The notes under the pieces were generated by a model. That model was given only the letters and a program-made list of their open reading frames with translations. It did no database searches and had not been told where the DNA came from. 64,000 bases of DNA, from NCBI RefSeq assembly GCF_003121985.1, contig NZ_QEWP01000006.1, forward strand, positions 62,001-126,000, read 5' to 3'. Positions 1 to 64,000 of this stretch are shown piece after piece (the stretch's first letter is position 1; each line of letters starts with the position of its first letter). The translations under genes and the position numbers were made by a program. The stretch is from Marinilabilia rubra. Its GTDB lineage: Bacteria > Bacteroidota > Bacteroidia > Bacteroidales > Marinilabiliaceae.

Positions 1-477
1 GAAAAACAATTTTTCAAATGACTGGAACAGAATGTGCCCTTCCAATTCGCCAACACTCCAGAATTCTGCAGCATGATTGCTCTCTTCCAGGCCTGCTGAG
101 TATATTTCATAATAGTTTAGTTCTCCTTTTTCATCCTTTTTCCAAAACCCAAAACCACCATATCCTGCAGAGTAAAGAATCTGATCTTCTTTATTATAAT
201 GAACTGCCCTAAGGTTGTTGTGAAGAGGATTGGTATAATTGGTCCAACGAGTTCCGTCATACTCCCACAATCCGTTGTTGGCTGCAAAGTACATTATGCC
301 GTCCCCGTCCTGCGTGATATCCCATATTTTTCCATCTCCCCTGAATTGCTCCCGCGCAAAACTTTTAATCAAAGATACACCTTGCTCAACCGGTCCCTGC
401 CCCCAAACGGTGTATGAAGAAAAAAAACCAAAACCCAATAATATCAGTCGACTGAAAAGACTTATCCGCATATTCAT
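1..477 (-). CDS. Propeller-type membrane regulator, N-terminal part (runs off left edge)
   Basis: Open reading frame of 159 codons with no stop before the window edge, so the 3' end is missing. It starts at ATG 477 (a second in-frame ATG lies at 471). A signal peptide with hydrophobic core LILLGFGFF precedes a propeller beginning with the motif IKSFAREQFRGDGKIWDI and repeats such as GIMYFAANNGLWEYDG. The same layout (signal, IKNFSADDY, GILYAGDKNGILEYDG) is seen in the complete protein at 38324. It is therefore most likely a periplasmic two-component-regulator-propeller sensor with a cytoplasmic output domain. Output type (LuxR, HTCS kinase) cannot be seen here. The family assignment is inference from the N-terminus and the in-window paralogue. 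Confidence 0.75.
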   Translation of the reverse strand, partial: MNMRISLFSRLILLGFGFFSSYTVWGQGPVEQGVSLIKSFAREQFRGDGKIWDITQDGDGIMYFAANNGLWEYDGTRWTNYTNPLHNNLRAVHYNKEDQILYSAGYGGFGFWKKDEKGELNYYEIYSAGLEESNHAAEFWSVGELEGHILFQSFEKLFF

Positions 478-523
478 TTGTTTATTCTCTATTCGTAAAT
501 TTAAAATAAAATAATCCTAAACA

Positions 524-671
524 GTGTCTGTTCATAAAGTCCCATTTGGTGCGTTACGCTTGCCCGAAAATTACTCATCCCGAAGGGTAGGGACTGCGTA
601 TTTTTTGGCTTCACAAACCCCCGAAGAAAAATCGGGGCAGGCTTTGTAAATAAAACTTTCTGAACAGACAC
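524..671. repeat. 148-bp element with 17-bp terminal inverted repeats
   Basis: The left end GTGTCTGTTCATAAAGT (524-540) is the inverse of the right end ACTTTCTGAACAGACAC (655-671) with one mismatch. The interior holds a GC-rich hairpin around CCCCGAAGAAAAATCGGGG. There is no ORF, so this looks like a miniature non-autonomous element. The rest of 478-1060 shows no gene. Confidence 0.6.
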
Positions 672-1060
672 ATATATTTTGACACTATTTGCTTAATTTA
701 TAGACGGGCTAAATAGTTAAAATCCGCTCCTGGATCAGGGAAGAAAAAAGGGGAAAGCATTTGCCGGTATCAAATATAACTTAAAAAAAGACATATATCT
801 AAAAATTAAAATTCACGGGAAATCTAACCAAAAATGAGCCGGCGAATCGATGTTTTATTTCTGTAAGGTGTTTCTCCACTAAGATCTATTCATCAAACAA
901 AACCACAAGGTTATCAAAGATCCAACTCCATACCTTCTAATTTCTTGATTTATTAGATTTTTATCCTTAAAATTGATGAACATTTGTTCAAGAAACCAAA
1001 TTATTGAGCGGCGGAATCCGAAAAGCCTTACGAGTAGGTACACAAAACACCCTTTCACTT

Positions 1061-1297
1061 ATGCTGAATACCACTTGCCCCAATTCCCCCAAATGCCCTA
1101 TTTTCAATGGCATTCTTGCCGACAAAGTAACCACTGCCAAAGCTTATCGCACCAAATACTGTGAAGCCGGCCCACAAGGGTATAAAACCTGCAAACGCTT
1201 CCTGGCCAAAGAAAAATTTGGTGAGTGTCCTCCCAATTTATTACCAAATGCAGGATTAAGTCTGGATGAAATTGGAGCCCGTTATAATTTGGCCTGA
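1061..1297 (+). CDS. Small cysteine-rich protein (78 aa), function unknown
   Basis: Start chosen at ATG 1061, because the reading frame upstream opens only with TTG (1004) and its extra residues look non-conserved. The protein begins MLNTTCPNSPKCPIFNGIL and has five cysteines (CPNSPKC, YCEAG, CKRFL, GECPPN), followed by NLLPNAGLSLDEI. Paired cysteines in so short a soluble protein suggest a small metal- or Fe-S-binding module, but this is inference. I have an impression of similar short Bacteroidota proteins but cannot name a family. It stands alone between the left-edge regulator and the convergent antiporter operon, with its own terminator at about 1395-1427. Confidence 0.55.
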   Translation: MLNTTCPNSPKCPIFNGILADKVTTAKAYRTKYCEAGPQGYKTCKRFLAKEKFGECPPNLLPNAGLSLDEIGARYNLA

Positions 1298-1394
1298 TTT
1301 ATAAATGAATCTGTAACCACAATCTATCAAGGGCCGTGAAGTTTCAGATTGTCAAAATTTCTGTTTGTAGTTCATAATTTTGAATTTTAAGAGG

Positions 1395-1427
1395 AAAAGG
1401 GTTATCCGGAGGGGTAGCCTTTTTTTT
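1395..1427 (+). terminator. Rho-independent terminator after the small Cys-rich gene
   Basis: Stem AAAAGGGTTA / TAGCCTTTT (two G-U pairs) around the loop TCCGGAGGGG, followed by an eight-T run. Confidence 0.6.
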
Positions 1428-1541
1428 GTAAATGCATATTCCCGAAATGTAGAAGGTTTCGCAGTTCAAGTCAGGGAGAGGTCCAGGTTAAACTGAACTG
1501 TAATCATAAGGGAAGTAATTCAGGAAACCAGCTTCAATAGT

Positions 1542-2054
1542 TCAGGACCTGCTATCCACGAAAATTTCATTAATTCGCTTTTTTAGTTCCTGAATTTCTT
1601 GTTCTACAGGCTGTTTTTTGTCGAGAACATGAACAACGATGGCGTCCTCAGTCATAACGGTGCTGGCTGTACCAGGGAGCAGACTAATAATCCAGACAAG
1701 AACCAGTGTTTTTCGCCGGTCCTGGTCGTGTTTGATGGTTATAAAATCCGGATCTATAGGAACAGTTCGGAAAAAGACGCGTCGGGCTACATCCCAACCA
1801 CCTCTTAAGGCGGTTATGAGAAAAAAGGGAAAAAACCGAACGACTCCCAGGGGCCTTAAAACCCATTGACCGGGGGGTACAGTATAGATGCTGATAGCGG
1901 TAGTAGCCGCTATAAAAAGAACCACAAACCAAATGTCGCTGAGATGGTCTCCCCTTAACAATACCAGCCAACCTCCGGTGAATATAACAAATCGCAGGAG
2001 AAAGCTTTTAAGAAGAGTACTCCTTTTCGTTTTATTTGTGCCAGTTTGCATCAT
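1542..2054 (-). CDS. mrpE: Mrp-type Na+/H+ antiporter subunit E
   Basis: 170-aa MNHE-family membrane protein and last gene of the antiporter operon, 9 nt after its neighbour. The N-terminal half is hydrophobic (FLLRFVIFTGGWLVLL; DIWFVVLFIAATTAISIY). The C-terminal half has the family segment in which RKTLVLVWIISLLPGTAS precedes VHVLD. Length and layout match MrpE/MbhA, a small subunit needed for stable assembly of the Mrp complex rather than ion conduction. Alternative starts near 2054 cannot be separated, but ATG 2054 gives the normal length. Confidence 0.88.
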   Translation of the reverse strand: MMQTGTNKTKRSTLLKSFLLRFVIFTGGWLVLLRGDHLSDIWFVVLFIAATTAISIYTVPPGQWVLRPLGVVRFFPFFLITALRGGWDVARRVFFRTVPIDPDFITIKHDQDRRKTLVLVWIISLLPGTASTVMTEDAIVVHVLDKKQPVEQEIQELKKRINEIFVDSRS

Positions 2055-2063
2055 CTCTATTAA

Positions 2064-3824
2064 TTATCTGAGAACCAAAAACAAAATTAAGAAAAAGATA
2101 AAAAAGCCGATTCCAACAAACTCCCAGCGGCGGAGTAATGCTTCTGCCGCGGAACTGATTCTTGATGTTCGCTTACTGTCTGAAATTATATAAAAGATTT
2201 TCTCAGGGCCTGGAATCGACTGAATACCGGATTCCAGCAAAGAAATCCCTTTACGCAATGGTTTTGCAACCGCAGCTCCGGCAAAGAGAATCAGGTGAAT
2301 AAAATCCCCCGGTGGCAGGGATGGTTTCTTCGTTGGCCAAACGTTAAGGTGAGTAAACTTCAGAGTAAAAGCCATAATAATTACGCCTATACTGATTGTC
2401 CAAAATGCGGTCCAGTTTTTCTGCAGATTCATAAAAAAGTCCATTATCCCTTTTGCTCCTGAAATGTGGGAAAGTAATTCCCCGGGCAACAGGCCCGGGG
2501 ACATAGTCCACCATCCTCCAGCCAACAAAAGAAGCACCCATGGCAGAAAAAAAGCAGGTGCCACATTACCTGAAGGTGCCTTTATCCGGTACAAAAGGTG
2601 TAAGAAACGACTCAGCAATAAAGCTGTGGTGACAGCAGACAGTTTAAGTAAAAGCATAAAAGTCTGAGCCCCCGGAAGGCTTGTTTCGCCAAGGAAGGTT
2701 TTCACCAAAGATTTGGTCCAGAGCCCCCCTGTAAGAGGTCCTCCGGCTATGGACAAAACGCCCAGTCCTAAACCCACCCACATGAGAATTCGCCACGCTC
2801 CTCCTACTTTGGCCGGAAGTGCTGTACCCATAAACAAGAGAGCTTTGGCTGTTCCGTGATTAAACGCATAAAGGGCAATTGCAGGAAGGAGCAACTCCGG
2901 GGGAATGTCACCGTACAAACCAATGCCCAACAGTACGGTCATAACGCCCATTTGGCTGATGCTTGAATAGGCAAGATTGGCTTTTGGATCAACCTGGGTC
3001 AGACCATAAATCGCAGCCCCAAAAACTGCCGTAAAGCCCAGGGAGACCATTAGCAAACTCAGGAAAGTCCATTCTACCAATCCCACCGGTGCAAGGTGCA
3101 TCCACCCAACCAGGCCGGCTTTGATCATGGCCCCGCTAAGGACTGCACTGGCCGGAGCAGGAGCTGCCGGGTGCGCCAGAGGAAGCCAGAAATACAGGGG
3201 TATTGCCCCAACCTTTACTCCGAAGCCTATCAGACCCAGTAAAAAAATGAACGGGCCATCGGGAGATTCTGCCAGTGCCGGTGGAATATCGGCGAGTAGC
3301 ATACTGCCGGCACTTTCCACAGCGAGATACAATGCAGTAATAAGAAACAACTCTCCAATGATGGCCATTACCAGGTAAATATTGGCCGCCCGCCTGGCTG
3401 ATGGGGTACGGCTGTGGATGACCAACCCGTAAGAAGCAAAGGTCATCAAGGCAAAGAAGGTATAGAAGGATGCCACATCAGCGGAGATCAGCAGACCGAA
3501 ATTCCCTGCCATAGTGAGGCCAAAATAAAATGAAAACTCACCTCTCCGGGCATCGTCTTTCAGGTAGGAACCTGAAAAAAGACCGGCTGTGGCCCATAGA
3601 ATGGCGGTCAGCAGAAGGATAATTCTACGGGGCGTATCAAGAGAAAAGTGCGATTCCATTAAAAACCACGGTGCCGTGACTCCGGACACCTCCACCAATC
3701 CTAGCCAAAGGGCAGGTAAAGCAGCACCCGCCAGAATAAATCCGGAACCCCGTCGCCCGGCGGGCAGGAATACGGCGAAAAAAGCGGCCAACAGCGGTAA
3801 TACTATGGTGAGAAACCAGATCAT
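2064..3824 (-). CDS. Third NuoL/M-like antiporter subunit (Mrp operon), lacking TM5 glutamate
   Basis: 586-aa polytopic protein of the Proton_antipo_M family (NuoL/M/N, MrpA/D). It keeps the TM7 lysine in FGVKVGAIPLYFWLP (K204), the following HPAAPAPASAVLSG loop and a second lysine in AMIKAGLVGW. At the position of the conserved TM5 glutamate it has alanine: SADVASFYTFFALM (A125) against FFIFYEF (E140) and LFVTIEV (E144) in the two upstream paralogues. The C-terminal extension after about residue 400 is poorly conserved and ends in a TM segment, FVGIGFFIFFLILFLVL. It overlaps the preceding gene by 4 nt (ATGA), so the two are probably translationally coupled. Role: membrane subunit of the antiporter; whether it moves protons is uncertain. 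Confidence 0.85.
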   Translation of the reverse strand: MIWFLTIVLPLLAAFFAVFLPAGRRGSGFILAGAALPALWLGLVEVSGVTAPWFLMESHFSLDTPRRIILLLTAILWATAGLFSGSYLKDDARRGEFSFYFGLTMAGNFGLLISADVASFYTFFALMTFASYGLVIHSRTPSARRAANIYLVMAIIGELFLITALYLAVESAGSMLLADIPPALAESPDGPFIFLLGLIGFGVKVGAIPLYFWLPLAHPAAPAPASAVLSGAMIKAGLVGWMHLAPVGLVEWTFLSLLMVSLGFTAVFGAAIYGLTQVDPKANLAYSSISQMGVMTVLLGIGLYGDIPPELLLPAIALYAFNHGTAKALLFMGTALPAKVGGAWRILMWVGLGLGVLSIAGGPLTGGLWTKSLVKTFLGETSLPGAQTFMLLLKLSAVTTALLLSRFLHLLYRIKAPSGNVAPAFFLPWVLLLLAGGWWTMSPGLLPGELLSHISGAKGIMDFFMNLQKNWTAFWTISIGVIIMAFTLKFTHLNVWPTKKPSLPPGDFIHLILFAGAAVAKPLRKGISLLESGIQSIPGPEKIFYIISDSKRTSRISSAAEALLRRWEFVGIGFFIFFLILFLVLR

Positions 3825-5317
3825 AGAAGATAAAATTTTTCGATAATTTCACGTGCAATGGAAAGAGGACTTCCAGTCACGGCAGCAAACAACCCGGAAG
3901 TAAGGGAGAGGATGCCGGTAACTACCACCGGGATTAACAATAGTGCCTGGGTCTCCAGACGACCAGAGCGCAGCCGTTCAACCACCTCATGATCAGGCTC
4001 ACAAAACCAGGCCCTGTAAACGATGGGCAGGAAATAAGCGGCGTTCAAAGCACTGCTTGCCAGAAAAACCAGAACGACCCAATAACTGCCCGCTTCTACA
4101 GCGCCCAGACCGAGATACCATTTACTGATGAATCCGGCAACCGGAGGCACACCGATCATGCCAAAGGCAGCAATGGTAAAAGCCCCCATCGTGAGGGGCA
4201 TGCGCCGGCCGATTCCGTTTAACTCGCTGATTTTTTTGTGACCATAGGTTTCGGCAACGTTTCCGGCTGCAAAAAACATGGTAATCTTCATGAGGCCCTG
4301 ATGCACCAGGTGAACAATGGCTCCCGTCGATGTAAGGGCTCCCGGAATGGCCACACCAAGGGCAATATAGGAAATTTGGCTGACCGTGGAATAAGCCAGT
4401 CGCTTTTTAAAATCATTCTGATACAAGGCCCGGACTGAACCGTAAATAATCGTAAAAGCCGCAAATACTGCCAATACAGAGAGGAAGTTCATCTCTTCGG
4501 CTACACCAATCCCATAAACATCGTAGACCAACCGCACAATGCCAAAGGCCCCGGCTTTGACAACGGCTACGGCATGCAAAAGGGCGCTGACGGGGGCCGG
4601 GGCAACCATAGAGACGGGTAACCAACCATGCAAAGGAAAGATCGCTGCCTTGACTCCCAGTCCCGCCAAAACGAGGAAGAAAAGAATGGTCAGCTGGGTT
4701 GGATATTCCGAAATCAGGCTTGCAATAATTTCAGTCTGCCCAAAGTAAATTGGACCGGCAACGGCATACAATCCGACAACACCCAAAAACAAAATTGTGC
4801 CGCCGCCAATGGTATACCAAAGGTAGGTTCTGCCCGCTGCAACAGCCTCATCCGTCCCTTTGTGAACTACCAGGGGATAAGTCGACAATGTGAGAAATTC
4901 GTAAAATATAAAGAAAGTGATCACGTTCCCCGACAACGCAATGCCGGTACTGGCCGTTACACAGAGACTGAAAAAAGCAAAAAAACGATTCCGGTGCAGG
5001 CCTCCCTCCAGATAGCCAATGGCATAAAGTGTGGTGATCAGCCAAAGTGCTGATGAGAGGGCGGCAAAAAATAATCCCAGGGCATCCAACCTCAGAGCAA
5101 AGGTCAGGTCGGGGGCCAGTCTGAAAATGAAATTATACTCCTCACCACTCAAATAACCTGCAAAAACCCAGCCGACAAGGGCCACTTTGGCTACAGCTCC
5201 AAAAAGATTCAGAAAAGTCCGCATAGCGAACTGTTCCTCCCGCAACAGAAGAATCATAATCCCGGGAACCAGAGAACTGATGAGTATCAACAAAGGCAAA
5301 AAGCTAGTCGTTTCCAT
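3821..5317 (-). CDS. Mrp antiporter subunit D-like proton channel, copy 2
   Basis: 498-aa NuoN/MrpD-type subunit. It shows the hallmarks of an ion-translocating antiporter subunit: TM5 glutamate E140 (FFIFYEFLTL), TM7 lysine K223 (GLGVKAAIFPLHGWLP), the VAPAPVSALLHAVAVVKAG loop with a second lysine, and about 13-14 hydrophobic segments. Length matches MrpD (about 490-500 aa). It overlaps the upstream gene by 14 nt and the downstream gene by 4 nt. It probably performs the MrpA- or MrpD-like half-channel function. Which of the three paralogues equals MrpA's N-terminal domain is not decidable by eye. Confidence 0.88.
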   Translation of the reverse strand: METTSFLPLLILISSLVPGIMILLLREEQFAMRTFLNLFGAVAKVALVGWVFAGYLSGEEYNFIFRLAPDLTFALRLDALGLFFAALSSALWLITTLYAIGYLEGGLHRNRFFAFFSLCVTASTGIALSGNVITFFIFYEFLTLSTYPLVVHKGTDEAVAAGRTYLWYTIGGGTILFLGVVGLYAVAGPIYFGQTEIIASLISEYPTQLTILFFLVLAGLGVKAAIFPLHGWLPVSMVAPAPVSALLHAVAVVKAGAFGIVRLVYDVYGIGVAEEMNFLSVLAVFAAFTIIYGSVRALYQNDFKKRLAYSTVSQISYIALGVAIPGALTSTGAIVHLVHQGLMKITMFFAAGNVAETYGHKKISELNGIGRRMPLTMGAFTIAAFGMIGVPPVAGFISKWYLGLGAVEAGSYWVVLVFLASSALNAAYFLPIVYRAWFCEPDHEVVERLRSGRLETQALLLIPVVVTGILSLTSGLFAAVTGSPLSIAREIIEKFYLL

Positions 5318-6839
5318 AGAAACCTCCTTTCAGTACTGCCTCGATACCCGAACCAAAGATTTCACTATTTTCCAGAAACTGAATCAGATAATCTGCCGGA
5401 AAAACGATCAAAAAGGAACTCACCGCTAGTAGTAAGGCAACGACCTCAAGCGTTTTGGGTACTGGTCGAAACGGTTCTTTCTCACGAGCGGGGGCAAAAG
5501 CCAAACGCAGAAGCATAAATACATAACCGGCAGTGAGCAAACTACCTGCCACAACCACAGGTGCCCACCACCATTGACCGCTTAATAAGATCCCCTTTAA
5601 AAGCATCCATTTCCCTACAAATCCTCCACTCGGGGGAAGCCCGATTAAACTGACTCCGGCGAGACCTATAGCCATGGAGGTTATGCGCATGTTTCCCACC
5701 AGGTCCCGCAGGGATTCTATGCGGTCGTGTCCCACAGCCATTATAACGATACCTGCGGAAAGAAAAAATGAGGCTTTGGCAATGGCATGAGAAATGACCT
5801 GATAGACTCCGCCTGTCCAGGTTACTGAAAGCCAATCAGCAGAATCAGCAGTCACCCCGGGAGGCAAAATCAAGAGTGGAAAAATCATAAGCAAATACCC
5901 CAGCTGGGCGACACTTGAATGTGCCACAAGCAATTTTAAGCTGGTCTGCATGAAAGCCTGCCAGGAACCCCAGATAACTGCAATGGCTCCGGCCAGTCCA
6001 ATGAGTTGTCCGGCGGCATAAGTAATACCCACTCCGAAAACTTCCATCCACAGGCGAAGTAAAATGTAAAAGGCTCCCTTCACCACCAAAGCCGAAAGGA
6101 GCGCACTCACAGGAGCAAGTGCATTTGAGTGTGCCGGTGGCAGCCAGAAGTGAAACGGGAAGCCCGCCATTTTAATCAAAAGTCCGAGGGTTACCACCAG
6201 CAAGGCAAAGGTGGTTGTTGTGCCGGGTTCCAAAACCTGTCCCAAATGGTCAAGATCCAGTGTACCCGTACTTCCGTAAAGGAGAGCTACCCCAAAAAGA
6301 TAAGCCATTGAGCCGGTAATTGCTGCCAGCAGGTAACGTAATCCGGCCTTTAAAGCACCGGCTTTCCCGGATAGCACAGCCAGAGCTACTGCACAGATGC
6401 TAATAACCTCAATGGTAACAAATAAATTAAACAGATCATTGGAAAGAAAGAGTCCGTTCAGTCCCGCCCACAGAAAAAGCCACAAAGGCCAGAATAAGGG
6501 GTATCCACCAGTGGCCGGATCCTGGGCACGCAAATACCGCCAGGCGTAAAGGCTGATAAAACCTCCCACCAAAGCCGTCATTCCAATAAAAACAGCTGCC
6601 AGAGCATCCATTCTTAACAGAATTCCCAATGGCGGGTCCCAACCTCCAGGAGTATGGATAACCGTTCCACGCTGGGTCACTTCAACGAAAGCGATAAAAG
6701 CCAGTAAAGCCGTGAGCAGACACCCTGCCAGGCCAACCAAAGCTTTTACTCCGGGCCTGAAAAACAGGGTGAGTATAGCCAGCAAAATCGGAAACCCTAC
6801 CAAAAGGGCAGGAAGAGGGGATGTTGGTAAACCTGTCAT
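5304..6839 (-). CDS. mrpD: Mrp antiporter subunit D
   Basis: 511-aa Proton_antipo_M protein directly after mrpC, the usual place of mrpD. It carries TM5 glutamate E144 (LFNLFVTIEVISI) and TM7 lysine K223 (LLIKMAGFPFHFWLPPAHSN), followed by the SALLSALVVKGAFYIL lysine segment. These charged residues form the central proton path in Mrp and complex I antiporter subunits. The start at ATG 6839 overlaps the stop of mrpC by 4 nt. The gene name is by position and overall similarity; MrpA-type function is possible. Confidence 0.88.
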   Translation of the reverse strand: MTGLPTSPLPALLVGFPILLAILTLFFRPGVKALVGLAGCLLTALLAFIAFVEVTQRGTVIHTPGGWDPPLGILLRMDALAAVFIGMTALVGGFISLYAWRYLRAQDPATGGYPLFWPLWLFLWAGLNGLFLSNDLFNLFVTIEVISICAVALAVLSGKAGALKAGLRYLLAAITGSMAYLFGVALLYGSTGTLDLDHLGQVLEPGTTTTFALLVVTLGLLIKMAGFPFHFWLPPAHSNALAPVSALLSALVVKGAFYILLRLWMEVFGVGITYAAGQLIGLAGAIAVIWGSWQAFMQTSLKLLVAHSSVAQLGYLLMIFPLLILPPGVTADSADWLSVTWTGGVYQVISHAIAKASFFLSAGIVIMAVGHDRIESLRDLVGNMRITSMAIGLAGVSLIGLPPSGGFVGKWMLLKGILLSGQWWWAPVVVAGSLLTAGYVFMLLRLAFAPAREKEPFRPVPKTLEVVALLLAVSSFLIVFPADYLIQFLENSEIFGSGIEAVLKGGFYGND

Positions 6840-7138
6840 TTTTCGATGGTAAAGGATTCTTCTCCGGTGAGTTGGTAAATGCGACGTGCCAAAGCCAGGG
6901 CAAAAGCAGCGGAAGCAACAGCCACGACTATTCCGGTTATAACTAAAGCCTGAGGAACCGGGTCAGCAAAGGAGAGGGCATCGCGTTCAGCAAAACTGAC
7001 AAAAGCAAGAAAGACCCCTGACCCCATAATAATGGTGGCAATGATCTTTTTTATAAAATGTTTCGACAAAAAGACTCCTCCCATGCCTATGACAAAGAGA
7101 ACTCCGGATGTTATGCTATAGATCTGATACGTTTCCAT
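6836..7138 (-). CDS. mrpC: Mrp antiporter subunit C (NuoK-like)
   Basis: 100-aa NuoK/MnhC-family protein. The frame is open back to 7300, but the start is placed at ATG 7138 (METYQIYSITSGVLF), because MrpC proteins are about 100-115 aa and the upstream extension is encoded by dispersed repeat DNA. Three TM helices are visible: SGVLFVIGMGGVFL, IIATIIMGSGVFLAFVSF and ALVITGIVVAVASAAFAL. The segment DPVPQALVITGIV is the family signature. This subunit sits at the membrane interface equivalent to NuoK. A 163-nt gap containing hairpin repeats separates it from mrpB. Confidence 0.88.
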   Translation of the reverse strand: METYQIYSITSGVLFVIGMGGVFLSKHFIKKIIATIIMGSGVFLAFVSFAERDALSFADPVPQALVITGIVVAVASAAFALALARRIYQLTGEESFTIEK

Positions 7139-7150
7139 ACTAAATAGATT

Positions 7151-7181
7151 GTTAGTCCCGATGCTTCGGGATAGATATAAG
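7151..7181. repeat. Dispersed 31-bp repeat, copy 1
   Basis: The segment from GTTAGTCCCGATGCTTCGGG to ATAGATATAAG is identical, over all 31 bases, to 23676-23706. It contains the hairpin CCCGATGCTTCGGG. A related hairpin, CCCGATCCATCGGG, lies at about 7258-7271. Both sit in the mrpB-mrpC gap inside the operon. Confidence 0.8.
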
Positions 7182-7301
7182 ATGTAAGATGATTCGTACA
7201 ATCTTGATATTCTATATTTCAATAAACACAATCTGCCGGCTTGAAGCGCATTGCAATCCCGATCCATCGGGATAACGGAGTATTGATACTTCTTGCTCAA
7301 T

Positions 7302-8273
7302 TTAATTCGATTCCTCTTTATTCAATTGGTTTAAATGGACAAATACAGAAACCAGGGTTACGGCAATACTTATTGCTGCCAGCGTTTCTATAATCAAAAT
7401 CAGTACACCGGCGTAAGAGGGCGGGTATTCAAACAAGGAAGCTCCTCCGGCCAATAAAAGAAAGCCCAGCATGAGGAAAAAACCAATTCCCATAATCAGG
7501 AGTAGCTGACTCAGCCAGCGGGGTATCACCGTAAGAACCGGTCTGCCTCCCAAATGAAGAAGTATCCCAATGGCCCCCCACAAAACCGCAGCCTGAAAAG
7601 CCCCTCCGGGGCCGTTTTTTCCAAAGTACAGAAGGAAAGCTCCAAACAGGAACAAAATTGGTGTAAAAAACAAAATAACCTGTTGTAATACGGGGTCTTC
7701 GGGAGTTTTTCGGTGTACCGGGAAAATTTTGATCCCTCCGACCGCCATAACGGCCAAAAGGCCCAGAAGAATCACGCCCATCTCCAGCCAGGTGTCGTAA
7801 GCACGAAAATTCAACAGCACAGCGGTTACAGGGTTTTCAACTCCCGATTCGGGAAGCAGAGCCTCCGTGGCTGCGGTTAACCCTCCACTTTCCGGTACCT
7901 TCCAGACAGCTTCCAACGTAATAAGCAGGAAAAGACCGAGTCCCAAAACTAAAACCACTCCGGGAAGTGATAAAAATGCGGGTTTCTTCTTCGAAACAGA
8001 ATGGTTTGCGGCATCAGAGCTTTCCTGTTTACCTGAAGTAATAAAAGAAAAGTCCCTTAAAGCATCCAGGAACAAAACTCCCAGAAAACCAGATGCAATG
8101 GCGGCTTCGGTAATGGCCACATCCACAGCCCCCAGTCTTACCCATGCCAAAGCCAAAGCCAGCCCAAAGGCAAAAAACAGAAAGACGGTCTGGGTTAGTC
8201 TTGGTGCCAGAAGACATTGTAAAGCCAGGTAAACAATAAGGATGGCCAATAAGCTGTCGATCAAAACACTCAT
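7302..8273 (-). CDS. mrpB: Fused MbhD-MbhE-MrpB antiporter subunit
   Basis: 323 aa from ATG 8273, whose ATGA overlaps the mrpG stop; the longer frame upstream is rejected because it runs inside mrpG. Three modules can be read. Residues about 1-80 are DUF4040/MbhD-like (LGAVDVAITEAAIASGFLG). Residues about 110-200 are MbhE-like (NPVTAVLLNFRAYDTWLE, as in the C-terminus of MrpA). Residues about 215-315 are MnhB (LFGAFLLYFGKNGPGGAFQ). In canonical Mrp the first two modules are the tail of MrpA; here they are detached from the NuoL-like part and joined to MrpB. The sequence shows the order; the module names rest on family knowledge. Confidence 0.85.
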   Translation of the reverse strand: MSVLIDSLLAILIVYLALQCLLAPRLTQTVFLFFAFGLALALAWVRLGAVDVAITEAAIASGFLGVLFLDALRDFSFITSGKQESSDAANHSVSKKKPAFLSLPGVVLVLGLGLFLLITLEAVWKVPESGGLTAATEALLPESGVENPVTAVLLNFRAYDTWLEMGVILLGLLAVMAVGGIKIFPVHRKTPEDPVLQQVILFFTPILFLFGAFLLYFGKNGPGGAFQAAVLWGAIGILLHLGGRPVLTVIPRWLSQLLLIMGIGFFLMLGFLLLAGGASLFEYPPSYAGVLILIIETLAAISIAVTLVSVFVHLNQLNKEESN

Positions 8274-8578
8274 CCTTCCTCCTTTCTGTTTTTGGGTGGA
8301 TTTTTTTCTTTCTGAAAACGGGCGATCAGATAACAGGAGGTAGAACTGGCGAGGAGAGTGAAGAGCCAAATAGAGAATATCTTAATCGCTGCCCAGGGCG
8401 ATGCAATGTGAAGAGCCATGCCGGCTGCAATAAAGCCGAGCCCCAGATTGTCTGCTTTAGTGAGGGCATGAAGACGGGTAAATAAATCCGGAAACCGCAG
8501 CACTCCCAGAGTTCCCGCAAGGAAAAAGAAACAGCCCGCCACCAGGAGAATAACAGTGAATAATTCAGTTATGGTCAT
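8270..8578 (-). CDS. mrpG: Mrp antiporter subunit G
   Basis: 102-aa PhaG/MnhG-family protein with three TM segments. The family motif GVLRFPDLFTRLHALTKAD is present, followed by GLGFIAAGMALHI. It overlaps mrpF by 4 nt (ATGA) and mrpB by 3 nt, consistent with coupled translation. The charged C-terminal tail (KEKNPPKNRKEEG) faces the cytoplasm by the positive-inside rule. Confidence 0.92.
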   Translation of the reverse strand: MTITELFTVILLVAGCFFFLAGTLGVLRFPDLFTRLHALTKADNLGLGFIAAGMALHIASPWAAIKIFSIWLFTLLASSTSCYLIARFQKEKNPPKNRKEEG

Positions 8579-8844
8579 GGACTCTCTCCTTTCTTTTTTT
8601 TCCAGACTTTAACCAGCCCAATGACTAATAAAATGGCCAGCACATTGAAGGTAATAGCGACATTCAGAAAATCAGGATCCTCCAAATAACCCGCCAGCAC
8701 CAACAGAATGGCCATTCCTGTGGTACCAAACAGCTGGGTGGTAAGCAAGCGGTCCGCGACAGTGGGTCCGCGCCACACCCGAATCAACCCCACTGCGATA
8801 TTAAGTAACAGGAAGACAATGACAATGGTAAAAAAAACGTCCAT
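8575..8844 (-). CDS. mrpF: Mrp antiporter subunit F
   Basis: 89-aa MnhF-family protein and first gene of the operon. Three TM helices are visible, with the signature RVWRGPTVADRLLTTQLFGTTG followed by FLNVAITFNVLAILLVIGLVKVWK. Start ATG 8844 lies about 35 nt downstream of a TATATTTG promoter element. The gene order F-G-DEB-C-D-D-D-E (D and E here being Mbh modules within the B fusion) resembles the Mrp-like modules of membrane-bound hydrogenases more than the MrpABCDEFG order, but no hydrogenase genes are nearby. Confidence 0.9.
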   Translation of the reverse strand: MDVFFTIVIVFLLLNIAVGLIRVWRGPTVADRLLTTQLFGTTGMAILLVLAGYLEDPDFLNVAITFNVLAILLVIGLVKVWKKKKGESP

Positions 8845-8878
8845 ATAAAATATTATTCAGTCTATGATTTCTGATTCT

Positions 8879-8886
8879 CAAATATA
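8879..8886 (-). promoter_or_regulatory. Promoter -7 element of the mrp operon
   Basis: TATATTTG on the minus strand fits the Bacteroidota -7 consensus TAnnTTTG and lies 35 nt before mrpF. A -33 TTTG with ideal spacing is not present. Confidence 0.45.
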
Positions 8887-8990
8887 TCAGCTAACAACTA
8901 CCAAAAATTATTTGTTCAGGATGTCCTTTCCCACAAATCAGGAAAGCTGAATGAGGCCGGTTACTGATATTTATGTTCAAATATAGAATA

Positions 8991-9098
8991 AATCACTATT
9001 GTCCGGAGAAAATATCTCTTTTAAAAGGAGATTGCTTCGCCTTGCTCGCAATGAACATAGTGAAGCAATCTTAGTATTTTAACCGTACACCAATGATA
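8991..9098. repeat. Small inverted-repeat element sharing its end with 41289-41668
   Basis: The left end ATCACTATTGTCCGG (8992-9006) is identical to 41289-41303. The right end (about 9077-9098, TTTTAACCGTACACCAATGA) is its imperfect inverse. The interior contains AGATTGCTTC...GAAGCAATCT around a CTTGCTCGCAATGA motif. There is no coding frame. The remainder of 8845-9580 shows no gene that I trust. Confidence 0.5.
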
Positions 9099-9580
9099 AT
9101 AAATTATTATCTGAATATTGAATACTATTGGATAAGTGAATCTCAAAGCTGGCAATTTTAAATCAGCCTATAAGTAAAATTGGTAAGCCGGCACCTCCTC
9201 AAAATCATGCGAAAAAACATGAGTTCATGGAATAAGAATGTTGGCCTCTTATCAGGAACGTACAAGAAAAATCGAACACTTGAAAAGCCCCCCTCATACA
9301 GAAGAAATTCCCTGTCGCTGAAAGCGGCGAATCCGAATAACCCTCCCGAATTTGTCGGGACAGGCTCTGGCGAAAGTCCCGGGGATTGGATGGACTATCT
9401 CCCCCTAAGATCCCTGATAAGGGATCAACATCCTCCAGCTCTTTTACAGGTCGAGCTCTTTGCATCTTGATCCCTGTCAGTTAACTTAATCAATCAGAAA
9501 AAAGGTATCATCGATCTTAATTCAACTCTCTTCGATCAACCGACGGTATTCATCCAGGAAGCTCTCGCTTTCCGAATTAG

Positions 9581-9685
9581 TTGGCCCCTTTCAGGGACCC
9601 GGTGCCGGGAGCATGTTTAACCCCGGGACAGTTGCCCCGGGGTTATTTAAGTTCGCCCCTTATCAGGGACTTGATGGATTAGCCC
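9581..9685. repeat. Hairpin-rich repeat left of the glycan operon (copy A)
   Basis: TTGGCCCCTTTCAGGGACC, a CCCCGGG...CCCGGGG hairpin, then GCCCCTTATCAGGGAC and TGATGGATTAG, in the same order and orientation as 19131-19232. The two copies bracket the SusC/D operon at about 0.4 kb upstream and 0.2 kb downstream. From 9686 to 10004 I see no gene. Confidence 0.65.
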
Positions 9686-10004
9686 TATTTGTGTCATTCA
9701 CAAGGAACGTAATTTATAGAAAGAACCTAATTGATAACATCATCGCAAATATAGACTACACCCAAAAAAAACAGATAAGTTTGAAAATTTGGGAATGAGA
9801 AAAAAGAAGATCCTTTTTAACATCTATTAAACTTTAAAAGAAGAGCCAGATCTCATCTGAAAATAAGGAATCCATTAATATTCAGGCTCCCATATTTCCA
9901 CTTTTTTCTGTTACACAAAAAACCCTTAACAACTCTTATTCATCTTCTTGGCTTCAATATAAACTTCATTCAATCCACTCTTTACCCACTTAATCTTTTG
10001 ACTA

Positions 10005-10036
10005 TTTGATAGGCATACTTATTGAAAATACATTTG
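10005..10036 (+). promoter_or_regulatory. Promoter of the SusC/D glycan operon
   Basis: TTTG (10005-10008), 20 nt, then TACATTTG (10029-10036). This is a near-consensus Bacteroidota promoter, giving a leader of about 50 nt before the susC-like ATG at 10094. Confidence 0.55.
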
Positions 10037-10093
10037 TGCAATGATGTTAATTTTTATTAATCGAAATAAAGTTCAACCAAAGACAATTTTTAT

Positions 10094-13069
10094 ATGAGAA
10101 CATTTCTTTCTAAAATGAAAATTCCACTTGTTTATATGTTTTTGTTTTGCGGAATGATTATTTCAGCTTCTGCACAAAATTCATTAAATGTAAGTGGTGT
10201 GGTAACCGACTCTAATGGCGAATCGTTACCGGGAGTGAATATTTCAATCAAAGGAACTTCCCAGGGAGTAGTAACCGGAATAAACGGTGGTTACCAAATA
10301 GAAGTTCCGGATGGTGATGCAGTATTGGTGTTCTCGTTTATCGGGTTCCAGGTACAGGAAATTCCTGTTGATAACCGAAACGAAATTAATGTAACGCTCG
10401 AGGAAGATTTGGAATTAATCGATGAAGTAGTTGTTATTGGTTATGGCTCGGTTGCCAGAAAAGATGTAACAACAGCCGTCTCGAGCGTTTCAGTAGACGA
10501 TGTGGATGAACGACCAATGGTTTCTGCCGCACAGGCCATTCAGGGAAAAGCGGCCGGAGTAAATGTTTACAAGCCCAGTGGAGAGCCCGGTGCCGGTATG
10601 GTAGTAAGGGTGCGCGGGGCAACTTCTTTTAATGGAAGCAACGATCCTTTGTATGTGGTTGATGGCGTACCGGTTGACAACATCGATTTTTTGTCGCCAA
10701 TGGACATTGCCAATATTCAAATTCTTAAAGATGCGTCTTCTGCAGCCATTTATGGTTCGAGGGCCGCAAATGGAGTGGTCCTGATTTCAACCAAAAAAGC
10801 AGGTGAGGGAGCAAAAGTTGCTGCAAACTTTCAGTATGGGGTTAACCAGGTGGCCAACCAAATCGAGTCATTAAACGCAGCGCAGTACAAAGAATTAATG
10901 GATGAGCTCCGTCCCGGTGCTATTCCGGCAGGAACAACCGACAGGACCGACTGGTTTGATGAAGTTTATGGAACCGGAATCACTGAAAACTACCAAATAC
11001 AGGTATCCGATGGCAACGAAAAATCGAACTATTTTATTTCGGGAGGCTACCTGAAAGAAAAGGGAGTAATCAGTTCTGCTTTCTTTAAACGTTACAATTT
11101 CAGGAGCAATGTGGAGAGCCAGGTACGCGACTGGCTAAAATTCGGAATTAACGTTTCGTATTCCGACAATACCAGCAATGGCATTACAACCGGCCAGGGA
11201 TCAAACCGCGGTGGAGTAGTTCTGTCAGTGATAAACCTGCCAACCTCAGCCAGAATCAAAAATCCCGAAACCGGATTATATAACCGCGTTTTCTTTGGGC
11301 AGAATATTACCAATCCCATTGAAGCAATCGAAAATGAGAAGAACAACGAAAACAAAGAGAACCGCCTGATTGCCACAGGTAACGCTACCATTACTTTTTT
11401 GCCTGATCTTAATCTGAAAAGTTCACTGACTTTAGACCGGCGAAACGGCACGATAACGGGTTTTACACCGGTTGTACATGGCCCGGACAGAGACGACTGG
11501 GGATATGGCTGGGATACGCGCAATACAAACACGCTGTTAATTTTCGACAACGTACTGACTTATAAGAAAACATTTGCCCAAAGTCACAATGTAGAAGCCA
11601 TGGCTGGTACATCCTGGACCGATTCCAGATGGTCGCAAAGCTACATTAATGGGTCGCATTACAGAAACAACAGCATTCAAACACTCAATGTGGCCAATAA
11701 AATTGCCTGGGACAATACCGGTTCAACGGCTTCAGAATGGGGCCTTATGTCAATGTTTGGAAGATTGGCTTATAATTTCGAAAGTAAGTATTTGCTGACC
11801 TTTAATGTTCGTCAGGATGGCTCCTCAAAACTACATCCCGATCACCGGTGGGGAACTTTTCCTTCGGCATCGGCTGCCTGGAGAATAAGCTCGGAAAACT
11901 TTATGCAGAATTTAACCTGGCTTGACGATTTGAAAATTCGTGGTGGTTGGGGACAGACAGGTAACCAGTCCGGAGTGGGCGATTATGCTTACCTGCAGCG
12001 TTACAACATCACCCGTCAGGCATGGTTTGAGACCGGACAGGAAGATGCCCTTCCACTTATTTCCCAGGCAAACCTTCGCACATCCGACCTTACATGGGAA
12101 ACAACAACCCAGTTAAATATCGGGCTCGATGCTACATTATTCAACAATCGGGTAGTACTGGCCATGGATTATTATGAAAAGCTTACATCTGACATGTTAA
12201 TGAACGTGTCATTGCCGGCAGGAGCTGCTGCAGCCAGTAATATCGTGCGCAACGAAGGCGAAATGGAGAACCGTGGTTTTGAGTTTTCGGTTGATTCACG
12301 AAACTTCACAGGCATCTTCAACTGGAGTACGAACTTCAATATGTCGTTCAATTCAAATGAATTGAAAAGCCTCGAGTTACAACAGGTTTATTACGACGCA
12401 GAAACAACAGATGCATTTCACCAAACAAGAATTGTTCGTAACGAGCCGGGACGTCCCCTGGGTGGGTTTTACGGATACATAAGCGATGGCGTTGATCCGG
12501 AAACCGGAGAATTGATGTACCGCGACATTAATGAAGACGGAAAAGTTACCGCTTCCGACAAAACCTATATTGGCGATCCGAATCCGGACTTCATTTACGG
12601 ACTAACCAACTCGTTTTCATACAAAGGATTTAGCCTGAACGTATTCTTGCAGGGAGCCGTAGGCAATGATATTTTCAATGCCTCGAAAGGTGACATCATG
12701 GGAATGTACGACTTGAAAAACCAATCGACAGAAGTGCTCAGACGCTGGCGCACACCCGGACAGATCACGGATATACCAAAAGCCGGATACAACCTGCAGC
12801 CGTCGAGTTTCTTTATTGAGGACGGAAGTTATTTGCGCATTAAGGACGTGACACTTTCCTATAATTTCGAAGGAAATTTTCTCAACAGATTGGGTATTTC
12901 AAAATTGCAGCCTTATGTAACGGCCAGTAACCTGTATACATTTACCGACTACAGCGGAATGGACCCGGAAGTAAACCAATGGGGAAACAGCGGTGCCGTA
13001 CAGGGTATTGACTGGGGAACCTATCCTCATAGCAAAACTTTCCTGTTTGGATTAAATGTTGAATTTTAA
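10094..13069 (+). CDS. SusC-like TonB-dependent outer-membrane glycan importer
   Basis: 991 aa. A signal peptide ends at ISASAQ. A carboxypeptidase-regulatory-like domain (about 30-115, LNVSGVVTDSNGESLPGVN) leads into the TonB-box-like region DEVVVIGYGSVARKD (about 130). The plug domain has the SusC signatures SAAQAIQGKAAGV, DPLYVVDGVPVD and LKDASSAAIYGSRAANGV. A long beta-barrel ends in SKTFLFGLNVEF with C-terminal Phe. Together with the adjacent SusD-like lipoprotein it would form a lidded oligosaccharide importer energised by TonB-ExbBD. The GH30 enzyme downstream points to a beta-glucan ligand, by inference. First gene of a five-gene operon with a promoter at 10005-10036. Confidence 0.95.
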   Translation: MRTFLSKMKIPLVYMFLFCGMIISASAQNSLNVSGVVTDSNGESLPGVNISIKGTSQGVVTGINGGYQIEVPDGDAVLVFSFIGFQVQEIPVDNRNEINVTLEEDLELIDEVVVIGYGSVARKDVTTAVSSVSVDDVDERPMVSAAQAIQGKAAGVNVYKPSGEPGAGMVVRVRGATSFNGSNDPLYVVDGVPVDNIDFLSPMDIANIQILKDASSAAIYGSRAANGVVLISTKKAGEGAKVAANFQYGVNQVANQIESLNAAQYKELMDELRPGAIPAGTTDRTDWFDEVYGTGITENYQIQVSDGNEKSNYFISGGYLKEKGVISSAFFKRYNFRSNVESQVRDWLKFGINVSYSDNTSNGITTGQGSNRGGVVLSVINLPTSARIKNPETGLYNRVFFGQNITNPIEAIENEKNNENKENRLIATGNATITFLPDLNLKSSLTLDRRNGTITGFTPVVHGPDRDDWGYGWDTRNTNTLLIFDNVLTYKKTFAQSHNVEAMAGTSWTDSRWSQSYINGSHYRNNSIQTLNVANKIAWDNTGSTASEWGLMSMFGRLAYNFESKYLLTFNVRQDGSSKLHPDHRWGTFPSASAAWRISSENFMQNLTWLDDLKIRGGWGQTGNQSGVGDYAYLQRYNITRQAWFETGQEDALPLISQANLRTSDLTWETTTQLNIGLDATLFNNRVVLAMDYYEKLTSDMLMNVSLPAGAAAASNIVRNEGEMENRGFEFSVDSRNFTGIFNWSTNFNMSFNSNELKSLELQQVYYDAETTDAFHQTRIVRNEPGRPLGGFYGYISDGVDPETGELMYRDINEDGKVTASDKTYIGDPNPDFIYGLTNSFSYKGFSLNVFLQGAVGNDIFNASKGDIMGMYDLKNQSTEVLRRWRTPGQITDIPKAGYNLQPSSFFIEDGSYLRIKDVTLSYNFEGNFLNRLGISKLQPYVTASNLYTFTDYSGMDPEVNQWGNSGAVQGIDWGTYPHSKTFLFGLNVEF

Positions 13070-13080
13070 TTAGTTACAAA

Positions 13081-14619
13081 ATGAAAGCAAAATATATTTT
13101 ATTCATTTTCGCAGCTCTTTTTATTGTTTCCTGTGAGATGGATTACGACCCGGTAGCTGTTTATTCAGATGTTACAGAAGGAGTTACAGAAGACAGCCTT
13201 CAGGTTGAATTTAAAGATAAAGCAGCCGTTTTAGAGCATAGACAAACACTGCTAAACTTGTACGAAAATGGTCAGGAGCATTGGTACCTCGATGTATTGC
13301 TGCTCGCAGAAGTACATGCCGACAATGCTTATGCCGGCTCACCAGGTGCTGAAACAACACCCTTTGAAGTGAATTCTATTGAAGGTTCGAACATCAACCT
13401 TAAGCGTGACTGGAACGCCCACATGGCAAATGTTGCCCAAACCAACAAATTAATAGAGAATATCGACGAAGTTAATGATCCGGCCCTTACCGAAACTGAA
13501 AAAAATCAGTTTAAGGCGGAAGCTAAAATTCTAAGGGCGATGATCTACTTCGATATGGTAAGGATTTGGGGAAATGTTCCGTTGGTAACCAAACAAGCCG
13601 GGGACATTACTTCCGAAACCGTCGAAGAGGTTTATCCGGCTTACTTCCCCCCACAAACCGATGCGTTGACCATCTATCAGCAAATTGAAGCAGACCTTTT
13701 GGAGGGCCTGGAATATGCTCCGGAAAATGATCCGGCGAATAAAACCCAACTTTCACAATCTGTTGCAAAGGCTCTGTTGGCAAAAGTTTATGCTGAAAAA
13801 CCCCTGCGCGACTATGATAAAGTTATTAAGTATGCCGATGAACTCGCCGCCGATGGTTTTGAGTTAGTAGAAGAATACGGCGATTTGTTTGGTGTTGTGC
13901 TTAGCGACCCGAATCAGCCGCCATCAAACGACAACAGGGCTATTGATGCAACATTACGCAATTCAAAGGAAACCATTTATGAAGCTCAGTATTTTCCGGG
14001 AAACACCAATTGGGTAACCTGGATGTTTGGTCGCCCGCTCGAAGAATGGAACGCCAATTTCACCTGGCTGAAATGGATCACACCTTCGCGTGACTTAATC
14101 AGGGCATATGAGAGCGAGACTGGCGATAAGCGCTTTGAACAGGCCGTTGTATTTTACGAAGCAGACTGGAATCTTTACTATCCTGCCGATCAGTATGCAT
14201 TTATGTATAAAACCCGCAGTGCTTACAACAGCATTATCAAATTGCGTTATGCCGATATCCTGCTGCTTAAAGCCGAGGCTTTAATAGCCAAAGGAGATTT
14301 TACGGGAGCTGCTGCAATTATTAACCAAACACGCCAACGTGCAGGTTTGAATGATTTGCCGGCGTCTGCATCAGCAAGCGAAGAATCTATTACAGAAGCC
14401 TACATGAAAGAACGCCGATTAGAACTCGCATTTGAAGGCCAGCGCTGGTTCGACCTGGTTCGCCTGAATAAAGTGGAGGAAGTGATGAACGCTGTGTTTG
14501 AAACAGATGAAGGACGGCCTGATCTGGTATATCCCTTCACAGAATTATCATACATTCTGCCGATTCCTCAGGATATAATCGATCAAAACCCAAATCTTGT
14601 TCAAAACCCTGGTTATTAA
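13081..14619 (+). CDS. SusD-like glycan-binding lipoprotein
   Basis: 512 aa with lipoprotein signal (FIFAALFIVSC, lipid-anchored Cys in the SCEMDYD context). SusD/RagB features include an N-terminal TPR-like helical part (NQFKAEAKILRAMIYFDMVRIWGNVPL) and the C-terminal motif MKERRLELAFEGQRWFDLVR. It starts 11 nt after the SusC-like gene. It would act as the lid of the SusC barrel, capturing oligosaccharides at the cell surface. Confidence 0.95.
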   Translation: MKAKYILFIFAALFIVSCEMDYDPVAVYSDVTEGVTEDSLQVEFKDKAAVLEHRQTLLNLYENGQEHWYLDVLLLAEVHADNAYAGSPGAETTPFEVNSIEGSNINLKRDWNAHMANVAQTNKLIENIDEVNDPALTETEKNQFKAEAKILRAMIYFDMVRIWGNVPLVTKQAGDITSETVEEVYPAYFPPQTDALTIYQQIEADLLEGLEYAPENDPANKTQLSQSVAKALLAKVYAEKPLRDYDKVIKYADELAADGFELVEEYGDLFGVVLSDPNQPPSNDNRAIDATLRNSKETIYEAQYFPGNTNWVTWMFGRPLEEWNANFTWLKWITPSRDLIRAYESETGDKRFEQAVVFYEADWNLYYPADQYAFMYKTRSAYNSIIKLRYADILLLKAEALIAKGDFTGAAAIINQTRQRAGLNDLPASASASEESITEAYMKERRLELAFEGQRWFDLVRLNKVEEVMNAVFETDEGRPDLVYPFTELSYILPIPQDIIDQNPNLVQNPGY

Positions 14620-14653
14620 TTTTGTAGTGCAATCATTGTTTAAAAAAGAAAAT

Positions 14654-16057
14654 ATGAATTCATTATTTAAATATTTCCTAATTGCAGGAATCTTCACACT
14701 GGCATTTGCCTCCTGTGAGGAGGACGAATATGGCCCCCGGAAAGAGTCGACTCCGGTAATCGAATCCGCTGCGGTTACACCCCCGGGTTTCACTTTTGGC
14801 GACTCCATCACGCTTACAGCAAGCGTTTCTGACCCGGCCACCGAGCTTACCAACCTCACCTACGAGGTAGTTTCAGCAAACCGGGTAGTTTCATCAGGTG
14901 AAATTCTGTTGGCAGGCGAAAGTGACGTAGTCAGCAAGAACGTGTTTGTGTCGTTACTGCCCAATCAGGAGGACAATTCCGATGTCCACGTCAACCTTGT
15001 AGCTCACAATATCCTGAAAGGGACCTCTTCTTATCAGATTGATGGGTTGACAGGAAACAGACCGGAGTTCAATCAGCTGTATATGGTAACCGAAAATGGC
15101 TTTGTAAATGTTCTTGAACCCCGGGCAGACAATAGCAATATCTTTCAGGGAAATGACCTCACGCTCGAAACATCATTTCATTTTAAAATTGCGGAACGCC
15201 TTCACGAAGACAATTCCATCGATTACAGCGGCGCTGTATTTGGAAATGTAAACGGCAAAGTTGCCATGATTGATGAAGATGGTGAGTCTGCCTTTGCTTT
15301 TACCCCCGAAGCCGATTATACCAGGGTTTTCACTTACGATATGTTTGCATTTGATGTGGAAACGACAGGAAGTACTTTAGGTGAGGCCGACCTGGCATTG
15401 GGTTCTTTCGGGTCAGAGGATATTAATGGCGAATCTTTCAGGACACTTAGCCGTAACCTCGAAAACGGAAAAACTTACAGTTTATTCGGCGCTCTTGCCG
15501 ACAACCAAAACGTGTATAATCCTGATTTCTTTGAGCGTACCGCACAAAACAAAGTGACATTTTTGGGAGAAACCGGGGATTACACAATCTATTACAATCC
15601 TGTAAGGAAAAATATTTTTGTGGGTGTTGATAATCCTTCCTACCCTAATTATCTCTTAGCATGTGGTTGGGGATTGGGCTATCCTACAAAAGTTTCTTCT
15701 GAAGAAATAGCTTCAGCATATCCGGGACATCAGCGCACCCATACCGACTGGGGTTTTGACCATGTGATGAAATACGTGCTGCTGCGAAGAATCGACGAAG
15801 GGGTATACCAGGGAACATTTTACACACCCGGCGACCACGATTTTTACGCAGATTTTAAACCTTTTGAAAACACCGGATGGGCTAATGAAAAGAAAGCTGG
15901 TGATTTTACATTTACCGGCGAACAGATTATTTCAGGCGATAACAACTGGAACATTCCAAATGGTGAAGATGATCCGGTTATTACTCCGTCCAATTACAGG
16001 TTCACAGTTAATCTGAATGACAATACAGTTCACATTGAGCAAATAACACTTTATTAG
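14654..16057 (+). CDS. SusE/SusF-like surface glycan-binding lipoprotein 1
   Basis: 467 aa from ATG 14654 (MNSLFKYFLIAGIFTLAFASC). An open frame extends back to 14597, but this ATG precedes a clean lipoprotein signal with lipobox FASC. An N-terminal Ig-like domain (about residues 30-130: GDSITLTASVSDPA) is followed by repeated beta-rich modules with SusE/F-type phrases (EDGESAFAFTPEADY, NPVRKNIFVGVDNP, RFTVNLNDNTVHI). Such proteins hold polysaccharide at the surface next to the SusCD pair. The family call is from layout and position; the ligand is not readable from sequence. Confidence 0.8.
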   Translation: MNSLFKYFLIAGIFTLAFASCEEDEYGPRKESTPVIESAAVTPPGFTFGDSITLTASVSDPATELTNLTYEVVSANRVVSSGEILLAGESDVVSKNVFVSLLPNQEDNSDVHVNLVAHNILKGTSSYQIDGLTGNRPEFNQLYMVTENGFVNVLEPRADNSNIFQGNDLTLETSFHFKIAERLHEDNSIDYSGAVFGNVNGKVAMIDEDGESAFAFTPEADYTRVFTYDMFAFDVETTGSTLGEADLALGSFGSEDINGESFRTLSRNLENGKTYSLFGALADNQNVYNPDFFERTAQNKVTFLGETGDYTIYYNPVRKNIFVGVDNPSYPNYLLACGWGLGYPTKVSSEEIASAYPGHQRTHTDWGFDHVMKYVLLRRIDEGVYQGTFYTPGDHDFYADFKPFENTGWANEKKAGDFTFTGEQIISGDNNWNIPNGEDDPVITPSNYRFTVNLNDNTVHIEQITLY

Positions 16058-16058
16058 T

Positions 16059-17558
16059 ATGAGGGGATTACACATTTTGACAATAGCATTGATGGGGATT
16101 TTCTGGTTTAGCTGTGCCGCCTGTCAGAAAGAAGAAGTAGACGCTCCGGATGAAAAGGAGGAAATTGAAGTGCCTGAAACCGGAGATGTGACCATGTACA
16201 TTACCACAAATACACGGTCGCAGGATTTAAACCAGCAAGCTGCCGATTTCAGCGATAAAAGCAATATGTCACCAACTACCATCAAACTGGAACCAGAAAC
16301 ACAGTACCAGACAATGGATGGTTTTGGAGCGGCTCTGACCGGTTCATCATGCTACAATTTAATGCAGATGACACAGAAAGACCGGACTGCGTTTTTAAAA
16401 CAAACTTTTTCGGACTCCGAAGGGATGGGACACAGCTATATTCGGATAGCCATCGGTTGTTCCGACTTTTCGCTCAGCGAATACACCTGTTGTGACACTC
16501 CGGGAATTGAAAATTTCGGCTTAACATCAGAAGAAACAGAGTACGTGATTCCTATTCTGAAAGAAATTCTGGAAATTAATCCGAACATTAAAATTCTTGG
16601 ATCGCCGTGGACGCCTCCACGCTGGATGAAAGTGAATAATCTTGAGGATTTGGAACCATACAACTCGTGGACCAGCGGCCATCTGAACCCGGCTTATTAT
16701 GCCGATTATGCCACCTATTTTGTGAAATGGATTCAGGCGTTCGAACAGCAGGGGATTGACATTTTCTCGGTTACGCCACAAAACGAACCGTTGAACCGTG
16801 GAAATTCTGCATCCCTTTTTATGGGCTGGCAAGAACAACTCGATTTTGTTAAAAACCATTTGGTGCCTCAGTTTAAGGAAGCATCATTTACCACCAAAAT
16901 TTATCTGTTCGACCATAATTACAACTACGACGACATGGCCGACCAGGAAGATTATCCGGTGAAAATTTACGATGCGGGAATTGATGAAGAAGTAGTAGTT
17001 GGTGCAGCCTATCACAATTATGGAGGTAATAAAAGCGAATTATTGGATATTCACAACAAATATCCCAACCGTGAACTGATTTTCACTGAAACTTCCATTG
17101 GGACGTGGAACGACGGCCGGAATCTGGAAGTGCGTTTAATTGAGGATATGCGTGAAGTTGCTCTGGGTACGGTTAATAACTGGTGCAAAGGTGTTATTGT
17201 CTGGAACCTTATGCTTGACAGCGAGCGTGGCCCCAACCGCGAGGGAGGTTGCCAGACTTGCTATGGAGCTGTGGATATTGACAAATCGAACTATTCATCT
17301 TTAACGCGAAATTCACATTATTACATTATCAGTCATCTGGCGTCGGTTGTTAAACCCGGAGCCGTTCGTATCGGCACTTCCGGATTTTCAGACCCGGGGT
17401 ATTATTACTCAGCATTTGAAAACACCGACGGCACATATGCTTTTGTTTTACTTAACAGCAATGCTTCTTCAAAATTGATCACCATCGATGATGGCAACAA
17501 TCATTTTAGTTACGAAGTTCCTGCTAAATCAGTTATTTCTTATCGATGGAAAAAATAA
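16059..17558 (+). CDS. GH30 family glycoside hydrolase (probable beta-1,6-glucanase/glucosidase), lipoprotein
   Basis: 499 aa starting one base after the previous stop. Lipoprotein-type signal (FWFSCAAC, Cys19). GH30 fold: N-terminal YQTMDGFGAALTGSSCYNL, SPWTPPRWMK, the acid/base glutamate in SVTPQNEP (E243) and the nucleophile in LIFTETSIGTW (E344). The C-terminal side domain (KPGAVRIGTSGF; YAFVLLNSNAS; YEVPAKSVISYRWK) completes the GH30 beta-sandwich. Length fits subfamilies 1/3, which act on beta-1,6- or beta-1,3-linked glucose. In an SusCD operon this suggests a fungal or algal beta-glucan (pustulan, or laminarin side chains). Substrate is inference; catalytic residues are seen. Confidence 0.92.
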   Translation: MRGLHILTIALMGIFWFSCAACQKEEVDAPDEKEEIEVPETGDVTMYITTNTRSQDLNQQAADFSDKSNMSPTTIKLEPETQYQTMDGFGAALTGSSCYNLMQMTQKDRTAFLKQTFSDSEGMGHSYIRIAIGCSDFSLSEYTCCDTPGIENFGLTSEETEYVIPILKEILEINPNIKILGSPWTPPRWMKVNNLEDLEPYNSWTSGHLNPAYYADYATYFVKWIQAFEQQGIDIFSVTPQNEPLNRGNSASLFMGWQEQLDFVKNHLVPQFKEASFTTKIYLFDHNYNYDDMADQEDYPVKIYDAGIDEEVVVGAAYHNYGGNKSELLDIHNKYPNRELIFTETSIGTWNDGRNLEVRLIEDMREVALGTVNNWCKGVIVWNLMLDSERGPNREGGCQTCYGAVDIDKSNYSSLTRNSHYYIISHLASVVKPGAVRIGTSGFSDPGYYYSAFENTDGTYAFVLLNSNASSKLITIDDGNNHFSYEVPAKSVISYRWKK

Positions 17559-17569
17559 AACCAAACGCA

Positions 17570-18901
17570 ATGAAGAAAATAAAATATTTAATACTCGGTT
17601 TAATGGGGTTGGTAGCTTTTTCCTGCACAGAAGACGAGGCTACCGAAATCCAGCCGGAAGGCAATCCCGTTTTAGAAATTGATGATCAGTTTGCCAACGT
17701 TCATTTTGGCGACGATCTTCCATTCACTGCAACAGTAAGCGACCAGACGCCTCTGTCAACATTAACGGCAGTTTTGTATTTTGGAGAGGAAGAGGTTTCG
17801 AGAACTGAGATTCGCACCAAAGAAAACGGGGAATATTCAGGAACCATTCATGTTCCTTTTGAACAAAATATCCCGGATGGGACTGCCACACTGGAATTTG
17901 AATTGGTAAACACAACGCTCAACAGTGTTACACAAACCTTTGATGTGCCTGTTACGCGTGCTGAATATCCCTATCTGATTTTGGTGACCGAAGATGGTTC
18001 CTATCCGATGGTTCCTACAGGAGAATCTAATGAGTATGCTGCAACAGAAGCTTTCCCTTCTACCGATCTATCGGCTTATATTAAAACCCCGGTTGTCGAT
18101 GACAAAGGCAATGAAATGGTCTTCGGTTGGGATGCCGGTGAAATCACCAAAGGCTCAACAGATTATATTCCTTTCGTGAGTCCGGTATCGGGTACATATT
18201 CCGTAACCTTTAATACACTAAATTACGAAGCCGGACCATTTTTCGAAATCTTGTTCAACGGGCAGAAAATGAACATGATTGATAAGGAGAATTACCAAAT
18301 CGACGTTGATCTGACCCAGGGGCAGGAAATTCAAATAGAAGGACTCGGAAATCTTGATCAATGGTGGATTGATGCAGATTACCTGGACCAACAAGAAGTT
18401 GGCATGTATAACTTTGTTCCAATTGACGGGAAATACAGGGTTACTGCGAATCTGTCCATGAATTATTTCAAGGCAGAAGCACTTGACGGAAATTCACCAG
18501 CTTCACTGAATGAAGACGGAACAGGTGCTATTTGGGTGATTGGTACCGATGTTGGAAAACCCTCTGTGGATGGAAATGAGGTAGGATGGAATCCGGATAA
18601 CGCGCTGTGCATGGCCCCTGTTGGTAACAAGCAATACCAGCTTACGGTGGTTGCAGGTGAATCAATCAGAGCAAGCGAGATTAACTTCAAATTCTTCCAC
18701 CAGAAAGGCTGGGGAGGCGAATTTACAAACGAATCTATTTCAACTGAAAGCGACATTATTTTCATTGGAAACGGAGAAAATGATCGTGACCCCGGTAACC
18801 TTGGGCTTGTTTCGGAGCTGGAAGCGGGTGCAACTTATGTTTTGGTTGTGGATCTTTCTGCGGGGAATGACCAGGCTGTTTTAACAGTTACCAGGCAATA
18901 A
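17570..18901 (+). CDS. SusE-like surface glycan-binding lipoprotein 2
   Basis: 443 aa from ATG 17570 (MKKIKYLILGLMGLVAFSC); an in-frame ATG at 17546 overlaps the GH30 stop and adds eight residues that spoil the signal peptide. Lipobox VAFSC. Its opening resembles lipoprotein 1 (FGDDLPFTATVSDQTPLSTL), so the two are probably paralogues with Ig-like N-termini. The C-terminal module has the SusE-type pattern GNKQYQLTVVAGESI...INFKFFHQKGWGGEF...LSAGNDQAVLTV. Last gene of the operon, followed by a strong terminator. No polymer-specific residues can be assigned. Confidence 0.8.
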   Translation: MKKIKYLILGLMGLVAFSCTEDEATEIQPEGNPVLEIDDQFANVHFGDDLPFTATVSDQTPLSTLTAVLYFGEEEVSRTEIRTKENGEYSGTIHVPFEQNIPDGTATLEFELVNTTLNSVTQTFDVPVTRAEYPYLILVTEDGSYPMVPTGESNEYAATEAFPSTDLSAYIKTPVVDDKGNEMVFGWDAGEITKGSTDYIPFVSPVSGTYSVTFNTLNYEAGPFFEILFNGQKMNMIDKENYQIDVDLTQGQEIQIEGLGNLDQWWIDADYLDQQEVGMYNFVPIDGKYRVTANLSMNYFKAEALDGNSPASLNEDGTGAIWVIGTDVGKPSVDGNEVGWNPDNALCMAPVGNKQYQLTVVAGESIRASEINFKFFHQKGWGGEFTNESISTESDIIFIGNGENDRDPGNLGLVSELEAGATYVLVVDLSAGNDQAVLTVTRQ

Positions 18902-18922
18902 CAGATAAAAGGTTTTTATTTT

Positions 18923-18966
18923 AAAAGGTTGTGCAATCTCACAAGAGATTGCACAACCTTTTTTTT
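18923..18966 (+). terminator. Strong terminator of the glycan operon
   Basis: Perfect 18-bp stem AAAAGGTTGTGCAATCTC / GAGATTGCACAACCTTTT with loop ACAA and a T run. Confidence 0.9.
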
Positions 18967-18994
18967 GGCATTAAACATTTGATTCAGAATCCAT

Positions 18995-19028
18995 TTTGCC
19001 CCCTGCCTGCCGGCAGGCAGGGGGGCAA
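18995..19028. repeat. GC-rich palindrome
   Basis: Near-perfect inverted repeat centred on CTGCCTGCCGGCAGGCAG, flanked by GCCCCC and GGGGGGC. No coding content. It shares the CTGCCGGCAG-type core with the array at 20441. Confidence 0.7.
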
Positions 19029-19130
19029 ATTAAAATAACCCCGGGTACACCTGCCCGGGGTTGAAAATAAGGATATAATTGGTCTCTGAAAGAGGCCAAC
19101 ATTTCATAATTCATTAAAATACCCGGAATA

Positions 19131-19232
19131 GTTGGCCCCCTGTCAGGGACCCTGCAACTCCGAACTCTACTCCCCGGGCTTATCTGCCCGGGGTTATCTA
19201 AATTTGCCCCTTATCAGGGACGTAATGGATTA
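19131..19232. repeat. Hairpin-rich repeat right of the glycan operon (copy B)
   Basis: GTTGGCCCCCTGTCAGGGACC, a CCCCGGGC...GCCCGGGG hairpin, then TTGCCCCTTATCAGGGAC and TAATGGATTAG, paralleling 9581-9685. A partial third unit (CCCCGGG...CCCGGGG, TTGGTCTCTGAAAGAGGCCAAC) lies just upstream at about 19037-19100. From 19233 to 19640 I see no gene. Confidence 0.65.
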
Positions 19233-19663
19233 GTATTGTATGCATCATGTAGCTGTTTTTAAACAATCTTTCAGAACAAAAACTACTAAAATTTTATCCT
19301 AAAGAATTCCCCAAGTACAAAGCTAATTGTGATTCCAAACAAACATCCTTGCACCTCATTCTTGTTAAATAACCCCCAATGTGCTGATGCGTAGAAATAT
19401 AAGTGTTTTTCAGCAGCTCCTTAACAACCTGACATCAATCACTTTTGCCAAACAATCAACGTCATTAGTCAAAGTTTTATTGACATTTATCAGGAATAGG
19501 AATTGATTTGCAAACGAAAATCTTTTATTTATTAATCCTAAAATTCCAAAATGCCCACCGTCTCTTTTCCTACCCTGAATTATGGCATAGCTGAAATGAA
19601 AAACGTTCAGCTCTCTGGTGATGAGCCGGAAGGGTTGAGGTTTTTTAAAAAAAATTTTTTGTT

Positions 19664-20368
19664 ATGTCAAATTCTCAGGACTACCAGGCCAAACTGGCCG
19701 ATGCAAAAGCCATTTCAGGCGACCAAATTCAAACTCCTTACATGCCGGCAGGCATTTATGTCCAGGAAGCCGAAGACCTGGCACGCTGGGCCACCAAAGA
19801 TCTGGCACAACTGGCTGCTTCCGGACTGTCTGAACATTATGTGACCGATATCCCTGCACGCGCAGGAGCGCTCAGGGAAGTACAGTCGATGTGGGCAGAA
19901 GAAAGGCGCGACCAAAAGGACGCCGAAAAAGAGTGGAAACTAAAAGCGCCCCTGGCTTATGAGTATCGCGACGATATGATAGACACCCTGCGCTATGCCT
20001 TCCGGAAAAATGAGTCCCTGTTGATGAATGTATCTAAGATTGCCGATGGGAGCGGCCACGCCGACATGATCCAGGATCTGAATGATTCAGCGGTATTGGC
20101 CCGTTCCAATCCCGAAGCCATGCAGGCCATAGGAGTAGATGAATCATTCTGGCAAAAAGGCGCCCAACTCTCAGATGAAATGGCGGACTTAAGAGCCCGT
20201 GCCAATGGGGAAAAATACGCAGACAATAAAACAAAGGAGTTGCGTGACCAAATGTACACACTTCTTAAGCAGGCCGTGGATGAAGTTAAAGACTGCGGCA
20301 AATATGTCTTCCGAAAAGACAAAGACAGACTGCAAGGTTATTATAGCCGCTATAATCAGAAGCATTAA
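19664..20368 (+). CDS. Unrecognised 234-aa protein associated with a 21-bp repeat array
   Basis: Hydrophilic protein without signal peptide or TM helix, rich in Ala, Asp, Lys and Arg and probably mostly helical. Readable landmarks: ISGDQIQTPYMPAGIYVQEAEDLARWA near the N-terminus, DIPARAGALREVQSMWAEER, DEMADLRARANGEKYADNKTK, and a C-terminus YTLLKQAVDEVKDCGKYVFR...LQGYYSRYNQKH. I do not recognise the family. The ATG follows by 3 nt an unusual T6-A8-T6 tract (19641-19660). A terminator (20403-20432) and then a GC-rich 21-bp-period array (20441-20735) follow. A frameshifted remnant of a homologue lies at 63145-63329 beside a second such array: ANLRAKANG and YTLTKELAEEV...FVF...YTRYN match its C-terminal third. 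Confidence 0.75.
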   Translation: MSNSQDYQAKLADAKAISGDQIQTPYMPAGIYVQEAEDLARWATKDLAQLAASGLSEHYVTDIPARAGALREVQSMWAEERRDQKDAEKEWKLKAPLAYEYRDDMIDTLRYAFRKNESLLMNVSKIADGSGHADMIQDLNDSAVLARSNPEAMQAIGVDESFWQKGAQLSDEMADLRARANGEKYADNKTKELRDQMYTLLKQAVDEVKDCGKYVFRKDKDRLQGYYSRYNQKH

Positions 20369-20402
20369 GCTTGTTTTAATCGTTAGATTTTCTATCAGCA
20401 TT

Positions 20403-20432
20403 AAGGGTTCCGGAGCTTCCGGGACCCTTTTT
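20403..20432 (+). terminator. Terminator between the 234-aa gene and the array
   Basis: AAGGGTTCCGGA / TTCCGGGACCCTT stem followed by five T. It separates the gene from the array, so the array need not be part of the mRNA. Confidence 0.8.
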
Positions 20433-20440
20433 GTTTGCCC

Positions 20441-20735
20441 CTGCCGGTGAATTGCACCTCCCTGCCAGTGAATTGCACCTCCCTGCCGGTGAATTGCACC
20501 TCCCTGCCGGGGAATTGCGCCTTCCTGCCCGGCAGGAGAGCACAGTTCACCCGGCAGGAGAAGGTAATGCACCGGCAGGAGACGATAATGCACCGGCAGG
20601 AGATGCCCCTCCGGCGGCAGGAGAGTGTGCTGATCCGGCAGGAGCACATGATCAGGTGGCAGGGGCAACAATTGTTGCGACAGGAGCAGGTGATGAGGCG
20701 GCAGGCGGCGGTGGCGGGGCGGCAGGAGTGTAAAG
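20441..20735. repeat. 21-bp-period inverted repeat array (array 1)
   Basis: Left arm: four near-identical units (20441, 20462, 20483, 20504) of CTGCCGGTGAATTGCACC plus TCC. Centre: CTGCCCGGCAG at about 20525. Right arm: about ten units in opposite orientation, each starting GGCAGGAG or a close variant (20531, 20553, then every 21 bp at 20574, 20595, 20616, 20637, 20658, 20679, 20700, 20721). The rest of each right-arm unit (about 13 nt) varies, the first units keeping AATGCACC. 21 bp equals two helical turns and seven codons. Because of this, several frames on both strands stay open with heptad peptides (for example PAGELHL), which I treat as a by-product. Confidence 0.85.
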
Positions 20736-20851
20736 ATGTGTTAACACAAACCCCCGATGTACTTTTCAAATTTCCCTTACCTGACAAGGTTTAAAAAAAC
20801 GAAAATTGTATCTTTCGGAATTAATTACTAAAAATTCGATTATTTAAGCTC

Positions 20852-23665
20852 ATGTCTGCCAAACTCAACCAGAATCCCGAACAGATTGCAAGAGATAAGA
20901 TTGATACCACACTAACAGATGCCGGGTGGATAGTGCAATCAAAACACAAGGTAGATCTTTGGGCCGGCAGCGGGGTGGCTGTCAGGGAGTACCAGACAGA
21001 CGTGGGACCGGCAGATTATGTATTGTTTGTTGACCGGAAACCCGCCGGAATAATTGAGGCAAAGAGAGAAGAAGAAGGGCATCGTTTAACAGTCGTCGAA
21101 GATCAATCCAAAGGATATGCGGAAGCAACGCTAAAGTATCTCAACAACGATCCGCTACCATTTGTATATGAAAGTACGGGTGTCGTAACCCGGTTTACCG
21201 ATTACAGGGATCCCAAACCCAGGGGTAGAAATGTTTTCAGTTTCCACAGACCGGAGACCATCCGCGAATGGTTGAAAAAGGGCAAAAGCCTCAGAACCGC
21301 ATTAAATGGCCTGCCATCACTTGATACCACAGGACTTCGGAGGGCTCAGGTCAAAGCGATTGAAAAACTTGAAGACTCTTTCAGGAATAACCGGCCACGT
21401 GCCTTAATACAAATGGCAACCGGTGCAGGAAAAACCTTCACTGCTGCCACTTTTATTTACCGCTTGCTGAAATTTGCCGATGCCAAAAGGGTTTTATTTC
21501 TGGTGGACACGAAAAACCTTGGTGAGCAGGCCGAACAGGAATTCATGACATTTCAGCCGGTAGATGACAACCGGAAGTTCACAGAACTATACACCGTACA
21601 AAGACTGGCGTCCAGCTATATTTCTTCTGACAGCCAGGTTTGTATTTCAACCATTCAGCGGTTGTACTCTATTCTCAAAGGCGAAGAGCTGGATGAAACT
21701 GCTGAAGAAAGCAACCCCAACGAAAGCACCTGGATGCAAAAACAGTTGGGCAAAAGAAAGGCCGTGCCGGTTGAATACTCCGAAAAAGTTCCCATCGAAA
21801 AGTTTGATTTCATTGTAATCGATGAGTGTCACCGGTCCATTTACAACCTTTGGAAGCAGGTGCTGGATTATTTTGATGCGTTTCTGGTTGGTCTGACAGC
21901 CACACCTGACAAGCGAACATTTGGTTTCTTCAATGAAAATGTGGTAAGTCAGTACACGTATGAGCAATCGGTCACCGATGGTGTCAACGTGCCTTATGAT
22001 GTTTACTCCATTGAAACCGACATCAGCAATAAAGGAGAGGTTGTTCAGGCAGGTTGGTTTGTTGACCGCCGGGACAAACTAACCAGAGAGAAACGCTGGC
22101 AGCAAGAGGATGAAGATACCGAATACTCGAAAAACGATCTGGACAGAAAAGTCGTTAACCCCAGCCAGATCAGAAATATCATTCGCGAATATAAAAGAGC
22201 TTTACAGACTGAGATATTCCCAAAAAGATTCAATGAAAACGGTGAATACGAAGTGCCCAAGACATTGGTATTTGCCAAAACTGACAGTCATGCAGATGAT
22301 ATCATCCGGATCATCAGAGAGGAATTTAATGAAGGGAACGACTTCTGCAAGAAGGTTACTTACCGGATTGACGAGGATCCAAAGTCGGTATTGAATCGTT
22401 TCCGGAATTCTTACTATCCCCGCATTGCCGTAACGGTTGATATGATTGCCACAGGAACGGATGTGAAACCGCTGGAGGTATTGTTGTTTATGCGCGATGT
22501 AAAAAGCACCAACTACTTTGAACAGATGAAAGGGCGCGGAACCCGCACTATTGATAATGATAAACTGATGCAGGTAACCCGCATGGCCAATACCAAAACG
22601 CATTTTGTGATTGTGGATGCCATCGGTGCCACCAGGTCCAAGAAGACAGACAGCCGCCCCCTTGAGCGAAAACCATCTGTCAAAATGAAAGACCTCCTGG
22701 GGGCGATCACCATGGGCGTTGAAGAAGAAGACCTGTTCCTGTCTCTTTCCAACCGGCTTATCCGGCTTGAAAAACAAATCACGCCAAAAGAAAAGGAAAA
22801 GCTGCTGGAACATTCAGGGGGTAAGAACCTAAAACAGATGGCTAAGGAACTGATTAATGCTTTTGACCCGGACACCATTAAAGAACGAACTCAGGAAAAA
22901 ATATCACAAACCCCAATTGAAGAAAGGACTCCCTCAAAAGAAGAAGGGGCCAGGAAAGAAGCGCATCAGGAGCTGATACGTGAGGCTGCAAGTACTTTCA
23001 ACGGAGAGTTGAATGAATATCTGGAAAATGTAAGACAGGAGCATGAACAAATCATTGATCACATCAACATTGATTCGGTTGTAAACTCGGGGTGGGACCA
23101 TTTCACCATCGACAAAGCCAAAGAAACCGTTCATGATTTTTCGGAATACCTGAAAGCGCATAAAGATGAAATCAGAGCGCTGAGCATATTTTACAACCAA
23201 CCTTACCAGCGCCGGGACATTACTTTCAAAATGATCAAAGAGGTGATGGAAAAGATCCGGCTGGAAAAACCCAAACTGGCTCCCGATTATGTCTGGAATG
23301 CTTATGCCACCATCGAAAAGGTTAAAAGCAACCAACCCAAAGATGAGCTAACAGCGCTGGTTTCGTTGATTCGACGAGCCTGTGGCATCGATAAACAATT
23401 GAAGCCGTTTGATAAAACCATCAATGAAAATTTTCAGGACTGGATTTTTAAACAAAACGCCGGAAAGCATAACCGTTTTACGCCCGATCAGATGGAGTGG
23501 CTGCGCATGATTAAAGACCATGTGTTGAGCAGTTATCATATTGATATGGACGACCTGGATTATACGCCTTTTGATTCCCGGGGAGGACGTGGCAAAATGT
23601 ATCAGCTCTTTGGCAATGAAATGAATGACCTGATCGACGAACTTAATAAAATATTGGTGGCTTAA
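20852..23665 (+). CDS. hsdR: Type I restriction enzyme, R subunit
   Basis: 937 aa. An N-terminal PD-(D/E)xK nuclease is visible (D55 in GPADYVLF, E69-A-K71 in IIEAKRE). The SF2 translocase motor has Walker A MATGAGKT (188-195), DECH box (324-327), motif III LTATPDK (about 349-355) and the late motifs DMIATGTDVKPLEVLLFM and QMKGRGTRT. The C-terminal helical part (about 640-937) corresponds to the EcoEI-type R-subunit C domain, which docks on the M2S core. Start ATG 20852 gives the normal N-terminus for this subfamily. The motor pulls DNA and cleaves at distant sites when the HsdS target is unmethylated. It is separated from hsdS by three small genes. Confidence 0.95.
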   Translation: MSAKLNQNPEQIARDKIDTTLTDAGWIVQSKHKVDLWAGSGVAVREYQTDVGPADYVLFVDRKPAGIIEAKREEEGHRLTVVEDQSKGYAEATLKYLNNDPLPFVYESTGVVTRFTDYRDPKPRGRNVFSFHRPETIREWLKKGKSLRTALNGLPSLDTTGLRRAQVKAIEKLEDSFRNNRPRALIQMATGAGKTFTAATFIYRLLKFADAKRVLFLVDTKNLGEQAEQEFMTFQPVDDNRKFTELYTVQRLASSYISSDSQVCISTIQRLYSILKGEELDETAEESNPNESTWMQKQLGKRKAVPVEYSEKVPIEKFDFIVIDECHRSIYNLWKQVLDYFDAFLVGLTATPDKRTFGFFNENVVSQYTYEQSVTDGVNVPYDVYSIETDISNKGEVVQAGWFVDRRDKLTREKRWQQEDEDTEYSKNDLDRKVVNPSQIRNIIREYKRALQTEIFPKRFNENGEYEVPKTLVFAKTDSHADDIIRIIREEFNEGNDFCKKVTYRIDEDPKSVLNRFRNSYYPRIAVTVDMIATGTDVKPLEVLLFMRDVKSTNYFEQMKGRGTRTIDNDKLMQVTRMANTKTHFVIVDAIGATRSKKTDSRPLERKPSVKMKDLLGAITMGVEEEDLFLSLSNRLIRLEKQITPKEKEKLLEHSGGKNLKQMAKELINAFDPDTIKERTQEKISQTPIEERTPSKEEGARKEAHQELIREAASTFNGELNEYLENVRQEHEQIIDHINIDSVVNSGWDHFTIDKAKETVHDFSEYLKAHKDEIRALSIFYNQPYQRRDITFKMIKEVMEKIRLEKPKLAPDYVWNAYATIEKVKSNQPKDELTALVSLIRRACGIDKQLKPFDKTINENFQDWIFKQNAGKHNRFTPDQMEWLRMIKDHVLSSYHIDMDDLDYTPFDSRGGRGKMYQLFGNEMNDLIDELNKILVA

Positions 23666-23675
23666 ACAACAGACC

Positions 23676-23706
23676 GTTAGTCCCGATGCTTCGGGATAGA
23701 TATAAG
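23676..23706. repeat. Dispersed 31-bp repeat, copy 2
   Basis: Identical to 7151-7181. It is followed by the purine-rich degenerate repeat GGAAGCCGGAGGCTGGAAG...AGAAGCTGGAAAC (about 23727-23761). The 355-nt gap 23666-24020 holds no gene that I can see. Confidence 0.8.
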
Positions 23707-24020
23707 TAGCCCGGCCGCGCGGCAGCCGGAAGCCGGAGGCTGGAAGTTAGAAGCTGGAAACTTTCGCCTATAAGAAATTTTGATTCTTTTTGCGGCATAT
23801 TTAAAAAACTAAGAAAATTATATAAAACACATTTTAAATGGTTTATGATTCTACTTAGATTTAAGAGAAATCATATAATGCTGAAAATTTCCATCTTAAC
23901 ACAAACCACCTGTTCAATCAAACAACTGATTCAACGGCTCTTGAAAAAGTTTAGCGGACTATTAGTAAATGAACCATTCCTTTGACGAAAATGTTAAAAA
24001 TAAACCTGTGAGTTGATTTT

Positions 24021-24566
24021 ATGAAAATTGTTCCTATATTCGGCAAGAACTTTAAAGCAATTCAATATACAGGTGAAAAGAAGGATGAATTTCATCGGGT
24101 TTTTTCAGTTTGGAATGACCCTGAGTATTTGGATTCTTTTTTCGAAAAAAATAAAATGCACTTGTCAGGTGAATTTTGGGGGAATATGGATGTTGAAACT
24201 GCAATTACTAAAACCCTTTTCTATGTGGAAGAATTTGAACGACAGTTTGAAGACCTCAACAGTAAATATAGCAGAAATGAATTAGTTAGGGAGTTAGATG
24301 ATTTTTTTATCCCTTTGCACAAAATCAAAGAGTCAGGTGAAATAATTTCTCAACATAAAGCCTTTTTTAACTGGCTTCGTCTTTACGCATTAAAATTAGA
24401 TGGGGATGTTTTTATTGTAACAGGAGGAGCAATTAAATTAACTAAGGCAATGCAGGACAGCAAGCATACAAATATGGAACTGAGGAAAATAAAGAGTTGT
24501 AGAGATTATTTGATAACACAGGGTATTATTACTGCAGATACAATCGTTGAAGAAGTAGAATTTTAA
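24021..24566 (+). CDS. Putative RelE/HigB-like toxin (181 aa)
   Basis: The N-terminus MKIVPIFGKNFKAIQY is followed by a helical middle (EFHRVFSVWNDPEYLDSFF). The C-terminal part FNWLRLYALKLDGDVFIVTGGAIKLTKAMQ...ELRKIKSCRDYL resembles the last strands and helix of RelE-superfamily mRNA interferases, which keep the shape R-x-x-A-x-K-x(5)-F-I-x-T-G-x-x-K. It is longer than classic HigB (about 100 aa). It lies 12 nt before an XRE-type gene, the toxin-first order of higBA. No catalytic residue can be assigned with certainty. Alternative: an unrelated restriction-locus accessory protein. Confidence 0.5.
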   Translation: MKIVPIFGKNFKAIQYTGEKKDEFHRVFSVWNDPEYLDSFFEKNKMHLSGEFWGNMDVETAITKTLFYVEEFERQFEDLNSKYSRNELVRELDDFFIPLHKIKESGEIISQHKAFFNWLRLYALKLDGDVFIVTGGAIKLTKAMQDSKHTNMELRKIKSCRDYLITQGIITADTIVEEVEF

Positions 24567-24578
24567 GCTTACAAAAAC

Positions 24579-25025
24579 ATGTCAAAAGCACTGGATAAAA
24601 TATTGGCCATTGAGGAGAAACATCAATCAGGTTGGATGGAAAAAGCCAGGCAGAGAAAGGAAAACAGAGTCTGGACCAAACGGTCGTTTCAAATTGCCGT
24701 GCTTATTTTGCGCGAAATTCGACGTCAAAAACCCATTAACGGTATGACTCAGAAAATGCTGGCAGAGAGGCTGGGCGTTTCTGCTCAATATATCAACAAA
24801 GTGGTAAAAGGAAAAGAAAACCTCACCCTTGAAACCATTGGGAAAATTGAGGAAGTGCTGGGGATAACTTTAATTGAAATTCCTGTTTCAGAAAGAACAT
24901 TCGATGTTTCTGTCGAAGATGGGGAAATGGATGACCTTTTATTTTACAACCAGGCATCTTCGTTCGCATACAAAGTTTTTGAATCTGATACCAACTATAC
25001 CAAACCAAACGAGACCAATGGATAA
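24579..25025 (+). CDS. XRE-family antitoxin/regulator
   Basis: 148 aa. A helix-turn-helix of the XRE/Cro type occupies about residues 60-95 (MTQKMLAERLGVSAQYINKVVKGKENLTLETIGKIEEVLGITL). A basic helical N-terminus (EKARQRKENRVWTKRSFQIAVLILREIRR) and an acidic C-terminal tail (VEDGEMDDLLFYNQAS) flank it; such tails often neutralise a partner toxin. The next gene's ATG overlaps its stop by 8 nt. Most likely a HigA-like antitoxin and autorepressor of the three-gene set. It could also act as the controller protein of the restriction locus. Confidence 0.7.
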   Translation: MSKALDKILAIEEKHQSGWMEKARQRKENRVWTKRSFQIAVLILREIRRQKPINGMTQKMLAERLGVSAQYINKVVKGKENLTLETIGKIEEVLGITLIEIPVSERTFDVSVEDGEMDDLLFYNQASSFAYKVFESDTNYTKPNETNG

Positions 25026-25470
25026 TGATCAAGTAAACGAAATTGGCTTTGCGCTTGCCAAGATTACCACCGAGCAATTTGCTGTTATTGAGACCAATTT
25101 TAGCGAAGGCACCAAACCTAAGTTAAGGGTGAATTTTCATTTTGCTTCCGACGCTCAAAAAATGCTGATTGGCATTTTGGGCCATTTTAGGTTCGACTGT
25201 GACGGGAGGCCCTTTTTAGTAGTAGAGGCCGGGTGTCATTTTAACATCCAACCTGATTCATGGAGTATGTTGGTAAATAAAGAAAAAAATGCACTTTCAG
25301 TACCCAAAGGTTTGTTGCAGCATTTGGGAGCTATTACCGTTGGTACCGTCCGCGGCATTCTTCATGCAAAAACCGAAAACACGAAATTTAACCGGTTCCA
25401 TTTGCCTGCCATAAACCTGGCGGAGATAATTACGGAAGACAAAGTTTTCAACCTTGGAAACAATGAATAG
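25018..25470 (+). CDS. SecB-like protein (putative toxin-antitoxin chaperone)
   Basis: 150 aa from ATG 25018 (MDNDQVNEIGFALAKITTEQFAV); the frame is open further upstream but that lies inside the XRE gene. Beta-strand-rich body: KPKLRVNFHFASD, RPFLVVEAGCHFNIQPDSW, then VPKGLLQHLGAITVGTVRGILHAKT and FNRFHLPAINLAEI. This order (FxVExGxxFxI, a helix with a glycine-rich turn, an RGILHAKT segment, then LPAINL) parallels SecB, whose C-terminal half reads ...REx(6)RGxFPxLxLxPxNF. SecB-like chaperones are known as third genes of toxin-antitoxin-chaperone operons. Recognition is by pattern only and should be treated as a hypothesis. Confidence 0.5.
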   Translation: MDNDQVNEIGFALAKITTEQFAVIETNFSEGTKPKLRVNFHFASDAQKMLIGILGHFRFDCDGRPFLVVEAGCHFNIQPDSWSMLVNKEKNALSVPKGLLQHLGAITVGTVRGILHAKTENTKFNRFHLPAINLAEIITEDKVFNLGNNE

Positions 25471-25502
25471 AAGAGACTGTCCCGAAAGTCTGGAAAACAA
25501 TT

Positions 25503-25589
25503 GTTCCACGTCATTCTGAACGCAGTGAAGAATCTCATTGTCGAAACACAGGATTCATTTGCTACGACCAGCGACAACAATGATGGAAC
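25503..25589. repeat. Dispersed inverted-repeat element
   Basis: Ends GTTCCA (25503-25508) and TGGAAC (25584-25589). The interior carries GTCATTCTGAACGCAGTG and ATTGTCG / CGACAACAAT arms. A related motif (GTCATGTTGAGCGAAGG) occurs in the element at 48360-48486. It lies in the gap between the SecB-like gene and hsdS. Confidence 0.5.
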
Positions 25590-25655
25590 CTCTTTGGACA
25601 CCCTTTTTTTTTGTGAATGTGAATTGAAAAATATTGCCAGATAAGTCGAATAATT

Positions 25656-27122
25656 ATGAAAGAGGATTGGGTTGAAGTTAAGTTAGGAGAAATTTGTAAT
25701 GTAAAAATGGGTCAATCTCCTCCCTCTGAAACATATAACACAGACAAGAATGGATTGCCATTCTTTCAAGGAAAAGCAGAATTTACTGAAATACATCCAA
25801 TAGCTAAAAAATGGTGTACTTCTCCCAAGAAAGTTGCAAATAAAGATGATATACTAATTTCAGTAAGAGCCCCTGTCGGAGCGACCAATATTGCTGATCA
25901 AAAGTGCGCAATAGGAAGAGGGTTAGCAGCAATAACATACAAGTATTCCAACTCTTATGTATGGCATTATCTAAAATCAATTGAGAAAAAATTAGATAAC
26001 CAAGGAACAGGTACAACCTTTAAAGCAATATCAGGAACTGTTCTCAAATCTCAAATTTTCCCCCTCCCTCCTCTCCCCATCCAACGGGCCATCATTACCA
26101 AAATAGAAAACCTCTTTGCCTCCTTAGACAAAGGCATTGAAGACCTGACGAAAGCCCGCGAACAACTGAAAGTTTACCGGCAGGCGGTGCTTAAAAAGGC
26201 GTTTGAGGGGGAGTTTACAAAGGAGTGGAGGGAGAAACAAACTAATCTTCCCACTGCCGAAGAGCTTCTGGATGAATTAAAGAAAGAGCGTCAAAGGTTT
26301 TATGAAAAGCAGGTGGAAGATTGGAAAGAGGCTGTAAAGGAATGGGAAGAAAACGGGAAGGAAGGGAAGAAGCCTAAAAAGCCAACTTCTTTGATCAAGG
26401 AACTAAGTATTGACATCTCTATACTACCCAAAATTCCTGTTTTATGGGAATATATTAATATAGATTTTGCAACTTACAAGCTTGGAGATGGGTTACATGG
26501 AACCCCTTCTTATTCAACCCATGGGGATCACTATTTCATAAACGGAAATAACCTGGGCGGCAAGCATATTTGCATTAAAAAAAACACCAAAAGAGTCGAT
26601 AAATCTGAATACCTCAAGCACAAACGCGACTTAAACAACGATACTGTTTTAGTATCCATCAATGGAACGATAGGAAACACTAGTTTCTACAACAACGAAA
26701 AGGTAATTCTGGGGAAAAGTGCTTGCTATTTTAATCTATTACCTCTTTTAGACAAACAATTTATTCGATGGCGAATAGACAGTCTTGAGTTTAGAAACTA
26801 TGCCTTCAAGAATGCGACAGGAAGCACAATTAAGAATGTCCCTTTAAAAGCAATGAGAGATTTCGCTATTCCACTTTGCTCTAAAGAAGAACAACATCAA
26901 ATCGTCCGCGAAATCGAATCTCGCCTTTCTGTTTGCGACAAACTGGAACAAAGCATCACTGAAGGGTTAGAAAAAGCAGAAGCCCTTCGCCAAAGCATCC
27001 TGAAAAAGGCCTTTGAAGGTAAGCTGCTGAGTGAGGCAGAAATTGAGAAATGCAAACAGGAAGCCGATTATGAGCCGGCGAGTGTGTTGCTGGAGCGGAT
27101 AAAAAAGGAGAAAAAGAAGTAA
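25656..27122 (+). CDS. hsdS: Type I restriction enzyme, specificity subunit
   Basis: 488 aa with the duplicated HsdS plan. Target recognition domain 1 spans about residues 5-140. The central conserved helix follows (PPLPIQRAIITKIENLFASLDKGIEDL ... LKVYRQAVLKKAFEGEFT), then a lysine/glutamate-rich linker (about 205-250). TRD 2 spans about 255-405. The distal conserved helix is SKEEQHQIVREIESRLSVCDKLEQ ... LRQSILKKAFEGKLL. Each TRD reads one half of a bipartite site; the sites cannot be predicted by eye. Codon use in the first TRD (about 25656-26050) is more AT-rich than in the rest, as expected for exchangeable recognition domains. Confidence 0.95.
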   Translation: MKEDWVEVKLGEICNVKMGQSPPSETYNTDKNGLPFFQGKAEFTEIHPIAKKWCTSPKKVANKDDILISVRAPVGATNIADQKCAIGRGLAAITYKYSNSYVWHYLKSIEKKLDNQGTGTTFKAISGTVLKSQIFPLPPLPIQRAIITKIENLFASLDKGIEDLTKAREQLKVYRQAVLKKAFEGEFTKEWREKQTNLPTAEELLDELKKERQRFYEKQVEDWKEAVKEWEENGKEGKKPKKPTSLIKELSIDISILPKIPVLWEYINIDFATYKLGDGLHGTPSYSTHGDHYFINGNNLGGKHICIKKNTKRVDKSEYLKHKRDLNNDTVLVSINGTIGNTSFYNNEKVILGKSACYFNLLPLLDKQFIRWRIDSLEFRNYAFKNATGSTIKNVPLKAMRDFAIPLCSKEEQHQIVREIESRLSVCDKLEQSITEGLEKAEALRQSILKKAFEGKLLSEAEIEKCKQEADYEPASVLLERIKKEKKK

Positions 27123-27193
27123 TCATAATTTACTAAAAAACAACTAAATATAGAGAAATGGCAAAATATGAGTAGTATTTTTTTTAATGTGTC

Positions 27194-27513
27194 CGGTTCT
27201 GAAGCTTACCATTAAATAACTTTACCCTCGAAAAAGAAAATTATCAACATTTTACTGATCAAAGTCACATTTAATTCCTGATCAGGTTTTACTGGGCAAA
27301 AGGCGCGCAGGCCTGTCCGTTTTTCCGGGCCGGCGGTGGCGAGAAGGCTTAGTGGGCGACTTCAAAGCCTTGCGGGCCAGCCGGAAATTAAGCCTGATGC
27401 GGGCGGATAGGTTTAAACGGACTAGACCTTTTTCTTTCTTTTTGGGGCAATGCCAAAAAGAAATTAAATAAAAGAAAGCAAAAATTGGTCTGCTGATTTT
27501 TTCAACAGAACCG
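27194..27513. repeat. GC-rich non-coding insert between hsdS and hsdM
   Basis: CGGTTCTG (27194-27201) and CAGAACCG (27506-27513) are exact inverses 320 bp apart. GTGTCCGGTT at the left end matches the right terminus, read inverted, of the element at 41289-41668. The interior is GC-rich (GGGCCGGCGGTGGCGAG) and ends in TTTTGGGGCAATGCCAAAAAG. It splits hsdS from hsdM by 426 nt and has no credible gene. Confidence 0.4.
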
Positions 27514-27548
27514 AAATATGAGAAATAAATCTATAAAGAGATTGAACA

Positions 27549-29075
27549 ATGACTGATACAGCAATCATTTCAAAGATATGGAACCTCGCAGGTGTTCTGC
27601 GTGACGACGGTGTGAGCTATGGCGATTATCTGGAGCAGATAACTTACCTGCTCTTTCTGAAAATGGCCGACGAACTGAACAAGCCACCGTACAACAAAGG
27701 TTTAAAGTTTCCCCGGCTGAAAGATGTGGAAGGAAAAGAAATAGAAGATGCCGACTTCTGTAACTGGGAAACGCTGGTCGGTAAAAGAGGAGCTGAACTG
27801 GAAGCCTTCTACAACCAGTTGTTGCGCAGTCTCAGTACCGAAAAGGGAATGCTGGGGCAGATTTTCACAAAGAGCCAGAATAAAATACAGGATCCGGCCA
27901 AGCTCAAGCGCGTGATCAATCTCATTGATCAGGAACAGTGGTCACTGATGGGTGCCGACATCAAAGGCAGGATTTATGAAGGTTTGCTGGAGAAAAATGC
28001 CGAAGACACCAAATCGGGTGCGGGGCAGTATTTCACTCCCCGTCCCCTCATCAAAACCATGGTGAAATGTATGCAGCCGGCGCCCCTGAAGACCATCGCC
28101 GACCCGGCCTGTGGTACGGGAGGTTTCTTCCTGGCAGCTTACGACTGGATAACAGAAAACCATGCACTGGATCGCGATGAAAAGGAATTTCTGAAAAAGG
28201 AGACGTTCCACGGCAATGAAATTGTGGCAAATACGCGCCGTTTGTGCCTGATGAATATGTACCTGCACAACATCGGCGAAATAGACGGAGACACCTTTAT
28301 TTCGCCCAATGACGCCCTTATTTCCGACGATGGTAACCGCTTCGATTATGTATTGACCAATCCTCCTTTTGGGAAGAAAAGCAGCATGACCATCACCAAT
28401 GATCAGGGTGAAATTGAAAAGGAAGATTTGAGTTACAACCGGCAGGATTTCTGGGAAACCACCTCCAACAAACAATTAAACTTCCTGCAGCATATCAAAA
28501 ACATGCTGAAAGTGACTGGTCAGGCCGCCGTTGTTTTGCCCGACAATGTGCTGTTTGAGGGCGGTGCCGGAGAGGAAATCCGAAAGCAGCTCATGAAAAC
28601 CACCGAGCTGCACACCATCCTTCGGTTACCCACCGGTGTTTTTTATGCCCATGGGGTGAAAGCCAATGTTCTGTTTTTCGAAAACAGGCCCGCCAGCAAA
28701 GAAGCTCAAACCCGGGAAGTCTGGTTTTACGATTACCGCACCAATGTGCACCACACCCTGAAAAAGAAACCGATGACTTCGGCGGATCTGGAAGAGTTTG
28801 TAAAACTCTACAATCCGGAAAACCGACATAAACGCAGTGAAACATGGAGCGAAGAAAATCCCAATGGCAGATGGCGCAAATTCACTTATAACGAAATTCT
28901 TGCCCGGGATAAAACCAATCTGGATATTTTCTGGCTCAAAGACAAAAGCCTTTCCGATCTCGACAATCTGCCGGATCCCGACGTACTTGCCAATGAAATC
29001 ATCGAAAGCATAGAATCGGGACTTAATAGCTTTAAGGAGATTATGGGGACGATTAACGGAGGGGAGGAAAAATAA
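27549..29075 (+). CDS. hsdM: Type I modification methyltransferase subunit
   Basis: 508 aa. The N-terminal helical HsdM domain (about 1-140, DYLEQITYLLFLKMADE) leads to the N6-adenine methyltransferase fold. AdoMet motif I is ADPACGTGGFF (about 184-194), and catalytic motif IV is NPPF (271-274). GQYFTPRPLIKTMV and GVKANVLFFENRP are typical HsdM segments. Two HsdM with one HsdS form the protective methylase. Placing M after S, behind a repeat insert, departs from the usual M-S or R-M-S order. Confidence 0.95.
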   Translation: MTDTAIISKIWNLAGVLRDDGVSYGDYLEQITYLLFLKMADELNKPPYNKGLKFPRLKDVEGKEIEDADFCNWETLVGKRGAELEAFYNQLLRSLSTEKGMLGQIFTKSQNKIQDPAKLKRVINLIDQEQWSLMGADIKGRIYEGLLEKNAEDTKSGAGQYFTPRPLIKTMVKCMQPAPLKTIADPACGTGGFFLAAYDWITENHALDRDEKEFLKKETFHGNEIVANTRRLCLMNMYLHNIGEIDGDTFISPNDALISDDGNRFDYVLTNPPFGKKSSMTITNDQGEIEKEDLSYNRQDFWETTSNKQLNFLQHIKNMLKVTGQAAVVLPDNVLFEGGAGEEIRKQLMKTTELHTILRLPTGVFYAHGVKANVLFFENRPASKEAQTREVWFYDYRTNVHHTLKKKPMTSADLEEFVKLYNPENRHKRSETWSEENPNGRWRKFTYNEILARDKTNLDIFWLKDKSLSDLDNLPDPDVLANEIIESIESGLNSFKEIMGTINGGEEK

Positions 29076-29109
29076 AGATTATTTACATCACAACATAAAA
29101 GGTTTTATC

Positions 29110-29664
29110 ATGCAATATCAAGAGGCAAATAGCCTTGATACTACATACCATGCAATTCTTGAAGATTATAGTTTTATCGAAGTAACATCTATTGAAACAG
29201 CTTTCAAACAGAATAGTAAAACGCTATTTGCAGTAAAAAAGGAGTACTCGTCTAAGACCAAATCACTTTTCGATGATTATTATTTCATTCACTATAAATA
29301 ATATTTCTATGATGAAAGTTTAGCCCCATACTCCTTTGAGAAAAACGGCTGGAAACTTTTATCAATAAACGAACCTTCTGGTGACAGAAACAATGCTGTG
29401 ATTTACAAAATTGCTGCTCCCGATGGAACCGTCCGTAACATCTCAAATTTAATGCTATCTGAAGGGAATTGGTCGTTGTATTACAGAGTTTCAGGTCTAT
29501 GCAATTTACTTAAATATTTCGAGACTTTTTTCAAGTATCCGGATTGGGACTATTTTGACCTGAAAAACGAATATAAGGAGCTACAAAAAGAGTACAATAA
29601 GCTTAAAAGGGTTAATCACAGGCAAAACAGGAGACTTGAGGAGAATGGGATAAATCCAGTTTAA
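29110..29664 (+). pseudogene. Nonsense-interrupted gene of unknown function
   Basis: One reading frame runs from ATG 29110 to TAA 29664, broken only by TAA at 29299-29301. Before it the frame reads ...SLFDDYYFIHYK; after it YFYDESLAPYSFEKNGWKLLSINEPSGD... continues without any frame change to a coiled, basic end (YKELQKEYNKLKRVNHRQNRRLEENG). The joined product would be about 184 residues. I do not recognise it. A mutation of a sense codon (for example AAA or CAA) would explain the stop; a sequencing error is the alternative. It directly follows hsdM. Confidence 0.65.
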
Positions 29665-29886
29665 TAATCCCCTATTTTTGGACTTTTTATTGTTTCCTAG
29701 AATATTCTCAGTCCTCAATAAATAAAGTTTTACGGAATTTTAAATTAACTCGCCTCTCTCATTTATTCAGACCAACATAAATTAACTTAGATCTTAATCA
29801 CGAAAATCATACATCAATCATAGAATTTTTAAAAAAATTCCTGTTATTTTCGATTAATTATAAACATTATCACTATTTATTTTATT

Positions 29887-32355
29887 ATGAAAAAATTTTA
29901 TTTCTTATTAGCTCTATTTCTGTGCGTAAGCATATCATATGCACAAACCTCCAAAACAATTAATGTGGAGCAAGCTGGAACTCTTAAAACCTTGCTTTCA
30001 GAAACGGAGCTATCAACAGTAACCAATCTCACAGTAACAGGAAATATTGATGCGAGAGATGTAAAAACGATGCGGGATGATATGCCCTTGTTGGCAATAC
30101 TTGACTTAGAAAAAACAAACATCCAATATTACAGAGGCAGTTATGGTACTGATACATATATGACTGGTTTTGCAAATCAAATGCCAGATTATTCATTTTA
30201 TAACAGATCAACTAACAAGTCTAAAGTCACCCTTTCTTCCATTACCCTTCCTAATTCAATTACATCAATAGGAAAAAATGCTTTTAGGGGTTGTACTGGT
30301 CTATCATCTATTCATAGTCCTAATGAAATACCTCCAAGTGTTGATAATTCAACTTTTTACCCAAGCTTTAAGAATACCTCTTTTAAAATTGTATTTGTTC
30401 CATCAAATTCAGTTGCAGCATATAACGATTCTCCAGATTGGAGTAATTTTATTATTGCAACTGATAAACATGTAACGATTAATGTTCCTACAGCAGGCTC
30501 GATGGCGGCAACCATCATAAACAATAATGCAGGACCTTTGGATTCTATTACTCACTTAAAAGTCACGGGTAACATTAATACTATTGACATCAATCATATG
30601 AATTCAAATATGAAAACTCTTACTTTTCTTGATCTCACAGATGTTTCCATCACTTCCAACACATTTCCAGAAAAAGCGTTTCAAGATAAACTTACATTAA
30701 ATTCAATTGGCTTACCAAAGTCTTTACTTAGTATTGGCAATTATTCCTTCGCTGGTTGTACAAATCTCAAAGATGACCTTACTCTTCCCAATAAATTAAC
30801 ATCAATTGGGAATTATGCCTTTCAAAATTGCAGTGGATTTTCTGGGGAGTTAACTTTCCCTAATACATTAATATCAATTGGAGATTATGCTTTTTATAAC
30901 TGTAAAAACATTTCAGGTGAATTAAATCTGCCTAATACAATAACATCAATTGGTCACAGCGCTTTTGTAAATTGCAATTCCCTTACAGGTAACTTAATTC
31001 TACCAGACTCAATATCATATATTGGAAACAGTGTTTTTAATCAATGCAGTGGTTTAACTGGAAGCTTAACTTTACCAAATACAATAACTTCAATTGGAGA
31101 TTATGCTTTTCAAGGCTGCAGTGGATTTACTGGTGAGCTAACTCTGCCAGAATCAATAGTATCTATTGGACATAGTGTTTTTAAAGATTGTAGTGGCTTA
31201 ACTGGCGAATTAACTCTACCTAATACAATAACTTCTATTGGATATTATGCTTTTTATAGTTGCAGTGGATTTACTGGAAAATTAACGCTTCCTGAAACGA
31301 TTACTTCTATTGGAGATAGAGCTTTTTATAATTGCAGTGGCTTAACTGAACTATATATGACTAGAACTCTCAATAATATTGGTAGCAATTCTTTCGGTGG
31401 TTGTAAAAATATAGAACTAATAAAGTCCGCTAATCCAACACCACCAACCATTTACGAAAGCACTTTCACCGGTATTCCAATAGAAAGCTGCATGGTCGAT
31501 GTACCAACGGGCTCAGTGTCTGCCTATCAATCCGCAGATTACTGGAATAGCTTTATTTTTTATAATACGGAAGCAATCTATAATTTGGATGCATCGGAGA
31601 CTGTATGTTCCAATCAATTACCTTACATCTTTGGGAACCAAGAACTGATTGAGAATGGTACATATACCCAAAGATTCCAAACTTCGAATGGAACCGACAG
31701 TATTGTAAAGTTAGATTTAACTATTGCCTCAGCATATAATTTAACGGAAGAGGTAACTACTTGCCATGGGGAGCTCCCCTATACTTTTGGGAGTCAGGAG
31801 CTACTCAAAAGTGGCACTTACACCGAAACTTTCCAGACCGTCAACGGGTGTGATAGTACTGTGACATTAAATCTTACCGTTAATTCTGTAAATACCGGAA
31901 TAATAAAGGAAGAAAATATACTAACTGCTCAGGCAACAGATGCCAGCTATCAATGGTTAAATTGTGACAATGGTTTTGCTCCAATTATAGGAGAAACTAA
32001 CCAGACCTTCATTCCTAATAAAAATGGCAACTATGCTGTTGAAATTACCGAAAACGGTTGTACGGATATTTCTGGTTGTTTTGAGATCTTTTTTACAGAA
32101 ATTTCAGAAAATAGTTATGGAGCAGAAACTGCTGTTTATCCAAATCCTACAACAGGCAAAGTAACTATTAGCCTAGGAAATAATTATCCTAAAACAGTCT
32201 CGGGCCTACATGATGTAGGAGGCAACTTAATCCAGAAATTTATATTTAAAGACAAGAGTGAAATCGATATAGACATCAACACAAATCCGGGGGTTTATTT
32301 TATTCATTTGCAATCAGGAAACCAGAAAGCTATTTTAAAAGTCATAAAAAAATAA
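29887..32355 (+). CDS. BspA-type leucine-rich-repeat protein with T9SS sorting domain
   Basis: 822 aa. The signal peptide ends at SISYAQ. Residues about 100-550 hold LRR_5-type repeats of 23 residues, with LTLPNTITSIGDYAFQGCSG as a representative. Two modules of about 45 residues follow (SETVCSNQLPYIFGNQEL..., EVTTCHGELPYTFGSQEL...GCDSTVTLNLTV) of the kind seen in gliding-motility/adhesin proteins. The C-terminal T9SS domain starts at YPNPTTGKVTISLG and ends QKAILKVIKK. It is therefore probably exported through the outer membrane and attached to the surface as an adhesin. Several LRR units are also nearly identical in DNA, showing recent repeat expansion. Confidence 0.9.
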   Translation: MKKFYFLLALFLCVSISYAQTSKTINVEQAGTLKTLLSETELSTVTNLTVTGNIDARDVKTMRDDMPLLAILDLEKTNIQYYRGSYGTDTYMTGFANQMPDYSFYNRSTNKSKVTLSSITLPNSITSIGKNAFRGCTGLSSIHSPNEIPPSVDNSTFYPSFKNTSFKIVFVPSNSVAAYNDSPDWSNFIIATDKHVTINVPTAGSMAATIINNNAGPLDSITHLKVTGNINTIDINHMNSNMKTLTFLDLTDVSITSNTFPEKAFQDKLTLNSIGLPKSLLSIGNYSFAGCTNLKDDLTLPNKLTSIGNYAFQNCSGFSGELTFPNTLISIGDYAFYNCKNISGELNLPNTITSIGHSAFVNCNSLTGNLILPDSISYIGNSVFNQCSGLTGSLTLPNTITSIGDYAFQGCSGFTGELTLPESIVSIGHSVFKDCSGLTGELTLPNTITSIGYYAFYSCSGFTGKLTLPETITSIGDRAFYNCSGLTELYMTRTLNNIGSNSFGGCKNIELIKSANPTPPTIYESTFTGIPIESCMVDVPTGSVSAYQSADYWNSFIFYNTEAIYNLDASETVCSNQLPYIFGNQELIENGTYTQRFQTSNGTDSIVKLDLTIASAYNLTEEVTTCHGELPYTFGSQELLKSGTYTETFQTVNGCDSTVTLNLTVNSVNTGIIKEENILTAQATDASYQWLNCDNGFAPIIGETNQTFIPNKNGNYAVEITENGCTDISGCFEIFFTEISENSYGAETAVYPNPTTGKVTISLGNNYPKTVSGLHDVGGNLIQKFIFKDKSEIDIDINTNPGVYFIHLQSGNQKAILKVIKK

Positions 32356-32361
32356 TTTCTT

Positions 32362-32406
32362 AAAAAGGGTGTGTCACACACAAAAAAAAGTGGCACACTG
32401 CTTTTT
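32362..32406 (+). terminator. Terminator after the LRR gene
   Basis: AAAAAGGGTGTG and CACACTGCTTTTT arms with an A-rich loop, ending in a T run. Confidence 0.6.
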
Positions 32407-32509
32407 ATGGTTCATATCCATTCAACAATAGGTAAAACCATAATCCTAACGGAATGAATGCTGTATAATCACCCACTTAATCTTGACTTGCGGTGTCATT
32501 TACGGTGTC

Positions 32510-32543
32510 AAAAAACAAAAGCACCCTGATAATCAGAGTGCTT
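32510..32543 (-). terminator. Terminator of tRNA-Arg
   Basis: On the minus strand AAGCACTCTGA / TCAGGGTGCTT forms a stem just beyond the tRNA, followed by a T-rich tract. Two copies of CGGTGTCA (32491, 32503) lie next to it. Confidence 0.75.
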
Positions 32544-32545
32544 TG

Positions 32546-32617
32546 TAGCCCCACCAGGACTCGAACCTGGATCTACGGTTTAGGAAACCGCTATTCTATC
32601 CCTTGAACTATGGAGCC
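32546..32617 (-). tRNA. tRNA-Arg (anticodon CCT)
   Basis: The minus strand folds as a cloverleaf. The acceptor is GGCTCCA against TGGGGCT. The anticodon arm is GCGGT-TTCCTAA-ACCGT (CCT at 34-36, reading AGG). The T arm is CCAGG-TTCGAGT-CCTGG, and the discriminator is A. CCA is not encoded. Promoter at 32631-32638, terminator at 32510-32543. Confidence 0.93.
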
Positions 32618-32630
32618 ATTAATGTGAGCG

Positions 32631-32638
32631 CAAAAATA
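32631..32638 (-). promoter_or_regulatory. Promoter -7 element of tRNA-Arg
   Basis: TATTTTTG on the minus strand (TAnnTTTG) with TTTT 19 nt upstream, 14 nt before the tRNA 5' end. Confidence 0.55.
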
Positions 32639-32740
32639 GAAAAAGCTGCGTAATTAAAAAAGAAGGAAGCCTTTTATTATCTAAGTGAATAATAAACAGG
32701 CTTCCCTTTAATTCAGTGATCACATTGTAGGATCAAACAT

Positions 32741-33880
32741 CTAAAACTTCGACAACCTCCGGGCCACCTCAACCAGGTTTTCATCTGTGCGGGCAAAATT
32801 GAACCGCAACAAATGCTTTTTGGATTTCTCATGATAGAAAGCACTTATTGGTATTGTAGTAACACCTGCCTCTTCCACAAGGCGGACAGCAAAATCTTTG
32901 TCCCTCTCATCCGAAATATCATCGTAACTAAAAAGCTGAAAAAATGAACCATGTGAAACAATGGGCTTAAATCGGGTATCTCCCATCAATTCATTAAAGC
33001 GATCTCGTTTTTCTTTGTAAAAGGTCGATAGCTCAAGGTATTCTTCTTTGTACTCCAAAAACTCTGACAATGCCCACTGAAAAGGTGATGATACACTCTG
33101 CATCATTACCTGCTGAACTTTTCTAAGCTCATTCATCACTTTTGAGGGCCCGGCACAATAGCCAATTTGCCATCCGGACACATGATAAGTTTCTCCAAAC
33201 GAACTTATTATAACACTTCTTTCTGCCAGCTTGGGGTAAAGAGCGACACTCTGATGAGAATCGCCATTGAATACCATATGCTCAAAAATCTCATCAGAAA
33301 GAACAGTAATGCGTGTGCCGTTTATTATTTTTTGAAGGCGAAGCATGTCAAGCTCCGAGAGCACCATCCCGGTTGGATTGTGAGGAGAATTAATAATGAT
33401 CATCCTTGTATTGGAAGTGATCATTTTTTGTACCTCTTCCCAGTCGATACGGAAATCGGGTCCCTTAAGTGGCACAAAAACCGGCTTTCCTCCATTTATC
33501 TCAATCGCCGGAACATAACTATCGTAAGCGGGTTCAAAAATAACCACTTCATCACCTTCCCTGATGAGGGCAGTAATGGTAGTGAATATAGCCTGAGTGG
33601 CTCCGGCTGTAATAGTAATCTCGGTTTCCGGATTGTATTTATGCCCGTAAAGCGATTCAATTTTATCTGACACCCTTTCTCTCAATGCCACAACTCCGTC
33701 TGAAGGAGCAAATTCATTAATGCCCTCGGAGATATGCTTCCGCACAAGATCAATCAGTTTTGGTGAACAGTGAAAATCAGTATAGCCCGCAGCCATATTG
33801 ATGGCATTCTGACTGTCACCAAGTTCCGTCATCGCTTTCACAATACTATTCTCAAGGGTAATAAGCTTGGGAGCTATCAT
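32741..33880 (-). CDS. Fold-type I aminotransferase (YbdL/MtnE-like) without the PLP lysine
   Basis: 379 aa from ATG 33880 (MIAPKLITLENSIVKAM). The frame is open to ATG 33988, but a TATATTTG promoter element at 33976-33983 overlaps that start, favouring the shorter protein. Class I/II aminotransferase features: AAGYTDFHCSP, GATQAIFT, NSPHNPTG (N167), LSDEIFEHM (D196) and LRFNFAR. The PLP-binding site reads ISSFGETYHVSGWQIGY. Relatives have SFGKTYHVTGW at this place, so the Schiff-base lysine is Glu230 (codon GAA), and the phosphate-binding R/K of GW[RK]xGY is Gln. Relatives transaminate methionine or other hydrophobic amino acids; this copy may be inactive or altered in function. Confidence 0.88.
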   Translation of the reverse strand: MIAPKLITLENSIVKAMTELGDSQNAINMAAGYTDFHCSPKLIDLVRKHISEGINEFAPSDGVVALRERVSDKIESLYGHKYNPETEITITAGATQAIFTTITALIREGDEVVIFEPAYDSYVPAIEINGGKPVFVPLKGPDFRIDWEEVQKMITSNTRMIIINSPHNPTGMVLSELDMLRLQKIINGTRITVLSDEIFEHMVFNGDSHQSVALYPKLAERSVIISSFGETYHVSGWQIGYCAGPSKVMNELRKVQQVMMQSVSSPFQWALSEFLEYKEEYLELSTFYKEKRDRFNELMGDTRFKPIVSHGSFFQLFSYDDISDERDKDFAVRLVEEAGVTTIPISAFYHEKSKKHLLRFNFARTDENLVEVARRLSKF

Positions 33881-33975
33881 GATATTTTTTTTTATTTCTG
33901 GTTCTATGTGCTGTTTTTCAAATGCGCGTGATATAATTTCAATAGCCTCTTTAAATCCAGACAACCTGCTTCTAT

Positions 33976-33983
33976 CAAATATA
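33976..33983 (-). promoter_or_regulatory. Promoter -7 element of the aminotransferase gene
   Basis: TATATTTG on the minus strand, about 95 nt before ATG 33880. It overlaps the codons just after the alternative ATG 33988, which decides the start in favour of 33880. Confidence 0.4.
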
Positions 33984-34228
33984 CGCAATATTTACTGCAA
34001 AAATGCACCTTTTAATCAATTTACAACAATTCAAAAACAGTATCATACATTACTGAATATCAAAACATTTTCATTTAGCCGGGAAAGTTCAAAAAACCTA
34101 AGCCACTAAATTTCAAAAGCTTTTAACACCTTACAAAGAGCTTTCATTTTCCGCCAAATTTCAACCTTAATTTGATGGAGCTAACATTTTTCTTGATGAT
34201 TTATGGTTTTGGCCGGAGCAAAACACCT

Positions 34229-34963
34229 TCAGGAATGTAAAAGACTTTGCAAAACACTCAAAGTATTTAATTCACCGAAACTGTGTGTATGTAACCGGTA
34301 AAACCCCAATAAAGCATTTAATATCACATTGCGCTCAAAAGAGTTAACGGCAATTTGTTTTAGATTATAAACGTCAGCTGATAATAATCGGTTGAACAAA
34401 GCGGCCTTTTGCGGAGTAAGAAACAATTCATGAACAGGTTCTGTTTGCACAAAATCGCCATTTTTTAAGTCAAACCAGGATTCTTTGCCAAACCGGTTTT
34501 CATTGGGATAAAACCCCAGGTATTGTGTTAGTTTGAACAGAATAAACAAATGCAGGTTCTCGACCCCTTCTACAGCGGAATCCATCAACTCAACTGAGTG
34601 GTTCAAAAAATCATACATCTCCCCTGCCGGATCCTGCATAATTAAAACCTTTGAAAGCAACTCGGTTAGAAAAAAAGCCTGAGCCCTCGTTCCCTGATGA
34701 TAAGGGATATTTTCCATCGGGTGCATCAGGGAAAATTCTTTAATTCGTTGAAGATCTTTTCGCGGTGAGTGATACACCTCCATTGAGAGCCGGTTGAGCG
34801 GCTGCAATAAGGCAGTTTTCCGACTCTTACGGTTACCGCGCACTCCGTTTACAACATAATTTTGCCGGCCCAGCTCTCGTGTATAAATATGAATAATGGC
34901 GCTGGTTTCCCTGTATAATATATGATCCAGCACGATGCCCTCAGTCTTAACTAATGCACTCAT
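34229..34963 (-). CDS. recO: DNA repair protein RecO
   Basis: 244 aa from ATG 34963 (MSALVKTEGIVLDHILYRETSAI); the longer open frame upstream lacks the RecO start. The N-terminal OB fold (ETSAIIHIYTRELGRQNYVVNGVRG) is followed by a helical C-terminal domain (RAQAFFLTELLSKVL; LHLFILFKLTQYLGFYPN). The zinc-finger cysteines of many RecO proteins are absent, as is usual in Bacteroidota. It acts in recombinational repair, loading RecA with RecR. It is transcribed away from tRNA-Leu, with a gap of about 240 nt. Confidence 0.9.
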   Translation of the reverse strand: MSALVKTEGIVLDHILYRETSAIIHIYTRELGRQNYVVNGVRGNRKSRKTALLQPLNRLSMEVYHSPRKDLQRIKEFSLMHPMENIPYHQGTRAQAFFLTELLSKVLIMQDPAGEMYDFLNHSVELMDSAVEGVENLHLFILFKLTQYLGFYPNENRFGKESWFDLKNGDFVQTEPVHELFLTPQKAALFNRLLSADVYNLKQIAVNSFERNVILNALLGFYRLHTHSFGELNTLSVLQSLLHS

Positions 34964-35142
34964 GGTATATTTAGTACTTTTCGTAAGCAAAGATAGCAGA
35001 TAAGAGTCAAAGACAGTGTAACCCTCACCGGGTAAATCATGTCCCACTATTCCATTGGACATGCGTCAAAAAAATTATCACTCCATTTTCCTCTAGCACA
35101 CAGGGCATATAAAAAAGATTGTATGAAAACGACATTTTTTTG

Positions 35143-35173
35143 TTTGCAACAACACAAGATTGTTTTATATTTG
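35143..35173 (+). promoter_or_regulatory. Consensus Bacteroidota promoter of tRNA-Leu
   Basis: TTTG (35143-35146), exactly 19 nt, then TATATTTG (35166-35173). This is the textbook -33/-7 pair, with the tRNA beginning about 25 nt beyond the expected start site. Confidence 0.8.
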
Positions 35174-35204
35174 CATCCGCGAATTAACCAATAGCAACCA
35201 CTAT

Positions 35205-35288
35205 GCCCAGGTGGCGGAATTGGTAGACGCGCTGGTCTCAAACACCAGTGATAGCAATATCGTGCCGGTTCGATCCCGGCCCTGGGTA
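35205..35288 (+). tRNA. tRNA-Leu (anticodon CAA)
   Basis: Acceptor GCCCAGG / CCTGGGT with discriminator A. D arm GGCGGAATTGGTAGACGC. Anticodon arm CTGGT-CTCAAAC-ACCAG gives CAA (reads UUG). A long variable arm (TGATAGCAATATCGT) marks a class II tRNA, and the T arm is GCCGG-TTCGATC-CCGGC. Length 84 nt; CCA not encoded. Confidence 0.95.
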
Positions 35289-35293
35289 CTCAG

Positions 35294-35325
35294 AAGCCTG
35301 ATGATAGAAATCGTCAGGCTTTTTG
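35294..35325 (+). terminator. Terminator of tRNA-Leu
   Basis: AAGCCTGA...TCAGGCTTTTT hairpin six bases after the tRNA. Confidence 0.85.
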
Positions 35326-35386
35326 TTTCCTTTATAATACATTTCCAAATCGTGTCCCCGTATGGCTTTATAGGAACTCTTTTTGA

Positions 35387-37174
<1,788 letters not shown>

Positions 37175-37255
37175 AGCAATTGGTTATGCAAATATCCCAA
37201 AGCTATAAAGTTATTTTACGAAAAATTACTTCGTGGCTTGTATAAAAAATCTGCC

Positions 37256-37931
37256 ATGAAAAAAATTCACTTTCTCATTTTTCTCTCTTTTTTGGCATTT
37301 AATGCAAAAAGCCAATTCAGTGTGACTCTTAAAGTCATTGATAACCATAATGGCGAACTAACAAACAATGTTGATGACTTTAATGGGACAAATGTTTATT
37401 GTTGGGCAGGGAATGATTCTATCACGCTGTATGATGACAGCGACTACTGGTGGCACCCTATGTACGGGAATTCCGAAAGGCCCGGAGGAGAACTGATCAA
37501 AAACAACGGGACCTGGATCTGGCAATGCACATTCGACAATGTGCCGCCCGGAGACTACCGATGGAACCCTTATATGAAGAATCTCGGATGGAAACCAATC
37601 AACACTTTTTACAACTATGCCCAGGAACCCGATATACACTTTAGCATCGGCAGCGATGGCAAAATAACGGGCCAAACAACTCTTGAGTTACCTCTGGTAT
37701 CCACTTCTCTTTTACGACAATTTTGAGTCAGACATTAAAGTTTATACTCAAAATCAAAGAATATGTATGGAAAACCTACATTATCCGGCCCTAATTGGAG
37801 CGTACAACCCGGCAGGCATGCCCATAACCGAGGAGACAGCTCAGCAATCCGGAACACAAATCAATGTCCATCAATCCGGTCTTTACCTGGTTCAGAACGA
37901 ACAAATTGTTCATAAAGTTTTAGTAAAGTAA
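37256..37931 (+). pseudogene. Frameshifted secreted protein with T9SS-like tail
   Basis: Frame 1 from ATG 37256 encodes a signal peptide (FLIFLSFLAFNAKSQ) and a beta-rich module (VTLKVIDNHNG, VYCWAGNDS, GTWIWQCTFDNVPPGDYRWNPYMK). It stops at TGA 37724-37726. From about 37683 the +1 frame continues with DNFESDIKVYTQNQRICME and ends SGLYLVQNEQIVHKVLVK, a typical T9SS C-terminal domain whose start lies inside frame 1. Joining the frames at the TCTCTTTTACG run (about 37707-37717) gives one protein of about 225 residues. So a one-base indel, a sequencing error or programmed slippage has split one gene. The N-terminal module recalls glycan-binding domains, but I cannot name it. Confidence 0.65.
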
Positions 37932-38052
37932 ATGATCCGGTTGAGTCAGGACCTACTGAAAAAAGTTACAAAAAAAGACCAGGTTTAAGAGCTTATCAAT
38001 CGAAGAAGTATTGCTATACCCCGAGACTTGGTCGGCTTCTTAGTTTTGGCCT

Positions 38053-38081
38053 TTTGATTAGGCGCTTCTAAGATATCTTTG
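38053..38081 (+). promoter_or_regulatory. Possible promoter in the 37932-38323 gap
   Basis: TTTG (38053) and TATCTTTG (38074-38081), spacing 17 nt (ideal 19). It would give a leader of about 235 nt before ATG 38324. The gap contains no gene. Confidence 0.35.
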
Positions 38082-38323
38082 CACCCACCCAACAATCAAA
38101 CACAGTGTAAATAGTGCATGTACTTAAAAAGAACAGATTAAAAACAGAACACTTCAACAATATTCCTACTACCCCTGGCCGGCTACCTCTAATGCAATCA
38201 ATTTTCAATCCTGCTAAACTCCTAACCCGCTTTTGAAAAGTTAATGAAAATTGGCATTCTAAAGAGAAAAAAATCTATTTTTAAGGGTTCAAAAAGGGAA
38301 ATGAAATTACAGGTTTGTTAATT

Positions 38324-41182
38324 ATGCGCATTAGCTATATAGCATTACTACTATTACTCTCAGTACATTTACCTGCCATTGAGAAAGGGTTTCCCGTTAT
38401 AAAAAACTTCTCTGCAGATGATTATTCAGGTGGAAGCAGAATATTTTCCCTTGTTAGCACGAATGATGGTATACTATATGCCGGCGATAAAAATGGAATT
38501 CTGGAGTATGATGGCTCAAATTGGAGAAAAGTCTCGTGTGGTTTTGCAATTAAATCTATGGCTATTGATTCCTCCAACATTATATTCATTGCCGGAGACA
38601 AAGGCATCGGAAAGTTGATTGTGGACTCCAAAAACCAAATGCAATATGAATCCTTAAATCATTTTATTTCTTCTGAGAAAGAACTACGAAAGTTTAGAAA
38701 TGCCGAAGTTTTTTATCTGAAAGGAAAAATAGTATTTGCTCTCAGAAATGAAATAATCATAAATACCCGGGAAAACATCAGGATTATTGAAACCCCACAT
38801 ACCTTCAGGCACTATCAAAAATTAGATGATCAATTATACTTTTACTCTCCTGAAGATGGAGTATACATGCTTGAAGGCAATAAATTAGCCCTTTTATCAG
38901 ACAATAAAGCCATCCGAAACCAGGCTGTCAGCGGATTTATCAGAATCAATAATAAACGGCATGTACTAATTGGAGAAAAAGGAGCTTACAACCTGGACGA
39001 TGAAACCTTCACTTCACTTACCGATTCATTTAAAAAAAGTGAACTACAAGACCTTAGAGGAGTCAATCAAATAGATGAAAATACATTTGCTCTAAAGACC
39101 TTTTACGATGGGGTAATCATAATCAATTCAAAAGGCGAGGTATTGAATAAGTTCCACTTTGAAGGCGGTTTGATAAACAACACCGTATTCTGCATTCACA
39201 AGGATGAATGGGATAACTTATGGATTGGAACGGCAGCAGGGATATCTGCCGTGCATATGGATTATCCCTATACCGTATACAATGATCACCATGGGCTGGG
39301 GACAGGGTTTGCAAGCATTAAGTATAAAAACAAAATTTATTTTGCAACCACTCAGGGGCTTTACGATCTGCATGCCAATAAAACCGGCAATAGAATGTTC
39401 AGAAAAATTGCAGATGGCCATGTATGGTCTTTGCATGAGATAAATGGCATTTTATACTATGGAACAGCCTCCGGACTGCATGCATATGATGAGCGCCAAA
39501 CACGCAGAGTGAACAACTTCCCGTGTGGTTGGTACATTACTCAATTGCCGGAAAGGCCTGATTATTATTTAACAGGGTCTCCCATGGGGATTGTATTAAT
39601 GAAAATGAATGAAGATGGGTTTTTGAGCCATGTAAGACTACTTGATGGGTTAAACGTTAATGTTAAAAACATAGAAATTGACTCTGAAAACAATATATGG
39701 GCCGAATTCGAAAAAGGCATTTTCAAGTGTAAGATCTCCGAAGATCTGCTAAAACTTGAAGGAATAAGGAGATTTGACAGACTTCAATTGGACAATAAAT
39801 TTAAGCGCGTGCGAAAGTTGGGTGATGACGTCTTCTTTTTAGCTGATAGCGGCGCGTATCGGTATCAAAATAACGGAGATTTTAAAAGAGACACCCTTTT
39901 CAATGTTATGTTCGAAGATGAAAAAAGTCCTTCAAATTTAATTATTGACAGATATAACAGGATATGGATGTTTCAGGACGGCTTAATCCATTGCTATTTG
40001 AAGATTGGCAGCCAACTACAATCTAAGAATTTAACATTTAAATATTTCGCAAAAAACTCCTATCCCATAGATTATGAGAATGTATATTGTCTGGATTCTT
40101 TAAATGTAATTATTGGGCGTGAAGAAGGTTTCCTGCGCAGCAATCTGAGTCACGATGGCCTGCATCCGTTTTCGGCCAATCGAATTCGGGAAGTCGTGGA
40201 GATTTCACCCGATGGCAACATAAACCATCTGAAATCTCATGCAAAATATGTTCGAAGCAGTCAGGTAGCAAAGGCTGTAGAAAGCGTCAAATATGGAAAT
40301 AGAATTAGATTCTATTACACCGTGGGATGTGGCAATTATATTTCAGCCCAGTATGCTACCTTCCTGGAAGGTTACGATGAAACATGGTCCAACTGGAGCA
40401 CACAAAACATTAAAGAATACATGGGGCTGCCTCCGGGCGATTACCGGTTTATGGTGAGAGCGATAAATAAAGCCAACATAGAAAGCATTGTGGCCCTTTA
40501 CGACTTTAAAGTATTACCCCCGTGGTATTTTACTTTAACCGCGAAAATTGTTTATGCCATTTTTGTTCTGTTGATGGCCTTTTTTATTGAAAGATTAATC
40601 CGACTCAGGACAAAAAAGATCAAGGAAAAGCTGAAGAAGGAGCAGGAAGAATTAATGTATCGGAAAGAGCAATCACAAATTCAAAGAAAATTAAAAGAGC
40701 AAAGGGAATTAGAAAAACTGAAGAATGAAAAACTGAGGATTGACAACCTCTACAAATCCAAGGAATTGGCAAACAGCACAATGGGCGTCATTAAAAAAAA
40801 TCAGTTCCTGACAGAACTGAAAGAAAACCTCGAAAAGATTAAAAATTTTTCGGAGCAAAATAAGGAGGTAACCAATGATATTTCAGGAGTCATCCGGAAA
40901 ATAAACAAGGACCTCGACAATGAAGAAAGCTGGAAAGTGTTTGAAGACTACTTTGACAAAGTGCATGAAAAGTTTCTTGAAAAAATGAAAGCCCGGTATC
41001 CCATTTTAACTCCAAAAGATTTGAGATTAAGTGCTTACTTGCGCATGAATTTAACGACTAAAGAAATAGCTCCGCTCATGAACATTAGTGTCAGAGGGGT
41101 TGAAATAAGCCGATACAGACTAAGGAAAAAGATGAATTTGGACCGCAATGAAAGCTTAAATGATTTCTTAATCAATTTATAG
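38324..41182 (+). CDS. Propeller / Y_Y_Y / LuxR membrane-spanning regulator
   Basis: 952 aa from ATG 38324 (a TTG nine bases upstream is the only alternative). The signal peptide (MRISYIALLLLLSVHLPA) is followed by a periplasmic propeller (about 20-640) with repeats such as GILYAGDKNGILEYDGSNW and WDNLWIGTAAGISAVH. A Y_Y_Y-like domain (about 660-740; NYISAQYATFLEGYDETWSNW, LPPGDYRFMVRAINKA) and one TM helix (IVYAIFVLLMAFFIERLI) come next. A long charged coiled coil (about 760-880) leads to the C-terminal LuxR-type HTH (LTPKDLRLSAYLRMNLTTKEIAPLMNISVRGVEISRYRLRKK). There is no histidine kinase domain, so it is a direct membrane-tethered regulator. Targets unknown. Confidence 0.88.
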   Translation: MRISYIALLLLLSVHLPAIEKGFPVIKNFSADDYSGGSRIFSLVSTNDGILYAGDKNGILEYDGSNWRKVSCGFAIKSMAIDSSNIIFIAGDKGIGKLIVDSKNQMQYESLNHFISSEKELRKFRNAEVFYLKGKIVFALRNEIIINTRENIRIIETPHTFRHYQKLDDQLYFYSPEDGVYMLEGNKLALLSDNKAIRNQAVSGFIRINNKRHVLIGEKGAYNLDDETFTSLTDSFKKSELQDLRGVNQIDENTFALKTFYDGVIIINSKGEVLNKFHFEGGLINNTVFCIHKDEWDNLWIGTAAGISAVHMDYPYTVYNDHHGLGTGFASIKYKNKIYFATTQGLYDLHANKTGNRMFRKIADGHVWSLHEINGILYYGTASGLHAYDERQTRRVNNFPCGWYITQLPERPDYYLTGSPMGIVLMKMNEDGFLSHVRLLDGLNVNVKNIEIDSENNIWAEFEKGIFKCKISEDLLKLEGIRRFDRLQLDNKFKRVRKLGDDVFFLADSGAYRYQNNGDFKRDTLFNVMFEDEKSPSNLIIDRYNRIWMFQDGLIHCYLKIGSQLQSKNLTFKYFAKNSYPIDYENVYCLDSLNVIIGREEGFLRSNLSHDGLHPFSANRIREVVEISPDGNINHLKSHAKYVRSSQVAKAVESVKYGNRIRFYYTVGCGNYISAQYATFLEGYDETWSNWSTQNIKEYMGLPPGDYRFMVRAINKANIESIVALYDFKVLPPWYFTLTAKIVYAIFVLLMAFFIERLIRLRTKKIKEKLKKEQEELMYRKEQSQIQRKLKEQRELEKLKNEKLRIDNLYKSKELANSTMGVIKKNQFLTELKENLEKIKNFSEQNKEVTNDISGVIRKINKDLDNEESWKVFEDYFDKVHEKFLEKMKARYPILTPKDLRLSAYLRMNLTTKEIAPLMNISVRGVEISRYRLRKKMNLDRNESLNDFLINL

Positions 41183-41288
41183 CATGCCCTCCAATATCAG
41201 GTAGATCCCCCGGCTGTCAGGATACCTTCTTTTGTAATAATACCTCCTTCACTATCCAGGGCGCTGAAAAACGCATATTTTATTAAAT

Positions 41289-41668
41289 ATCACTATTGTC
41301 CGGTAAAACAATAGAATTCTCTTTATTTGCGCTCAAGCCGCGCGGGCTTTTACTTCTTTTCAACAGCAAAAAGAAGTAAACAAGAAATGCCGTCGCTTAA
41401 AGAATCCCGAAATAAGTTTTTGTTGCTTTTGCCTTTTGGGGCAAAAGCTTACAAAACAATAATCGGGAAAAAATCAGAATATTTTCCTAAAATCCGGAAA
41501 CTCGCTTCGCTCAAACAATCCGGATTTCTTGACGGAAAACAGTCTGATTTTCTTAACGAGATTGTCTTGATGCGAAATCGAAGTCTACAAATTTGCCAAA
41601 CACGCATAATAACCATACATTCAATAGACTGACTGCCATGTTAAATATTTTAACCGGACACCAGTGAT
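41289..41668. repeat. 380-bp non-coding element with inverted termini
   Basis: The left end ATCACTATTGTCCGG (41289-41303) and right end TTAACCGGACACCAGTGAT (about 41650-41668) are imperfect inverses, and the left end equals that at 8992-9006. The interior holds GC-rich and TTTTGGGGCAAAAGC-type motifs like those at 27440. Within it only an implausible 101-codon frame is open. The rest of 41183-41866 is without genes. Confidence 0.5.
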
Positions 41669-41866
41669 TAAATATTTAAATAATGACAACGAGTCTGTAA
41701 GTGAGAGGTTATTTCACAAAATACTCATATTCCTTTGCACTTATATATAAGAAAACAGCTAATCAAAAGAACCAAATTTACTTCACCGTTCCAATCTCGA
41801 AGTATTTGAATACTCCTTCGATCGGATAGGCTTGTAAATTCTGCTCTTTTGACTTTTTCAGCAGGC

Positions 41867-43981
41867 CTATCTAACCAATAGTTCTTTTTCAGGCATCTCA
41901 AATGAGCCCCAATCGGCCTTTTGATTATTAGTAATTGTGTAATTTAATGGAGAATTTAACACCGGAAACATACCTTTAATTGTGTTCCGTTGTTCTGCCC
42001 CGGAGAATCCCAGATAGCTATATTTGCCATAATGCATTAATTTTGTTTTTAAGGCACCCAACGACTCCGGATTACTGACATTTATATGACCTACAACCTG
42101 GTTTCCCGAAGAACTTTGGATGGCATACACTAAGGTTTCGGTTTCATAAATTTCATCGATGCTTTGTACCAATTCGGGCGAAACAGAAGAACCATAAACT
42201 CCTGTTAAATCACAGTTATCTGCATACCTGTTATCGCTCCCCAGTATCCAGACACTTTGATTCACGGGTAATTTTTGTATTTCGGTATCATTGACAATGT
42301 TCACCTTCACCCCTCGTCTCGAATACATTGAAGACCAATCCCCGGCAAAAGTTTTATAGGCTTCAAAAAAGTCACTCGATTTTGGAAGAATAATGGTCCA
42401 GGCTTTTGAGCCAAACAATTTTGATAACGCAGGAGGAACTTCTTCGGGGGCAAGGATTCTCATGACATCAAAACAGGGGTCAATTTCAATACGGATTGGT
42501 TGTTTGGGGAAACGGTATGAAAACACTTGCGAAAGTTGTTGAAGAGCGGCCGTTTTTCTGACAACTCTATCTTCACCTTGCAAATAAACATGAAAAGGAA
42601 CTTCCATATCAAAAGCTTTTTTAAGGCCTGATTGTCTCAATTCAAAATTAAGTGTAAATGAATTTCCTTCTTTTTGTACATCTACATTCTTAAGATCCAG
42701 TTTCGGAGCCCCTGTTTCGTAAACCCACTGCTGAAAGAAGTTATTAAGGTCATCTCCTGTTACCGCCTCAAAAGTCTTTTGTATGTCCGAAAATGTGGCT
42801 CTTTTAAATTTATAATTTTTGTAGAAAGTTTTGTAGGTTTCAACAAATGTGCTGGTTCCCAATTTTTGCCGAAGCATGTGGTTTATAAAAAGCACTTTCC
42901 CATATCCGATAGCCTGACTAGTCATATCGGTTTTAAATTTAAAATCGCAAACGGGAAAATCATTTTCATTGTTGACGTAATCGGTATAATTCTTCAATTG
43001 TGATCTTCGATAGTTTGCACCTTCATTTTCCAGCTCTTTTATCAGGAAATCGGCCATGTAGGTGGTCAGCCCTTCACTCCAATTGCCCTTTTCATCATCC
43101 ACATAAACACTATTCCCCCAGTAATTGTGGAGCATTTCATGTGGATAAGACGAGTTTAATATCCAGGGAAAGCGCATTACCTTTTTCCCCAGCAGCGTGA
43201 ATGAAGGCAATCCATATCCTGTTTCCCAAAAATTTTCAACTACATCAAACTTCTCATATGGAAAATCTCCAATGAGGTTGCTGAACAAATCAAGGTATCG
43301 ACCTGAAACCTGAAAGTACCTTTCGGCCAACCTGTCATCAGATTTGAACAAATAGATATTTATATCAATATCATTAATTCTTCGTGAATAACGCTCATAC
43401 TTGTTACCTATCAGGCAAACCTGATTGGTGGGATGATTCATATCAATGCTTATCTTATTCTCACTGACCCCACTTTTTATATATCTGGTTTTTGCCTGTG
43501 AAACCAATTTCCAATCGTCAGGAAGCCGCGTCTCTACTGAAAATGTTTTCAGGTCGGAACCCACAAAATCCGGCACCCAATAAGTTGTTCCTGCAAGGTA
43601 TATTCCCTTTTCGAAAACAATTCCGTTGGTGCCCTGAAAGGAATTATGCCCGGCCTTATTGCTTAAAGCCTTTTTATTGTGATCAACAACACCTTTGTAC
43701 TTAATAATGAATGTTGAAGAGGCGGGTAAGCCATCAAATTCATATTTCGTGTAATTATTTATCTGCTCTATCTTTGTTAACGGTACAGAAGACTCATAAA
43801 CTACCAGATTGGAATTCAGCAAAAAGGCATTAGCCCCCTGATTTTCTATAGATATGGTATCAGTTACATCAATAAATGAATGAGGAATATCAAATTGAAT
43901 GCTCAAAGAATGATGATTGGTCTGCCCCCGGCTTATTGCTGCAATAAGAGTAATTGTAAAAACTAAAATAAGATGTTTCAT
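41867..43981 (-). CDS. M1-family metallopeptidase, secreted
   Basis: 704 aa from ATG 43981 (MKHLILVFTITLIAAISRGQ, a signal peptide); an upstream in-frame extension is not signal-like. The N-terminal beta domain (about 25-200) is followed by a gluzincin catalytic domain with HEMLH (281-285) and E303 in GNWSEGL, and by ETGYGLPSFTLLG (about 253-265) in place of the GAMEN loop. Only 17 residues separate HExxH from the third zinc ligand, as in a divergent M1 branch. The C-terminal part (about 500-704) is a non-catalytic domain I do not recognise. Probably a periplasmic or surface aminopeptidase. It is divergent from the TonB receptor operon at 44453 and may process the same imported material. Confidence 0.85.
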   Translation of the reverse strand: MKHLILVFTITLIAAISRGQTNHHSLSIQFDIPHSFIDVTDTISIENQGANAFLLNSNLVVYESSVPLTKIEQINNYTKYEFDGLPASSTFIIKYKGVVDHNKKALSNKAGHNSFQGTNGIVFEKGIYLAGTTYWVPDFVGSDLKTFSVETRLPDDWKLVSQAKTRYIKSGVSENKISIDMNHPTNQVCLIGNKYERYSRRINDIDINIYLFKSDDRLAERYFQVSGRYLDLFSNLIGDFPYEKFDVVENFWETGYGLPSFTLLGKKVMRFPWILNSSYPHEMLHNYWGNSVYVDDEKGNWSEGLTTYMADFLIKELENEGANYRRSQLKNYTDYVNNENDFPVCDFKFKTDMTSQAIGYGKVLFINHMLRQKLGTSTFVETYKTFYKNYKFKRATFSDIQKTFEAVTGDDLNNFFQQWVYETGAPKLDLKNVDVQKEGNSFTLNFELRQSGLKKAFDMEVPFHVYLQGEDRVVRKTAALQQLSQVFSYRFPKQPIRIEIDPCFDVMRILAPEEVPPALSKLFGSKAWTIILPKSSDFFEAYKTFAGDWSSMYSRRGVKVNIVNDTEIQKLPVNQSVWILGSDNRYADNCDLTGVYGSSVSPELVQSIDEIYETETLVYAIQSSSGNQVVGHINVSNPESLGALKTKLMHYGKYSYLGFSGAEQRNTIKGMFPVLNSPLNYTITNNQKADWGSFEMPEKELLVR

Positions 43982-44452
43982 TTCAATAAAAAGTTTACCT
44001 TCTGGTGCCAATTAGACTGTTGCCTTCTAAACACTTTGTTTACAAACACTCAAAGCTAACGAGTTAACCTGCTTGAAACAAACAGCATAAATCGGAAACG
44101 ATGTATTATTTCCAAATAAAAACAGACTAAGTCGCTGTAAATGTTCAGTTAACACACACCACAAATGAGATAACAGTTTCGGTTGCAGATGTATTTGAAA
44201 TGTAACTGAAAGAAATGAAAACAATACTTTAAAGTTTTATATTGGCGCTTTTCTTTTAAATTTTGTAACAATCGCAGTTACAACTTAACTACAGCATAGC
44301 GTATTAATACTTTCTCACACTACATCACGTTAGTTTACTGTTTTTCTTTATTTTAAGCACTTCTCAGGCACTAAAAATTACATCATCCTGTATTCTTCTC
44401 AGTTTGTGAACGCCCACTTCTTCAGGTACTTTTACATCAAAATAGATGAAAG
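43982..44452. other. Divergent intergenic region (peptidase / TonB operon)
   Basis: 470 nt, AT-rich, no gene. It should contain the promoters of both divergent transcription units. I see no convincing paired -33/-7 element and no clear Fur- or riboswitch-like structure. Confidence 0.5.
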
Positions 44453-47077
44453 ATGAAAAGGTTTTTATTTATTCTGATACTTGTCTCTTTATTTCCCCTG
44501 GTTGTCTGTGCGCAAAAGTATAGTTTAGATGGAAAAGTCTTTGACTCCGAGAAAAAGCCTCTTTATTATGTTGCTGTAAACCTGGTTGGAACGCACATCT
44601 ATGATTTAACAAACGAAGACGGCTCCTTTCATCTGGAAGGTATTTTGCCTGGTCAATACACGCTTCATGTTCAAATTCTGGGATATCAAAAACTGGAGAA
44701 AGAAATAGATATTCAAGAATCAATACAGGACTTTAATATTTATCTGAAAAAATCCTCACTCGCTTTGTCCGAAGTTCAAATTACCGCGAAGGTAAGTCAA
44801 AGCCAGGAAGGAAGTACCACCTATAAAATAGATGAAGAAGCCATAAAACAGGTGCAACCCATCAGTGTAAGTGATATTTTGCAGCTATTACCAGGCAATC
44901 AGGTAGAGGCTCCCGACTTAAACTCTATGGCACAGGCTGACCTGAGAAATGCTGGGGACTATTCCGACATAAATGCCTTTGGAACCGCTGTTATCATCGA
45001 TGGAAATCAGATAAGTAATGATGGAAACATGCAAACCGAAGGACAAACGGTAACAGCCAACAAAGGAATTGACCTACGACAAATTTCGGCTTCAAACATT
45101 GAATCGGTTGAAGTGGTTTCAGGAGTGCCAAGTGCCAAATACGGGAACATCACTTCCGGCGCTATTTTAATAAATAAAAAAGCCGGTTATACCCCTTACA
45201 ATCTCAGTGTAAATACTAATCCAACCTCCTATCAGCTGGGTATTAATAAAGGTTACAAACTAAAAAACGGTGACTTTTTAAATATTAATCTCGATTATAC
45301 TTATTCAAACAGCAAACCCACATCCCGAAAGAAATACTATCAAAGAATAAACAGTGGATTGCGATGGTCAAAGCTGCTGTCAAAAAAACTCGATTGGAAC
45401 AATCATTTTTCCCTGAACTATGCCTACGGATTTGACGGACAAAGAAAGGATCCGGATGAGACAGTAGTCATCGGGGAGTTTGAAAATAAAAATCACAACA
45501 TATCCTTTACCACTAATGGAAACTTAAAAATACTTGGAACCACCAATTATTCAATAAGTGGAAATTACACGAAACAGTATTCTTATAAAAAGACCTCTGA
45601 GGCAGGACCTATTCCCATCATCGAATCGCTTGAAGAGGGCACTTATGTTACCAGCTTTTCTCCCATCACATTTTACCAGAAAACCGAATTTTACGGCAAA
45701 CCTGTAAATATTAATGCCACCCTCGAAACCAACCAAAATTTTTCAACCTTTGGCATAACACACAATACAAGCTCCGGTTTTAATTTCTCATTTGATAAGA
45801 ACTATGGGGAAGGCCGGGTAATGGATGAGGAAAATAATGCCGCAACAGGAATGTCGGGAGCAAGAGACATGAACTTTTACAATGTTCCGGCCTCCGAAGT
45901 ATACTCTTTGTTTGCTCAGGATAATATGAGTTTTAAAGGTGAAAACTCCAGTTACTTGTTCAAGTTGGGCATGAGGTACGACTATATGCTAAAAAAGTAC
46001 AACTTATGGTCTCCAAGAATATCCCTTTCAGGAAAATATTTTAAAAAGTACCGCCTGCGACTGGCCTATGGGATATCGTACCGAACTCCATCTATGCTCC
46101 AATTGTACCCGGGTCCAAAATACTTCGATTTAATAAACCTGAACCACTATTCAGAGGAGGATATTCGTTCTCTGGCAGTGGTTACTACTTATATTTATCA
46201 ACCCAGGCACGAACACCTGGAACCATCCAAAGGAACAACCCTGGAAGGGGGTATTGATTTTGAACACAATGGGTATTTCCTAAGATTAACAGGCTTCTAT
46301 AAGAAGTTAAAAGGGGGGATATCCTCAGTAGATAAGTTGCTGACTTTTGATAAAGTAAAATGGGAAGTACCGGAAGAAATCCCCGGAGAAAAACCAAATC
46401 CGGTTCCCACAGATCAGGTTGAACGGGTTTCATCCGGTTTTTTGACTTATCAAAACACCATTGAAACACAAACACAAGGCATAGAGCTGTCAATGCAATT
46501 CCCCAAAATAAAGGCTACAAATACCAGCATTAACCTGTCTGGCAGTTATATGAAAACCCACTCAGAAAATGAGTCTCCAACGTTGAGATCGGCAGCTTCT
46601 CTAACAGGTGCCTCCAAAAATAGATACGGGCTTTATGAACAAACATCTTACAACAATTATTTGTCAAGATCGAATGTGACGATTGCTCAGCATTTCCCTG
46701 AGTTAAGAATGATGATTTCGTTGGTTACGGAAGCCAACCTGATAAAGAAAAGGGAAGTTGAACACTTTCCAAGTGAATATCCAATAGCTTATTACTCCAT
46801 TGATGGGACCTATCATGAAATTCCTGAAGCCGAAAGATCCAGTCCTGAATACTCAGACCTTTTGTACTCGATAGATCATACAAAACAAGTTCCTGAACCA
46901 AGCTATTTCAATTTCCACATTAGAATAAGGAAAGAGACCAAACAGGGACACAGCTTTTCATTCTATGCCAATAACTTTTTATGGTATAATCCTACCTACC
47001 GTGATGATTTCAACAATGCGATCAAGGAACTCAACTCTCGGGTAACCTTCGGTATTGGGTTCAATTTTAAACTATAA
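44453..47077 (+). CDS. TonB-dependent outer-membrane receptor (iron/haem-type set)
   Basis: 874 aa. The signal peptide ends at FPLVVCAQ. A carboxypeptidase-regulatory-like domain (about 22-110, YSLDGKVFDSEKKPLYYVAV) is followed by a plug (about 120-250: ISVSDILQLLPGN, GTAVIIDGNQISNDG, NIESVEVVSGVPSAKYGNITSGAI) and a 22-strand-type barrel ending RVTFGIGFNFKL. It lacks the SusC signatures and has no SusD neighbour, so it is not a glycan importer. It leads an operon with DUF4876, DUF6850, ChaN and two M16 peptidases, suggesting uptake of an iron/haem compound or small protein. Confidence 0.9.
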   Translation: MKRFLFILILVSLFPLVVCAQKYSLDGKVFDSEKKPLYYVAVNLVGTHIYDLTNEDGSFHLEGILPGQYTLHVQILGYQKLEKEIDIQESIQDFNIYLKKSSLALSEVQITAKVSQSQEGSTTYKIDEEAIKQVQPISVSDILQLLPGNQVEAPDLNSMAQADLRNAGDYSDINAFGTAVIIDGNQISNDGNMQTEGQTVTANKGIDLRQISASNIESVEVVSGVPSAKYGNITSGAILINKKAGYTPYNLSVNTNPTSYQLGINKGYKLKNGDFLNINLDYTYSNSKPTSRKKYYQRINSGLRWSKLLSKKLDWNNHFSLNYAYGFDGQRKDPDETVVIGEFENKNHNISFTTNGNLKILGTTNYSISGNYTKQYSYKKTSEAGPIPIIESLEEGTYVTSFSPITFYQKTEFYGKPVNINATLETNQNFSTFGITHNTSSGFNFSFDKNYGEGRVMDEENNAATGMSGARDMNFYNVPASEVYSLFAQDNMSFKGENSSYLFKLGMRYDYMLKKYNLWSPRISLSGKYFKKYRLRLAYGISYRTPSMLQLYPGPKYFDLINLNHYSEEDIRSLAVVTTYIYQPRHEHLEPSKGTTLEGGIDFEHNGYFLRLTGFYKKLKGGISSVDKLLTFDKVKWEVPEEIPGEKPNPVPTDQVERVSSGFLTYQNTIETQTQGIELSMQFPKIKATNTSINLSGSYMKTHSENESPTLRSAASLTGASKNRYGLYEQTSYNNYLSRSNVTIAQHFPELRMMISLVTEANLIKKREVEHFPSEYPIAYYSIDGTYHEIPEAERSSPEYSDLLYSIDHTKQVPEPSYFNFHIRIRKETKQGHSFSFYANNFLWYNPTYRDDFNNAIKELNSRVTFGIGFNFKL

Positions 47078-47094
47078 CTATAAAATTTTAAACT

Positions 47095-48348
47095 ATGAAA
47101 AAGAGTTTTTTATTCCGAAACGCCATCCTTGCGATCTTCATTGCATTGGGATTCAGTGCCTGTGAAAAGGATGATGAAGTAAGCCTTGCAAACCTGGATG
47201 TACAGCTTGAAGTTGCTGAATCTTTTACAGGTCTGTCCACCGGTGAGGTTTATGTATACATTACCAACACCATCGATAATGGTGTAGATTCTGCATTAAC
47301 CAATGCCGATGGACTGGCTCAGTTTATGAATATTGCCCCCGGGACTTACAATGTATCCGCATCAATGAATTTAACCGAAGAAGAAGCCGGTGCGGCTTCA
47401 GGATACTATGAGGAGATGACCCTGAATGCCGTTGAGAACGATGTTCAGTTAATGGGAGGCATCGATTCACAGGTGTTTATCACTTTGGACGGAGAACCTG
47501 CAAGCAGTCTGGTCATTAAAGAGTTTTACTACAATGGCGCCAATGACCCGACTTATTCTATCATGTTTAAAGATCAATTTGTTGAGATCTACAATAATTC
47601 ATCAGAAGTCGTTTACGCAGATGGCCTTTATCTGGCTAGTCTGGCCCCTTCCAGAAACGGGAATGATGAGAATGATGTTCCACTTTCTCTTGAGATGACC
47701 GAGTATGTATATGCTTCGAAAATACTTCAGGTTCCTGGAAGTGGTGAAGAATATCCAATACAACCCGGCGAAAGCATTGTTGTTTGCTTAAATGCAGTGG
47801 ATTATACCAATGACGGGGCCAATGCTGATATAACCGTCGATTTAAGCACAGCAGACTTTGAAACTTACGCGGTAGATTGGTTGCAATCTCTTGGCAGAAC
47901 CGGAAGTGCATATTTTGATCTGGACAATGTTGATGTGCCAAATATGGAATGCGTTTACCTGAATATTGAGAATTATGGTTGGTTCAACTTTGACATTTCC
48001 AGTTCCAGCATTGTCATTTTCAGAAACGAAAATTTTGAGATAGAGCAGGTTGCTGACCCATCAAAAGATGTTCCCGATTTCAGCGATTATTTTGCTAAAA
48101 TAAATGTGAATGATGTCGTTGATGGCATAGACATGATGTATAACGCTGAAACCAGCGCTTTCAAAAGATTGCCTGAAAAAATCGATGCAGGCTTTAATTT
48201 TATTGAAGGGGAAACATACACCAGTAAAAGTGTACGTAGAAAAGTGGCCAAAGAGGTTGATGGAAGACGTATTCTTTTAGACACCAACAACAGCTCCAAT
48301 GATTTTGAGGTGATAGATTTACCCACTCCACGTGGATTTGGAGAATAA
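47095..48348 (+). CDS. DUF4876-type lipoprotein
   Basis: 417 aa, 17 nt after the TonB receptor. Lipoprotein signal (AIFIALGFSAC). An N-terminal beta-sandwich (TGEVYVYITNTIDNG...APGTYNVSASMNL, about 30-130) is followed by a lamin-tail-like module (LVIKEFYYNGANDP...DQFVEIYNNSSEVVYADGLYLAS, about 145-330). This layout fits DUF4876 proteins, which commonly accompany TonB receptors in Bacteroidota. It is presumably a surface partner of the receptor that helps capture substrate. Binding residues are unknown. Confidence 0.75.
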   Translation: MKKSFLFRNAILAIFIALGFSACEKDDEVSLANLDVQLEVAESFTGLSTGEVYVYITNTIDNGVDSALTNADGLAQFMNIAPGTYNVSASMNLTEEEAGAASGYYEEMTLNAVENDVQLMGGIDSQVFITLDGEPASSLVIKEFYYNGANDPTYSIMFKDQFVEIYNNSSEVVYADGLYLASLAPSRNGNDENDVPLSLEMTEYVYASKILQVPGSGEEYPIQPGESIVVCLNAVDYTNDGANADITVDLSTADFETYAVDWLQSLGRTGSAYFDLDNVDVPNMECVYLNIENYGWFNFDISSSSIVIFRNENFEIEQVADPSKDVPDFSDYFAKINVNDVVDGIDMMYNAETSAFKRLPEKIDAGFNFIEGETYTSKSVRRKVAKEVDGRRILLDTNNSSNDFEVIDLPTPRGFGE

Positions 48349-48359
48349 TTTACCAAAAG

Positions 48360-48486
48360 GGCTGTCTCAAAAGTATAAAATATCAAATGCATGTCATGTT
48401 GAGCGAAGGCGAAACATCTGTTTTTCAAATGAAAAGACCCTTCGACAAGCTCAGAATGACATCTAAATTGGACTTTTGAGACAGCC
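48360..48486. repeat. 127-bp element with perfect 15-bp terminal inverted repeats
   Basis: GGCTGTCTCAAAAGT (48360-48374) and ACTTTTGAGACAGCC (48472-48486) are exact inverses. Internal arms TGTCATGTTGAGCGAAGG and CCTTCGACAAGCTCAGAATG can pair, so the whole folds into a nested hairpin. It sits between two genes of the operon without interrupting either. Confidence 0.8.
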
Positions 48487-48506
48487 TCTGTTAACAATTT
48501 CGGAAG

Positions 48507-50060
48507 ATGAAGAAATTATTGCTCATAGTATTATTCATAGTTCTGTTTTTTGCCAATCATACGCGGGCACAAGACTCTCTGGACAACAATAACGCACTCC
48601 CGGAAAACCTGAACCGGGGTTTCTATATTGAAAAACCCTTGAAGGTATATCGTTTTAATCCGGCAGATTTGCGCTTATGGCAGCATGGAGACTTTTCCAG
48701 CATTGGTGTCAGCGGAAAATATGATGAAGGCAATTTTAAAACTGTAGATGAATTTGATAAAAATGAGCAATTATCCGTAAAGACAGAATCTGTACAATCA
48801 CTGAAAGAATCAAACTGGAAGTTTTACGGGAACTTCACCATGTCCGTTTCCCGCCACGATAATGCCATGTGGAACCTGGGGTACCACAAATCGAAGATAG
48901 GTTCTCCTTTCAGATTATTGATTCAAAGAATGGGCGACTTCAATGTAAAGCATTATGGATTGCAGGGAATAGCGAACAAAAAACTAAATGAAAAAATCTC
49001 AATTGGACTGGGAATTAAGTACAGAGGAGATCTGTATTTCAGAGTCAGCGATACACGAAATGAGTTTTATACTCTGACTTCCGAGTTTTCAGGTGCCATA
49101 AATTATGCCTTAGGAGATAATAAGTACTTATCACTGGGAGCCTCTTATTTCTACAGGAAAGGACAGCCAAATTTCAATAATGAATTTAAAACCAATGGCC
49201 CGGAGTATTACTTATACTTCAATGAAGGATTAGGTGATTTTAATGATTTCTCGATTGATTCTCGTCATTATTGGAAAAATCAAAACCCCAAATATTATGT
49301 GAGTTTCTTTACCGGAGACAAAAACAAATTCTCTATTTCTTATTCCGGGTTTTTTGGAGAAGAAAAATGGGAAAACAAAATAACTTCAACCTTAGTGCAG
49401 AATGCCAAAGACCTCTACAAGTATGAATACTTTGAAAACAAGTTATTGACCTCCCACTACATTAGCAAGGAGGCCTATAAGCTCTTCAATTTTATTGAAT
49501 CTGTCTACATAAGCGGAACCGGATATAAGAATACAGGCGTATTCCAAAAAACATATAACTATGAGGGACTGGATATCAATAGCAGCTCAGAACTTATCAG
49601 ACCTCAGGCAGACCTGTTTTATCGCAGTTCTATGGACTTTTTCTTTGAATCAAAAAGCAAAAAAGACATGGTTTATGCGCATCAGATAGACTACACCAAT
49701 TTATCGGTAAAATTAAAAACAGGCTATAGAAAACAGTTTAATCCGCTTAATGCTCTTGCTCTGGACCTCGAATTTTTATACAAGCAAAATATAAACTTTA
49801 CTCACAATGTCGTTTCAGCAGGATCGAAACCCTATACATTGAATCTGGCATACAATGAAGTTGCCTATCATGCCGCTGATTTCTATCAGATCGGTGGAGA
49901 CATCACCTGGTTTAAAAAGGTCAAAAAGATGGGCCTGGAATTTAAGCTTGGATATAAGCTTATTAATCCTGCCAATATTCCGGTAAGTAATAATTATTCA
50001 ACCATTAACACTGACACCCAAAGAGAATATCTTGAAACGAGTTTGGAAATTTACTTTTAA
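48507..50060 (+). CDS. DUF6850-type outer-membrane beta-barrel protein
   Basis: 517 aa. The signal peptide ends at FFANHTRAQ. The remainder alternates amphipathic strands with aromatic ends (NWKFYGNFTMSVSRHDNAMWNLGYHKSK; SIGLGIKYRGDLYFRV; KYLSLGASYFYRKGQ) and finishes LETSLEIYF, a barrel-insertion signal with C-terminal Phe. No plug or TonB box. It matches what I know of DUF6850 barrels found beside DUF4876. Possibly a second pore or exporter of the uptake system; function unknown. Confidence 0.75.
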   Translation: MKKLLLIVLFIVLFFANHTRAQDSLDNNNALPENLNRGFYIEKPLKVYRFNPADLRLWQHGDFSSIGVSGKYDEGNFKTVDEFDKNEQLSVKTESVQSLKESNWKFYGNFTMSVSRHDNAMWNLGYHKSKIGSPFRLLIQRMGDFNVKHYGLQGIANKKLNEKISIGLGIKYRGDLYFRVSDTRNEFYTLTSEFSGAINYALGDNKYLSLGASYFYRKGQPNFNNEFKTNGPEYYLYFNEGLGDFNDFSIDSRHYWKNQNPKYYVSFFTGDKNKFSISYSGFFGEEKWENKITSTLVQNAKDLYKYEYFENKLLTSHYISKEAYKLFNFIESVYISGTGYKNTGVFQKTYNYEGLDINSSSELIRPQADLFYRSSMDFFFESKSKKDMVYAHQIDYTNLSVKLKTGYRKQFNPLNALALDLEFLYKQNINFTHNVVSAGSKPYTLNLAYNEVAYHAADFYQIGGDITWFKKVKKMGLEFKLGYKLINPANIPVSNNYSTINTDTQREYLETSLEIYF

Positions 50061-50072
50061 TAAAATAACGAA

Positions 50073-51026
50073 ATGAAAAGAGTTACAACCACTATTCTGA
50101 TTCTTGTTTTGGCGCTGAATGTGTCATTTGCAAAAAAGAAAAAAACAAAAGACGATACATATTCCAGTGATTTACCTGCTTATGTGATTTACAATTCAAA
50201 AGGGGAAAAGGTTAGTTTTTCAAAAATGATGGAAGAACTATATAATCATGACATTTGCTTATTTGGGGAAATGCATGATGACCCGATTGCGCATTGGCTT
50301 GAAAAACAAGTCACCCAAAAGCTGGTTGAGGAGAAAGGCTCAAACCTTGTGTTGGGGGGCGAAATGTGGGAAGCAGACCACCAATTACTGATGGATGAAT
50401 TTATGATCCACGGCCTTGTGGATAAAAAAATGTACGTTGAAAGCGCCAAAAACTGGCCTAATTTCAGAGACTACAAGCCCTTATTGGGAATCGCATTGAG
50501 AAACAACCTCAAATTCGTATGCACGAATATACCCCGCCGCTATGCAAGGGTTATTTATAAAAAAGGCATTGAATACCTGGATAGTTTGCCAAAACAGGCT
50601 TATCAGTATCTGCCCCCTATGCCTGTTCACTTCGATTTAACACAACCTGCCTATGCTAATATGCTAAGTGTTTTTGATCAGGATGATGAAGCAAAAAACA
50701 AGCACCATGCAGGAGCAGCATCGGCTATGATGAATTACAAGGGATCAAACCTGGTAAAAGCACAGGCTATTAAGGACGCTACCATGGCCCACCGTATTCT
50801 TCAGAACTGGGAGGAAGGACAGTATTTCCTGCATTACAATGGCACTTATCATTCGAAATTCTACGATAGCATCTATTACTACCTGAAATATTACAACCCC
50901 GATGTGGATATTGTTACCATTCACACCTGGGAAGCTGAAAATGTCATGGAACTTCCGGAATCGGAGAATGCCGCAGATTTTAATATTATGATCCCTGCAT
51001 CAATGCCTGCAACATACGATCAGTAA
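50073..51026 (+). CDS. ChaN-family iron/haem-binding protein
   Basis: 317 aa, 12 nt after the barrel gene. The signal peptide ends at LALNVSFA; unlike classical ChaN lipoproteins no lipobox Cys is visible. The ChaN signature CLFGEMHDDPIAHWLEKQV (about residues 65-83) carries the conserved Glu/His residues. GGEMWEADHQLLMDEFM, ATMAHRIL and YFLHYNGTYHSKF follow at the expected places. ChaN of Campylobacter binds haem cofacially and is iron-regulated. Together with the TonB receptor this is the strongest pointer to iron/haem acquisition in the operon. Confidence 0.88.
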   Translation: MKRVTTTILILVLALNVSFAKKKKTKDDTYSSDLPAYVIYNSKGEKVSFSKMMEELYNHDICLFGEMHDDPIAHWLEKQVTQKLVEEKGSNLVLGGEMWEADHQLLMDEFMIHGLVDKKMYVESAKNWPNFRDYKPLLGIALRNNLKFVCTNIPRRYARVIYKKGIEYLDSLPKQAYQYLPPMPVHFDLTQPAYANMLSVFDQDDEAKNKHHAGAASAMMNYKGSNLVKAQAIKDATMAHRILQNWEEGQYFLHYNGTYHSKFYDSIYYYLKYYNPDVDIVTIHTWEAENVMELPESENAADFNIMIPASMPATYDQ

Positions 51027-51122
51027 GGATTAAAAGCAGTGAGTCAAACTTCTAGTGCTATTAAAAAGTCATATTGATTATATGTTTTATATCAGTATTG
51101 GCTTTTTCGTAAATTTTTTAAT

Positions 51123-52442
51123 ATGAAAAATCTGATATATTTTTTTTTATTGGCAATTCCATCCATTCTAATGGCCAAGGAGAAGCCGGTGGTGGATTTT
51201 ATTGAATACGATTTAGACAATGGGTTGCATGTGATTATTTATCATGATGTAAATGAACCCAATGTCATTGTGGGAACAAAATATCATGTGGGCTCAAAAA
51301 ACGAAGATCCGGACCGCACGGGATTTGCCCATTTCTTCGAACACCTGCTGTTCCATGGCACCAAAAACATTCCGCAGGGAGAGTTCGAAAATACCATTAT
51401 GAATGCGGGAGGCTACTGTAATGCATACACCAGTTATGATGTAACCTATTATTATCAGCTTTTACCGGCCCATGAATACAAGCTGGGATTATGGGCCGAG
51501 TCGGAAAGAATGCTGCATCCCGTAATTACCGAAGAAGGTATCAACCGTGAAAGGGAAATCGTCAAGGAGGAAAAACGTATGCGATACGACAATAAACCTC
51601 TTGGTAATGCCTATAACGATATGATGGGAGCCATGTTTCCTTATGAGACTTACGGGCATGGCATGATAGGTTCTATGGAAGATTTAAATGCATCCTCCAT
51701 TAAGGACTTTGATGCTTTTTTTGAAAAGTATTATGTGCCCAACAATGCATGTTTAGTGGTAGCAGGCAACGTTAACATACCTGACACAAAACAATGGATT
51801 GAATATTACTTCAAGGATATCCCCAAAGGGAATGCCATTAAAAGACCAACCAACTTTGATCCCCCTTCAAAAAAAGAAAAGATCATTGAAAAAACGAAAG
51901 AGGGATTAAAGAAAACAGCCGTGGCATTAAATTATTATGCTATGCCTGAGACCCATGATGATGCCTATGTTATGAATGTTATTGCTGCCATTCTATCCGG
52001 AAATAGTGACTATTCATATTTCGAAAAAGAAATTTTAGAAGAGGAAGATACCATAATAAACCACGTATCTGCCTCATCAGAGCTTTGGGAGAAAGTTGGC
52101 GCTTTAAGGATAAAAGGAAAATTAGATGTGGCAAATCAGGAAGAATACCTGATATCAAAGGTTGAAAACCAATTGGAGAGGTTAAAAAATGAGCCGGTAG
52201 AAGATTATGTGTTGCAACAGGTTTTGAATGCCTTTGAGGTAAACTATACCGATTTTTATTTTCATGCAGAATCATTGGCAGATATGATAACCAATTATTA
52301 CCATTTATGGGGTGATGCCAGCGAGTTTAACAATGCAATTGAGCATTATACCAGTATAACTTCGGAAGATATTCAACGGGTGGCCAGAAAATATTTTACA
52401 AAAGACAATCGTGTTACCATTATTTATCATCCTGAAAAGTAG
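51123..52442 (+). CDS. M16 zinc metallopeptidase, catalytic subunit
   Basis: 439 aa with signal peptide (FFLLAIPSILMA). The inverted zinc motif HFFEH (70-74) lies in RTGFAHFFEHLLFHGT, and the downstream glutamate is in NREREIVKEEKR (about 146-150). The N-terminal core is followed by the usual inactive second M16 repeat (about 190-430). About half the size of pitrilysin, it resembles the active chain of two-subunit M16 enzymes; the next gene supplies the inactive chain. M16 enzymes degrade small proteins inside a closed chamber, and one (FusC) digests imported ferredoxin in Pectobacterium. Confidence 0.92.
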   Translation: MKNLIYFFLLAIPSILMAKEKPVVDFIEYDLDNGLHVIIYHDVNEPNVIVGTKYHVGSKNEDPDRTGFAHFFEHLLFHGTKNIPQGEFENTIMNAGGYCNAYTSYDVTYYYQLLPAHEYKLGLWAESERMLHPVITEEGINREREIVKEEKRMRYDNKPLGNAYNDMMGAMFPYETYGHGMIGSMEDLNASSIKDFDAFFEKYYVPNNACLVVAGNVNIPDTKQWIEYYFKDIPKGNAIKRPTNFDPPSKKEKIIEKTKEGLKKTAVALNYYAMPETHDDAYVMNVIAAILSGNSDYSYFEKEILEEEDTIINHVSASSELWEKVGALRIKGKLDVANQEEYLISKVENQLERLKNEPVEDYVLQQVLNAFEVNYTDFYFHAESLADMITNYYHLWGDASEFNNAIEHYTSITSEDIQRVARKYFTKDNRVTIIYHPEK

Positions 52443-52448
52443 AGAAAC

Positions 52449-53903
52449 ATGAAAAAGATAATATTATCACTTACTGTTCTGTTTATTTGTTTCTCAATTA
52501 AGGCCCAGGTGGACAGAACCCATGCTCCCGAACCCAACAGACCTGAAAAATTGGATGTAGGCGTTCTAATTCCAATAAAAATGGATAATGGCATGCAGGT
52601 TTATTTAGCACCTGTGAAAAAATATCCAAAATTCACCCTTACTTTAAATATTGAACAGCCTGGCTTTAAAGAGGACGAGAGACAGGAAGAAAAAGGCATA
52701 TTGCTGAAGGCCTACTATGCCAAATTATCGAAAAAATACCCCGGAGGGGAAATCGACTCACTGGTTAACTTAAAAGGGGCCATGCTAAATGCAACAACTA
52801 CTGGTGGAACCATAAAGGGGATGAATCGGGATATAGAACCACTGCTCGATATGTATACCGATCTTCTGTTTCATCCTGTCGTCAAAGAAGAATACATAAA
52901 GACTGAAGCGGAAGAATATGAAAAGTCGCAGGAGAATAAAGACCCATCAGCTTCTGTTTATGGTAATGATGAATTTAACCCGGAAAATTTAATCGATTCA
53001 TTATTGCACGGTTCGTCCGCTAAACAAGAAATAAACAAGAAGATTGCTCTCAACTATGATAGTATTGGAATAGAAGAGGTAGAAGATTTTGTAGAAAAAA
53101 GAATTGCCTCAAATAATGCAGTTGCCGTACTCATTGGCGATTTCACCCCAAAAGAAACCAAAAGACTAATGCAAAAATATTTTGGTAACTGGCAGCCAGG
53201 GAAATCTTACAGCAGGGAGCGGCAAATAAAATCGGACAAAGCCATCATTAAAAACCGGAAAATATACGTGGTTGATAAACCCAATAATGTTCAATCAAGA
53301 ATAAATGTTAACTGGATTATGGGTGATGCCTATCCGCATGACGAAAACAGTGTTAAAGTAGAAGTGCTTAACGAAATCCTCGGAGAAAGTCAGCTTTCAT
53401 ATTTGTATAAAAACATAAGAGAAGACAAAGGTCTGTGCTACTTTGTCAGATCAAGCCTCACTCCTGATGATAATGGTGGAAGAGCCACAATATGGACAAC
53501 CGTACGTACCGATCAAACTGCCTATGCCCTTGAGAATATTATTCTTGAAATGTTGCGAATTAGAAATTTCGATGTTTCTGATGAGGATCTTAAGATTGCC
53601 AAAAGCAGTTTAATTGGAGAATTTACCCGCTCCTTAAGTGGCATTGCCCCCATTCCTTATATGTCTTTTGCTATGACCAAGGATTTCTATAATTTGCCTG
53701 ATGATTATTTACAAACAAGGGTTTCTAAATATTACGAAGTAACAACGGATGACATTCGCGAAATGGCAAAAAAATATGTAAAGCCCTTTGAATCCGTGGT
53801 TATCGTCAATGGCAAAGCCAGTGAACTAAAAGGTACTTTGGAAAAATTTGGGGAGGTAACTTATTTGGATGAAAAAGGAAACGAATTAATTTTTGAACAA
53901 TAA
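52449..53903 (+). CDS. M16-like peptidase, non-catalytic partner
   Basis: 484 aa, starting 6 nt after the catalytic gene. Signal peptide (SLTVLFICFSIKAQ). The M16 fold is recognisable: an N-terminal domain beginning at LIPIKMDNGMQVYLAPV, and NNAVAVLIGDFTPKETKRLMQKYFGNW. C-terminal hallmarks follow: LNEILGESQLSYLYKNIREDKGLCYFVRSSL, with a conserved R/Y pair for substrate backbone binding. The zinc motif HxxEH is absent, as in beta chains of mitochondrial-processing-type heterodimers. It should pair with the preceding subunit. Confidence 0.88.
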   Translation: MKKIILSLTVLFICFSIKAQVDRTHAPEPNRPEKLDVGVLIPIKMDNGMQVYLAPVKKYPKFTLTLNIEQPGFKEDERQEEKGILLKAYYAKLSKKYPGGEIDSLVNLKGAMLNATTTGGTIKGMNRDIEPLLDMYTDLLFHPVVKEEYIKTEAEEYEKSQENKDPSASVYGNDEFNPENLIDSLLHGSSAKQEINKKIALNYDSIGIEEVEDFVEKRIASNNAVAVLIGDFTPKETKRLMQKYFGNWQPGKSYSRERQIKSDKAIIKNRKIYVVDKPNNVQSRINVNWIMGDAYPHDENSVKVEVLNEILGESQLSYLYKNIREDKGLCYFVRSSLTPDDNGGRATIWTTVRTDQTAYALENIILEMLRIRNFDVSDEDLKIAKSSLIGEFTRSLSGIAPIPYMSFAMTKDFYNLPDDYLQTRVSKYYEVTTDDIREMAKKYVKPFESVVIVNGKASELKGTLEKFGEVTYLDEKGNELIFEQ

Positions 53904-53923
53904 GCAAAACTAAACTCAAAAGG

Positions 53924-53964
53924 AAAGGCCGTCTCGGAAGCATAATCTGAGAGGGCCTTTTTTA
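53924..53964 (+). terminator. Terminator of the TonB/ChaN/M16 operon
   Basis: AAAGGCC-GTCTC / GAGA-GGGCCTTT stem followed by a T run. Confidence 0.8.
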
Positions 53965-54045
53965 TTTTAAACCCGTTTTTTTTCCCATCACAACCTCCAA
54001 GTCACTTTCTTTGTTAATTTTGTGGCACTACATTATATTTTTACT

Positions 54046-54501
54046 ATGCAAAATCCGGAAAATCACAAGAAACAACAATTATTGGATCGCCGATATTTAG
54101 ATATGGCCCGCATATGGGCAAAAAACAGCTATTGCCAAAGAAGGCAGGTAGGTGCGCTTCTTGTCAAAGATAAAATGATCATCAGCGATGGTTACAACGG
54201 GACACCTTCCGGCTTTGAGAATATTTGTGAAGACGAAAACAACAAAACCAAGCCCTATGTGCTTCATGCCGAAGCCAATGCCATTACCAAGGTTGCTCAA
54301 TCAGGCAACAGTTCAAGGGGGGCCACCTTGTATGTAACCTCTTCCCCCTGCCTCGAATGCGCCAAACTGATTATTCAGGCCGGGATATGCAGGGTTGTTT
54401 TTTCAGAAAAATACAGGGTTGAGGACGGCATTAAGCTGCTTGAGCGGGCAAAAACAGAGGTCGTTCAATTAGAATTTCGAGATCCAGAGGAACTTCCTTA
54501 A
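54046..54501 (+). CDS. dCMP/deoxycytidylate deaminase family protein
   Basis: 151 aa from ATG 54046; a GTG at 54022 is in frame, but the ATG gives the normal N-terminus. TTTG at 54010 and TATATTTT at 54034 form a possible promoter just ahead. Zinc site: HAEAN (H74, E76) and PCLEC (C102, C105), the cytidine-deaminase signature. DGYNGTPSGFENICED is the dCMP-deaminase substrate loop. It converts dCMP to dUMP for thymidylate synthesis. Followed after 86 nt by the S41 protease gene. Confidence 0.92.
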   Translation: MQNPENHKKQQLLDRRYLDMARIWAKNSYCQRRQVGALLVKDKMIISDGYNGTPSGFENICEDENNKTKPYVLHAEANAITKVAQSGNSSRGATLYVTSSPCLECAKLIIQAGICRVVFSEKYRVEDGIKLLERAKTEVVQLEFRDPEELP

Positions 54502-54587
54502 TCAAGGTACAATTATTGCAGGAATTAACCGAACCAAAATACATTCTTTTGGCTTCTCCGGCCGGAAGAAAGAAGACAGGAAAAAAG

Positions 54588-56294
54588 ATGACAGAAAAGA
54601 AGAACTCAAAAAGACAGATTTACCTTCCAATCATACTTGCCGTTGTACTTGTCGCCGGCATGCTCATTGGCCGAATGACCAGTCCCTCCGGGAATGGCAA
54701 ATCAGGTCAGAGACTCATGATGTATCCGGAAGCCGGCAAGCTCCAGACCATCATCAATTTGATTGATGAGCAATATGTCGACAGTATTGATACAGATCAG
54801 CTGGTAGAGAATATCATACCTGATGTATTAAAGAAATTAGACCCTCATACCGTTTACATTCCTCCCAAAGATCTGGAAGCTGCCAACCAGGAGCTGGAAG
54901 GAAATTTTGGAGGAATTGGCGTGCAATTCAGCATGCAGAACGATACAGTGCTGGTCATAAGTGTGGTTTCAGGAGGCCCTTCCGAAAAGGTGGGAATCTT
55001 GCCCGGGGACAGAATTATTACCGTAAATGATTCTGTTATTGCCGGCGTGGATACCCCAACCAATGAGGTGGTCAACATGCTGAGAGGAGACATTGGCACC
55101 AAAGTAAATGTGGGCATTCAACGAAGAAACAAAGATAAATTACTGGATTTTGAGATCACCCGGGGAAATATTCCGCTTTACAGTGTGGATGTATCCTACA
55201 TGGTGACAGACTCCATCGGCTACATAAAAGTCAATCGGTTTGCCCGCAATACCTATCAGGAGCTGCTTTCAGCACTGGCAAAACTGAAAGCCAACAACTG
55301 CAAAAGCATCATCATGGACCTTCGTCAGAATTCGGGCGGCTACCTGGATATCGCTATCAGCATGGTCAATGAGTTTCTTGACAAAGGTGACATGATCGTT
55401 TATACTGAAGGGGTCAACAGCAAACGCCAGGATGTTTATGCCAACGGATCCGGGTCCTGTAAAGACACTGAAGTTACGGTCCTCATTGATGAATTCAGTG
55501 CTTCGGCGAGTGAAATTTTTGCGGGAGCAATGCAGGACAATGATCGCGGGCTGGTTGTTGGACGACGCTCTTTTGGCAAAGGTTTGGTTCAGCAACAATT
55601 CCCGGTTCCTGCAGGAGGAGCCCTCAGATTAACGATAGCCCGTTATTATACCCCAAGCGGCCGCTGTATACAGAAACCTTACGAAAACGGTGTGGAAGAC
55701 TATTACAAAGACATTATTCACAGATATGAACATGGGGAGTTCTTTGAAAGAGACAGCATTGATGTCAATGATTCTTTAATGTATGAAACGGTGGGAGGCC
55801 GCACAGTATATGGTGGCGGTGGCATTATGCCCGACTACTTCGTTCCTACAGATACATCCGATCGCAGCGAGTATTATTATAACCTGCGCGAGCAGGGAAT
55901 ACTTTATCAGTTTGCTCTTGAATACAGCGACAACAATCGTTCTGAGCTTTCTAAATATGAAACAGCCAATGAATTGAAGGGATATCTGGATCAGCAGCCA
56001 ATAGCAAAAATGCTTACCGATTTTGCCAGTCAGAAAGGCATTAAATTCAACCGGAAAGAATTTCAGGTTTCTAAAGAATTATTGAAAGTGGAAGCTAAAG
56101 CGTATATTGCCCGCAACATAATAGACAATGAAGGTTTTTACCCAATCATTAGTGAGCAGGATGAAGTGCTTCAGAAGGCCGTTGAACTGATCAAATCAGA
56201 TGCCGATTCAGTTTTGCAGACCTCGGCAAACACGGAGGCAGAAATGGAGCAGGATATAGCCGCAACCGAAATGGAAGCGGCTGCAATGAATTAA
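54588..56294 (+). CDS. S41 family C-terminal processing peptidase
   Basis: 568 aa from ATG 54588 (MTEKKNSKRQIYLPI); the frame opens earlier but without a plausible start. An N-terminal membrane anchor (LPIILAVVLVAGMLIG) is followed by a helical part and a PDZ domain (about 105-185, GIGVQFSMQND...GILPGDRIITVND). The S41 core shows IIMDLRQNSGGYLD, the catalytic Ser of DEFSASASEIF (about S306) and the catalytic Lys of RRSFGKG (K331). A C-terminal helical extension (about 440-568) is typical of Bacteroidota homologues. It is a periplasmic protease that trims C-termini and is often linked to envelope maintenance. Confidence 0.93.
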   Translation: MTEKKNSKRQIYLPIILAVVLVAGMLIGRMTSPSGNGKSGQRLMMYPEAGKLQTIINLIDEQYVDSIDTDQLVENIIPDVLKKLDPHTVYIPPKDLEAANQELEGNFGGIGVQFSMQNDTVLVISVVSGGPSEKVGILPGDRIITVNDSVIAGVDTPTNEVVNMLRGDIGTKVNVGIQRRNKDKLLDFEITRGNIPLYSVDVSYMVTDSIGYIKVNRFARNTYQELLSALAKLKANNCKSIIMDLRQNSGGYLDIAISMVNEFLDKGDMIVYTEGVNSKRQDVYANGSGSCKDTEVTVLIDEFSASASEIFAGAMQDNDRGLVVGRRSFGKGLVQQQFPVPAGGALRLTIARYYTPSGRCIQKPYENGVEDYYKDIIHRYEHGEFFERDSIDVNDSLMYETVGGRTVYGGGGIMPDYFVPTDTSDRSEYYYNLREQGILYQFALEYSDNNRSELSKYETANELKGYLDQQPIAKMLTDFASQKGIKFNRKEFQVSKELLKVEAKAYIARNIIDNEGFYPIISEQDEVLQKAVELIKSDADSVLQTSANTEAEMEQDIAATEMEAAAMN

Positions 56295-56318
56295 ATTAAT
56301 CGAACAAAGCAGAATGCT

Positions 56319-56585
56319 ATGGGTACATTACTAAAAATAATCCTTTTCGCCGTTCTTTTCTATTACATTTTCAAAGGTATATTTCGTTTTCTTTTTCCAT
56401 TTTTGCTATCTAACCAGGCAAAAAAGATGCAAAGAAAACAGGAGGAAGCCCAACGAGATTATTTTAACAAGCAAAAGCACGAAGAAGGGAAAGTTACCAT
56501 CGAATACGATTCTTCACAAAAGCAATCAAATAAGAAGAATCATGGAAACACAGGAGAATACGTTGATTACGAGGAAGTAAAATAG
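56319..56585 (+). CDS. DUF4834-type small membrane protein
   Basis: 88 aa. An N-terminal TM/amphipathic stretch (LLKIILFAVLFYYIFKGIFRFLFPFLL) is followed by a charged, glutamine- and lysine-rich tail ending YVDYEEVK. Size, FPFLLSNQAKKMQ and the tail motif fit the Bacteroidota DUF4834 family of unknown function. It is probably co-transcribed with the protease gene 24 nt upstream. Confidence 0.8.
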   Translation: MGTLLKIILFAVLFYYIFKGIFRFLFPFLLSNQAKKMQRKQEEAQRDYFNKQKHEEGKVTIEYDSSQKQSNKKNHGNTGEYVDYEEVK

Positions 56586-56592
56586 TTACCAT

Positions 56593-56623
56593 AAAAAAAG
56601 CGCCTCAAAAAGGCGCTTTTTTT
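56593..56623. terminator. Bidirectional terminator
   Basis: AAAAAGCGCCT / AGGCGCTTTTT hairpin between the convergent DUF4834 and ilvE genes. The stop of ilvE lies at its right foot. Confidence 0.9.
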
Positions 56624-57644
56624 ATTTATCTTCAAGAACGGTTACCCAGCCGTAAGGATCCGGTTCATCGCCATACTGAATGGCCCGTAATTTATGGTAG
56701 AGTTTCTTAGAAACCGGTCCGGGCTCCCCATCTTTTGTAAAGCTAAATGACTCATCATTGTCAACGTCGTCGATGCGCCCGACAGGACTAATCACTGCCG
56801 CTGTTCCGCATTGCCCAACTTCCTCAAAAGTTTTTACTTCATCAAACGGAATGGGCCGCCTTTCGGTCTTCATCCCCATATCCTGAGCCAACTGAATTAA
56901 GCTCTTATTGGTAATTGAGGGCAAGATTGATTTCGATTCGGGGGTGATGTAAGTATTATCTTTTATACCAAAAAAGTTGGCAGGACCACACTCGTCAATG
57001 AATTTCTTTTCACGGCTATCGAGATAAAGAACCGCAGAATATCCTTTGTCCTTTGCAATCATGCCGGCTTTCAGACTTGCTGCATAGTTACCACCCACCT
57101 TGATATTCCCTGTACCATGTGGCGCTGCACGATCATACTCACGCATCACAGCCACATTGGTCAGTTTAAACCCTTCTTTGAAATAAGGACCTACAGGGGT
57201 CACAAATACCATGAACAGGTATTCTTCCGCCGGCTGAACACCAACCTTGGGACCTGATCCAATCAGCAATGGGCGAATATAAAGAGCTGCTCCGGATTCA
57301 TAGGGAGGGACAAAACGTTTATTAAGAGCAACAGCTTTTTCAACAGCTTTCACAAAAAGCTCTTCAGGAACTTCGGCCATCATAATACCCTGCGATGAAG
57401 TAATCATGCGTTTGGCATTATCTGCAGCCCTGAAAATACGGATTTTATCGTCTTTCCCGCGATAAGCTTTCAAGCCTTCAAATGCTTCCTGTCCATAATG
57501 AAGCGATGTGGCTGCCATATGGATATTTATCTGATTGGAGGAGGAAACTTCCAGTTCACCCCATTTTCCGTCGCGATAATAGCATCGAACATTGTAATCA
57601 GTATCCAAATAGCTAAATGATAAGTTTGCCCAGTCTATATTCAT
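56622..57644 (-). CDS. ilvE: Branched-chain amino acid aminotransferase
   Basis: 340 aa from ATG 57644 (MNIDWANLSFSYLDTDYN). Fold-type IV PLP enzyme of the eukaryote-like (BCAT II) group. It carries LHYGQEAFEGLKAYRG, YIRPLLIGSG, the PLP lysine in GTGNIKVGGNYA (K182), YLDSREKKFIDECGPANFF and VGQCGTAAVISPVG. It performs the last step of Val/Leu/Ile synthesis and the first of their breakdown. A single gene, convergent to the protease unit. The 278-nt gap to 57923 holds no gene. Confidence 0.95.
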   Translation of the reverse strand: MNIDWANLSFSYLDTDYNVRCYYRDGKWGELEVSSSNQINIHMAATSLHYGQEAFEGLKAYRGKDDKIRIFRAADNAKRMITSSQGIMMAEVPEELFVKAVEKAVALNKRFVPPYESGAALYIRPLLIGSGPKVGVQPAEEYLFMVFVTPVGPYFKEGFKLTNVAVMREYDRAAPHGTGNIKVGGNYAASLKAGMIAKDKGYSAVLYLDSREKKFIDECGPANFFGIKDNTYITPESKSILPSITNKSLIQLAQDMGMKTERRPIPFDEVKTFEEVGQCGTAAVISPVGRIDDVDNDESFSFTKDGEPGPVSKKLYHKLRAIQYGDEPDPYGWVTVLEDK

Positions 57645-57922
57645 GATATTACGGTTTAAACAATGCAAATAATGGGTTTAAAGTTAATGAAATTTCCCCA
57701 AATGGGAATGATGGATGTCAGAGTGCCTTTTAGAAACAAAAATTAAGATTTATCTAAGAATGAGTTAATTTTTCTTTAATGAATCTCAACTCATCATCCA
57801 ATCCTTTAGCACTTTATCCATATCCACCTGTTTTTCACAAATAAACATCTGTTGAAGCTGATCTAATACCCGGTTAATATTCAATTTGTTGCTTTGCACA
57901 AATTCTAAAAAACTATTCCACT

Positions 57923-60646
57923 ATGAACACTCCCAGGTTCTCTGTTTTTATTACTCTATTTTTTGTTATGGCGGCCAATCTATTGGCACAAGGCCATGGA
58001 AGCATCAACGGAAGGGTATTGGATACCGAACAATTTCCGCTTCCGGGTGCCAATGTTTACATTGAATCTATTGAAAAAGGCGCTGTCACGGACCGTGAAG
58101 GAAAATACCGCATCGCAAACTTATCTTCAGGTGATTACGAACTGTCTGTCAGCTTCATTGGTTTCGACACACAAGTTGTCAGCGTTACCGTCGATGAAGG
58201 TGAAACCACTCCTCAGGATTTCACCCTCGAAGGCGGCATCATGCTTGAGGGTATAACCGTTGGATCTGCCTTGCACGGACAAGCCAAAGCGCTTAACCAG
58301 CAAAAAACCGCGCCAAACATTAAGAACATCGTATCGGCCGACCTCATCGGACGATTTCCCGATCCCAACGTGGCTGAGGCCCTTCAAAGAATCCCCGGAA
58401 TCTCTGTTCAACGCGATCAGGGCGAAGGACGTTATGTACAGATTCGCGGTACCGACCCAAACCTCAGCAACGTTACCATCAACGGGGAACAAATTGCTGC
58501 CCCCGAAGGCGATGACCGTACCGTTGCTCTTGATATGATTCCCTCTGACATTCTATCGAGCATTGAAGTCACCAAAGCCATCACCCCCGATATGGACGGA
58601 GACGCTATTGGTGGATCGGTTAACCTGAATACCATGGGAGCCGTATCGGGCAACCGTGTTTTGAGCATGACTGCCAGTACCGGCTACAACAATCTGGTTG
58701 AGGACTTGTCCCCTGTCTCCGGACGGGGATCTCTTGCCTTTGGAAACCGCACGGGAGACCGAAATCAATTTGGCTATATGATCTCAGGAAGCTACAACCG
58801 TTCCAATCGCGCTTCGAACAACAACGAAATGGAATACGACGAAGGCGAACTGGATGAATTGCAGTTACGTGATTACGAACTGACCCGTAAAAGACTGGGA
58901 CTTGTATCCGGAGTGGATTACCGTTTTAGTGATAATTCAGTTGTTTTCCTGAGGGGTAACTACAACTACTTCTCCGACCAGGAATACCGCCGTCGATTTA
59001 CCATTGCTGCTGACGAACTGGCACGGGATTTTAAAGACCGTCTGGAGGAACAACAAGTTTTCAGTCTGTCTGCCGGCGGAGAGCATCTTTTGAGCCGGAA
59101 AACATCCATTGACTACATGTTGTCTTACTCCTATTCTGATCAAAATACACCCAGCGACCGGGAGATCAGTTATACCATGGAAGATGACATGGGTGACTTC
59201 ATTAACTTTGATCGTGGGAACCCTGACTATCCGCAGTTTTCCTCCATGGGTGGAAATCCTTACAACTATTCTTTGTATGAGTTTGATGAATTTGGTGATG
59301 CTTCAGAAATCACTACTGACCAACACTTCACAACCCGGTTAAACCTGAAGACAAATTTCGAACTCTCCGGAAACACACACGGGTATTTAAAGTATGGAGG
59401 ATTGGCCCGGTTTAAGAGCAAAGACCGCGACATCACCGAAAACATCTATGATTATGGTGGTGATGTAACCTTCCCTGAAATACTCGGCAATTTTGAAGAC
59501 CCCGACTTTCTGGAGAACAAGTATGCCAAGGGGGTTGGTCGCTTTCCAACCCGAAGCACCGTATCAGATCTCTTTGATAACCACCGCTCCGATTTTGAAA
59601 ACGAAGAGGAGGACTCCATGGAGGCCTCAAACGCCGAGGATTATGATGCCACAGAAAATACTTACGCAGGGTATTTAATGACAGATTTAAAGGCCGGTAA
59701 CTTCTCAACACTCTTTGGTGTGCGCTACGAGCATACAAAGGTAGAATACACAGCCAATATCACCGAGTTTGATGTGGAAGGCGATTTGATTACCCCCATT
59801 CCTTCCACCAATTCGGAAAACACCTTTGACTTCTTCCTGCCCATGGTTCACCTTACTTACGATATGGGGCAGAATGGCAAACTTCGTCTGGCATGGACCA
59901 ACACTTTTGCCAAACCCAGATATTTCGATCTGGCGCCGTATCGCATCATTGCCCATGAAGATGAAGAACTGGAACTGGGAAATCCCGATTTGGATGCTGC
60001 CCGTTCTATGAACTTCGACCTGATGAGCGAGTATTACTTCTCCAATGTGGGTATCATCTCAGGAGGTTTGTTTTACAAACAGATCAAAGACTTCATCTAC
60101 ATCAGTAACTTCGAATATGCGCAGGCAGGGCCCTATCTGGGATATGAAACTACACAGCCCGTAAATGGAGAGGAAGCAGATCTTTTCGGATTTGAAGTCA
60201 ACCTCCAGCGTCAGCTGGATTTTCTGCCGGGTTTTGCCAGCGGTTTTGGAATCTACGCCAACTATACTTACACCTGGTCGGAAGCTGATTTAACCACCGA
60301 TGGCGGTACCCAACGTACGGTAAGTCTTCCCGGGCAGGCTGAAAACGTGGCCAACTTTGCCCTCTCTTACGAAAAAGGCGGTTTCAGCAGTCGTATTTCG
60401 TTGAACTATGCCGGAGCTTTTGTGGATGAAATTCGCGAAACCAGTGATTCAGATCGTTATTACGATGAGCGTTTTCAATTGGATGTTTCTGCCAGCCAGA
60501 AGCTCACTTCCAACATTCGCCTGTTTGCCGAAGTCATGAACCTGACCAATGCACCTCTTCGCTATTACAATGGCGTGACTTCAAGGCCCGAACAGCAGGA
60601 ATTCTATTCATGGTGGGGGAATTTTGGTGTTAAACTCAATTTCTAA
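57923..60646 (+). CDS. TonB-dependent receptor paired with phytase
   Basis: 907 aa. The signal peptide ends at AANLLAQ. A carboxypeptidase-regulatory-like domain (about 25-110, GSINGRVLDTEQFPLPGAN) is followed by a plug of the catecholate-type group (DLIGRFPDPNVAEALQRIPG, GRYVQIRGTDPNLSNVTING, ITPDMDGDAIGGSVNL). A large barrel ends FYSWWGNFGVKLNF. There is no SusD partner. The phytase gene 63 nt downstream suggests import of inositol phosphates, phytate-bound metal or a related phosphorylated ligand. The ligand is inference from the neighbour only. Confidence 0.92.
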   Translation: MNTPRFSVFITLFFVMAANLLAQGHGSINGRVLDTEQFPLPGANVYIESIEKGAVTDREGKYRIANLSSGDYELSVSFIGFDTQVVSVTVDEGETTPQDFTLEGGIMLEGITVGSALHGQAKALNQQKTAPNIKNIVSADLIGRFPDPNVAEALQRIPGISVQRDQGEGRYVQIRGTDPNLSNVTINGEQIAAPEGDDRTVALDMIPSDILSSIEVTKAITPDMDGDAIGGSVNLNTMGAVSGNRVLSMTASTGYNNLVEDLSPVSGRGSLAFGNRTGDRNQFGYMISGSYNRSNRASNNNEMEYDEGELDELQLRDYELTRKRLGLVSGVDYRFSDNSVVFLRGNYNYFSDQEYRRRFTIAADELARDFKDRLEEQQVFSLSAGGEHLLSRKTSIDYMLSYSYSDQNTPSDREISYTMEDDMGDFINFDRGNPDYPQFSSMGGNPYNYSLYEFDEFGDASEITTDQHFTTRLNLKTNFELSGNTHGYLKYGGLARFKSKDRDITENIYDYGGDVTFPEILGNFEDPDFLENKYAKGVGRFPTRSTVSDLFDNHRSDFENEEEDSMEASNAEDYDATENTYAGYLMTDLKAGNFSTLFGVRYEHTKVEYTANITEFDVEGDLITPIPSTNSENTFDFFLPMVHLTYDMGQNGKLRLAWTNTFAKPRYFDLAPYRIIAHEDEELELGNPDLDAARSMNFDLMSEYYFSNVGIISGGLFYKQIKDFIYISNFEYAQAGPYLGYETTQPVNGEEADLFGFEVNLQRQLDFLPGFASGFGIYANYTYTWSEADLTTDGGTQRTVSLPGQAENVANFALSYEKGGFSSRISLNYAGAFVDEIRETSDSDRYYDERFQLDVSASQKLTSNIRLFAEVMNLTNAPLRYYNGVTSRPEQQEFYSWWGNFGVKLNF

Positions 60647-60709
60647 ACACTGTGAAACCTCATTGAATCCCCCTCTATTTTATTGTAAATTAAATCAAAA
60701 ACCAGAATC

Positions 60710-61816
60710 ATGGATTTTAAATCTGTAAAAATTTTCCTCTTAATCATAACCATTATTGCAGCAGGCATCCTTGTATTTGTACTGACCGCAGCTCAGCAAA
60801 ACCGCAACAGCATTGTAAAAGAACCCTGTCCATGTGAGCCAGTAGCGGTAATTGAAGAAGCTTTCCACACCCAAAGGGACGAATCAGATAATGTGGACAG
60901 TCCGGCGTTATGGCATGGACCCGAAGGTGAAAACTGGCTGCTTGCCACTGCCAAAGAAGGTCACAGCATTTTTGTTTTTGATGCCAAAGATGGTCGTAAA
61001 ATCAAGACCTTTGGAACAGAAGGCTCAGGAATGGGCGAGCTGATGCGCCCCAATGGTATTGCTGTTATTGATTCACTAGCCCTGATTGTGGAACGTGACA
61101 ACCGCCGGGTGCAAATTTTCTCTTTACCCGCTTGTCAACCCCTTGGAACATTAGGGGAGGACCAACTCATCCGGCCCTATGGCATCGCCATCCAAAAAAC
61201 CAGCAAAGGCTATGAGTTGTTTGTTACCGACAACTACGAGATGGCTGATGAATCCATTCCTCCTGTTGACAGTCTTTACCACAGGGTGCATCATTTTGCA
61301 TTTACCGCGAAAAATGACAGCATTCAGGCAGAACATTTAAATGCTTTTGGAGACACATCAGGCGAAGGTATATTGTACAAAGTAGAGTCCATTTTGTGGG
61401 ACCAGCCCCTGAACCGTTTACTGATCGCCGATGAATATGAAATGCAACGCAATATCAAAATCTATACTCCTGAAGGGAAGTTCACCGGCGAAATTATTTC
61501 TCATCAGTATTTTAGATACGAGCCTGAAGGCATGGCCCTGTGGGCATGTGATGAAGACACTTCAGGATATTACGTGACAACCGATCAGGATGTGATCAAC
61601 AACAATTTCCCGGTATTCGACCGTAAATCGTTGAAATACCTGGGGAGTTTTGCGGGAAAGATTACCCGCAACACCGATGGCATTTTCCTGTCCCAAAAAC
61701 CTTATGGAGGTTTTGAAAACGGAGCATTTTTCCCGGTTCATGATGATGGCAGTATTACAGCCATTGATTGGACAAACATTGCAGATTCTCTAAAACTAAG
61801 AATTAACTGTCAGTAG
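60710..61816 (+). CDS. Beta-propeller phytase (3-phytase type)
   Basis: 368 aa. The N-terminal TM/signal segment (IFLLIITIIAAGILVFVLTA) is followed shortly by CPCEP, so it is either membrane anchored or cleaved. The propeller starts with the BPP signature DESDNVDSPALWHGP (acidic calcium site, about 60-75). It continues with GELMRPNGIAVID, LIRPYGIAIQK, VESILWDQPLNRLLIADEYE, YEPEGMALWACDEDTSGYYVTTDQ and NTDGIFL. BPPs need calcium and remove phosphates from phytate at near-neutral pH. Probably periplasmic, acting on what the adjacent TonB receptor brings in. Confidence 0.85.
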   Translation: MDFKSVKIFLLIITIIAAGILVFVLTAAQQNRNSIVKEPCPCEPVAVIEEAFHTQRDESDNVDSPALWHGPEGENWLLATAKEGHSIFVFDAKDGRKIKTFGTEGSGMGELMRPNGIAVIDSLALIVERDNRRVQIFSLPACQPLGTLGEDQLIRPYGIAIQKTSKGYELFVTDNYEMADESIPPVDSLYHRVHHFAFTAKNDSIQAEHLNAFGDTSGEGILYKVESILWDQPLNRLLIADEYEMQRNIKIYTPEGKFTGEIISHQYFRYEPEGMALWACDEDTSGYYVTTDQDVINNNFPVFDRKSLKYLGSFAGKITRNTDGIFLSQKPYGGFENGAFFPVHDDGSITAIDWTNIADSLKLRINCQ

Positions 61817-61835
61817 TAACTCTGTCAATAAAGAC

Positions 61836-61870
61836 AATCCCGCGGATAGACAAAGTATCTGCGGGATTTT
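61836..61870. terminator. Bidirectional terminator
   Basis: AATCCCGCGGATA / TATCTGCGGGATT hairpin with T run on + and A-rich flank, between the convergent phytase and TauE/SafE genes. Confidence 0.85.
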
Positions 61871-62635
61871 TTATTTAAAAAACAACAAAAGGGCCGAAAC
61901 AGCAATCACAATGGTCACAAATATCCTGAACTCTTTCTCGGGAATAAACCGTACCAGATACTTCCCGGTAACGGAGCCCAGCCAGACAGCGGGTAACATC
62001 ACAAAATTGAGCTGAAGCGTATCCATCGAGATCGATTCCCACACAAAAAAGTGAAGAGGGATTTTCAGCAGGTTCAAGCTCAGATAGAATACCGCTCCTG
62101 TGGCAATGAAACTGTTTTTGGGCAGGCGCATAGAAAGCAGGTATAAATTAAAAATAGGCCCTGCAGCATTGCCTATCATTGTTGCAAATCCACCCGACAC
62201 TCCAAGGGTTCTGGCAAACCAGTTTTTGCGTGTAAAACCATCCGGGTTGCCCGAATAATCGCGATAAAAGATAAGTCCCAAACATAAAAGTACGGAGACA
62301 CCAATAATGGTTCTGAACTGACTGTCAGATATCATCTCTCCCACTACAAGTGCCATTGCGATACCGGCCAGGGCATACGGATACAATTTTTTGATATGCT
62401 CCCATCTCAGACTTTTATAGTAGTACCGAATGGCAAACATATCGCCAAAAACCAGAAAGGTCACCAATAACCCTGCAGAAGCCATCCCCCCGTAAAAGTG
62501 CGCCAGCAACGGAATCGTTACCATGGCAATCCCTTTCAAGCCACTCTTGGAAACACCCACCAGCCATGCACTAAATAACGTTATCAACCAAATGCCCCAA
62601 CTTGTACCTAACGGATTTACTATCGATTCTATCAT
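61871..62635 (-). CDS. TauE/SafE-family membrane permease
   Basis: 254 aa from ATG 62635 (MIESIVNPLGTSWGIWLITL). The open frame upstream overlaps low-complexity DNA and is rejected. Seven to eight TM helices in two repeats are visible, with family phrases WLVGVSKSGLKGIAMVTIPLLA, GGFATMIGNAAGPIFNLYLLS and LPAVWLGSVTGKYLV. The family exports sulfite, sulfoacetate and related organosulfur or organic anions; the substrate here is unknown. Single gene. Confidence 0.88.
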   Translation of the reverse strand: MIESIVNPLGTSWGIWLITLFSAWLVGVSKSGLKGIAMVTIPLLAHFYGGMASAGLLVTFLVFGDMFAIRYYYKSLRWEHIKKLYPYALAGIAMALVVGEMISDSQFRTIIGVSVLLCLGLIFYRDYSGNPDGFTRKNWFARTLGVSGGFATMIGNAAGPIFNLYLLSMRLPKNSFIATGAVFYLSLNLLKIPLHFFVWESISMDTLQLNFVMLPAVWLGSVTGKYLVRFIPEKEFRIFVTIVIAVSALLLFFK

Positions 62636-62764
62636 GGTGCAAAGAAACGAAAAATTAGTGGTTGAAGGGAAAAGGGTTGAAGGGTGATGGGGGAAACTGG
62701 AAGAAGAGAAAACAGGGGGATAAGCAAAATTATTCAAAATATAATTCTCCCGTCCAGTTACATC

Positions 62765-63060
62765 CCCCTCATGGCACCCACGGATGCCTCCGGTTCATTG
62801 CAACCCCTCCCGGGCGGATGCAATTTGGCTCCCGGGCAATTACAAATGCTTTCAGGCTGTTTGCAAGGCCTCCCGGGCGGCAACAAATTGGCTCAGGCCG
62901 GCTGCAACCCCCTTCCGGGCGGCTTACACCCCCTCGAGGTTGAGGTCCACCCCCCCCAGGCTGCAAACAATGCACCTCAGGGGCTTAAACCTTTGCTTCC
63001 TGCCTTGTGCAACCCCTCCCGGGGACATACAACACTCTTCCTGCTTGAGACAATCAGGCA
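62765..63060. repeat. Degenerate 21-bp-period array (array 2)
   Basis: GC-rich stretch in which CTCCCGGGCGG or variants (CTTTCAGGC, CTCAGGCCGG, CTTCCGGGCGG, CTCAGGGGC) recur about every 21 bp (steps of 20-22), each usually followed after a few bases by TGCAA. Examples at about 62807, 62829, 62849, 62870, 62892, 62912, 62976 and 63017. The core resembles TTGCACCTCCCTGCCGG of array 1, and the period is the same. Read 3' of the gene remnant at 63145, it lies in the same place as array 1: past the gene's terminator. Confidence 0.7.
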
Positions 63061-63084
63061 TATTGATTGGCGGCACCGTAAGAC

Positions 63085-63115
63085 AAAAAAAGAGCCCGTT
63101 GCCAAAACCGGACTC
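63085..63115 (-). terminator. Terminator after the gene remnant
   Basis: On the minus strand GAGTCCGGTT / AACGGGCTC forms a stem followed by seven T. It separates the remnant at 63145 from array 2, as at 20403-20432. Confidence 0.75.
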
Positions 63116-63144
63116 CTGTCTTCAACAGCCTTTAAAACAAAAAT

Positions 63145-63329
63145 CTAATTATATCTGGTATAAAAACCGTCCAAGGTCTCGGGATCATCATTAAAAACAA
63201 AGCGGGCACCATCACGCACTTCCTCGGCCAACTCCTTGGTCAGTGTATAAATGAATCCGAATCACACGTTCTTCACTAATCTCCGAGGTGCCGTTAGCCT
63301 TGGCTCTGAGATTGGCCTTTGTGCAGGGC
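63145..63329 (-). pseudogene. 3' remnant of a homologue of the 234-aa protein (19664)
   Basis: Minus-strand reading ends at TAG 63145-63147 with YTLTKELAEEVRDGARFVF, then DPETLDGFYTRYN. The protein at 19664 ends YTLLKQAVDEVKDCGKYVFR...LQGYYSRYN. Just upstream, in another frame, lies ANLRAKANG, matching ADLRARANG at the right distance. The two pieces join through a one-base frameshift at about 63251-63262. Upstream of about 63329 no similarity to the 234-aa protein continues, so the gene is truncated as well as shifted. The C-terminus was read by eye, about half the residues being identical. Confidence 0.75.
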
Positions 63330-63405
63330 CTTGAAACGAGGACTGAATACGGTGGCTAACCACCCCCAGATCATTGTTTACTGATCATAGCTTATTGTGC
63401 TGCTC

Positions 63406-64000
63406 CTATTTCACCAACTCCCGAATCACCTTCGAAGCTGCCATCATTCCAAATATCGCCGGCATGTACGAAATGGTGCCAACAGTGGTCTTTTTGTTGC
63501 GTTCCCCTTCTGTCTGTACAATGGCCGACTTATGCACCGGTTCGGGACTAAAAACCACGTCAAACCCTTTTTTAATATCGAATTTGGTCAGTCGTTTACG
63601 CACCATTCTCGCCAGGTTACAATGATAGGACTTGCTGATGTCGACAATCTCAATTTTTTCGGGATTCATTTTCCCTCCTGCCCCCATGGAAGAAATCAAT
63701 GGCCGGTTGTTTTCCATTGCAGCTAGAATTAGAAAAACTTTGGGACTGAGGGAGTCAATGGCATCCACCACATAATCAACGGGCTTTTGAAGCAGGGCCC
63801 GGAAATCCTCGCCGGTATGAAAATGATCAAATGCGTGTAATACAATTTCAGGATTGATGGCCTTTAAACGGTCAACCATTATACTGGTTTTGGTGTGACC
63901 TTCGGTATGTTCCAGTGCCGGCAACTGGCGATTGCGGTTCGATGGTTGCACCACATCGCCGTCGATAATGGTCATCTCCCCCACTCCTGCCCTTGCCAGC
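63406..64000 (-). CDS. tcdA: tRNA threonylcarbamoyladenosine dehydratase, C-terminal part (runs off right edge)
   Basis: The frame stays open to the window edge (LARAGVGEMTIIDGDVV...), so the 5' part with the ATP-binding glycine loop lies beyond 64000. E1-like/ThiF fold features: NRNRQLPALEHTEGHTKTSIMVDRLKAINPE, DYVVDAIDSLSPKVFLI, SSMGAGGKMNPEKI, and SYHCNLARMVRKRLTK. The TcdA group (YgdL) carries the last phrases and converts t6A37 to its cyclic form in tRNA. Stop at 63406-63408. Other E1-like enzymes (MoeB, ThiF) are less likely because the zinc-binding CxxC pairs are absent. Confidence 0.88.
   Translation of the reverse strand, partial: LARAGVGEMTIIDGDVVQPSNRNRQLPALEHTEGHTKTSIMVDRLKAINPEIVLHAFDHFHTGEDFRALLQKPVDYVVDAIDSLSPKVFLILAAMENNRPLISSMGAGGKMNPEKIEIVDISKSYHCNLARMVRKRLTKFDIKKGFDVVFSPEPVHKSAIVQTEGERNKKTTVGTISYMPAIFGMMAASKVIRELVK

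Follow-up and report, generated by a model that had tools for sequence, protein, structure and literature searches.

The window, a stretch of 64,000 nucleotides from the genome of Marinilabilia rubra, carries at 19664..20368 of its forward strand a gene (from the ORF list) for an acidic protein of 234 aa, P0001. An AlphaFold2 model of this protein (mean pLDDT 93.9) is all-helical and contains one predicted helix of 50 residues (63-112). A Pfam search with P0001 gave no match, and its score of 24.9 bits against the NCBIfam family PQLLE_fam (NF052641) lies below the curated cut-off of 80. The gene is followed on the same strand by a G+C-rich hairpin with a T run, at about 20403..20433, that by eye resembles an intrinsic terminator, and then by a tandem array of period 21 that TRF reports at 20439-20529 and 20529-20603. 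The repeated words of array 1 extend past these calls and form two opposed arms, a feature that was absent from the sequence-only reading of this DNA. The left arm (20439..20530, reverse strand) consists of five inverted words, CCTGCC on the forward strand, spaced 21 bp apart from 20440 onward, and the right arm (20530..20735, forward strand) consists of ten CGGCAGG(AG) words spaced 21-22 bp apart from 20530 to 20726. The arms meet in a central 13-bp palindrome, CCTGCCCGGCAGG, at 20524..20536 (coordinates derived from the stop codon at 20368). The periodicity score of array 1 is 90, compared with 10 or less in 60 dinucleotide shuffles.

The order gene, terminator, array occurs a second time in the window, as the sequence-only reading had proposed, so that the unit at 19664-20735 on the forward strand has a counterpart at 63314-62747 on the reverse strand. 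The second gene had been described as a decayed homologue, and it is one. Its remnant, a C-terminal part at 63148..63314 (reverse strand), is recognizable by tblastn over residues 197-231 of the 234-aa protein (46% identity) and by homology to an intact copy in the same genome, C23:379506, to which locus 2 is 89% identical at the DNA level over 571 bp; this homology spans the gene end, the terminator and the array. The remnant is followed by a terminator-like hairpin and T run (63085..63120, reverse strand, by eye) and by array 2 (62747..63040, reverse strand), a degenerate array with a word of about GCCCGGGAGG that is a copy of the array at C23:380311-380598 and is related to an array lacking a family gene (an orphan array) at C45:83228-83515. 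The best period of array 2 is 40, with a score of 16 against a shuffle maximum of 12, which is above chance in spite of the degeneration.

In its own genome the 234-aa protein has six matches at E <= 1, two of which are pieces of one decayed copy. Two further intact units of gene and array are found at C23:379506 and C1:4829, and a decayed family gene without a visible array is found at C1:548296. Pattern scanning across 84,980 species genomes yielded 56 loci of the family, which together with 5 own-genome loci and 18 in relatives gave 79 family genes or fragments. Up to 400 bp past each stop codon was scored for periodicity, free over 14-40 bp, and compared with 60 dinucleotide shuffles of the same region; three of the 79 regions went unscored (L052, 151 bp; L057, masked; L062, sequence absent). 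The downstream region beat all 60 shuffles in 60 of the 76 homologues, and in 58 of the 76 the best period was 20-22 or, as a doubled unit, 40. Among 170 other ORFs from the same loci and the window, 8 were above shuffles and 1 had such a period; among 185 ORFs with at least 200 bp of ORF-free downstream sequence, from the same loci and 400 kb of the own genome, 10 were above shuffles and 1 had such a period, the two control sets overlapping through common loci and the same single array place. Thus, the 234-aa gene and the array are linked far beyond chance, in the comparison of homologues with other genes that the sequence-only reading had proposed. Arrays do follow unrelated genes, which goes part of the way toward the refutation that the same reading had named (arrays equally frequent there), but they are rare after any given one (1/170 and 1/185). 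The array score is not above shuffles in 16 of the 76 homologues, and several of these 16 still show visible words. A word finder detects a chain of at least three words in 69 of 77 regions, a count made without a shuffled comparison. At one low-scoring locus (L034), a second family gene begins, by eye, at the position where the array is expected.

The proteins of the 234-aa family are mostly acidic (median pI 4.93, range 4.52-9.49, and median net charge -10; n=70). The PQLLE family (NF052641) is probably a distant relative, since 44 of 53 aligned homologues match its profile at E <= 0.1 (best E 6.2e-10). The true PQLLE member of the M. rubra genome, at C12:267837, has no array visible by eye in the 450 bp after the gene. 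No recombinase or transposase family in Pfam, NCBIfam or PHROGs matches the linked protein. A second protein family is associated with similar arrays. On contig C15 of genome G005, a 21-bp array lies behind a gene for a 157-aa protein, and 14 of 29 members of this family (43 matches reduced to 30 loci, one of them without a readable ORF) have a downstream array of period 20-22 or 40. Only 1 of 19 aligned members has a weak Pfam match (E 0.008), the others having none at E <= 0.01. The profiles of the 157-aa and 234-aa families show no kinship (hhalign probability 0.2%), both families are modelled as all-helical with one predicted helix of 50-55 residues, and a fold search with both against the PDB and a viral library gave no match at E <= 0.001.

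Every array found repeats a single word of 6-8 bp, separated by spacers of 13-15 bp that are duplicated in some arrays. The word varies by locus and includes GCAGGA, AACAGG, GGAAAGA, GTAGGAA, GTGGAAA, CCCGGGA, GTGATAT, GGATAAG, TGCAAAG and others. The 434 word-to-word gaps have a mean of 20.81 bp and a standard deviation of 0.57 (286 gaps of 21 bp, 112 of 20, 33 of 22, 2 of 19 and 1 of 23), a spread that is bounded by construction because the word finder takes gaps of 19-23 bp or one skipped unit; the mean gap per array ranges from 20.25 to 21.50 (60 arrays). The word period is therefore about two turns of B-DNA. A coding repeat was considered and rejected because the gaps vary among 20, 21 and 22, and in-frame stops are present in some units (by eye). 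In arms with varying gaps, 20s and 21s alternate and the register is kept more tightly than with permuted gaps: 26 of 36 arms lie below the permutation mean, and 0 of 1000 permutations reach the observed sum. When four arrays that resemble dimer duplications are set aside, the values are 22 of 32 arms and 3 of 1000, and the shared descent of related arms, which are not independent, contributes to both statistics. In 59 arrays, AT content is maximal on each flank of the word, 9-12 bp from its centre, which places words and AT-rich stretches in alternation at roughly one per helical turn. Predicted curvature is also above shuffles, with a mean z of 1.79 in 57 arrays; intrinsic curvature was rejected as an explanation since any repeat of such a period would raise it.

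The orientation of the array relative to the gene is not fixed. The word finder detects forward, reverse and two-arm arrays, a freedom that is expected of double-stranded sites. Among 30 arrays selected as CAGG-type (14 gene-linked and 16 orphan), 27 have a 13-bp near-perfect palindromic core where the arms meet, composed of two half-words 3 bp apart with a mismatch in some (24 of 30 under a stricter position test), and 28 have at most two exceptions to the rule that words point outward, a rule counted without a chance comparison. A ladder hairpin was considered for the two-arm arrays and rejected: left and right gaps are equal in 46 of 78 pairs where 37.6 would be expected, and this slight surplus may reflect common descent.

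In a quick tree of 70 proteins, the neighbours L012 (AACAGGA), L016 (GCAGGA) and L018 (GGAAAGA) differ in word, as do the neighbours L032 (CGGGTAA) and L040 (GGAAAGA); as judged from this tree, the word turns over faster than the protein. Words nonetheless group by genus: arrays of the GTGAKRT word occur in 6 of 149 relatives, namely in 4 of the 14 genomes of one genus (two of these four with a single match each) and in 2 of the 135 others searched. Where orthologous or paralogous arrays can be compared, the word is kept better than the spacer. An orphan array lies between the same genes in Draconibacterium orientale (L269) and D. mangrovi (L279), and 62 of its 64 word bases are the same and 2 different, compared with 131 same and 62 different of 193 spacer bases (p 2.8e-7). 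In the paralogous pairs, the numbers of same and different bases are 79 and 11 in words against 115 and 88 in spacers (window locus 1 and C5), 70 and 2 against 148 and 57 (C1 and C13), 36 and 4 against 225 and 82 (C23 and C45), and 32 and 0 against 247 and 34 (C23 and window locus 2). The comparison thus comprises one orthologous and four paralogous pairs, the last two of which are weak (p 0.02 and 0.03), and a column counted as word if either sequence has the word there, which slightly favours conservation. On the evidence from these pairs, the word appears to matter also at arrays without a neighbouring family gene.

Helix-phased arrays of short protein-binding sites next to the gene of the binding protein are found among the iterons and centromeres of plasmids. 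The arrays described here share the helix-phased spacing (mean 20.81 bp, register kept) but occur as several scattered copies, no family of replication or partition proteins was matched, and their word changes more rapidly than the protein does. A CRISPR array has a constant repeat of about 23-50 bp and spacers of similar length, whereas these arrays have a word of 6-8 bp, gaps of 19-23 bp and spacers of 13-15 bp, and the earlier statement that the array is not CRISPR in form stands.

The sequence-only reading held that gene and array are inherited together. This cannot be maintained as a rule, as 15 of 23 arrays in seven relatives have no gene of the 234-aa family beside them and the homology of paralogous arrays stops near the array limits. 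In the M. rubra genome at least three arrays lack a gene of the family. They are located at C5, C13 and C45 and are related copies of the arrays in the window, C1 and C23 units, respectively. The homology is 85.5% over 235 bp for C1/C13, 84% over 289 bp for C23/C45 and 67% over 295 bp for window locus 1/C5, and in all three pairs it ends close to the array limits, which argues that the array spreads on its own. A CAGGR pattern is present in 11 of 11 genomes with gene-linked arrays, with at least two arrays per genome in the seven of them whose places were listed. Some matches to this loose pattern look like coding heptads (for example in genome G116). The 23 arrays in relatives comprise 17 fetched from six genomes and 6 known gene-linked ones (L012, L016, L020, L024, L031, L056). 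The family gene lies beside 2 of the 17 (L273, L283) and is absent beside 15, in a selection that excluded single matches, a few two-match places and four unlisted genomes and whose neighbours were screened with the 234-aa family profile alone. The chromosome of D. orientale has at least five arrays, one of them at a family gene. A further 25 places, picked by eye from pattern matches and from the own genome, were screened for both families. Among them are the three orphans of the own genome and some arrays built differently, while the known gene-linked arrays of genome G015 were excluded; one lies by a 234-aa family gene (L188), one by a 157-aa family gene (L189) and 23 by neither. The neighbours of orphan arrays are divergent, tandem and convergent gene pairs alike.

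This dispersal raises the possibility that the array is a selfish element, a mobile minisatellite of REP or MITE type that inserts new copies of itself between genes. In that case gene plus array would represent the autonomous or parental version, with a protein that aids the spread, and the spacing would come from the copying or from a hairpin formed by two-arm arrays in single-stranded DNA. Such an element would account for copies of the array alone at other places, in which homology stops near the array edges, and for the finding that every one of the seven listed genomes has two or more arrays. It would also account for the absence of locus 2 from the same interval in the relative genome G002, where the flanking matches are 78 bp apart compared with 752 in the window (in five other relatives the interval has a gap of 288-902 bp with no array seen by eye). 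All five two-arm arrays tested fold better than shuffles (gene strand z -3.7 to -6.4), as inverted arms must. The linked protein, however, has no recombinase family match, and its gene did not turn up in records of plasmids or phages or in viral contigs. Inspection by eye of the limits of array 2 and the C45 array showed neither terminal repeats nor target duplications, the orthologous orphan array keeps its words rather than whole units, and many gene-linked arrays have a single orientation, most of those tested not folding. The mobile cassette of the sequence-only reading agrees with the scattering of the arrays, but terminal repeats, target duplications and a recombinase did not turn up in these searches and at these limits. 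A selfish dispersed element is unlikely on this evidence, and it is the rival that the evidence leaves most alive.

Known dispersed elements offer partial parallels. As described in the available part of PMC3116915, REP/REPIN sequences likewise occur between genes in multiple scattered copies, are built of inverted halves, fall into genome-specific sequence classes and have at some copies a neighbouring source gene, RAYT. REP and REPIN sequences are single or paired palindromes in that text, whereas the arrays described here are rows of sites at a fixed two-turn period; two-arm arrays and orphans resemble REP-like inverted intergenic pairs, and one-orientation arrays do not. RAYT is a REP-associated tyrosine (Y1) transposase encoded beside the element, whereas the linked protein has no match to a transposase or other enzyme. 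The BrickBuilt and 464/PgRS MITEs of Porphyromonas gingivalis, in the part of PMC4596501 that was available, are also intergenic and dispersed elements of a member of the Bacteroidota, with tandem repeats of 23 or 41 nt, the latter close to two units of the present arrays. The BrickBuilt repeats in the same source have no spacers, and they have a leader, a tail and IS5-like terminal inverted repeats, whereas the present arrays have words with drifting spacers and show no terminal repeats by eye. BrickBuilt is described there as lacking a transposase remnant, while the present arrays have a linked gene family.

A structured RNA acting with the protein had been among the first suggestions for the array. 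Transcribed arrays could act as a sponge, or could yield short guides in which the word is the protein-bound part and the spacers of 13-15 nt are the guides. Many words contain GGA (by eye), a possible resemblance to GGA-rich sponge RNAs. The combination of a constant word, variable spacers and locus-specific words also recalls guide arrays such as TIGR in the accessible part of PMC12045711, in which a protein gene likewise lies beside an array, most often of 5 to 15 units, whose repeats are uniform at each locus but change from one locus to the next. Each 36-nt TIGR RNA contains two repeats and two spacers, whereas the present arrays have one word per about 20.8 bp (same partial source). The protein of TIGR-Tas has a Nop domain, according to that text, whereas Nop is absent among the 22 families listed for 53 members of the 234-aa family, and the window protein has no Pfam match and hence none to Nop. 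The arrays described here, in contrast to TIGR-Tas, have no fixed orientation relative to the gene, and orphans are common. In the window a terminator-like hairpin separates the gene from the array, no Rfam family reaches the gathering score in 19500-20850, and the spacers of the orthologous array drift by substitution. Hairpin units were suggested by words flanked by CCC and GGG (L030, L033). They were rejected, as covariation within the unit (59 arrays, 505 units) shows no diagonal of paired offsets, with isolated cells up to |z| 4 and lowered power from the pooling of arrays with different word registers, and as the gene-strand fold z stays above -2 in 9 of 12 arrays with a single orientation (in the other 3 it does not). 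A role of the array as RNA is accordingly highly improbable.

The terminator-like hairpins that precede gene-linked arrays, and the left arms that by eye belong to the terminator-like region in several loci, would also fit a local transcription boundary, in which the arrays act in cis as roadblocks or bidirectional terminators at gene ends and the link to the gene reflects regulation of its own downstream region. Such boundaries are difficult to reconcile with orphans between divergent genes, that is, at promoters (L267, L274), and with the roughly 41-bp arrays that precede two DUF6261 genes, and they leave the close tie to particular protein families unexplained. This explanation is quite improbable.

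REP/RAYT, BrickBuilt/PgRS and TIGR-Tas each lack or contradict defining features of the present units. The earlier statement that no described system has this form agrees with the literature covered, which comprised openly available work (including the accessible part of PMC5771137), few subscription papers and no preprints. Within this scope, no description of such units was found among the papers listed for PQLLE, tandem arrays, DUF6261, RAYT in Bacteroidetes and TIGR.

The two-turn spacing, the stronger constraint on words than on spacers, the free orientation and the palindromic core all fit rows of double-stranded protein sites on one face of the helix. Any binding, partner and purpose of the array system are inferred. 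The reading that we favour, with a probability of roughly 40%, is that gene and array form a unit in which the array is a set of helically phased DNA sites on which these proteins act. The sites of the array would be double-stranded DNA, all facing the same side of the helix, and an AT-rich stretch would lie one turn from each word. Some protein would read the word at each site, starting in many arrays from the central palindrome, and once bound to the words would build a regular nucleoprotein structure on the array. The neighbouring helical protein would most likely be part of this structure, serving as a scaffold or as a bridge that links the complexes on arrays with one another and the dispersed arrays with one another. 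A role as scaffold rather than reader is suggested because the word differs among close homologues, the proteins are mostly acidic and no residue tracks the word. The helical protein was considered as the word reader and rejected on the last point: three columns (one of them the last gapped column) separate the proteins of GCAGG-type from those of ACAGG-type arrays, and among the 35 possible splits of the same eight proteins up to 7 columns do so. It is nevertheless possible, from the sequences, that the 234-aa protein binds the array. The unit of gene and array would serve as the source, and the orphan arrays would be extra docking places on the chromosome, for organisation, segregation or silencing. 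The dispersal of the arrays also fits a selfish element.

A more speculative extension, rather unlikely at present, is that these arrays form a previously undescribed class of satellite in bacterial chromosomes, phased with the helix and served by several unrelated long-helix protein families. The word of such a satellite would evolve fast, be uniform within a locus and recur within a genus, and the proteins would be encoded beside one array and act at dispersed ones. If true, this would be a bacterial counterpart of the fast-evolving centromere satellites with their conserved, sequence-tolerant proteins. If proteins bind the arrays, a major phylum would have a previously unknown system of chromosome organisation; if the arrays move, they would make up a new class of minisatellite, mobile and equipped with a partner protein. 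The array signal predicts sites base by base, which makes binding, transcription and mobility directly testable. Many genera of the Bacteroidota carry this architecture (gene, terminator, two-turn array, often a 13-bp core, and orphans), which accompanies two protein families with no detectable kinship and also turns up in MAGs filed under other phyla. Some family records are MAGs labelled Aminicenantes, KSB1, Neomarinimicrobiota, Gammaproteobacteria and Deltaproteobacteria, labels given as deposited that may reflect mis-binned contigs.

Arrays related in period also occur beside a further gene. A sliding scan over 400 kb of the M. rubra genome (20 stretches chosen by position) found six places above shuffles, two of them with a period of 20 or 40. 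One is on C12 (L180), with no family gene seen nearby, and the other, at C56:16900 (L175), lies upstream of a DUF6261 gene. Two of the five DUF6261 genes in this genome (L196, L199) have upstream arrays of about 41 bp that score above shuffles.

The gene of the first protein family (A1, homologues of the 234-aa all-helical protein) is preceded in the window by a nest of other dispersed repeats: part of its upstream region, at 19020-19415, has further copies in the genome at 84-95% identity. Immediately beyond the array that follows the A1 gene lies a gene for an EcoEI-like HsdR of 937 aa (20852-23665). At locus L034, two A1 genes stand in tandem downstream of position 3774, and no intervening array was seen by eye.

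Several related arrays, with either two arms of opposite orientation or a single arm, are present on contigs C51, C62, C154 and C172 of genome G046, which belongs to the same order as M. rubra; their best pieces are 80-89% identical, and no match to the A1 family was found in this genome. Near-perfect tandem repeats of 21 and 22 bp (L350, L191 and L353) occur at G032:C4:63984 and in genome G108. None of these adjoins a gene of A1 or of the second family, A2, and they are possibly plain minisatellites of a different kind.

DUF6261 may be a third protein family tied to phased arrays. In the M. rubra genome, arrays with a period of ~41 bp, equal to two units, lie upstream of the DUF6261 genes at G000:C30:12521 (L196) and G000:C56:17590 (L199); the array scores of the remaining three copies were not above those of shuffled controls. 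Elsewhere in the window, TRF reported tandem repeats of 72/144 bp at 30920-31348; ORF 29887-32355 encodes a large protein, and the repeats are probably part of its coding sequence.
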